Assembly: GCA_937868875.1 (NCBI GenBank)
Contig: CALMNP010000214.1
Coordinates: forward strand, 1 to 36,670
Length of the DNA: 36,670 bases
Source: an uncultured Bacillota bacterium
GTDB lineage: Bacteria > Bacillota > Sulfobacillia > JAMDAP01
Direction: 5' to 3'
The notes beneath the pieces were generated by a model. The model was given only the letters and a program-made list of their open reading frames with translations, made no database searches and had not been told where the DNA came from. The translations under genes and the position numbers were made by a program. Every line of letters begins with the position of its first letter. Positions within the stretch are counted from its first letter, which is position 1. Of this stretch, positions 1 to 36,670 are shown in pieces.

Positions 1-43
1 GGATCAGGCGCAGGGTCTCGTTCTCGGCCGCCGGCGTGCTCAT
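1..43 (-). CDS. Start of a truncated CDS (MSTPAAENETLRLI...), product unknown
   Basis: Minus-strand ATG at 43 preceded by GGAAGGA Shine-Dalgarno-like sequence; frame open to the window edge; downstream of sufB on the same strand. Confidence 0.45.
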   Translation of the reverse strand, partial: MSTPAAENETLRLI

Positions 44-173
44 AATCCACGTTCCTTCCTTGGCCATTTCAGCCGTTAGGATACCCCGCACAGCTAAGAG
101 CGGGGAAAGGCCAGGGGCCGGTGTGGCCGGCGCCCTGGCCTGTGCTCTCGTCCGGACGGAGGCCGTCCCCGTG

Positions 174-1574
<1,401 letters not shown>

Positions 1575-1592
1575 TTCGCGTCCCTCCTTTGC

Positions 1593-2066
1593 CTAAAGAT
1601 CCTTGGATTCCAGCACGTGGACCGGGCCCCGTGGGGACTGGCCTGATTCGTGCTGGCTGAGCCCGACTTCAAGGGCGTGCCAGGCCAGGGTGGCACACTT
1701 GAGGCGAACCGGCAGTCTGGATACGCCCTGCAGGGCCTGAACCTCACCCAGCTCCTTGTAGGAGCCCGGTTCACCTCTCATCATGCCCAGAAACTTGGCC
1801 AGAGTGGCCTTGGCCTCAGGGAGCGTCTTGCCCTTCATGGCCACGGTCATCATGGAAGCCGAGGCCTGGCTGATGGAACAGCCATGACCGCTGAATCGGA
1901 CGTCCTGGATGCGCCCGTCCTCCACGTTTGCCTGGACTTCGATCTCGTCGCCGCAGGTGGGGTTGTGCGCGTGGTAGACGATGACGGGGTGCTCCAGCTT
2001 GCCGCGGCCGCGGGGCCGGGCGTAGTGGTCCATGATGGCGTCCTTGTAGATGTCCTCAAGCGACAT
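1593..2066 (-). CDS. sufU: Fe-S scaffold/sulfurtransferase SufU
   Basis: MSLEDIYKDAIMDHYARPRGRGKL, PTCGDEI, GHGCSISQASASMM, RLKCATLAWHAL are SufU signatures. Confidence 0.95.
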   Translation of the reverse strand: MSLEDIYKDAIMDHYARPRGRGKLEHPVIVYHAHNPTCGDEIEVQANVEDGRIQDVRFSGHGCSISQASASMMTVAMKGKTLPEAKATLAKFLGMMRGEPGSYKELGEVQALQGVSRLPVRLKCATLAWHALEVGLSQHESGQSPRGPVHVLESKDL

Positions 2067-3282
2067 GGCTGAAAAACTCCTTCGTTTTCACCAGGGCGCT
2101 CGCCAGTGTATCGACGTCGGCCTCGTCGTTGTAGATATAGAAGCTGGCGCGGTTGGTGGCCGTCACGTCCAGCCAGTTGGCCAGGGGCTGGGCGCAGTGG
2201 TGGCCGGCGCGAATCGCGACGCCGTAGGTGTCCAGAACGGTGGCCACGTCGTGGGGATGCACGTCACCCAGGTTGAAGGCCACCAGGCCGCCGCGAGGCT
2301 CCTTCGGGCCGTAGAGGCGGAACCCGTCGATGGCCTCCAGCCGCTCGATGGCGTACCGCACCAGCCGCTGCTCGTGGTCGCTGACGTTCTTCATGCCCAA
2401 CTGGTTCAGGTAGTCGATGGCCGCCCCCAGGCCGATGGCGCCGGCAATGTTGGGCGTGCCGGCTTCGAACTTGTGGGGCAGTTCGGACCACTCGGCACAT
2501 TCCAGGTAGACGCGGGAGATCATCTCGCCGCCGAAGAGGAAGGGGTCCATGCTGTCCAGCAGATCCTCCCGGCCATAGAGGACGCCGATGCCCGTGGGCC
2601 CCAGCATCTTGTGACCGGAGAAGGCGAGCCAGTCAAGGTCCAGGGCCTGCACGTCGACGGGGATGTGCGGCACCGACTGAGCACCGTCGACCACGACTTT
2701 GGCGCCCACCTGGTGCGCCAGGCGGACGATGCCGGTCACCGGGTTGATGGTGCCCAGCACGTTGGACGCCTGTGTCACCGCCACCAACCGGGTCTTCTCG
2801 GTGATGATCTCTCCCAGGTTGTCGGTGCGAAGAAGGCCGTTCGGCAGCATTTCAATGAACCGCAGTTTGGCTCCCGTATGCAGGGCGACCTGCTGCCAGG
2901 GCACCAGGTTGCTGTGATGCTCCATGGGGGTGACGACGATCTCGTCCCCGGGCTTCAGGAACTTGCGCGCCCAGGAATAGGCCACCACGTTGAGGGATTC
3001 GGAAGAGTTGCGCGTGAAGATGACGTTGCGGCGGGAGGGGGCGTTGATGAAGCGCGTCACCTTCTCCCGGGCTTCCTCGTACTGCTCCGTGGCCCTCTCC
3101 GCCAGGGTGTGGACGCCCCGGTGGACGTTGGCGTTGCTGGTCTCATAGTACCGCACAATGGCGTCTATGACCTGGCGCGGCTTCTGGGTCGTGGCCGCGT
3201 TGTCCAGATAGACCAGGGGGTGCCCATGAACCTTTTGCCCCATGATGGGGAAGTCCTTGCGAATGTCGGCTACGTTCAACAA
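2056..3282 (-). CDS. sufS: Cysteine desulfurase SufS
   Basis: PLVYLDNAATTQKP N-terminus, PLP site FSGHKMLGPTGIGVLYG, RAGHHCAQP active-site Cys region; overlaps sufU start by 11 nt. Confidence 0.96.
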   Translation of the reverse strand: MLNVADIRKDFPIMGQKVHGHPLVYLDNAATTQKPRQVIDAIVRYYETSNANVHRGVHTLAERATEQYEEAREKVTRFINAPSRRNVIFTRNSSESLNVVAYSWARKFLKPGDEIVVTPMEHHSNLVPWQQVALHTGAKLRFIEMLPNGLLRTDNLGEIITEKTRLVAVTQASNVLGTINPVTGIVRLAHQVGAKVVVDGAQSVPHIPVDVQALDLDWLAFSGHKMLGPTGIGVLYGREDLLDSMDPFLFGGEMISRVYLECAEWSELPHKFEAGTPNIAGAIGLGAAIDYLNQLGMKNVSDHEQRLVRYAIERLEAIDGFRLYGPKEPRGGLVAFNLGDVHPHDVATVLDTYGVAIRAGHHCAQPLANWLDVTATNRASFYIYNDEADVDTLASALVKTKEFFSHVA

Positions 3283-3332
3283 GAGGAAGCACTTCCTTCA
3301 AAGAAGCCGCTGCGGACGGCGTCGGTCGGGAC

Positions 3333-4658
3333 CTACATGCCCATCTTGCGCTGGACCAGGCCGGGCAGTTCGGCGCGCAGGGACTCCACCGGGATACGCT
3401 GCAGGACCGGCTGGAAGAAGCCGTCCACGATCAGCTTGAGGGCCTCCTGCTTGGAGATGCCGCGGGACATCAGGTAGAAGAGCTGTTCCCGATCCACCTG
3501 GCCGACTGTGGCGGCGTGTCCCGCCTGCTCCACATCGTACTCGTCAATGATCAGACCGGGGATGGCGTCGGACCGTGCCCCTTCGGACAGCACCAGGGTC
3601 TGCTGGCGCTGGAAGGTCTTGCAGGCGCGGGCTCCGGCTTCGATCTGGCCCAGCCCGCGGTAGACCGAACGCGCCTTGCCGTTCAGCACGCCCCTGACCT
3701 GGATGTCGGACGTGGAATGGTCGGCGCCGGCCTTGTGCACCATGCCGGCGGAGACGTCCAGGTGCTGCCGCCCGTCGCCGAAGAAGACCATGAAAATGTT
3801 GGAGTCGGCGCCGGGGCCGGACACTAGAGAGGTAAGCTCAGCGCGGGTGAGAGAGCCGCCGAACTCGCCCAGGGTCCAGTCCACGCGGGCATCGCGCTCC
3901 ACCACGGCCCGCCGGACCGTGAAGCTGTCCAGCGAGGTGGCGAAGTTCTGAATGCTGCCGAACCGCACCTGCGACCCGGGACGGGCGATGATCTCCACCA
4001 CCCCGGACTGCAGGCCGCGCTCCCCAGCGGCCGCGGAGGACCACCGTTCCACCAGGGTCACGGCTGCCCCGGTCTCGGCCACCACCAGGGTGTGGTTGAA
4101 GAGGCCGGCCCCGGGCTGCTCGCCGTAGAGGGCAAACTCAATCGGCTCCTCAACGACCACGCCCTTGGGGACATAGAGGAAGACGCCTCCGGAGAGAAGG
4201 GCGGCGTGGAGAGCGGTGAACTTCGACTCATCCGCACGGACCGCGGTGAACAGGTACTTTTTCAGCAGATCGCCATGCTCCCGCGCTGCGGTCTGGAGGT
4301 CGGTGAAGACGACGCCCTGGGCCGCAAGTCCGGGGTCCATCCGGTGGTAGACCAGGCTGCCGTCCCACTGCAGGGAAACGGTAGCCGGGGGCTTGTCACC
4401 GGTGACTACCAGGCGCAGGGTCTCCGGCAGGGCGGCCGGGTCCGCCACAACGGAGCGGGGCTCCGTGGGGCGGAGGGTGTCCAGGTCCAGCCGGGAGAGG
4501 TCGGTGCGGCGCCAGGCCTCGTCCTTGGGGTCGGGAAGGGACGTGGACTCGTACCGCTCCCAGGCGGCGATACGGAGGGACTGCAGCCACTCCGGCTCGC
4601 CGGCGGCCAGTCGCTCCACAGCGGCTCGGGTGAGGGTGCCTTCCTTGACAGTGTTCAT
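3333..4658 (-). CDS. sufD: Fe-S cluster assembly protein SufD
   Basis: SufB/SufD family; C-terminal [34 protein letters not shown]; position between sufC and sufS. Confidence 0.94.
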   Translation of the reverse strand: MNTVKEGTLTRAAVERLAAGEPEWLQSLRIAAWERYESTSLPDPKDEAWRRTDLSRLDLDTLRPTEPRSVVADPAALPETLRLVVTGDKPPATVSLQWDGSLVYHRMDPGLAAQGVVFTDLQTAAREHGDLLKKYLFTAVRADESKFTALHAALLSGGVFLYVPKGVVVEEPIEFALYGEQPGAGLFNHTLVVAETGAAVTLVERWSSAAAGERGLQSGVVEIIARPGSQVRFGSIQNFATSLDSFTVRRAVVERDARVDWTLGEFGGSLTRAELTSLVSGPGADSNIFMVFFGDGRQHLDVSAGMVHKAGADHSTSDIQVRGVLNGKARSVYRGLGQIEAGARACKTFQRQQTLVLSEGARSDAIPGLIIDEYDVEQAGHAATVGQVDREQLFYLMSRGISKQEALKLIVDGFFQPVLQRIPVESLRAELPGLVQRKMGM

Positions 4659-4670
4659 TTGCCCATCCCC

Positions 4671-5432
4671 CTAGCGGCCCCGAGCGGCTTCGACGTCTTC
4701 CTTGATCCAGTCGTAGCCCTTCTCCTCGAGTTCCAGGGACAGCTCCTTGCCGCCGGTGCGCTCGATGCGGCCGTCGATCATGACGTGCACCACGTCCGGC
4801 TCAATATAGCGGAGGATGCGGTTGTAATGCGTGATGACCAGAGCGCCGAAATCCTCGCTGCGCAGGGCGTTGACACCCTTGGAGACGACCTTCAGCGCGT
4901 CAATGTCCAGGCCCGAGTCGGTCTCGTCCAGGATGCCGAACTTGGGCTGGAGAAGCAGCATCTGAAGCATCTCGTTGCGCTTCTTCTCGCCGCCGGAGAA
5001 GCCCTCGTTGAGGTACCGCTTGGCAAACGACTCGTCCATCTCCAAAAAGTTCATCTTCTGCTGCATCAGCTCGAAGAAGTCCCAGGCGGACAGCTCCGTG
5101 CCGCGCACGGAGTTGAGCGCGGTTCGCAGGAAGTTGGCTACCGTGACGCCGGCGACCTCGCTGGGGTACTGGAAAGCCAAAAACAGGCCGCGGCGGGCGC
5201 GCTCGTCCGGCGCCATCTCCAGCACGTTCTCGCCGTTCAGGAGGACCTCACCCTTGGTGACCTCATAACGGGGGTGGCCCATCAGGGTGAAGGACAGGGT
5301 GGTTTTGCCGGAGCCGTTGGGGCCCATCAGAGCGTGAATCTCGCCGCTCTTCAGCGTCAGGTTCAAGCCCTTGAGGATGGGCTTGTCATCAATCTGAACG
5401 TGCAGGTCGCGAATTTCGAGCACGTTGCCCAT
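4671..5432 (-). CDS. sufC: Fe-S assembly ATPase SufC
   Basis: Walker A GPNGSGKTT, signature FSGGEKKRNEMLQ, ILDETDSGLDIDAL; ATG at 5432 (MGNVLEIRDL) preceded by AAGGTG. The ORF-track start at 5465 is probably too long. Confidence 0.95.
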   Translation of the reverse strand: MGNVLEIRDLHVQIDDKPILKGLNLTLKSGEIHALMGPNGSGKTTLSFTLMGHPRYEVTKGEVLLNGENVLEMAPDERARRGLFLAFQYPSEVAGVTVANFLRTALNSVRGTELSAWDFFELMQQKMNFLEMDESFAKRYLNEGFSGGEKKRNEMLQMLLLQPKFGILDETDSGLDIDALKVVSKGVNALRSEDFGALVITHYNRILRYIEPDVVHVMIDGRIERTGGKELSLELEEKGYDWIKEDVEAARGR

Positions 5433-5718
5433 GTGGGGATTCACCTTCCTTGCCGTCCGTCGCACGTGGGGCTACCCGTATCGTACCCGGGGGCTCCTGT
5501 TCCAAGCGTTTCACTTCGTACGAGGCGGATTTTTAAAGAAATTACTTTCTAAACTAGTTTGATTATGAATGAAGGCCACCAGGGCGTCAAGGCGCCCAGG
5601 GAAACTTTTCACAGGCCAACACAAACCATTATAAACGTACTCTCTGGTTGAGAAAAGAAAAAAGCCGGGAGAATTGCTCGGAAAACCCAGGTTGCCGGGG
5701 TGAAGAGACAGATTGCCC

Positions 5719-5746
5719 TTGACGTCCGGGTCAGATTGGCTACACT
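5719..5746 (+). promoter_or_regulatory. Candidate sigma-A type promoter for the pyrophosphatase gene
   Basis: TTGACG (5719-5724), 16 bp spacer, TACACT (5741-5746). Confidence 0.45.
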
Positions 5747-5798
5747 AGGTTTGTTGTTCAACCGCCGCGCCCCGGGCGGCGCCGAGAGGAGATGCCCC

Positions 5799-6308
5799 AT
5801 GCCGCGCGTCCTAACACCCGTGGTCGATGCACTCATTGAAATTCCCATGGGGAGCCAGAACAAGTACGAGCATGATAAGAAAACCGGCTACTTTCGCCTG
5901 GACCGGGTGCTCTACTCCCCCATCCACTACCCGGCGGACTATGGCTACGTGCCTCAGACCCTGGCGGAAGACGGCGACCCGCTGGACATTCTGGTCATGA
6001 TTACGGTGCCCACCTTCCCCGGCTGCGTGGTGCCGGCCCGGGTGGTGGGGGCCATGCTGATGGAAGACGACAAGGGCCGGGACACCAAGCTCCTGGCTGT
6101 CTGCAACGTGGATCCGCGGTTTGAGCACGTGGCCTCCATAGGTCACCTGGGGCACCACACCCTGCGGGAGATCGAGCACTTTTTCTCCGTTTACAAGAGC
6201 CTCGAGGGCAAGGCGACCCTTACCCACGGCTGGCGGGGCCTGGAGTTCGCCATCGAGGAACTGGAACGGGCGCGCAACGCCTACCTCGGCTCCGATCTTC
6301 ACGAATAA
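5799..6308 (+). CDS. ppa: Inorganic pyrophosphatase (family I)
   Basis: EIPMGSQNKYEHDKKTGYFRLDRVLYSPIHYPADYGYVPQTLAEDGDPLDILV; ATG 5799 preceded by GAGAGGAG. Confidence 0.95.
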   Translation: MPRVLTPVVDALIEIPMGSQNKYEHDKKTGYFRLDRVLYSPIHYPADYGYVPQTLAEDGDPLDILVMITVPTFPGCVVPARVVGAMLMEDDKGRDTKLLAVCNVDPRFEHVASIGHLGHHTLREIEHFFSVYKSLEGKATLTHGWRGLEFAIEELERARNAYLGSDLHE

Positions 6309-6332
6309 TTAGCGGCGAGGTGCACGGCGAGC

Positions 6333-7829
6333 ATGGATCAGCGCAACACCCCTCTCTTCAATGCCCTGCTTCATTACATTGAGCAGAATACCCTGCCCTT
6401 CCACTCCCCCGCCCATAAGCAGGGAGTCGGTCTGGCCGGGCCGTTCCGCGATTTCGTCGGCTCCAACGTCCTGGCCATCGACCTGACCGTGCTGCCGGAC
6501 CTGGACTTCCTCAGCGCCCCCCGCGGTCCCATCAAGCGCGCGCAGGAACTGGCGGCCGACGCCTACGGCGCGGACCACGCCTTCTTCCTCATCAACGGCA
6601 CGTCCGGCGGCATCCACGCCATGATCATGGCGGCGGTGGGCCCCGGCGACAAGGTGCTGATGCCCCGCAACGTCCACAAGTCGGTCTTCGCCGGCCTGGT
6701 GCTGTCCGGGGCCATCCCTGTGTACCTCCAGCCCGAGTACGACGACCGCTTCGGCATTCCGCTGCAGATCACCCCGGAGCAGGTGGAGGAGGCCTTCCGC
6801 CGGGACCCGGACATCAAGGCCGTGTTTGTGGTCAACCCCACTTACTACGGCATCGCCACCTACCTGAGGCGAATCGTGGAGATCGCCCACGGCCGCGGCG
6901 TGCCCGTCATTGTGGACGAGGCGCACGGCGCCCACCTGATCTTCAACGACGCCCTGCCCGAATCGGCCATGGAGGCGGGGGCGGACATCTCCGCCATCAG
7001 TACGCACAAGGTGGCCGGCAGCATGACCCAAAGCTCGCTGTTGGTCATGAAGGAAGGGCTCCTGGACTACGACCGGGTGCAGGAGATCCTGAACTACCTC
7101 CAGTCGACCAGCCCCAGCTTTGTGCTGATGGCCTCCCTGGACGTGGCCCGCTCCAACATCGCCGTCCACGGCGACCGCCTGATCAAGCAGGCTGTCTCGC
7201 TGGCGGGCGAGGTGCGCCGGCGCATCAATGAAATCCCGGGGTTCTTTGCCTTCGGTGAGGAGATGGTAGAGCGGGGCTCGGTGGCGGCCATTGACCCCAC
7301 TAAAATCACCATCCGGACCGTGGACCTGGGGCTCACCGGGTTTGAGGTGGAGGCCATCCTCAACCGGGAGTTCGATATCGCCATCGAACTGTCCGGCGAA
7401 CACTACATTCTCATCCCCATCACCATCGGCGATCGGCGGGACCGGGTGGAGCGCTTCCTTTCCGCCCTGGCGCGCCTGGCGCAGCGCTTCGGCAAGGGGC
7501 CGGGCTCGGCCGACCGGTTCCTGGAGGCTGTGCGCCCGCCCGAGATTCCGCCGGCGGTCATGCCGCCGCGGCAGGCCGTCTTCTCCAAGCGCGACATTGT
7601 CCCCATCTCCCGCGCCGCCGGCCGGGTCTCGGCCGAGACCATTCTGGTGTACCCGCCGGGCATCCCCATCGTCACGCCGGGCGAGCGCATCACCACCGAG
7701 GTCCTGGACTACATCGACTCCCTCAACCGCGAGACGACCCTCCTGCAGGGCATGTCCGACCCGAGCCTGCTGACCCTTCAGGTGCTGTCCGAGGACGGGC
7801 TGGGCAACGTCGGGCAGCAGCGGGCGTGA
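6333..7829 (+). CDS. PLP-dependent Orn/Lys/Arg decarboxylase (SpeA-like, Bacillus type)
   Basis: N-terminal FHSPAHKQGVG, PLP lysine region ISTHKVAGSMTQSS, VDEAHGAH; roughly 500 aa Bacillus-type architecture. Confidence 0.88.
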   Translation: MDQRNTPLFNALLHYIEQNTLPFHSPAHKQGVGLAGPFRDFVGSNVLAIDLTVLPDLDFLSAPRGPIKRAQELAADAYGADHAFFLINGTSGGIHAMIMAAVGPGDKVLMPRNVHKSVFAGLVLSGAIPVYLQPEYDDRFGIPLQITPEQVEEAFRRDPDIKAVFVVNPTYYGIATYLRRIVEIAHGRGVPVIVDEAHGAHLIFNDALPESAMEAGADISAISTHKVAGSMTQSSLLVMKEGLLDYDRVQEILNYLQSTSPSFVLMASLDVARSNIAVHGDRLIKQAVSLAGEVRRRINEIPGFFAFGEEMVERGSVAAIDPTKITIRTVDLGLTGFEVEAILNREFDIAIELSGEHYILIPITIGDRRDRVERFLSALARLAQRFGKGPGSADRFLEAVRPPEIPPAVMPPRQAVFSKRDIVPISRAAGRVSAETILVYPPGIPIVTPGERITTEVLDYIDSLNRETTLLQGMSDPSLLTLQVLSEDGLGNVGQQRA

Positions 7830-7856
7830 CGTATCCCCCCTCGGCATGAAGAATCA

Positions 7857-7887
7857 GGGAGCGACGGGCGCCTGCCCTGTCGCTCCC
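7857..7887 (+). terminator. Intrinsic-terminator-like hairpin after the decarboxylase gene
   Basis: GGGAGCGAC (7857-7865) / GTCGCTCCC (7879-7887), additional inner GGG/CCC pairing, followed by TTGGTTT. Confidence 0.7.
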
Positions 7888-7912
7888 TTGGTTTACTTGC
7901 CCCAGCCTACGG

Positions 7913-8179
7913 TCACGCCTCGGGAACGCTGCAAGCGTTGGAGACGGTGAGGGTCAGGACCGTGGATGCTCCCCCCTGCGAGGCCGCCCGAAACAGGGCC
8001 TGGACGGCGAGCCAGATGTCATCCTCCTTGCCCCAGAGAAACGTGCTCATCGGCCCGACCTCCACGCGGACGGGACTCTGTTCAAGCGCCTCCAGGGCGG
8101 ACCGGATGCGCTGCTCATAGCGGTCCGTCCCCAGAGGGTACAGGGACACTTGGCAGCCAATCAGCGGAATCACCCCCAA
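7913..8179 (-). CDS. YkoF / MTH1187-like thiamine (HMP)-binding domain protein
   Basis: GCQVSLYPLGTDRYEQRIRSALEALEQSPVRVEVGPMSTFLWGKEDDIWLAVQALFRAA pattern. Start uncertain: TTG at 8179 (GGAGG 11 nt upstream) or GTG at 8173; the ORF-track start at 8446 reads antiparallel to methyltransferase codons and is unlikely. Confidence 0.6.
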   Translation of the reverse strand: MGVIPLIGCQVSLYPLGTDRYEQRIRSALEALEQSPVRVEVGPMSTFLWGKEDDIWLAVQALFRAASQGGASTVLTLTVSNACSVPEA

Positions 8180-8888
8180 CCTGATGCCGGCCTCCGGGTT
8201 TGACCCAACGGGCCACGACGAAGCCAGGGGGGGCCCCTTGTGCGCGGGCTTCGTCGTCCTGGCGCAAGGCTTCAGCCAGCGTGGCGGGACGTGCGTCGGG
8301 GCCCAGGTAGAGCCCCTCCGAGAGGGAGGGCCGGGATGCGCCGAGCAGGGAGGCAAGCTTGTCCCGCCCGAACAGGCGGGCGTGACGAAAGATGGGGTCG
8401 CCCTCTCCGGCCATGGCGCGATACGCCTCTCCCCAGGCGGAGTCACGGTGGATAGTCCCCACCACGAGCCGCCCTCCGGGGCGCAGCACTCGCCACGCCT
8501 CCGCCAGGGCGTCGGCGGGGTAGGGGAAGAACTCGAGGGCCGTGAGGCACGTCACCACGTCGAAGCTGCCATCGGGAAAGGGCAGCGCCGCGGCATCGGC
8601 CTCGAGAAATAGGCAGGCCAGGTTGGCCTGAACCGCCTTGTCCCTGGCTCGCGCCAGCATCTTGCCGGAGATATCCAGGCCTGTCACCCTTGCCCCCTGC
8701 GCAGCCAGGTAGAGGGAGAGTTGGCCGGTGCCGGCGCCCAGGTCCAGCGTGTCCTGGGCCATCAGGGGCGCAGCTGCTTCAGCCATCAGCCGCTTTTCGA
8801 TATCGTCCGCCGCCTGGCCGAGCGGTGATTCGTACCAGAGGTCATACTGAGCAGCAGTCGCGTCAAAAACATGCGAGTCCCGTGACAA
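8115..8888 (-). CDS. Class I SAM-dependent methyltransferase (UbiE-like)
   Basis: LDLGAGTGQLSLYLAAQGARVTGLDISGKML, LPFPDGSFDVVTCLTALEFF, AWRVLRPGGRLVVG. Confidence 0.85.
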   Translation of the reverse strand: MSRDSHVFDATAAQYDLWYESPLGQAADDIEKRLMAEAAAPLMAQDTLDLGAGTGQLSLYLAAQGARVTGLDISGKMLARARDKAVQANLACLFLEADAAALPFPDGSFDVVTCLTALEFFPYPADALAEAWRVLRPGGRLVVGTIHRDSAWGEAYRAMAGEGDPIFRHARLFGRDKLASLLGASRPSLSEGLYLGPDARPATLAEALRQDDEARAQGAPPGFVVARWVKPGGRHQVGGDSADWLPSVPVPSGDGPL

Positions 8889-9017
8889 GGACCTACACCC
8901 CCTTGGTGTCAGGCAAGGCCCGCCGCGCCGCCCCCGACAGGAACAGGAGCAAGTCTCAAATGGTGGCCAAGGCTTTCAATGTCCCGGGCCCCATCTCCTG
9001 CAACGTAAAAGGGGGCG

Positions 9018-9046
9018 TTCACAGAATCAGTCCCAGGAGGTATAAT
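9018..9046 (+). promoter_or_regulatory. Promoter of the cadC-like operon
   Basis: TTCACA (9018-9023), 17 bp spacer, consensus TATAAT (9041-9046). Confidence 0.65.
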
Positions 9047-9069
9047 ACTTGAACAACGGCTCAAGTATT
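9044..9069 (+). promoter_or_regulatory. Candidate ArsR/SmtB-family operator
   Basis: Perfect inverted repeat AATACTTGA (9044-9052), N8, TCAAGTATT (9061-9069), overlapping the -10 box. Confidence 0.7.
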
Positions 9070-9073
9070 TGGG

Positions 9074-9445
9074 GTGAAGGCCTTGGCCAACCAACAGGCT
9101 CAGGACCTCTGTGAGGTTCGGCATATCCATTCGGACCGGCTGGAGCGGGTGGGTTCCTACCTGGAGGGCGTCCGCGACCTGGCGGCGCTCTTCAAGATTC
9201 TGGCCGACGAGACGCGGCTCAAGATCGTCTACGCCCTCTCTCAGGAGGAACTTTGCGTCTGCGACCTGGCCACGCTCACTGGCCTGACCGTGTCTAACAC
9301 CTCGCATCACCTGCGGCTTCTGCGTGCCCACCGGCTGGTAAAATCGCGCAAGCAGGGGCGCATGGTCTTTTATTCCCTGGACGACGGCCACATGGTCGGC
9401 CTGGTGACCCTCGGCATGGACCACATCAAGGAGGCAGCTCGCTGA
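9074..9445 (+). CDS. ArsR/SmtB family regulator, CadC-like
   Basis: LFKILADETRLKIVYALSQEELCVCDLATLTGLTVSNTSHHLRLLRAHRLVKSRKQGRMVFYSL; ELCVCD metal-site motif; N-terminal CEVRHIHSDR. GTG start. Confidence 0.92.
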   Translation: MKALANQQAQDLCEVRHIHSDRLERVGSYLEGVRDLAALFKILADETRLKIVYALSQEELCVCDLATLTGLTVSNTSHHLRLLRAHRLVKSRKQGRMVFYSLDDGHMVGLVTLGMDHIKEAAR

Positions 9446-11685
9446 TGAGTTCCGAGGACAGCACCGCGCTGGTCGTTTCCCTGGACTACCGCCTGGAAGG
9501 GCTGGACTGCGCCGACTGCGCCCTGCGCCTGGAGCAGCAGCTCCAGCACCTGCCTGGGGTGCAGGATGCCCAGGTGAACTATGGCGCCGGTCGTCTCACC
9601 GTGAAGGGAGCGGCCTTCACCAGCGAGGCGATTAAGACCGCCGTCGCCCGCGCCGGGTACGCAGCCGTGCCGGAACAGCCTGCCGGTCGGCCTGCAGGGG
9701 CTGTGGCTTCGCACCAGATGAGCGAGGACACGGTGCCGGCGTCAGGCGCAGCGGCCAGGGCGGCGCGGCGGCGGAATCTCACCCTGTCCTTCTGGTTCAC
9801 CCGCCCGAAGGGGCGGTCTGCCCTGTCCTCCCTGGCGTTTGCCGCGGCGGGCATGGCCGCCGCCCGCCTGGTTGGGGCGGGATCGGTGTCGGTTGCCCTG
9901 TTCGTGGCCGCCATCGTCCTGGGCGGGTATCCCATCGCCCGCTCCGCCTACTACTCGCTGCGCCGGGGCCTGATGGACATGGATGCCCTCACAGTCCTGG
10001 CGGCCATTGGGGCCGGGGTCCTGGGGCAATGGGAGGAGGGCGCCGCCGTAGTGGCCCTGTTCGCCCTGGGCAATGCCCTGGAGTCCCTGTCGATGGAGAA
10101 GGCGCGCGGCTCCGTTCGGTCGTTGCTGGAGGAGGCCCCGGACGAGGCTCTGGTCATCACGGACCGCGGACCGGAGAAGCGGCCGACGCGCCAGGTGGCC
10201 GTGGGCGACGTCTGCCTGGTGAGGCCGGGACAGCGCGTTCCCGTGGACGGGCAGGTGCTGGCGGGGCGGTCCGCGGTGAACGAAGCCTCGGTCACGGGCG
10301 AGGCGGTGCCGGCCGACAAAGAGCCGAACAGCCCCGTTTACGCCGGCACCATCAACACCTTCGGCGCCCTGGAAGTGAGGGCCACGCGAGCCTCGGGCGA
10401 CAGTACCCTGGCCCGCATCGTGCGCCTGGTAGAGCAGTCTCAGGCGGCCAGGGCGCCTTCGGAGCGGTTTGTGTCCCGCTTCGCCCGCATCTACACGCCG
10501 GCGGTCATCGCCCTGGCGGCCCTGCTGGCCGTGGTGCCGCCCCTTTTCGTCGGTCACTTCAGCAGCTGGTTCTACCGGGCCCTGGGCCTGCTGATCGTGG
10601 CCTGCCCCTGCGCCCTGGTCATCTCCACGCCGGTGACCGTGGTCTCGGCCCTGGGCAACGCGGCACGGCACGGTGTCCTCATCAAGGGCGGCGCCCACCT
10701 GGAACGGCTGGGACAGGTGACCCACCTGGCCCTGGACAAGACCGGCACCTTGACCCAGGGCCGGCCGGTTGTGGCCGACGCTGTTGCAGCCTCCGGCTGG
10801 ACGACGGAGCAGGTGCTGGCCCTGGCGGCCTCGCTGGAGCGCCCCTCGGAACACCCGCTGGCCCGGGCGGTGGTGGAGCGGGCGGAACGTGAGGGGGCGC
10901 CGCTGCAGGTCGTTGATGATTTTCAGGCCCTACCCGGCAAAGGCGCCCTGGGCCGGCTGGAGGGGAGGCTCTGCCGCATCGGGAGCCCGGCGTTCCAGCG
11001 GGAAGCCCTGGGGCTGGCGGCGTTGCCTGCGCTGGCGGCTGAAGCCGAAGCTCTGGAGGGGCAGGGCAAGACTGTGCTCGCTCTGACGGCGGAGGAGGAA
11101 GTGGTGGGCCTGCTGGCCCTCGCCGACCGGCTGCGGCCGGAGGCCCGCGGCCTGGTGCAGAGGCTCCATCAGGCGGGAGTCAGGCAACTGGTGCTGCTCA
11201 CGGGCGACAACCCGCGAGCGGCCGAGACCGCCGCCCGCGAGGCGGGCCTGGACCGGGTCAGGGCCCGGCTGCTGCCGGAGGACAAGGCAAAGGCCGTCGA
11301 GGACCTGCGAAGGGATGGCGTCGTGGCCATGGTCGGCGACGGCATCAACGACGCCCCGGCGCTGGCTGCCGCTGACGTCGGCGTGGCCATGGGCGGGGCC
11401 GGCAGCGACACGGCCCTGGAAGTGGCGGACGTGGTACTGATGGGCGACGACCTGACGCGTCTCCCCTACGCCGTGCGCCTGGGGCGGCTGGGCCTGGCCA
11501 CCATCCGTCAGAACGTGACCATCGCCCTGGCCATCAAACTGCTGGCCCTGCTGCTCATCATCCCCGGCTGGCTGAACCTCTGGATGGCGGTGTTTGCCGA
11601 CAGCGGCGCCTCCCTGATCGTCATCGCCAACGGCATGCGGTTGCTGGCCGTGAAGGACGAGGGCGTCCGGGCGGTGGCCAGGTGA
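9445..11685 (+). CDS. Heavy-metal translocating P1B-type ATPase (CadA/ZntA-like, Zn/Cd/Pb/Co)
   Basis: N-terminal HMA-like domain with DCADC, CPCALVISTPVTV transmembrane CPC motif, DKTGTLT, HPLARA, VAMVGDGINDAPALAAADVGVAMG. Confidence 0.94.
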   Translation: MSSEDSTALVVSLDYRLEGLDCADCALRLEQQLQHLPGVQDAQVNYGAGRLTVKGAAFTSEAIKTAVARAGYAAVPEQPAGRPAGAVASHQMSEDTVPASGAAARAARRRNLTLSFWFTRPKGRSALSSLAFAAAGMAAARLVGAGSVSVALFVAAIVLGGYPIARSAYYSLRRGLMDMDALTVLAAIGAGVLGQWEEGAAVVALFALGNALESLSMEKARGSVRSLLEEAPDEALVITDRGPEKRPTRQVAVGDVCLVRPGQRVPVDGQVLAGRSAVNEASVTGEAVPADKEPNSPVYAGTINTFGALEVRATRASGDSTLARIVRLVEQSQAARAPSERFVSRFARIYTPAVIALAALLAVVPPLFVGHFSSWFYRALGLLIVACPCALVISTPVTVVSALGNAARHGVLIKGGAHLERLGQVTHLALDKTGTLTQGRPVVADAVAASGWTTEQVLALAASLERPSEHPLARAVVERAEREGAPLQVVDDFQALPGKGALGRLEGRLCRIGSPAFQREALGLAALPALAAEAEALEGQGKTVLALTAEEEVVGLLALADRLRPEARGLVQRLHQAGVRQLVLLTGDNPRAAETAAREAGLDRVRARLLPEDKAKAVEDLRRDGVVAMVGDGINDAPALAAADVGVAMGGAGSDTALEVADVVLMGDDLTRLPYAVRLGRLGLATIRQNVTIALAIKLLALLLIIPGWLNLWMAVFADSGASLIVIANGMRLLAVKDEGVRAVAR

Positions 11686-12458
11686 GCCTACAAGCGACGA
11701 CCCAGCGGGCATGGTCCCCTCTGTTCCAACTGCGAGGCGTCAGCCGGCGCCGGCCCGACGCCTCCGGCGAGCCCGTGGCCATTCTGGACCACATCCACCT
11801 GGACCTGGCCGGCGGCCTCATCACCACCCTGGTCGGCCCCTCCGGGGCGGGTAAGAGCAGCCTGCTTCACCTTCTCAACCGTCTGGACGAGCCCGACGAG
11901 GGCAGCATCCTCTACCAGGGACGGGACCTGCGTCAGTGGGACGTGGTGGAGCTGCGCCGGTCCGTCGGTCTGGTGCTGCAGGCGCCGGTGATGCTGCCGG
12001 GCACGGTGGAGCAGAATGTCGGAGCCGGACCCCGCCTGAGGGGACAGGCCCTGGCCCGGGAGAGGGCGGTGGAGCTTCTCCGTCTGGTGGGCCTGGCCCC
12101 GGCCCTGCTGGAGCGCAAGGCCGCAGACCTGTCGGGGGGCGAGCAGCAGCGCGTCTCGCTGGCCCGAACCCTGGCCAACGAGCCCCGGGTGCTGTTGCTG
12201 GATGAGGTCACCGCGTCGCTCGACCCCGGCTCCGCCCGGGACGTGGAGGAGCTCATCGTCGGCCTGACCAGCCGACTCTCACTGACCGCGGTCTGGATCA
12301 CCCACAACCTGGCCCAGGCGGAGCGCTGCGGCGACCATCTGGTGCTGATGGCGCACGGCCGCGTGGCGGAGGAGGCGGTGACCGCCGGGTTCTTCGCCGG
12401 CCCGGCCACCGAGGAGGGCCGGCGCTTCCTGGAGTCGGGCAAGGAGGTCCACCCATGA
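11682..12458 (+). CDS. ABC transporter ATP-binding protein, FetA/YbbL-like
   Basis: Walker A GPSGAGKSS, LSGGEQQRVSLARTLANEP, LLLDEVTASLDP; GTGA overlap with the ATPase stop; next to FetB-like permease. Confidence 0.85.
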   Translation: MSLQATTQRAWSPLFQLRGVSRRRPDASGEPVAILDHIHLDLAGGLITTLVGPSGAGKSSLLHLLNRLDEPDEGSILYQGRDLRQWDVVELRRSVGLVLQAPVMLPGTVEQNVGAGPRLRGQALARERAVELLRLVGLAPALLERKAADLSGGEQQRVSLARTLANEPRVLLLDEVTASLDPGSARDVEELIVGLTSRLSLTAVWITHNLAQAERCGDHLVLMAHGRVAEEAVTAGFFAGPATEEGRRFLESGKEVHP

Positions 12459-13201
12459 GCTCGTTCACACTCTCCATGACCCTGGCGTTCACCCTTCTGG
12501 CCGTGGCGGCCTCCTACTGGCAGCGCCTGGCCCTGGAGCGGGACATCCTCATCGGCACCGTGCGAGCCGCGGTGCAGCTGCTGGCCGTCGGCTACATCCT
12601 CTACTTCGTGTTCCATGCCCCGTCGCTGATATTCACCTTCCTGATGGTGGCGGTCATGGTCGGGGTGGCGACCCAGAATGCGTCCCGGCGCGGCAAGGGG
12701 CTGCCCGGGGTGCAGTGGCGGGTGCTGGCGGCCCTGACCCTGACGGAGGTCGTGACCATCGGCCTCATGCTCCTCTTCCGCATGATCCAGCCCACGCCGC
12801 AGTACGTGATCTCCCTCAGCGGCATGATCGTCGGCAACGCCATGGTGGTCGCCGGCCTTCTGCTGAACCGGCTGCAGGGTGAGGTAGACGCGCGGCGGGA
12901 CGAGCTGCGGGTGCTGCTGTCTCTGGGGGCCACACCGCGCCAGGCCATTCAGGACCAGCTCCGGGCGGCGGTTCGAGCCTGCATGATCCCGGCCGTCGAC
13001 AGCCTGAAGACCGTGGGTCTCGTACAGCTGCCGGGGATGATGACCGGCCAGATCCTGGCCGGCGCCAGCCCTATCGTAGCCGTGCGCTACCAGATTCTGA
13101 TCATGTTCTCCCTGACGTCGGCGGCTGCCCTCTGCAGCATCATCCTCGGCCTTCTCACCTACCGGCTCTACTTCAACCAGGCCTACCAGCTGGCGCGCTA
13201 G
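12455..13201 (+). CDS. FetB/YbbM (UPF0014) family permease, probable iron exporter subunit
   Basis: Hydrophobic; ERDILIGTVRAAVQLLAVGYIL, GMIVGNAMVVAGL, LSLGATPRQAIQDQLRAAVRACMIPAVDSLKTVGLVQLPGMMTGQILAGASP; ATGA overlap with preceding gene. Confidence 0.88.
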   Translation: MSSFTLSMTLAFTLLAVAASYWQRLALERDILIGTVRAAVQLLAVGYILYFVFHAPSLIFTFLMVAVMVGVATQNASRRGKGLPGVQWRVLAALTLTEVVTIGLMLLFRMIQPTPQYVISLSGMIVGNAMVVAGLLLNRLQGEVDARRDELRVLLSLGATPRQAIQDQLRAAVRACMIPAVDSLKTVGLVQLPGMMTGQILAGASPIVAVRYQILIMFSLTSAAALCSIILGLLTYRLYFNQAYQLAR

Positions 13202-13238
13202 ACCCCGCGGAATGGCCACATCACATCGGTTGCAGGAT

Positions 13239-13267
13239 GGGCGCTGCCGGAACGGCAGCGCCCTTTT
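13239..13267 (+). terminator. Rho-independent terminator after fetB-like gene
   Basis: GGGCGCTGCCG (13239-13249) GAA loop gap CGGCAGCGCCC (13253-13263) TTTT. Confidence 0.85.
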
Positions 13268-13452
13268 GGCGTGCTCCCCCGGGGCTCTCCGACCAGCCGG
13301 GAGGGATGGCATGGGGGAATGCCTGAGCCTGACCGTCAATGCCTACCGGACAGACACGACAGCCTTAGCAAACTAAAATGTGGAGTATATATAGGAAACG
13401 GTTGCCAACGTTCCGGTGAGGACGAAACAAATCTGATGAAATGGGAGAACTT

Positions 13453-13512
13453 ATGAGCGACAGCACGAAGGACGCGACGGGTGGGAACAGGGGGAGGCGA
13501 CCCAGTGAGTAA
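13453..13512 (+). other. Possible 19-codon leader ORF (MSDSTKDATGGNRGRRPSE) overlapping the cydA start
   Basis: ATG 13453 preceded by GGGAGA; TAA at 13510-13512 overlaps the likely cydA GTG (13505). Confidence 0.3.
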
Positions 13513-14836
13513 CCTGCTGGCCGCCCGCTTTCAGATGGCGTTTTCTCTGGGGTTCCACATGATCTTTGCTGCCCTGGGGGTCGGCATGCCCCTGCTCCTG
13601 CTCATCGCTGAGGGGCTCTGGCTGCGGACGCGGCGGCCTCACTACCTGAAGCTGGCCAAAACCTGGGGCAAGGCCACCGGTCTGACGTTCGCCATCGGTG
13701 CCGTGAGCGGCACCGCCCTTTCCTTCGAACTGGGCCTGCTTTGGCCGGCGTTCATGGGCTTCGCCGGAATAGCCGTGGGCCCAGCGTTCACCGTGGAGGG
13801 TTTCGCCTTCTTCACGGAGGCCATCTTTATCGGACTCTACCTCTACGGCTGGAAACGTCTTTCTCCGCTGGCCCACTGGCTGACCGGCATTCCGGTAGCC
13901 ATTGCGGGCGCAGCCTCCAGCGTTCTGGTGGTGGCGGCGGACGCCTGGATGCAGAACCCGCTGGGGGCCGACCTTCTAAAGGCCAATCCGGCGGCTGTGG
14001 ACCCGGCCGGCATCCTGTTCGGCAACCCGACCTGGCCTATCATGGCTATCCACTCTACGCTGGCCACCTACGCGGCGACGGCGTTCGCCGTCGCCGGGGT
14101 CTACGCCTGGGGCGCCCTGCGTGGCAAGAAGGACGCCGTGCGCCGCAGCGCCCTCCGCATCGTGCTGGTGGTGGGAACCCTGGCCGCCGCGCTCATGCCC
14201 ATCACCGGCGACCGCAGCGCCAAGTACGCGGCACGCTTTCAGCCGGCCAAGCTGGCCGCCATGGAGTCCCAGTTCCAGACGGAGAAGGGAGCGCCGCTGC
14301 GCATCGGGGGCTGGCCCGACCCGGAGACGGGGGAGGTCCGGTATGCCATCGAGCTGCCGAAGGGTCTGAGCTTCCTGGCCTTCGGCGACTTTAACGCGGA
14401 GGTCAAGGGACTCGACCAGTTCCCGCGTCAGGACTGGCCGAATGTGCCGGTAACCCACGTCTCCTTTCAGCTCATGGTGGCGGCGGGGATTCTGATGCTC
14501 GCGGCCGTTGCCTGGTACTGGTACGTCGCCTGGAAGCGGCGGGGGCGGGAACTGGACAACGACCTGCTGCTGCGTATCCTCATCGGCGCCTCGCCCCTGG
14601 GCTTTCTGGCCCTGGAGACCGGCTGGATCGTCACCGAGGTCGGACGCCAGCCCTGGATTCTCTACAACGTGATGCGCACCTCCGAGGCCGTGACCCCGAA
14701 CCCGCACGTGCTGTCCACCCTGGTCGGCTTCGTCGCCCTATACCTGCTGCTGGGCCTCACCCTGGTCTGGCTGCTGCGGCGGCTGAGCCATGATGAGGAC
14801 GGCCTGGAGGCGTACGGAGAGGGGGCGGCGTCGTGA
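13505..14836 (+). CDS. cydA: Cytochrome bd-type quinol oxidase subunit I
   Basis: ARFQMAFSLGFHMIFAALGVGMP, GLTFAIGAVSGTALSFELGLLWPAFMGFAG, FTVEGFAFFTEAIFIGLYLYGWKRL, GWIVTEVGRQPWI; GTG 13505 preceded by GGGGGAGG. Confidence 0.94.
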   Translation: MSNLLAARFQMAFSLGFHMIFAALGVGMPLLLLIAEGLWLRTRRPHYLKLAKTWGKATGLTFAIGAVSGTALSFELGLLWPAFMGFAGIAVGPAFTVEGFAFFTEAIFIGLYLYGWKRLSPLAHWLTGIPVAIAGAASSVLVVAADAWMQNPLGADLLKANPAAVDPAGILFGNPTWPIMAIHSTLATYAATAFAVAGVYAWGALRGKKDAVRRSALRIVLVVGTLAAALMPITGDRSAKYAARFQPAKLAAMESQFQTEKGAPLRIGGWPDPETGEVRYAIELPKGLSFLAFGDFNAEVKGLDQFPRQDWPNVPVTHVSFQLMVAAGILMLAAVAWYWYVAWKRRGRELDNDLLLRILIGASPLGFLALETGWIVTEVGRQPWILYNVMRTSEAVTPNPHVLSTLVGFVALYLLLGLTLVWLLRRLSHDEDGLEAYGEGAAS

Positions 14837-15939
14837 ACACGCTCCTCTTCGCCCTGCGCGGCGCCCCGGCCGCCCAGACCTCGGGGCCGGAGTTCTACGT
14901 GGCCTTCTGGATGGTGGTAGCCCTGACGGCCTACGCCTTCCTGGGGACGGCGGACTTCGGCGGAGGCCTCTGGGACCTCTTCGCCACCGGGCCTCGGGCG
15001 GACGAATGGCGCCGGCTCATCGCCAGGGCCATGGGACCGGTCTGGGAGCCCAATCACGTTTGGCTCCTCTTCGCCGTGGTGCTGCTCTTCTCAGGCTTTC
15101 CGACCGTGTTCTCCACGCTGAGCGTGGCCCTGTTCCTGCCGCTGCACCTGGTGCTCCTGGGCATTGTGCTGCGCGGCGCCGCCTTCGTCTTCCGCTCCTA
15201 CGGCCCCTTCGATTCGACCGTGGGCCGGGTCTGGGCCAGCGTCTTCGGGGCGGCCAGCATCATGACGCCCTTCCTGCTGGGCGTGAGCCTGGGCGCGGTG
15301 TCCTCCGGGGCCATCCGGGTCGTAGGCGGCGCCGTTCAGGCGGACCTCGTCCGGGCCATGCTGAGCCCGTTCTCCCTCCTGGTGGGCCTGCTGACCCTGA
15401 TGCTGGGCGCTTACGTGGCGGCCGTCTACCTGACCCTCGAGGGCGAGGGCAGGGTCCGCGAGGACTTCCGCCGGCTCGCCCTCTGGGCCGGCCTTACCGT
15501 AGCCGTGCTGGCGGCGGTGCTCCTGCCCCTGATGCAGAGGGCCGTGCCCTGGCTGGCGGCGAACCTGCTCCACCCGCGCAGCCTGCCCCTCCTGCTGGCA
15601 GGAGCTCTGTCTGCCGCTCTGTCCGCCTGGGCCCTCTGGACCCGTCGCTTCCACCTGGCCCGGTTCACCGCCGTGGCCGAGGTCATCACCCTCTTCTGGG
15701 GGTGGAGCCTGGCCCAGTTCCCGTACCTGGTCTACCCGGACCTGACCCTCTTCAACGCGGCGGCTCCGCCGCGGACCCTGGACTTCATGCTGCGAATCAT
15801 CCCCTGGGGGCTGGCGATCCTTCTGCCTTCCCTGTTTCTGCTGTTCCGCGTGTTCAAGGGCGAGAACCCGGCGGTGCCGGAGGGCCGGCCGCCGGACGGA
15901 GGCAACCAGGAGGGACGTCGCTCCGGCCCGACTGTGTGA
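14833..15939 (+). CDS. cydB: Cytochrome bd-type quinol oxidase subunit II
   Basis: AYAFLGTADFGGGLWDLFATGPRADEWRRLIARAMGPVWEPNHVWLLFAVVLLFSGFPTVFS; GTGA overlap with cydA. Confidence 0.93.
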   Translation: MNTLLFALRGAPAAQTSGPEFYVAFWMVVALTAYAFLGTADFGGGLWDLFATGPRADEWRRLIARAMGPVWEPNHVWLLFAVVLLFSGFPTVFSTLSVALFLPLHLVLLGIVLRGAAFVFRSYGPFDSTVGRVWASVFGAASIMTPFLLGVSLGAVSSGAIRVVGGAVQADLVRAMLSPFSLLVGLLTLMLGAYVAAVYLTLEGEGRVREDFRRLALWAGLTVAVLAAVLLPLMQRAVPWLAANLLHPRSLPLLLAGALSAALSAWALWTRRFHLARFTAVAEVITLFWGWSLAQFPYLVYPDLTLFNAAAPPRTLDFMLRIIPWGLAILLPSLFLLFRVFKGENPAVPEGRPPDGGNQEGRRSGPTV

Positions 15940-15957
15940 CCAAGGTCTGGACGACAA

Positions 15958-15985
15958 GGGGGCTGCACACGTGTGCAGCCCCCTT
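15958..15985. terminator. Bidirectional terminator-like perfect palindrome between cydB and arsR-like gene
   Basis: GGGGGCTGCACAC|GTGTGCAGCCCCC (15958-15983), then TT. Confidence 0.7.
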
Positions 15986-15988
15986 CTG

Positions 15989-16312
15989 CTAGGGGTGGCG
16001 TTCCTCCCCCAGGCGCCGGTTCAGGCCGGTCAGGTAGGCCTGGAGAGTCTCCTGGTTCAGCGTGTAGTACACCCAGCGTCCTCGCTTCTGCTCCTCAACC
16101 AGGCCGGCCTCTCGCAAAAGCTTCATGTGGTAGGCCAGACGCGACTGGCCCATGCTCTCCATCATCGGCAGGACGTCGCAGGCGCAGATGCCCTGTGGTA
16201 CGTTGGGGTTGGGGGGTGAGCAGCAGGCCCTGTCGCGTCCTGCTGCCAGCCGGTCCAGGATGGCCAGTCGAACCGGGTCCGCAAGGGCGGCTGAAACCTT
16301 CAGCAGGTCCAT
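15989..16312 (-). CDS. ArsR family regulator (arsenic-type candidate)
   Basis: MDLLKVSAALADPVRLAILDRLAAGRDRACCSPPN...GICACDVLPMMESMGQSRLAYHMKLLREAGLVEEQKRGRWVYYTLN; winged helix with Cys-rich CC..CAC segment. Start set at ATG 16312, not the 16468 ORF-track start. Confidence 0.9.
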   Translation of the reverse strand: MDLLKVSAALADPVRLAILDRLAAGRDRACCSPPNPNVPQGICACDVLPMMESMGQSRLAYHMKLLREAGLVEEQKRGRWVYYTLNQETLQAYLTGLNRRLGEERHP

Positions 16313-16378
16313 GGGGCACCTCCCCTCCCAGTCTGACAGCTCCAGTATACAACAGAGCAAGGAAAGTTGATGGGTCTG

Positions 16379-16408
16379 TTGACGTATCAGGAAATCTTGT
16401 GGTAATGT
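16379..16408 (+). promoter_or_regulatory. Candidate promoter for the Cys-rich mini-ORF
   Basis: TTGACG (16379-16384), 18 bp spacer, TAATGT (16403-16408). Confidence 0.5.
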
Positions 16409-16423
16409 GGAGCCGCAGGAACA

Positions 16424-16441
16424 TATCAACATTTGTTGATA
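16424..16441. promoter_or_regulatory. Candidate ArsR operator
   Basis: Perfect palindrome TATCAACA-TT-TGTTGATA between divergent arsR-like gene and mini-ORF. Confidence 0.7.
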
Positions 16442-16460
16442 AGAAGGGGGGGCAACGACC

Positions 16461-16544
16461 ATGATCAAGCTGCGGGTGTTCAGTAAGGTGGATGGCCCGT
16501 GCTGCGGCGGCTGCTGCGGCGGTTCCGGCGGGGGCTGCTGCTAG
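16461..16544 (+). CDS. Cys-rich 27-aa mini-protein MIKLRVFSKVDGPCCGGCCGGSGGGCC (candidate metalloid/metal-binding peptide)
   Basis: ATG 16461, TAG 16542-16544; AAGGGGG SD-like sequence upstream; promoter-like boxes and palindromic operator upstream, strong hairpin downstream; three CC pairs in 14 residues. Below the ORF-track length cutoff. Confidence 0.65.
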   Translation: MIKLRVFSKVDGPCCGGCCGGSGGGCC

Positions 16545-16555
16545 CCCCGGCGCGC

Positions 16556-16598
16556 ACAGACGCCCCACCCTGCGATTGAGGGTGGGGCGTCTGTCTTC
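16556..16598. terminator. Strong hairpin terminator, possibly bidirectional (mini-ORF / gnd operon)
   Basis: 16-bp perfect stem ACAGACGCCCCACCCT (16556-16571), loop GCGATTG, AGGGTGGGGCGTCTGT (16579-16594). Confidence 0.75.
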
Positions 16599-16614
16599 AG
16601 GGAGGGACAGACGC

Positions 16615-17517
16615 CTATTTCCTGTCCTGGACCTCGTGGCCGCCGAACTCCCGGCGCAGGGCGGCGACCACCTTGCCCGCAAAGGTGTCGGGCTGGCGGG
16701 ACCGCAGCCGCATCATGTAGGAGTTGGCAATGGCCGTAAAGGGCACGCCGTGCTCCCACGCCTCCTGGATGGCCCAGGAGCCCGTCGAGCCGCCCCCCAC
16801 CGAGCCGGTGATGTTGTCCAGCCTGGGGTCATGACGGAAGGCCCGGACCGCCAGTTCCATCAGCCAGGAGCGGATGACGCTGCCCTGGTTCCAGAGGTGG
16901 GCAACCTGGGGAAGGTCCAGACGGAAGGGTCCGGACTCCAGCAGTTCAAAGCCCTCGCCGATGGCCTCCAGCATGCCGTACTCAATGGCGTTGTGCACCA
17001 TTTTCACGAAGTGGCCGGCACCGCTGGGGCCAACGTGGGCGTAGCCCTCCTGGCGCGCCACGGCGCGGAAGAGCGGTTCGGCCAGGGCAAAGGCCTCGGG
17101 CCGCCCGCCCACCATAAGGCACAGGCCGTCCCGCGCTCCTTCCAAACCGCCGCTGGAGCCGCAGTCCAGGAAATCGATCCCCTTGGCCGCTAGGTCCCCA
17201 GCGCGGCGCATGGAGTCACGGTAGAAGGAGTTGCCGCCGTCGATGATCACGTCGCCGGAGCTCAACTCGGGCTCAAGGTCCGCCAGCACGCGGTCGACCG
17301 GTTCGCCCTGGGGCACCATGATCCAGATGATGCGCGGCGGCGTGAGCTGGCGCGCCAGGTCGGCCGGCGAGGAAGCGGGGAACACGCCGTCTCCGGCGAT
17401 GTCCCGCACGGCGGCCTGGTTCAGGTCGAACACGACGGCTTCGCCGCCGGCGGCCCGCAGGTTGCGGACCAGGTTCCCGCCCATGCGGCCCAGCCCAATG
17501 ATTCCGTAGCGTGTCAT
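16615..17517 (-). CDS. gnd: 6-phosphogluconate dehydrogenase, short (YqeC-like, decarboxylating) form
   Basis: YGIIGLGRMGGNLVRNL, VIIDGGNSFYRDS, FLDCGSSGG, GPSGAGHFVKMVHNAIEYGMLEAIGEGFELL. Confidence 0.93.
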   Translation of the reverse strand: MTRYGIIGLGRMGGNLVRNLRAAGGEAVVFDLNQAAVRDIAGDGVFPASSPADLARQLTPPRIIWIMVPQGEPVDRVLADLEPELSSGDVIIDGGNSFYRDSMRRAGDLAAKGIDFLDCGSSGGLEGARDGLCLMVGGRPEAFALAEPLFRAVARQEGYAHVGPSGAGHFVKMVHNAIEYGMLEAIGEGFELLESGPFRLDLPQVAHLWNQGSVIRSWLMELAVRAFRHDPRLDNITGSVGGGSTGSWAIQEAWEHGVPFTAIANSYMMRLRSRQPDTFAGKVVAALRREFGGHEVQDRK

Positions 17518-17532
17518 CTGGCGAGTACCTCC

Positions 17533-18801
17533 CTAGTCGCGGAACATACCGCGGTCGTCAAAGTCGATCGGGGCCGGTTCGGACAGGATCTCCACGCGCC
17601 CGGCGGCCAGCAGTTCCGGAAGCAGGGGCTCGCTGGCCAGGAATTCCTCCAGGTGCTTGGTGTCTTGGACGCGCACGATCCGCGCCTGACCCGGTTCGAC
17701 CTGCAGGCAGCAGGCCAGGGCGGCCGCCAGGGCGGCGCGGTCAGAGTCCACCGTCAGGGCAATGCGCGCCCCCTCGGGGGTCTTGGCCGTGAGGCAGTTC
17801 ATATAGGTTTTCGCCCGGTCCATCCTGGCCACAGCCCGGCTGAGCACCACGTCCGCCATGCCTATGCCCACCGCGTTGCCCTCGGTGGCCTCGGTCAGGT
17901 CGCGCACGACAATGCGCTGGATGTCGGGGCCGGTGCCCGTGGGTCCGCTGTAGTAGCGGCCGACCACATTGGAGTCCATGCCCAGGCCGCTGATGTCCTT
18001 GCCAATGAAGTCCAGCACCAACACGTCCAGACGCTCCAGAGGCAGGCGGGCCATACGCTCGCGGGCCAGCCGGAGGAGCTCCTGCTCCCGCTCCCAGATG
18101 CGGTTGGCGCGCACAGCCTCGATCTGGAAGAGGCGGCCGTAGCTGTTCTCCATCAGGGCGAGGCCGAAGGGAATGGGCATCTTGCTCAGAGTGTAGCGGG
18201 CTACGGCGGGAATCAGCCGGTGGAAGTCGGCGAAGCCTCGGCTGTGGAAGGTGTCGGCGCCCGTCTGTTTGCCCAGGCCGATGGCGATCATCTTGCAGAG
18301 ACCGCTCTCCACCGGGCCGTGGAAGTCAGTGTGGGGCTTCACCCGGTTGATGGGGATGACCACGTCGGCCCCGGCTGCGTTTCGGTCGAAGAAGACGGGG
18401 ACCCCCTCTTCGACTTCGCCCAGGCTGACCGTCTGCAGGCTGGAGAGGATCTGACAGCCCATGGCCTCGGGCGTGATGCCGTAGGCGGCGAGGACATCCA
18501 GCTGACCCTCGGCGGTGGCGCCGCCATGGCTGCCCATGGCGGGGACGATGAACGGTTCGGCCCCCCGGCGCCTGACTTCGGCCACGGCCGCCCGCAGCAC
18601 CTGGTCAATGCGGTCGATACCCCGGCTGCCCCCGGTGAGAGCCACGCGCTGGCCCGCCTGGATGGCGCCTTCGGCGGAAGCGAAGGCCGCTGCGACGGCA
18701 GCGGGAATATCTTCAATGGCGGCGGTGTCCAGGTGTTGGCGGACCCTGGCCCAGCGGGGCAGAGGCCGGCCGAGGAACGGCTGCAGGTTCAACTCACTCA
18801 T
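17533..18801 (-). CDS. LarA-superfamily (DUF2088, nickel-dependent hydroxyacid racemase/epimerase-like) protein
   Basis: PAMGSHGGATAEGQL resembles LarA ATGFHRPSTHEEL; NRVKPHTDFHGPVESGLCKMIAIGLGKQTGADTFHSRG resembles the LarA Lys-tether/His region with equal Lys-to-His spacing (16). ATG 18801. Confidence 0.75.
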   Translation of the reverse strand: MSELNLQPFLGRPLPRWARVRQHLDTAAIEDIPAAVAAAFASAEGAIQAGQRVALTGGSRGIDRIDQVLRAAVAEVRRRGAEPFIVPAMGSHGGATAEGQLDVLAAYGITPEAMGCQILSSLQTVSLGEVEEGVPVFFDRNAAGADVVIPINRVKPHTDFHGPVESGLCKMIAIGLGKQTGADTFHSRGFADFHRLIPAVARYTLSKMPIPFGLALMENSYGRLFQIEAVRANRIWEREQELLRLARERMARLPLERLDVLVLDFIGKDISGLGMDSNVVGRYYSGPTGTGPDIQRIVVRDLTEATEGNAVGIGMADVVLSRAVARMDRAKTYMNCLTAKTPEGARIALTVDSDRAALAAALACCLQVEPGQARIVRVQDTKHLEEFLASEPLLPELLAAGRVEILSEPAPIDFDDRGMFRD

Positions 18802-18835
18802 GGCGACGTTCACCTCCGATGGTACAGGCTGGTGG

Positions 18836-20482
18836 CTAGACCCCGCAGCCGAAGTCCAGGCGCACCGCGCCTTTGACGGCGGGACCCACGCTCTGGGCAT
18901 ACCAGCGCAGGAAGCCGCCGGCGTCCTTGATCTCCGCCTGCCAGCGGGCGCGGCGTTCGGCCAGGACATCATTCGGCACGTCCAGGGTCAGCGTCCCCCG
19001 GGAGACGTCGATGGTAATGCTATCTCCGTTTTCCACCAGGGCGATGTTGCCCCCGTCAGCCGCCTCGGGCGCAAGGTAGCCGATGGAGACGCCGCTGGAG
19101 GCGCCTGAGAAGCGTCCGTCGGTGATGATGGCAACGTTGCCGATCTTGGCTGCAACCTCCGTGAGCCGGTGCAACTCGCGCATGCCGGGGCCGCCCCGGG
19201 GTCCCTCGTAGCGAACGACCACCGCGTCGCCGGGCTGGATTTCGCCCGACTGGGCGGCCGCCAGCGCGGCCTCCTCGGCGTTGTACACCCGGGCGGGGCC
19301 GCGGAAGAAGTCGGCACCGGCCGCCGAGCGCTTGATCATGGCCCCGTCCTCGGCCAGGTTGCCATGGAGAACGGCAACGCCGCCTTCCGGCGAGATGGGG
19401 TCGGTGAAGGGATGAATGACTTCGCGGTCCGTGACCTCGGCGTCAGCCACGGCCTGACCGAGGGTCTGGCCGGTGACGACGAGGCGCTCCGGATGGAGCG
19501 CCGGCAGCAGCTCCTTGAGAAGGGCCGGCGTGCCCCCGGCCCGCTGCAGGTCGTTGACCGTGCGCTGATTGTGGTTGGGCGTGACGGCCGCCAGGAAGGG
19601 TGTGCGCCGCGAGACCTCAGCCCAGTCGTCCAGGGTGAGGTCGATGCCCAGCTCGTGGGCGATGGCGGGCAGGTGCAGCACCGTGTTGAGGGAGCCGCCC
19701 ATGCCCAGCACCAGGGCGATGGCGTCCTGGAACGCGCTGCGGGTGAGAATCTGAGAGGGTTTTGGCCCGCCTGCCGCCGCCAGGCGCACGGCCAGGCGGC
19801 CGGCCTCGACAGCCAGCGCCCGGCGTTCGTCGGACTCGGCGGGGAGAAGGGCGGTGTTGGGCAGGGCCAGGCCCAGGGCCTCGGCCACCATGCACATGGT
19901 GTTGGCCGTGCCCAGGTAGGAGCAGATGCCCGGGCCGCTGTAGTAGCGGGCTGTGACGGCCACCAGGTCCTCCTCGGACATCTCGCCCTGGAGGAACGCC
20001 TGGCGGGCCTGCTTGGACTCAAAGGGCTTGATCAGGTTGGCGCTGGGGCCGCCGGTGAAGAGGAGGGAGGGCAGATCCAGCCGTGCCGCGGCCATCAGCA
20101 TGCCGGGCACGATCTTGTCGCAGGAGGCCATCAGAATCAGGCCGTCAAAAATGCCATGGCCCAGCACCATAGTCTCCACCGAGTCGGCGATGAGGTCGCG
20201 GCTGGGCAGGGAGTAGCGCATGCCGGCGTGACCCTGGGCGATGCCGTCGCACATGGCGATGGTGTTGAACTCCAGGGGCAGCCCTCCGGCCTGGCGGATG
20301 CCGTCCTTGATGGGCTCCGCCAGCCCCCTCAGGGGGACATGCCCGGCCACGATCTCGTTCCAGCTGTTGACGACGCCGATGACCGGCTTGTCGAGATCCT
20401 TATAGTCGACGCCACAGGAGACCAGATGGCCCTTGAGAATGGCCCTCTGGTAGGGCGGGACCTTGTCGATGCTGCGCTGCAC
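18836..20482 (-). CDS. IlvD/Edd family dehydratase (dihydroxy-acid or sugar-acid dehydratase)
   Basis: VIGVVNSWNEIVAGHVPLRGLAEPIKDGIRQAGGLPLEFNTIAMCDGIAQGHAGMRYSLPSRDLIADSVETM, CDKIVPGMLMAAARL, SIGYLAPEAADGGNIALVENGD. GTG 20482 chosen; the 716-aa ORF extension overlaps gluconokinase. Confidence 0.9.
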   Translation of the reverse strand: MQRSIDKVPPYQRAILKGHLVSCGVDYKDLDKPVIGVVNSWNEIVAGHVPLRGLAEPIKDGIRQAGGLPLEFNTIAMCDGIAQGHAGMRYSLPSRDLIADSVETMVLGHGIFDGLILMASCDKIVPGMLMAAARLDLPSLLFTGGPSANLIKPFESKQARQAFLQGEMSEEDLVAVTARYYSGPGICSYLGTANTMCMVAEALGLALPNTALLPAESDERRALAVEAGRLAVRLAAAGGPKPSQILTRSAFQDAIALVLGMGGSLNTVLHLPAIAHELGIDLTLDDWAEVSRRTPFLAAVTPNHNQRTVNDLQRAGGTPALLKELLPALHPERLVVTGQTLGQAVADAEVTDREVIHPFTDPISPEGGVAVLHGNLAEDGAMIKRSAAGADFFRGPARVYNAEEAALAAAQSGEIQPGDAVVVRYEGPRGGPGMRELHRLTEVAAKIGNVAIITDGRFSGASSGVSIGYLAPEAADGGNIALVENGDSITIDVSRGTLTLDVPNDVLAERRARWQAEIKDAGGFLRWYAQSVGPAVKGAVRLDFGCGV

Positions 20483-20498
20483 GGTGGGATCACCCCTT

Positions 20499-22013
20499 TC
20501 AGGTAGGCGGGGCTCCGCCTTCGCGGATCTTGGCCAGGGTGCGGAACTCGTCCTGGAGGAGCGCATTGAGGCGCTGGTAGAGCGCGAACAGCTTCTGATA
20601 GTGAGAGTGGGTGGCGGCGTCCGGCTCCAGGCGGCGGTCCACCTGGATGAAGCGGTGGACCCAGGACAGGTCCGGGGCGACACCCAGGGCCACGGCGCCG
20701 AGGATGAAAGCTCCCAGGGCGGAGCCCTCTGTCTGGGCCGGAACGGTAACCTGGCGTCCGAACACGTCCGCCGCAATCTGCAGCCACAGGTCCGAACGGG
20801 CGAAGCCGCCCGTGGCGCGAATCTCGCGGGCCGGACCGGCCAGTTCCTCCAGGGGGCCCAGGACGCTGTAGAGGCGGTAGACCACGGCCTCCAGTGCGGA
20901 GCGGACGAGGTGGGGGCGCTGGTGCTCCAGGCCCAGGCCGAACCAGACGCCGCGGGCCCTGGCGTTGAAGCCGGGGGAGCGCTCACCCGCCAGGTAGGGA
21001 AGGAAGACGAGGTTGCCGGAGCCGGCCGGGGCCTTTCCGGCCTCCGCGGTCAGGACGTCGTAGTTGTCCAGGCCGGGGTAGAGCTGGTCGCGCACCCAGC
21101 GCAGGACCATGCCGCCGTTGTTCAGTGAGCCGCCGAGGATCCAGCGGTTCTTGTCCAGGTAGTAACACCAGACCCGGGCCTGAGGGTCGGCCTGCGGCCG
21201 CTCCACGCAGGCGCGCAGGGCGCCGCTGGTTCCGACCATGGCCGCCAGCACGCCGGGCTCGATGGCGCCCGAGCCCAGGCTGGAGAGAACGCCGTCGCCT
21301 GCGCCGATGACCACCGGGGTCCCGGCCCTGAGGCCCAGGCGGCCCGCCACACCGGCGGATAGGGGAACGGTGTGGGTGGTCGGTACGGGCTGGGGAAGCT
21401 GGCCCTTGTGGATACCGGCCAGGGCCAGGGCCTCGTCGTCCCAGTCCAGCCTCTCCAGGTTGAAGAGGGCGGTGCCGGAGGCGATGCCGTAGTCCACCAG
21501 CCACTGTCCTGTCCAATGGTGGACCAAAAGTTCCTTGACGCTGACATAGCGGCCGGCGCGTGCAGTGACGTCGGGGCGGTTGGCCTGAAGCCACATCAGC
21601 TTGTACAGGGGGTACATGGGGTGGGGCGGGCAGCCCGTGCGTGCGTAGAGGTCATGCCAGTCCGGGCGCAGCCGCACGGCGTCCACCTGAGGGGCGGAGC
21701 GGCCGTCGGCCCAGGTGATGGCCGGCGTCAGGTACTCGCCGTCCGGGCCGACGGCCACAACGGCGTGCAGGTAGGTGCAGAGGGAGATCCCCAGTACCTG
21801 AGAGGGGTCCACGCCGGACCGGGCCAGGGCGCCGGGCACCACCGCGTCGGCGGCGGCCAGCAGTTCGGCCGGGTCCTGTTCGGCGTAGCCGGGATGGGGC
21901 GTGTGCAGTGGGTAGGTCCGGCTGACCTGGGCCAGGACCCGCCCGTCCAGGTCGAAGACCAGGGCGCGGCAGGACGTGGTCCCCAGGTCCAGGGCAACGA
22001 TGGCTTGCGTCAT
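20499..22013 (-). CDS. gntK: Gluconokinase (FGGY family carbohydrate kinase)
   Basis: IVALDLGTTSCRALVFDLDG, ARTGCPPHPMYPLYKLMWLQ, VVIGAGDGVLSSLGSGAIEPG, GGFARSDLWLQIAADVFG. Confidence 0.88.
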   Translation of the reverse strand: MTQAIVALDLGTTSCRALVFDLDGRVLAQVSRTYPLHTPHPGYAEQDPAELLAAADAVVPGALARSGVDPSQVLGISLCTYLHAVVAVGPDGEYLTPAITWADGRSAPQVDAVRLRPDWHDLYARTGCPPHPMYPLYKLMWLQANRPDVTARAGRYVSVKELLVHHWTGQWLVDYGIASGTALFNLERLDWDDEALALAGIHKGQLPQPVPTTHTVPLSAGVAGRLGLRAGTPVVIGAGDGVLSSLGSGAIEPGVLAAMVGTSGALRACVERPQADPQARVWCYYLDKNRWILGGSLNNGGMVLRWVRDQLYPGLDNYDVLTAEAGKAPAGSGNLVFLPYLAGERSPGFNARARGVWFGLGLEHQRPHLVRSALEAVVYRLYSVLGPLEELAGPAREIRATGGFARSDLWLQIAADVFGRQVTVPAQTEGSALGAFILGAVALGVAPDLSWVHRFIQVDRRLEPDAATHSHYQKLFALYQRLNALLQDEFRTLAKIREGGAPPT

Positions 22014-22888
22014 AGCTTTTTCTTGGCCGCGGCCATGGAGGTCTCGTGGATGTGGGCCAGGGCCTTCTCCTTGTTGGCAAAGGTGATGGCGACGTAGAGC
22101 GTATCCACCAGGGCAAGCTGAACGATGCGCGAGGTCATGGAGTCCGTCTGGTACTTGGTCTCACGGCAGATGGAGTAGAGCGGGATGTCCGACGCCTTGG
22201 CCGCGGGGGAGAACGGGAAGCCGGTCAGCACCATGGTGGTGGCGCCCTTGGCACGCGCCTGCTGCAGTGCCTCAACCACGTCGCGGGTGTTGCCGGAGTG
22301 GGTGATGCCGATGAGCAGGTCGCCCTTGCCCATGACCATGGCGGACATGATCTGCATGTGGGAGTCGGCCTGCAGGGTGGCGATGATGCCCAGCTTCAGC
22401 AGTTTGTGCACCAGGTCCAGGCCCACGGAGGCGGAGCCGCCGAAGGCGGCCACCACCACGCGCCTGGCCTTGACGATGGCGTCCCGGGCCCGGATCAGGT
22501 CGGACGCGCTGACAGAACCCACGCTGTCCTCCAGGGCCTGGCGGGTGATGGCGAAGACCTTGCGCTTGATGGTCTCCACGTTATCGCCCGTGCCCAGGTC
22601 GCCCATGGCCTCACGGTTGTCCTCCGTCAGTGAGCTGGCGATGGCGATCTTGAACTCGTGGAAGCCGGCGAAGCCCAACTTGCGGTAGAGGCGGATGATG
22701 ACCGTCTCGGACACCCCGCAGCGGGCGGCGATGGCGGAGATGGAAAGGGAGATGAACTCCTTGGGGTCACTCAGCAGAAAGGCGGCCACGGTCTGCTCCT
22801 TGTCGGAGAGACTGCTGCGCAGGGCCTGAATCTTGGCCTCCAGCGCCGTGCTGATCCGGATGGTTGCTGCTTTTTCATCTATACCCAC
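22010..22888 (-). CDS. RpiR/MurR family transcriptional regulator (HTH + SIS)
   Basis: LSDKEQTVAAFLLSDPKEFISLSISAIAARCGVSETVIIRLYRKLGFAGFHEFKIAIA; SIS domain GKGDLLIGITHSGNTRDVVEALQQARAKGATTMVLTG. Confidence 0.93.
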   Translation of the reverse strand: MGIDEKAATIRISTALEAKIQALRSSLSDKEQTVAAFLLSDPKEFISLSISAIAARCGVSETVIIRLYRKLGFAGFHEFKIAIASSLTEDNREAMGDLGTGDNVETIKRKVFAITRQALEDSVGSVSASDLIRARDAIVKARRVVVAAFGGSASVGLDLVHKLLKLGIIATLQADSHMQIMSAMVMGKGDLLIGITHSGNTRDVVEALQQARAKGATTMVLTGFPFSPAAKASDIPLYSICRETKYQTDSMTSRIVQLALVDTLYVAITFANKEKALAHIHETSMAAAKKKL

Positions 22889-22894
22889 GGCTCA

Positions 22895-23719
22895 TCACCC
22901 CTTCACGGCACCCGCGGTCAGGCCGCGAATGATGTACTTCTGGGTGACCATGGCGATGACCAGGATGGGCAGGGTGATGATGACCGCCGCCGCCATGAGG
23001 CCGCCCCAGTTGATTTCAGAGTAGGAGAGGAAATTGAAGATGGCCACCGGCAGGGTCTTGGTCCTGGCGCCGGTGAGGATGACGGAGAACATGAAGTTGT
23101 TCCAGGAGAAGACGAAGGCGAGGATGGACGAGGTGATGATGCCGGGGCCGGAGATGGGCAGCACCACGCGCAGAAAGGCGTACTGCTCGGTGCAGCCGTC
23201 CACCCGCGCCGCCTCCACCAGTTCGGCCGGAATGCCCTCGAAGAAGGCGATCATCACCCAGACGACAAAGGGCATGGTCACCAGCATATGCGTCAGGATC
23301 AGGGCGGGGAGGGTGTCCACGATGCCGACCCTGGTGAACAGAATGAACCAGGGAATCAGGAAGGTGATGCCGGGCACGATGCGGGCCACCAGGATGGTCA
23401 TGCCCAGGCCGGACTGCTTGTAGCGGGCGATGCTGTAGGCGGCAGGCAGGCCGAGGACCAGGCCGAAGAAGGTGGCGCCGGCGGCGATGACCAGGCTGTT
23501 CCAAATGAATTGGACGAACTGTTGGCCGGCGAAGACCTCGACGTAATTCCTGAGGGTGGGCTGGAAGACCCACTGCGGCGGGTAGGCCGTGATCTGCGCC
23601 TGGGTCTTGAAGGAGGCCAGAATCATCCACAGAAAGGGGAAGATGAAGATCAGAAGGCTCACGGCCAGGACGACATAGAACAGAACGTTGAGGATGAGCT
23701 TGGTCTGACGCCTGGTCAC
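22895..23719 (-). CDS. Sugar ABC transporter permease (MalG-like)
   Basis: WMILASFKTQAQI, EAARVDGCTEQYAFLRVVLPISGPGIITSSILAFVFSWNNFMFSVIL; GTG 23719 overlaps preceding gene by 4 nt. Confidence 0.92.
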   Translation of the reverse strand: MTRRQTKLILNVLFYVVLAVSLLIFIFPFLWMILASFKTQAQITAYPPQWVFQPTLRNYVEVFAGQQFVQFIWNSLVIAAGATFFGLVLGLPAAYSIARYKQSGLGMTILVARIVPGITFLIPWFILFTRVGIVDTLPALILTHMLVTMPFVVWVMIAFFEGIPAELVEAARVDGCTEQYAFLRVVLPISGPGIITSSILAFVFSWNNFMFSVILTGARTKTLPVAIFNFLSYSEINWGGLMAAAVIITLPILVIAMVTQKYIIRGLTAGAVKG

Positions 23720-24594
23720 GCGATCACCCCCCGGCGCGCCCAGTTGAGGAAGATGACCACGCCGAGAACGATGGCGAAGAAGATCATCAGCAGTGAGCTG
23801 GCGGCTCCCATCTGGAAATACGAGAAGCCAAGGGTGTAACCGTATATGTTCAGGGTCTCGCTGGCGTAGTTGGGTCCGCCCTGGGTCATGGAGTAGATGA
23901 TGTCGAAGGTCTTCAGGGCGTCGATGGCCCGGAGGATGACGGCCACGCCGACGGTGGGCCGGATCATGGGCAGAGTTACGTGCCACAGGATCTGAAGCGG
24001 GTTGGCGCCGTCCACCGCCGCCGCCTCAAACGGGTCGGACGGCAGGGAGACGAGGCCGGCCAGTACGATGAGAGCGATCATGGGCGTCCACTGCCAGACG
24101 TCCACCAGTACCAGAGAGGGAAGCGCCTGCGTCTGCGAGGCGATCCAGAGCTGCGGCGGCAGGTGCAGCAGGTGCAGGACGTAGTTGGCGAACCCGATGG
24201 TGGGCTCGAACATGAGGAGCCAGACCATGCCGATGGCCACGGGAGTGGCCACCATGGGCAGGAGGAAGAGGGTCTTGACGACGTTCTGTCCGGGGAAGTC
24301 CCGGTTCAGCAGGAGGGCCAGGGCAACGCCCAAAACCGTCTCCACCAGCAGGGCCAGACCCGTGAAGTAGAACGTCCGCCAGGTGGCCAGCCAAAAACGC
24401 GGGTCGCGCAGAAACAGTTCGGCGTAGTTGGCCAGGCCCACGAACTTGGGCGGGGTGACGGCGGACATGGACCATTCCGTCAGGGAGACTCGGGCCGTGT
24501 AGAGAATCGGAAAGGCCATCATCACAAGGATGAACAGCACCGCAGGCAACGTGAAGACCCACCTGAGGTTCTTTTCCACCCAGCGTCCGAGCAT
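23716..24594 (-). CDS. Sugar ABC transporter permease (MalF-like)
   Basis: Hydrophobic; EAAAVDGANPLQILWHVTLPMIRPTVGVAVILRAIDALKTFDIIYSMTQGGP. Confidence 0.93.
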   Translation of the reverse strand: MLGRWVEKNLRWVFTLPAVLFILVMMAFPILYTARVSLTEWSMSAVTPPKFVGLANYAELFLRDPRFWLATWRTFYFTGLALLVETVLGVALALLLNRDFPGQNVVKTLFLLPMVATPVAIGMVWLLMFEPTIGFANYVLHLLHLPPQLWIASQTQALPSLVLVDVWQWTPMIALIVLAGLVSLPSDPFEAAAVDGANPLQILWHVTLPMIRPTVGVAVILRAIDALKTFDIIYSMTQGGPNYASETLNIYGYTLGFSYFQMGAASSLLMIFFAIVLGVVIFLNWARRGVIA

Positions 24595-24679
24595 TGCATC
24601 TCCCCCCGCGTCTTGAAAAGGGGCCCGGGTCGGTACCTGGAAGCACCGGCCCGGGCCGTGCGTTCATCACCAGCTTAGA

Positions 24680-26008
24680 CTACTTTGCCTCTTCAGTCAG
24701 CAACTGGTTCAACGCGTCGTTGTTGGTCTTGGCCGCGGCAACCACGTCCTTGCCGGTGATGGCGGCGGTGATGATGTTGCCCACCAGGTCGCGGGCCTTG
24801 CCGACGTTGATCACGAGGGGACGGTCAGCAGGGCTGCCCACCTTGCCGGACTCCAGGGCCACGCTGACCCAGTCGGCAGGCCAGGCCTTCTTGCCCTCGT
24901 CGCTCTCCCACACGGAGGTGCGGGCGCTGGGGACGCCGGTGGACTGAATCTTGGTGGTGACTTCCTTGCTGGTGGCCCACTTCAGGAACTCCCAGGCGGC
25001 GTCCTGGTTCTTGGAGGACTTGGCGATGGATAGGCCCCAGGAGGTGACGGAGTAGGGCAGGGCGCCCTTGTCGCCGGCCGGGAACATGGCGAAGCCGACC
25101 TTGTCGCCGATGGTGGACTTGTCGGGAGCGGTCACGTTCTTGTACAGGGAGTTGGCGTCAACCCACATGGCGGCCTTGCCCTGGGCGAAGATGGCGGCGG
25201 CCTGCGGCCACTCCATGTTCAGCACGCCGGGAGGCCCATAGTTCTTGAGCAGGTTGCCGTATTCGGTAACGGCCTTGGTGGCGGCCGGCGAGTCGAGGAC
25301 GAACTTGCCGTTCTCGATGAAGTTGCCGCCTTCGCTGTAGAGGAAGCTGGAGAACTGGGTCACGGCCGGGTTGCCCTTGCCGCGCATGACGATACCGTAG
25401 ATGCCCTTGTCAGGGTTGTTCAGCTTCTTGGCGGCGGCCTCAAGGTCAGCGATGGTCTTCGGCGCCTTGAGGTTCGCGGCCTGGAAGAGGTCCTTGCGGT
25501 AGTAGACGATCTCCTGCTCGGTGACGATCGGAACACCGGTCAGGTGACCGTTGACGGTCTCCGTCTGCATCGGGCCCTGAAAGTAGTCGCTGGCGCCGTA
25601 CTCAGCGGGCGTCTTCTTTGCATCATTCATGTAGGTAGTCAGGTCCGTGTACCAGCCGTTCTTGTCGAACAGCTTGGCTTCCTGCAGGGGACGCTGCATG
25701 AACACGTCCACGGTGCCGGCGCCGGAGGTCAGTTCCACGGTCAACTTCTGGGTCAGCTGGTTCTCGGTGATGGACTCCATCTGGACCTTGATGCCGGTCT
25801 TGGCTTCGAAGTCCGGGATCATGGTCTTGAGAGTCTCCGTCCACGGGTGGTTGGCCGCCAGGAAGCGAATCGTGGTGCCGGCGTAGGGCTTGTCCGAGTT
25901 GCTGGTTCCCTTGGGCGCTTCCTTGGTGCCGCCGCAACCGGTGAGTGCGACGCTGCCCAGGATAGCGACCAGCATGATCAGAGCCCAGGTGCGCTGGAAA
26001 CGCTTCAT
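24680..26008 (-). CDS. Extracellular sugar-binding lipoprotein of ABC transporter
   Basis: Signal peptide with lipobox LGSVALTGCGG; DFEAKTGIKVQMESITENQLTQKLTVELTSGAGTVDVFM; ATG 26008 with AGAGGAGG upstream. Confidence 0.92.
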   Translation of the reverse strand: MKRFQRTWALIMLVAILGSVALTGCGGTKEAPKGTSNSDKPYAGTTIRFLAANHPWTETLKTMIPDFEAKTGIKVQMESITENQLTQKLTVELTSGAGTVDVFMQRPLQEAKLFDKNGWYTDLTTYMNDAKKTPAEYGASDYFQGPMQTETVNGHLTGVPIVTEQEIVYYRKDLFQAANLKAPKTIADLEAAAKKLNNPDKGIYGIVMRGKGNPAVTQFSSFLYSEGGNFIENGKFVLDSPAATKAVTEYGNLLKNYGPPGVLNMEWPQAAAIFAQGKAAMWVDANSLYKNVTAPDKSTIGDKVGFAMFPAGDKGALPYSVTSWGLSIAKSSKNQDAAWEFLKWATSKEVTTKIQSTGVPSARTSVWESDEGKKAWPADWVSVALESGKVGSPADRPLVINVGKARDLVGNIITAAITGKDVVAAAKTNNDALNQLLTEEAK

Positions 26009-26111
26009 GCTCGATCCTCCTCTGAGGAATTCGGATCGTTGACGTGCCGCCGGTCGTGGGATCTGCCACAAGGCCGCACGTGAACCCCTACCGACAGAAT
26101 AGCATTTTTGT

Positions 26112-26139
26112 TTCATAGTGCCAACGGAGAGAAAGTAAA
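26112..26139 (-). promoter_or_regulatory. Candidate promoter of the sugar-acid operon
   Basis: Minus strand TTTACT (26139-26134), 16 bp spacer, TATGAA (26117-26112). Confidence 0.35.
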
Positions 26140-26239
26140 TTTTTTTCTTGCCCAGAGTCGAGTCGGGTGGAATGGGAATCGCCACCAGGCCGGTGTGATA
26201 GACTCAAGGCAGGTTCGAGAACCATAGGAGGTGCAGGCG

Positions 26240-26767
26240 ATGGACATCCTGCAGTCCATTCACGAGCGCCGCAGTGTCGGCAAAGTGAGGCCGGACCCCG
26301 TTCCGCGGGCTCTGGTGGAAGAATTGCTGGAGGCCGCCCGCTGGGCTCCGACTCACCACCGCACCGAGCCCTGGCGCTTCTGGGTCTTTAGCGGCAAGGG
26401 CAGGGACCGCCTGGCGGAGGCCTTCGCCGCTGCCGGCGGCGATAAGGAGAGGAACAAGCCGTACCGGGCGCCCGTGGTCGTGGCCGTGGGCTGCGTGCCC
26501 CAGCCGGCGGCGGACAACCCGCAGGAGGAACTCCTGGCGACGGGGGCCGCCATGCAGAACCTGCTGCTGGCCGCCCAGGCGAAGGGGCTGGCGGCCATCT
26601 GGCGCAGCGGGGCCATGGCGCACGGCCCGGGAGTGCGCACGCTCCTGGGGCTGGCGGAGAAGGATACGCTGGTGGGCTTCGTCTATCTGGGATTTCCCGA
26701 CCCCGACGTGACGGTGCTGCCGGGCCGCAGAAGCTCCGTTGAGGAACGAACCGTCTGGTACGAATAG
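26240..26767 (+). CDS. Nitroreductase family protein
   Basis: MDILQSIHERRSVGKVRPDPVPRALVEELLEAARWAPTHHRTEPWRFWVF; GLAAIWRSGAM; ATG 26240 with GGAGGTG upstream. Confidence 0.92.
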   Translation: MDILQSIHERRSVGKVRPDPVPRALVEELLEAARWAPTHHRTEPWRFWVFSGKGRDRLAEAFAAAGGDKERNKPYRAPVVVAVGCVPQPAADNPQEELLATGAAMQNLLLAAQAKGLAAIWRSGAMAHGPGVRTLLGLAEKDTLVGFVYLGFPDPDVTVLPGRRSSVEERTVWYE

Positions 26768-26775
26768 TACCTTCG

Positions 26776-26806
26776 CCCTCCTGGGGGAAGATACTGTTCA
26801 GGAGGG
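26776..26806 (+). promoter_or_regulatory. Potential SD-sequestering hairpin before the 70-aa ORF
   Basis: CCCTCCTG (26776-26783) complementary to CAGGAGGG (26799-26806), the SD region of ATG 26813. Confidence 0.5.
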
Positions 26807-26812
26807 ATTGTC

Positions 26813-27025
26813 ATGAAGATGGAAGCGGTAAAAGCCGAGTTGGAGAAGTGGGGCGAACTTCTCATCACCACGGCGGGCGGGCAGGGGTATGAGATTCACC
26901 TGGGCGATACGGAGTTCGACCTCTCCGCCCGCGTCATCCGTTTGCATACCCCGACGGCGGAGTTCACCATCGAGGGTGATGCCGTGGAGTCCATTCAGCA
27001 GCACTACGGGCATACCAACAAGTGA
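26813..27025 (+). CDS. Small hypothetical protein, 70 aa
   Basis: Excellent SD (AGGAGGG), compact ORF followed by terminator-like hairpin. Confidence 0.75.
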   Translation: MKMEAVKAELEKWGELLITTAGGQGYEIHLGDTEFDLSARVIRLHTPTAEFTIEGDAVESIQQHYGHTNK

Positions 27026-27069
27026 CAGTTGGGCCGGCGAGGCCGGCTTCATCATGGCGGGAAGAAGAC

Positions 27070-27097
27070 GGGGGCTGCCGCATGGGGCAGCCCCTGT
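27070..27097. terminator. Terminator-like hairpin between convergent genes
   Basis: GGGGCTGCC (27071-27079) / GGCAGCCCC (27086-27094), then TGTT. Confidence 0.6.
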
Positions 27098-27165
27098 TAC
27101 GTATCCTCGTGATGGTGTGGGCGGCGCAGTCAGGATGCCGATTCCCCCGGGATGGCCCGCCTGGA

Positions 27166-28287
27166 CTAGTCGGCTACCCCGGCGGGTTTGCGCTCCTCGG
27201 CAAGATCCAGGATGCGCTCCAGGACTCGCTGGCGCCGCTCCTCCACCTGGTCGAAGTGGATGTTCGGCACGTAGTAGGCCTCCAGCCGGTCGTGGGCGGC
27301 CTTGGCCCGTTTCAGAAAGCCGATGCCCCGGTTCAGGGCCGACTTGTAGGAGGCCTCCGCGGCGGCCATGTCGTCCCGGTGCGGCTCCAGCAGGGTCTGA
27401 TTGGTATAGGCGTCCGTGTCGATGACCACGTCGCCCAGGCGGGTGGCGTAGACGTGCGGTTCGATGGAACTGATCAGGGCCACATTCAGTTCCGGGATGA
27501 TGGCGTGGTCCACCCGGCTCGGGTTCATCGGGCAGTGGAAGAACTCGACGAAGTAGCCCTTCTGTACCGCTGCCTCAGCCAGCTTGCGGATCATGGGGGT
27601 CTTGCCGGTGCCGGGGGCGCCGGTCCATATGTAGCGACGGGCCACGGGGCCGACCAGGGTGTCCAGGTAGTTGACGGGCCCTTCCGGGGTGATGGCGCCG
27701 CCGAACAGGTGCCGCTCGCGGCCGGCCTTGTTGAGCCGCTTGGAGCCGAAAATCTCCACCCGCAGGTCCTCGGCCTTGCTGTTCAGCCAGTGCGGGTTGG
27801 CCGCCAGGCGCGAGTAGGTCTCCAGTTCGTCGTAGAAGGCTTTGGCCGCCCGCAGGTTGTCATAGGAGCGGGCGAACAGCCGGCTGATTTCCCGGTTCAG
27901 CCCGATGACGTGGTCGCGGTTGGCCCGCATCGCCGCCTCGTCCCAGTAGTCGCCCAGGTGGACGATCTCGTCCACGGCCCCCGGGTTCTTGGGGTCGACC
28001 AGGTGTGGGCTGGTGCCATCTATCAGCGTGATGTCGACGGTCGGAATCCTGAGGCCGTCCAGCGACCCGGGGTCAGACGAGCAGTGGAGCATCTCCACGT
28101 CGTAGCCCCGCTCCACCATTTCCTCGCCGATCTGGCGCATGAACGTGGACTTGCCGACCCCGGGGCCGCCCTTCAGGACAAAGATCTTGTTGCTGTCGGG
28201 CGGTGTGATCTGATCATAAAACGAATAGAACCCTTCCGGTGTGTTGCCTCCGGGGAAGAAACGCCGGATAGCGCCCTTCTTGCCCAT
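27166..28287 (-). CDS. Tandem P-loop NTPase (PRK06851-like), function unknown
   Basis: Two Walker A motifs: VLKGGPGVGKSTFMRQIGEEM and IWTGAPGTGKTPMIRKLAEAA, each followed by a parallel segment (YDVEMLHCSSDPGSLDG / YFVEFFHCPMNPSRVDH). Confidence 0.85.
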   Translation of the reverse strand: MGKKGAIRRFFPGGNTPEGFYSFYDQITPPDSNKIFVLKGGPGVGKSTFMRQIGEEMVERGYDVEMLHCSSDPGSLDGLRIPTVDITLIDGTSPHLVDPKNPGAVDEIVHLGDYWDEAAMRANRDHVIGLNREISRLFARSYDNLRAAKAFYDELETYSRLAANPHWLNSKAEDLRVEIFGSKRLNKAGRERHLFGGAITPEGPVNYLDTLVGPVARRYIWTGAPGTGKTPMIRKLAEAAVQKGYFVEFFHCPMNPSRVDHAIIPELNVALISSIEPHVYATRLGDVVIDTDAYTNQTLLEPHRDDMAAAEASYKSALNRGIGFLKRAKAAHDRLEAYYVPNIHFDQVEERRQRVLERILDLAEERKPAGVAD

Positions 28288-28523
28288 TCTCTCGACCTCC
28301 CCATGCTTGGTTCCTGCCGAAGCCGCCGTTTCGGCGCCGTTCAGCCTATGGGGAGCCCCCGCTCGCGGTGCCAGTCCAAACAGGGTACCCTAGATGCAGG
28401 AAGGAGTGAAGCGTCATGAAGGCAATGCTGGTAGGGGAATGAGGACGGTTGGGCCGGGGCGAGGTTAGCAGGAGTGTGGACACCGGGCCGCGAACACAGG
28501 GGCAAACCGCCTGAGGGGGACCC

Positions 28524-29336
28524 ATGGACGTCATCGCTCTCGTTGGACCGAGCGGCACGGGCAAGAGTCACCGCGCCTCGCTCATCGCCTACGAATATAA
28601 CGTAGACCTGATTGTAGACGACGGCCTCCTGATCAAGGAGGCGCGAATCCTTGCCGGGGAGTCGGCCAAGCGCGAGTCCACAATGATGGCCGCCATCCGC
28701 CGGGCCTTATTCGAGGACGAGGAGCACGCGGCCGAGGTGCGCCGGGGCCTTCAACGGGAGGACCCGAACCGGGTGCTCATCCTCGGCACCTCCCGCGGCA
28801 TGGTGGAGCAGATCTGCCTGCGCCTGGCCCTGCCCCTTCCCAGCCGCTGGGTCGGCATCGAGGAGGTCGCCTCTCCTGCCGAGATGCGCAAGGCGCGACG
28901 CATTCGCAAGGAGCAGGGCAAGCACGTCATCCCCGTGCCCACGGTGGAGGTTAAGAAGACCTTCTCCGGCTACCTGGTCGACCCGCTGCGCTTCCTGCTC
29001 CACCGCGAGACAGACGAGGACCTGTGGATTGAGAAGTCCGTGGTCCGGCCCACCTACAGCTCTCTGGGCCGCTTCTACATCGCCGATACCGTGCTGGCCG
29101 CCATAGCTACCCACGCGGCGCACGAGGTGGAAGGGGTCGGCAGGGTGCTGCGGACCATCGTGGAGAACGATTCCCGGGGCCTCACCCTGACCCTGGAGCT
29201 GTCGCTCCGGTACGGGTTCCCGCTCATTCCGGTACTGGAGTTGGTGCAGCAGGAGGTGGCCAGGGTAGTCCGTCAGATGACCGCCCTCAACATCCTGGAG
29301 GTCAACGTGGATGGCCGCCGCCTGGCGGTGGAGTGA
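28524..29336 (+). CDS. P-loop NTPase-like protein with C-terminal Asp23/Gls24-like domain
   Basis: N-terminal IALVGPSGTGKSHRASLIA; C-terminal YIADTVLAAIATHAAHEVEGVGRV...LTLELSLRYGFPLIPVLELVQQEVARVVRQMTALNILEVNVDGRRL resembles the Asp23 family. Confidence 0.78.
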   Translation: MDVIALVGPSGTGKSHRASLIAYEYNVDLIVDDGLLIKEARILAGESAKRESTMMAAIRRALFEDEEHAAEVRRGLQREDPNRVLILGTSRGMVEQICLRLALPLPSRWVGIEEVASPAEMRKARRIRKEQGKHVIPVPTVEVKKTFSGYLVDPLRFLLHRETDEDLWIEKSVVRPTYSSLGRFYIADTVLAAIATHAAHEVEGVGRVLRTIVENDSRGLTLTLELSLRYGFPLIPVLELVQQEVARVVRQMTALNILEVNVDGRRLAVE

Positions 29337-29353
29337 CGACGCAGAGGGAGTGG

Positions 29354-29380
29354 GGCGCCGGCCGGCGCCCTCTCCGTTTC
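29354..29380 (+). terminator. Terminator-like palindrome
   Basis: GGGCGCCGGCCGGCGCCC (29354-29371) perfect palindrome followed by TCTCCGTTTC. Confidence 0.5.
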
Positions 29381-29500
29381 TTAATCAAACCTTAACTGGA
29401 GCCTGTCTCCCGACAGGAAAAGAGACGCGTTACAATCAACTTATTGAAAGGCCGTCGGGTTGGCGCCTGAGTTGACCTGACCAGGACGCACCAGAGCCCA

Positions 29501-29509
29501 TGCTATAAT
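29501..29509 (+). promoter_or_regulatory. Extended -10 promoter element for phoPR
   Basis: TGCTATAAT; no convincing -35 at 17 bp. Confidence 0.45.
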
Positions 29510-29526
29510 TCTCAGTGACTGAGGTG

Positions 29527-30252
29527 ATGTCCTTGGCCGATCGGGTTCTGGTGGTCGACGACGAGCCTGCGCTGGTCGAACTGGTTGCCTTCAACCTGCG
29601 GAAGGCCGGTTTTGACGTAAACACGGCCGCCGATGGCGCCGCGGCCCTGGTAGCAGCCCGGTCCTGGAACCCTCAGGTTGTGGTGTTGGACGTGATGCTG
29701 CCCGGCCTGGACGGTTTCGAGGTCTGCCGCGAACTGCGCAAGTGGTCGGCGGTGCCTGTGCTGATGCTGACCGCCCGGAAAGAGGAAGTGGACCGGGTGG
29801 TGGGTCTGGAGCTCGGCGCGGACGACTACCTGACCAAGCCTTTCAGTCCCCGGGAACTGGTGGCCAGGGTGCGGGCCTTGCTGCGCCGCGTCCGGCTCGA
29901 CCGGGAGACGGCGGCTGCCGGCCTTGCCGGTGGCGTTCTGGAATCGGGCTCCCTGCGCATCGATCTGGAGCGCCATGACGTGACTGTGGAAGGGCGCAGC
30001 GTTGACCTGACGCCCACGGAGTTCCGCCTGCTCTCGCAGTTGGCCCAGCACCCCGGCCGGGTCTACGGCCGCGAGGACCTGCTGCGGGTCATCTGGGGCG
30101 ACGACTTCTTCGGCGACGAGCGCACCGTGGATGTCCACGTGCGCCACCTGCGGGAGAAGGTGGAACCGGACCCCGCCCATCCGCAGCTCATTCTCACAGT
30201 TCGAGGTGTCGGCTACCGCTTCAGCCCTCGGCCCCAGGGGGAGTTGCCATGA
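29527..30252 (+). CDS. phoP: OmpR/PhoB-family response regulator PhoP
   Basis: VLVVDDEPALVELVAFNLRKAGFDV, VVVLDVMLPGLDGFEVCRELRK, TARKEEVDRVVGLELGADDYLTKPFSPRELVARVRALLRR, C-terminal winged helix; Pho cluster context. TTG 29533 is an alternative start better spaced from GAGGTG. Confidence 0.92.
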   Translation: MSLADRVLVVDDEPALVELVAFNLRKAGFDVNTAADGAAALVAARSWNPQVVVLDVMLPGLDGFEVCRELRKWSAVPVLMLTARKEEVDRVVGLELGADDYLTKPFSPRELVARVRALLRRVRLDRETAAAGLAGGVLESGSLRIDLERHDVTVEGRSVDLTPTEFRLLSQLAQHPGRVYGREDLLRVIWGDDFFGDERTVDVHVRHLREKVEPDPAHPQLILTVRGVGYRFSPRPQGELP

Positions 30253-31640
30253 ACCGCCTTGTTCAGCGTCTCGGCGCGCTGGCCCTGGTCCCAGCGGTAC
30301 TCACCGGCGTCTTCCTGGTGGCAGGCGCCTATTACCTCATGGCCCCGGGCGTCTTGCTGTACCGCATTCTCGGTCTGGTCCTCCTGACCGTGGCTGCAGT
30401 CATCGTCACCAGCGTCGCGGCGGCCTACCGCATCGCCGGTGACCTTCGGGACCGCATCGCCGAGATGCGCCTGGTGGCCCAGCAGGTCGGGAAAGGCACG
30501 CTGGGCGAGAAGATCTACGCCGTCCAAACCCTGGACGAGCTGGGTCTGCTGGCCCAGGACCTGAACGACATGCTGTCCCGGATAAGTCAGCGGCTGGGGA
30601 CCCTGGGCGAGGAGAAGACCCGCGCCGACACCATTCTCAACCACCTGGGCGACGGCGTACTTCTGGTTTCACCCCGCATGCGGGTGGTCTACGCCAACCC
30701 GGCCTGCCGTACCGTACTGGACCTGGAGCGTCGGGTGGTGGAAGGCCGTTTTCTGCTGGAGGTCATCTCCAACTCCGATCTGGAGCGCCGCGTGCTGCGA
30801 GCCTTGCAGCAGGCGGAGACATCTCGGACGGAGGTCCGCCGGGGGCTGCGGGACGAGACGATACTGGACGTGCAGATCGCCCCGGTTCAGGATGGGCCGC
30901 GGACGGTAGGGGCTCTCCTGGTGATTCGCGACGTCTCGCGTGCCAGGAAGCTGGAACGGGCGCGGGCGGAATTCGTGGCCAACGCCTCCCACGAGCTTCA
31001 GACCCCACTGACCGCTATCCGGGGTTTCGCTGAGACCCTGCTGGATGGCGCCATGGACGACCCCGAATCCGCCCGTCGCTTTGTAGAGATTATTCAGCGC
31101 GAGTCCGTCCGCCTTTCCGAGCTGGTGGACGAGCTTCTGGACCTCTCCAAGATCGAATCGGGCAAACTTCCCGTGAACCGGGCGGCCTTCAGCCTGGCGG
31201 AACTGACCAGCGACGTGGTGTCGCGCCTGGAGATGCGCCTGGAGAGCAAGCGCCTTACCCTGACGCGGCAGTTCCCGCCGGACCTGCCCCAGGCCTACGC
31301 CGACCGGGCCCAGATCGCCCGCGTGATGCTCAACCTTCTGGACAACGCCGTCAAGTACACGCCGGCGGAGGGGCGCATCACCGTGGGCGCTCAGGACGAC
31401 GGCACCCACCTGACGGTGTTCGTCTCCGACAGCGGCATCGGCATACCGGAAGGGGACCAGGAGCGCATCTTCGAGCGCTTCTACCGCGTGGACAAGGCGC
31501 GCAGCCGCGAGTCCGGAGGCACCGGCCTCGGCCTCTCCATCGTCAAGCACCTGGTGGAGCGGAACGGCGGCTCGGTCAGCGTGGAAAGCCATCCCGGCGC
31601 CGGGTCCCACTTCCATTTCACGCTACCCAAGGCGCCCTGA
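30249..31640 (+). CDS. phoR: Sensor histidine kinase PhoR
   Basis: Two N-terminal TM segments, HAMP, PAS, H-box FVANASHELQTPLTAIRGFAETLLDGA, N/G boxes; ATGA overlap with phoP. Confidence 0.92.
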   Translation: MNRLVQRLGALALVPAVLTGVFLVAGAYYLMAPGVLLYRILGLVLLTVAAVIVTSVAAAYRIAGDLRDRIAEMRLVAQQVGKGTLGEKIYAVQTLDELGLLAQDLNDMLSRISQRLGTLGEEKTRADTILNHLGDGVLLVSPRMRVVYANPACRTVLDLERRVVEGRFLLEVISNSDLERRVLRALQQAETSRTEVRRGLRDETILDVQIAPVQDGPRTVGALLVIRDVSRARKLERARAEFVANASHELQTPLTAIRGFAETLLDGAMDDPESARRFVEIIQRESVRLSELVDELLDLSKIESGKLPVNRAAFSLAELTSDVVSRLEMRLESKRLTLTRQFPPDLPQAYADRAQIARVMLNLLDNAVKYTPAEGRITVGAQDDGTHLTVFVSDSGIGIPEGDQERIFERFYRVDKARSRESGGTGLGLSIVKHLVERNGGSVSVESHPGAGSHFHFTLPKAP

Positions 31641-31706
31641 CGGCGCCGTTGATGGGTCCCCGAGGGGTGGCTAGCCGTGAAGTTTTACCCGCAAAGGAGC
31701 CGTCGC

Positions 31707-32471
31707 ATGTCCGAGGAGCACAGCAAGATCACGGTCCGCAGCCTGAACCTCTTTTACGGCAACTTTCAGGCCTTGAAGAACATCAACATTGACGTCCAGG
31801 AGCGGCGGGTGACGGCCTTCATCGGGCCCTCCGGCTGCGGTAAGTCCACCTTCCTGCGTACGCTCAACCGCATGAACGACCTCATCGAGGACGTTCGGAT
31901 CAAGGGCGACGTGCTGTTGGACGGGCGGAACATCTACCACCGCGACGTGGACGTGGTGGCCCTGCGCAAGCAGGTGGGCATGGTCTTTCAACGCCCCAAC
32001 CCCTTCCCCATGTCCATTTACGACAACGTGGCCTACGGACCTCGCGTCCACGGCGAGACCAGCCGGCGGGGGCTGAACCGCCTGGTGGAGTCCAGCCTGC
32101 GATCCGCGGCCCTCTGGGACGAGGTCAAGGACCGGCTTCACCGGTCGGCCCTGGGGCTCTCCGGCGGCCAGCAGCAGCGCCTCTGCATCGCCCGCCTGCT
32201 GGCGGTGGAGCCCGAGGTGGTGCTGATGGATGAACCGGCCTCGGCCCTGGACCCCATCTCCACCGCCAAGATCGAGGACCTGATTCGCGACCTGCGCGAA
32301 CGCTACACCATCATCATTGTCACCCACAACATGCAGCAGGCGGCCCGCGTCTCAGACTCCACCGCCTTCTTCCTTTCCGGCGAGATGGTGGAGATGGCGC
32401 CCACCGAGCAACTGTTCCAGACTCCCCGTGACAAGCGCACGGAGGATTACATTACGGGCCGTTTCGGCTGA
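31707..32471 (+). CDS. pstB: Phosphate ABC transporter ATP-binding protein PstB
   Basis: [98 protein letters not shown] 31707 after AAAGGAG. Confidence 0.96.
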
Positions 32472-32483
32472 GGAGGATGGCGC

Positions 32484-33140
32484 ATGACCCGGGAGACCTT
32501 CCACGAACAGTTGGAGGACCTGCAGAAGGAACTGCTCAAGATGGGAACCGTGGTGGAGGAGGCTATCCACCGGGCGGTGCGATCGCTGTCCGAGAAGGAC
32601 TCCGACCTGGCCCGCCAGGTCATCGACCAGGATGACGTGATTGATAATATGGAACTCGAAATCGAGAAGATGTGCCTGGCTCTGTTCGGCCTGCAGCAGC
32701 CCGTGGCGGTGGACCTGCGCCTCATCGGCACGGCCCTGAAATTCGTCACCGACCTGGAGCGCATGGGCGACCACGCCGTGGATATCGCCAAGATCACCCT
32801 GCGGCTGGAGGGGCAGCCCCTGATCAAGCCCCTGGTGGACATCCCGCGCATGGCCGAGCTGGCCCAGATCATGATGCGCGAGGCCCTGGCGGCTTACGTC
32901 AACCGCGATCCGCAGCAGGCCTACACGATGATCGCCCGGGATGACGAGGTCGACGCCCTGTACGGGCAGATCTTCCGCGAACTCCTGACCTATATGATTG
33001 AAGATCCGCGTACCATCCAGCAGGCCACCTACCTGATCTTCGTGGCCATGTACCTGGAGCGCATCGCCGACCACGCCACCAACCTCGGCGAATGGACCAT
33101 CTACATGGTTACAGGCGAGCGCAAAGAGCTGAACAACTAG
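32484..33140 (+). CDS. phoU: Phosphate transport regulator PhoU (copy 1)
   Basis: FHEQLEDLQKELLKMGTVVEEAI, TDLERMGDHAVDIAK, ERIADHATNLGEWTIYMVTGE. Confidence 0.95.
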   Translation: MTRETFHEQLEDLQKELLKMGTVVEEAIHRAVRSLSEKDSDLARQVIDQDDVIDNMELEIEKMCLALFGLQQPVAVDLRLIGTALKFVTDLERMGDHAVDIAKITLRLEGQPLIKPLVDIPRMAELAQIMMREALAAYVNRDPQQAYTMIARDDEVDALYGQIFRELLTYMIEDPRTIQQATYLIFVAMYLERIADHATNLGEWTIYMVTGERKELNN

Positions 33141-33149
33141 CTCTCTTCC

Positions 33150-33188
33150 TTAACGGATTCTTAACCCGCCGCTAACACATTATTAAGG
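33150..33188 (+). promoter_or_regulatory. Pho box (PhoP binding site) upstream of pstS
   Basis: TTAACG (33150), TTAACC (33161), CTAACA (33172), TTAAGG (33183): four hexamers at exact 11-bp phasing, 9 bp upstream of a possible -10 TACCAT (33198-33203). Confidence 0.88.
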
Positions 33189-33256
33189 GCGGCACGCTAC
33201 CATCGGAGATGGAGAAGGCGACAGCCCACGACAATTCTCGGGAAGAGGGATGAACG

Positions 33257-34126
33257 GTGAACTCATTGAAGTCTCGCATCATCGCCGGCGCTGCCTTGAC
33301 GCTCGCTCTGACGGTGGCCCTGACCGGTTGCAGCGGCACGAAGCAGCAGGATCAGCCGAGCCAGCCGAGCCAGCCGGCCCAGAAGGAGACCATTACCGCA
33401 GTCGGTTCCACCGCTCTGCTGCCCCTGGTGCAGGCGGCCAAGGAAGAGTTCGAGAAGAACAACGCCAACGTCACCATCAACGTCAGCGGTGGCGGCTCCT
33501 TTACCGGCCTGACCCAGGTGGCCAACGGGGCCGCACAGATCGGCAACTCCGACGTGGACGTCACCCCTGAGCTGAAGGACAAGGGCCTGGTGGATCACAA
33601 GGTGGCCGTGGCGCCCTTCGTCATCATCGTCAACCCGAGCGTCACTGTTGAATCCCTGACGCAGGACCAGCTCATCGGCATCTTCACAGGTAAGATCAAG
33701 GACTGGAAAGAGGTCAGCGGGAAAGCCGAAAAGATCACGATCATTCACCGCCCCGCTTCCTCGGGCTCCCGCGCCACCATCAAGGCGATCGTCCTGAAGG
33801 GGCAGGAGTTCGACCCGTCGGCCGTGACCCAGGACTCCACCGGCAAGGTGTTCGACGGCATCAAGAGCACCCCGGGCTCCATCGGCTATATCGATGCCGC
33901 GTACCTGAAGGACGGCGTCAAGGCCGTCGCCTACAACGGCGTCAAGTACAGCGCCGAGGCGGTGACTTCCGGCAAGTATCCGGTCTACGCCTACGAGCAC
34001 ATGTTTACCAAGGGTGAGGCGACCGGCGCCACCAAGGCGTTCATCGACTATATCCTGAGCGCCGGATTCCAGAACTCCTATGTGGAGGCGAAGGGCTTCG
34101 TTCCGGTAAGCAAGATGAGCAAGTAA
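33257..34126 (+). CDS. pstS: Phosphate-binding lipoprotein PstS
   Basis: Lipobox LTVALTGCSG; ITAVGSTALLPLVQAAKEEFEKNNANVTINVSGGGSFTGLTQVANGAAQIGNSDV; GTG 33257. Confidence 0.95.
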   Translation: MNSLKSRIIAGAALTLALTVALTGCSGTKQQDQPSQPSQPAQKETITAVGSTALLPLVQAAKEEFEKNNANVTINVSGGGSFTGLTQVANGAAQIGNSDVDVTPELKDKGLVDHKVAVAPFVIIVNPSVTVESLTQDQLIGIFTGKIKDWKEVSGKAEKITIIHRPASSGSRATIKAIVLKGQEFDPSAVTQDSTGKVFDGIKSTPGSIGYIDAAYLKDGVKAVAYNGVKYSAEAVTSGKYPVYAYEHMFTKGEATGATKAFIDYILSAGFQNSYVEAKGFVPVSKMSK

Positions 34127-34170
34127 TCTCTTCAAGTTGTCTCGCTTCATGCAACTCTCCTCCGGGCCGT

Positions 34171-34196
34171 GGGACGGCGGGCTAGCCTGCCGTCCC
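34171..34196 (+). other. pstS-pstC intergenic hairpin
   Basis: GGGACGGCGGG-CTAG-CCTGCCGTCCC near-perfect palindrome (one G.T), no T tract. Confidence 0.65.
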
Positions 34197-34232
34197 CAGC
34201 CTGTTCTCGTCGCCCACCCTATCTGGCAGGGG

Positions 34233-35105
34233 GTGCCCAGGTTGTCCCTGACCCGGATAACGGACCGCCTGATGTTCGTGCTTCTCTGGACCAGCGCCGT
34301 ACTTGTGGCGGTGGTCATTGCTGCTATTATCCTGTTTGTGGGCAAGGAAGGCGTGACCACTTTCCGCACCGCCTCGCTTGCCTCCGTGCTTCTGTCGCCC
34401 CGCTGGGCGCCGCCCCAGTCGTTCGGCATCCTGATCTTCTTCCTGGGGTCTCTGGCCGTTACCGTCCTGGCGATGGTCATCGCCGTGCCGGTGGGACTGG
34501 CCGGGTCCATCTTCCTGGCCAAATTGGCTCCGGAGTGGATGCGGGTACTGATGCGTCCGGCCATCAACCTGTTCGTCGGCATCCCCTCGGTGGTCTACGG
34601 CTACGTGGGCATGACGGTGCTGGTGCCCCTGGCCCGGCAGGTTTCGGGCAGCGTCGGTTTTGGTCTCGGCGTCGCCGGCATCATCCTGGCCGTCATGGTT
34701 CTCCCCACCATCACGACGGTGTCGGAGGACGCCATCCGCTCCGTGCCTACGGCCCTGGTGGAGGGCTCGCTGGCCCTGGGGGCGACGCGCTGGGAGACCA
34801 TCTCCCGGGTCATCCTTCCGGCGGCCCGTCCAGGCATCCTGGCGTCCATCATCCTGGCCTTCGCCAGGGCCTTCGGCGAGACGACGGCGGTGCAGATGGT
34901 GGTGGGCAACGCCCCCATCTTCCCCCGCAACCTGTTTGAGCCCACGAGCACCCTGACCAGCGAGATCATCCAGGAGATGGGCCAGACGGCCCCCGGCACC
35001 ACCTGGTACTTCAGCCTGTTCCTGATGGCCTTCGGCCTTCTGCTGACGTCGCTGGTTGCCATCCTGGTGGTTCGATACGTGGCCCGGCGGGGGGTGGCGG
35101 CATGA
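34233..35105 (+). CDS. pstC: Phosphate ABC transporter permease PstC
   Basis: PAINLFVGIPSVVYGYVGMTVLVPL, EDAIRSVPTALVEGSLALGATRWETISRVILPAARPGILASIILAFARAFGETTAVQMVVGN. Start probably GTG 34233 or TTG 34242, after the hairpin, rather than 34137. Confidence 0.94.
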   Translation: MPRLSLTRITDRLMFVLLWTSAVLVAVVIAAIILFVGKEGVTTFRTASLASVLLSPRWAPPQSFGILIFFLGSLAVTVLAMVIAVPVGLAGSIFLAKLAPEWMRVLMRPAINLFVGIPSVVYGYVGMTVLVPLARQVSGSVGFGLGVAGIILAVMVLPTITTVSEDAIRSVPTALVEGSLALGATRWETISRVILPAARPGILASIILAFARAFGETTAVQMVVGNAPIFPRNLFEPTSTLTSEIIQEMGQTAPGTTWYFSLFLMAFGLLLTSLVAILVVRYVARRGVAA

Positions 35106-36001
35106 CGGCGCCGTCGGTACCGGGCATGTCCCGCAACCTGCAGGCACGGCACCGGACAGAGCGCCTAGCCTCTGCCCTGCTTTGGGCCGTGGGTGCCCTG
35201 CTGCTGTTGGTTCTGGCCTGGTTCCTCTACTACATCCTGAGCCGCGGGCTTCCCGCGCTCGACTGGTCTTTCATCACCGCCCGGCCGAAGGCCATGGACG
35301 CCGGGGGCGGCGTCGGGCCGGAGCTGTTCAACACCTTTTACCTGACCTTCCTCTCTCTGCTCTTCTCGCTGCCCGTAGGTCTGGGCGCCGGCATCTACCT
35401 GGCCGAATACGCCAGGCCGGGTCGTCTGACCCACCTGCTGCGTCTCTCCGTCGAGACGCTGGCCAGCGTGCCTTCCATCGTTTTCGGTCTATTCGGCCTG
35501 ATCGTCTTTGTCAATACCATCGGCGCCAGCTTTAACATCCTGAGTGGCGCCCTGACGCTCTCCCTGCTCAACCTGCCCGTGCTGGTCCGCGTCACGGAAG
35601 AGGCCATACGCGCCGTTCCCGCAAGCTACCGTGAAGGCAGCCTGGCCCTGGGGGCCACCCGCTGGCAGACGACCCTGCACGTGGTCCTGCCGGCGGCCAT
35701 GCAGAGCATCATCACCGGCGTGTCGCTGGTGGCGGGCCGCGCCGTGGGCGAGACGGCCCTGCTTATCTACACGGCCGGCCTGACCGTGTCGCGGTACGCA
35801 CCCGACTTCAGCCCGTTCGCCGGCGGCGAAACCCTGGCGGTGCGCATCTGGTATGTCAAGAGCGTGGCCCTGCTGCCCGATGCCGATCGCATCGCCTCGG
35901 GCGCCTCGGCTCTGCTGCTGATTGTCGTCCTGGTGTTCAACGTGCTGGCGGTGCTGCCACTGGTGCTCCGCCAGTGGCGTGACCGTCGCCTGGCGCGGTA
36001 G
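35102..36001 (+). CDS. pstA: Phosphate ABC transporter permease PstA
   Basis: GAGIYLAEYARPGRLTHLLRLSVETLASVPSIVFGLFGLIVFVNTIG, EEAIRAVPASYREGSLALGATRWQTTLHVVLPAAMQSIITGVSLVAGRAVGETALLIYTAG; ATGA overlap with pstC. Confidence 0.95.
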   Translation: MTAPSVPGMSRNLQARHRTERLASALLWAVGALLLLVLAWFLYYILSRGLPALDWSFITARPKAMDAGGGVGPELFNTFYLTFLSLLFSLPVGLGAGIYLAEYARPGRLTHLLRLSVETLASVPSIVFGLFGLIVFVNTIGASFNILSGALTLSLLNLPVLVRVTEEAIRAVPASYREGSLALGATRWQTTLHVVLPAAMQSIITGVSLVAGRAVGETALLIYTAGLTVSRYAPDFSPFAGGETLAVRIWYVKSVALLPDADRIASGASALLLIVVLVFNVLAVLPLVLRQWRDRRLAR

Positions 36002-36044
36002 ACTGAAAGAGCGTTCCGTCTGAGAACGGGAAGAAGGTGAGGCC

Positions 36045-36670
36045 GTGGCACGGGAAGCCTTTCATGACCAACTGGAGGAGCTTCAGAAGGAGCTCCTGCA
36101 CATGGGCACCGTGGTGGAGGAGGCCATCGAGCGGTCCGTACGCTCCCTGGCCGAGCAGGATACCGCCCTGGCCCAGGCCGTGATTGACGGCGACGACCAG
36201 GCCGACGAACTGGAGCTGGACATCGAGCAACGGTGCCTGGCGCTCTTCGCCCTGCAGCAGCCGATGGCCACCGACCTGCGGTCCATCGGCACCGCTCTCA
36301 AAATCGTCACCGACCTGGAGCGCATGGCGGACCACGCCACCGATATCGCCAAGGTCACCCTGCGCCTGGCCGGCCAGCCCCTCATCAAGCCCCTGATCGA
36401 TATCCCGCGCATGGCGGCGATCGCCCAGACCATGGTGCGCGAGGCCCTGTCCGCCTACGTCAACCGCGACGCCGACCTGGCCTACAACATGATCGCCCGG
36501 GACGACGAGGTGGACCACCTCTACAGCCAGATCTTCCGGGAGCTGCTGACTTACATGCTGGAGGACCCACGGACGGTGCAGCAGGCCACCTACCTGATCT
36601 TTGTCAGCAAGTACTTGGAGCGCATCGCCGACCACGCCACCAACCTGGGCGAGTGGGTCATCTACATGGT
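36045..36670 (+). CDS. phoU: PhoU (copy 2), truncated by window end
   Basis: GTG 36045 after AAGAAGGTGAGG; VAREAFHDQLEELQKELLHMGTVVEEAIERSVRSLAEQD...TDLERMADHATDIAKVTLRL...YLERIADHATNLGEWVIYMV; open to the window end and not in the ORF track. Confidence 0.95.
   Translation, partial: MAREAFHDQLEELQKELLHMGTVVEEAIERSVRSLAEQDTALAQAVIDGDDQADELELDIEQRCLALFALQQPMATDLRSIGTALKIVTDLERMADHATDIAKVTLRLAGQPLIKPLIDIPRMAAIAQTMVREALSAYVNRDADLAYNMIARDDEVDHLYSQIFRELLTYMLEDPRTVQQATYLIFVSKYLERIADHATNLGEWVIYM

Follow-up and report, generated by a model that had tools for sequence, protein, structure and literature searches.

A divergent ArsR-type repressor and a 27-residue cysteine-rich protein that may trap arsenite in the cell

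Genes and signals at the mini-gene locus

The window, which is the whole 36,670-nt stretch of DNA analysed here, contains a very short gene divergent from an arsR gene. As an earlier note on this DNA had claimed, an ORF running from ATG to TAG encodes 27 amino acids with three vicinal cysteine (CC) pairs, and it was recovered exactly at 16461-16544 on the plus strand. The mini-gene is flanked by arsR, by cydAB on the far side of arsR and by a 6-phosphogluconate-dehydrogenase (6PGD)-like gene. The features of the locus are the following.

15989-16312, minus strand: ArsR-family repressor with CC...CxC cysteines, divergent from the mini-gene (Pfam HTH_20, NCBIfam HTH_metalloreg; alignment and tree)
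16344-16349, minus strand: putative arsR -10, TATACT (read by eye from the sequence)
16356-16371, no strand: second operator-like site AGCAAGGAAAGTTGAT, one mismatch, on the arsR side (core scan)
16379-16384, plus strand: putative mini-gene -35, TTGACG (read by eye from the sequence; not reported by the automatic scan)
16403-16408, plus strand: putative weak mini-gene -10, TAATGT, 18 bp past the -35 (read by eye from the sequence)
16425-16440, no strand: ArsR core operator ATCAACATTTGTTGAT within the full palindrome 16424-16441 (perfect ATCAA-N6-TTGAT match; extended palindrome single in the genome)
16446-16452, plus strand: run of seven G, a weak Shine-Dalgarno sequence, 8 nt upstream of the ATG
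16461-16544, plus strand: gene for the 27-aa CC-rich mini-protein MIKLRVFSKVDGPCCGGCCGGSGGGCC, stop codon TAG (sequence, fixed N-terminus, neighbour-like codon use, sole CCGGCC-coding site of the genome)
16556-16594, plus strand: perfect 16-bp hairpin with a 7-nt loop, 12 nt past the stop codon, boundary or terminator-like
16615-17517, minus strand: 6PGD-like gene, convergent on the mini-gene

The mini-ORF reads ATGATCAAG...TGCTGCTAG, and its product is laid out as CC-GG-CC-GG-SGGG-CC, with a cysteine content of 22%. The N-terminus of the mini-protein is fixed by an in-frame TAA six codons before the ATG (16440-16442), with no start codon in the gap. The GC content at third codon positions (89%) and the choice of codons for cysteine (TGC in 6/6) and glycine (GGC in 6/8) fit the neighbouring genes. 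The CCGGCC codon pattern has a single site in the host genome, which is the mini-ORF itself. Searching a 399-genome sample of the phylum for this pattern revealed no comparable mini-gene among the matches inspected (most, not all, of the total), which were chance frames.

The 8-2-8 palindrome described earlier is present at 16424-16441 (TATCAACA-TT-TGTTGATA, that is, TATCAACATTTGTTGATA) and includes the core operator. ATCAA-N6-TTGAT has been described as the consensus core bound by ArsR proteins and was footprinted in Synechocystis (PMC9137774; PMC4585019). Allowing up to three mismatches, a scan for the 18-bp palindrome returned this copy alone, both from the window (0 expected) and from the complete 3.09-Mb assembly. 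The looser core was scanned across the 36.7-kb window, where within one mismatch it gave a second site only at 16356-16371 (0.17 expected). Both core sites fall in the 148-bp intergenic region between arsR and the mini-gene, the perfect one on the mini-gene side and the other by the putative arsR -10. The proposal of a self-contained gene, probably controlled by ArsR, was supported by an operator that equals the published consensus and by an extended palindrome that is single in the genome. We regard the gene and its regulation as well supported.

The remaining signals are weaker. The -35/-10-like pair claimed for the mini-gene can be read by eye and is moderate, with a weak -10, but the automatic promoter scan did not back it: the lone match of that scan overlaps the mini-gene start codon. 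The sequence TTGACG[T/C]ATCA that begins at the -35 is common to the promoters of a mini-gene in genome G078 and of arsM in genome G043, both described below. The G-run was found as stated and would act as a weak Shine-Dalgarno sequence. The downstream hairpin is a perfect stem as claimed, but it is not followed by the T-run of a canonical intrinsic terminator; for that reason, and because it faces the convergent 6PGD-like gene, we term it a boundary hairpin and not a proven terminator. The RNA of the mini-gene region is predicted to fold strongly (z -4.6), with much of the energy contributed by the operator palindrome and by the hairpin past the stop codon, and an Rfam search of the region gave no real match.

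The divergent ArsR and the arsenic genes of its host

The repressor encoded at 15989-16312 has 107 aa and scored above the cut-offs of PF12840 and NF033788, placing it among winged-helix ArsR/SmtB proteins; its cysteines lie in RACCSP...ICACDV. Relatives were drawn from 154 genomes of the class and 399 of the phylum. CxC is kept in almost all of 35 aligned rows (as CxCD/E, with CxCH in two rows) and CC in most. A scan of a contig collection with this ArsR as query returned one distant match only. The relatives, including those on plasmid records, are flanked by arsM, acr3, arsC, arsH or ArsP, and ATCAA-N6-TTGAT commonly stands just upstream of the start codon. A related arsR in G043 is divergent from arsM across ATCAACGGAAGTTGAT, which is the layout of the window with arsM where the mini-gene stands. 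These ars-gene neighbours and the shared operator indicate that the window ArsR belongs to an arsenite-type subfamily, and by its domain, operator and conserved thiolate site it is predicted to respond to As(III). A few relatives precede genes with the HgcA hallmark NVWCAAGK, so the metal specificity of the window ArsR is something we infer. The single same-order genome carries no copy of this ArsR.

We then considered which other arsenic genes the host possesses. Its assembly is 97% complete. Profile searches for Acr3 (TIGR00832) and ArsB (PF02040) found nothing in this genome, and control genomes were positive. Sequence searches for ArsM and ArsP yielded only generic methyltransferases at 29-36% identity, and none of the host methyltransferase matches (0/8) carried the ISNCVINL motif of the relatives' ArsM. 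Within the scope of this search, which covered Acr3, ArsB, ArsP and ArsM, the host has no recognised arsenite pump or methylase. Related repressors control arsM, acr3, arsC or arsP, and with Acr3, ArsB, ArsP and ArsM not found genome-wide, the earlier suggestion that the mini-gene is the main local target of this ArsR gained support.

CC-rich proteins beside related repressors

The mini-peptide matched only itself in its own genome, gave noise in 60 relatives and had no match in plasmids and phages. In viral contigs, a degenerate peptide pattern had no match and a pattern joining the operator to MI[KR]L gave no CC-rich match. Pfam (E<=10) and NCBIfam searches found no match either, including to the bacterial metallothionein families (SmtA/BmtA/MymT). 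Conservation of the ORF at related arsR loci, which the earlier note had named beforehand as a point on which its reading would stand or fall, gave a divided result: no homologue of the peptide itself was found, but comparable CC-rich mini-proteins do occur there.

These came from a scan in which an ORF counted if it encoded 20-90 aa, had three or more CC pairs and lay within ~1.5 kb of an ArsR, with loci trimmed to about 3.3 kb. Such an ORF was present in 5/14 class loci of the ArsR subfamily and in 0/63 control loci (Fisher p = 1e-4), a comparison made on a hypothesis that arose after some of the tested loci had been viewed. Leaving out the window gave 4/13 against the same controls (p = 6e-4), and additionally restricting the count to one locus per genome gave 3/10 (p = 2e-3). 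The control loci have broadly similar GC content and include other ArsR-type loci as well as loci chosen for weak similarity to a Cys-rich peptide, which makes the test conservative. Across all examined DNA, loci selected for CCGGCC excepted, every ORF within these limits of size and CC content lay on a stretch carrying this ArsR subfamily. The new finding is the repeated presence, within one class, of very small CC-rich proteins with no obvious mutual kinship next to ArsRs of this subfamily.

The members that we propose for this set are separate genes in the window, G078 and G085, and ArsR tails in G147. In G078 (locus L043), a 62-aa protein, MIRLIQSKSGCGCGGTLEPVEEAKAVDPSETVIQTTSRPADSTDGGCCGGDGSCCGGDGTCC (MIRLIQSKSGCGCGG...CCGGDGSCCGGDGTCC), is encoded from 7590 to 7405 on the minus strand. 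The perfect operator ATCAATCTCAGTTGAT lies about 14 nt upstream of its ATG and TTGACG-18-TATAAT further upstream; the gene is convergent on an arsR that is itself divergent from an ArsP permease. In G085 (L045), a 43-aa protein, MDQAQKDPCCCCCCGKKMGSAEDAASSGDTNQAPSECCSDCCD (MDQAQKDPCCCCCCGKK...CCSDCCD), is likewise convergent to arsR, with AGGAGG upstream and a T-tailed terminator downstream. The ArsRs of these two genomes, which come from different families, are sisters with 100/99 support; between their mini-genes the convergent position and the Cys clusters are kept and the linker is changed.

Genome G147 encodes two ArsRs (L160, on G147:C1, 6076-6687, and L161, 5516-6169), each extended in frame at the C-terminus by a CC-rich tail such as GCCGEESCCGDTPEQATACCEEPACCDDCC. 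SD-like sequence and an ATG occur at the tail junctions, so an internal start of a separate mini-protein is possible. The ArsR at L160 is also preceded by an ORF ending in CCNACC, behind two operators. G074 has an ArsR that groups in the tree with that of the window (97/94) and ends in a Cys-rich tail, and the same genome encodes a 113-aa CC-rich protein upstream of an ArsP permease. The window mini-protein is the shortest version among the CC-rich set. Among the three ArsRs that lie closest to the window's own in the tree, G043 C44 and G024 C96 lack a CC-rich protein nearby within the stretch examined.

The combination of operator, ATG and CC occurs in 4/154 class genomes, with an in-frame CC-rich mini-ORF only in that of the window. 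Phylum-wide, the matches to this combination were mostly AT-rich chance matches, and the loci inspected, a part of them, held no new mini-gene. The best pair, window against G078, had a local alignment score reached by 0.05% of shuffles (about 1 in 2000), which is because the two peptides share CCGG repeats. A class-wide search with the G078 peptide returned only itself above noise. Judged by sequence, the mini-proteins at related loci are thus not demonstrably homologous to each other. We also considered whether the ORF is a remnant of an arsM N-terminus. The ArsM proteins of relatives do start with CCGG-type motifs, yet the hairpin begins 12 nt past the stop codon and nothing of arsM fits in between, so we rejected this origin.

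A proposed role in arsenite sequestration

Taking these data together, the reading that we consider probable is a monocistronic mini-gene repressed by the divergent ArsR and encoding an As(III)-inducible, metallothionein-like scavenging peptide. ArsR would repress from 16425-16440. The CC...CxC cysteines of ArsR would sense As(III) entering the cell, or perhaps Sb(III) or some other thiophilic ion; the repressor would then leave ATCAACATTTGTTGAT and the peptide would be made. With its flexible Gly/Ser backbone and three vicinal Cys pairs, the peptide may hold the metalloid through several thiolates and so lower the pool of free arsenite, acting as a minimal scavenger in a cell without a recognised arsenite pump or methylase. 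Against this reading, no close relative carries the peptide, the -10 and Shine-Dalgarno sequences are weak, and TGCTGC/GGCGGC-rich DNA in a GC-rich genome can give Cys/Gly runs by chance.

Thiolates are known arsenite ligands in ArsR, ArsD and ArsM, and the motif CCXXCC has been engineered for binding biarsenical dyes. The window's CCGGCC fits this tetracysteine pattern, in which As(III) is held by vicinal thiol pairs, making As(III)-binding chemistry plausible for the mini-peptide. The tag is artificial and was made for biarsenical dyes, whereas CCGGCC is natural and only a candidate for binding arsenite.

The arrangement resembles the SmtB-SmtA and AzuR-NmtA systems, in which an ArsR/SmtB repressor controls a bacterial metallothionein (PMC8790569): the target is a small Cys-rich protein and an inverted-repeat operator lies upstream of the small gene. 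It differs in its repressor, which is As(III)-type with CC...CxC cysteines, and in its operator, ATCAAN6TTGAT rather than 12-2-12. The peptide also departs from SmtA-type metallothioneins in its 27-aa length, paired cysteines, absence of His and lack of a family match. The SmtB/SmtA gene pair is likewise divergent. With ars operons (arsM, acr3, arsC, arsP) the locus shares the regulator subfamily and the operator; unlike them, the gene regulated here encodes only a mini-protein, and the genome searches turned up neither a pump nor a methylase.

An alternative is that the peptide is a metallochaperone that passes As(III) to an exporter, an enzyme or ArsR, as ArsD does to ArsA. Favouring it, the CC-rich proteins of G074 and G078 lie near ArsP permeases, and the short N-terminal strand followed by vicinal Cys recalls ArsD. 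The earlier note had gone further and linked the peptide to ArsD, a link that did not survive. ArsD (PF06953) is a thioredoxin-like fold of about 120 aa, a size at which 27 residues make the fold impossible and leave no room for a folded docking surface; neither Pfam nor NCBIfam gave a match, and we rejected membership of the family. The shared outline M-x-x-L-x-V-F...CC is generic to any protein that starts with a beta strand and cysteines. The As(III) site of ArsD is CC-x4-C near the N-terminus, and the window peptide has two CC pairs after a short strand at another spacing, CC-GG-CC. The host yielded no Acr3, ArsB or ArsP that could receive arsenite. Storage is the better fit to a genome in which neither pump nor methylase was found; the chaperone reading still stands, given the ArsP-linked CC-rich members elsewhere, but is unlikely.

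It is also rather unlikely that the sensed ion is not arsenic at all but Sb, Hg, Cd, Cu or redox stress, with the peptide serving as a general thiol buffer. Vicinal Cys bind many soft ions, some relatives of the ArsR precede HgcA-hallmark genes, and a redox-responsive ArsR has been reported from Paracoccus (PMC9137774). However, the neighbours of the subfamily are mostly arsenic genes, and the sensor motif is an arsenite-type CxC.

The ORF might also be untranslated, the locus producing a short ArsR-controlled RNA or holding a site that autoregulates arsR only, with the Cys/Gly run a chance reading of TGCTGCGGCGGC repeats. The singleton sequence, the repetitive GC-rich DNA, the strong RNA fold and the weak Shine-Dalgarno sequence are compatible with this view. 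We find it improbable, since the in-frame ATG stands behind a perfect operator in the sole CCGGCC-coding site of the genome, independent CC-rich mini-genes occur at sister loci (that of G085 with AGGAGG and a terminator), no Rfam match was found, and the fold energy comes largely from the hairpin and palindrome. The earlier suggestion of a RiPP-like Cys-rich precursor, prompted by a short, Gly/Cys-rich, operon-free ORF, is very unlikely because no modification enzyme is adjacent, radical-SAM, YcaO, lanthipeptide and export genes all being unseen among the neighbours.

On the scavenger reading, the mini-protein would be one of a loose, fast-diverging set of CC-pair-rich proteins and tails found alongside this ArsR subfamily within the class. 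We tentatively propose, with a little less than even confidence, that they form a new class of ArsR-controlled arsenite-sequestering mini-proteins, 27-113 aa long, with vicinal Cys pairs, fast-diverging and sometimes fused to ArsR; in the organism of the window they would replace efflux and methylation as the sole recognisable ars-regulated response, and CCGGCC would share the chemistry of the biarsenical tag. A 2025 paper stated that no gene for intracellular arsenic sequestration was known within the ars operon (PMC12093948); the mini-gene, with its vicinal Cys pairs and probable ArsR control, is a candidate to fill that gap. The candidate is directly and cheaply testable, being short enough to synthesise and titrate. 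That such proteins recur next to ArsRs of a single subfamily suggests that gene-calling, which often drops such short ORFs, misses part of the defence against metalloids. The peptides could also give sensors and remediation a natural source of minimal sequences that bind arsenite.

Several further observations were made at these and other loci. M28-family peptidase genes lie directly 3' of Cys-tailed ArsRs in two families (L041 7688-9139 and L160 6758-7990). On the Thermus oshimai plasmid pTHEOS01 (L176 3344-3553), a small ORF just past such an ArsR has the Cys-rich tail ACACGVQAACCEA, and another in G453 (L107, about +403 to +585 from the arsR match) has the Cys-rich tail ATCCDGGYCAG. A 473-aa fusion of an ArsM-like methyltransferase and a GNAT acetyltransferase in G043:C8 (L046 5296-6717) carries CCGG repeats between its domains. 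ArsR-family genes lie directly upstream of genes with NVWCAAGK, the HgcA hallmark of mercury methylation, at L169 1560-2924 (G001:C9) and L110 404-1405; G001 is the sole same-order relative of the window's genome, and a link between ArsR and hgcAB has been reported (PMC7438021). At 9074-11685 the window also encodes a CadC/CmtR-CadA-like pair that has no connection with the mini-gene: a second ArsR (ELCVCDLATL type) and, after it, a heavy-metal P-type ATPase.
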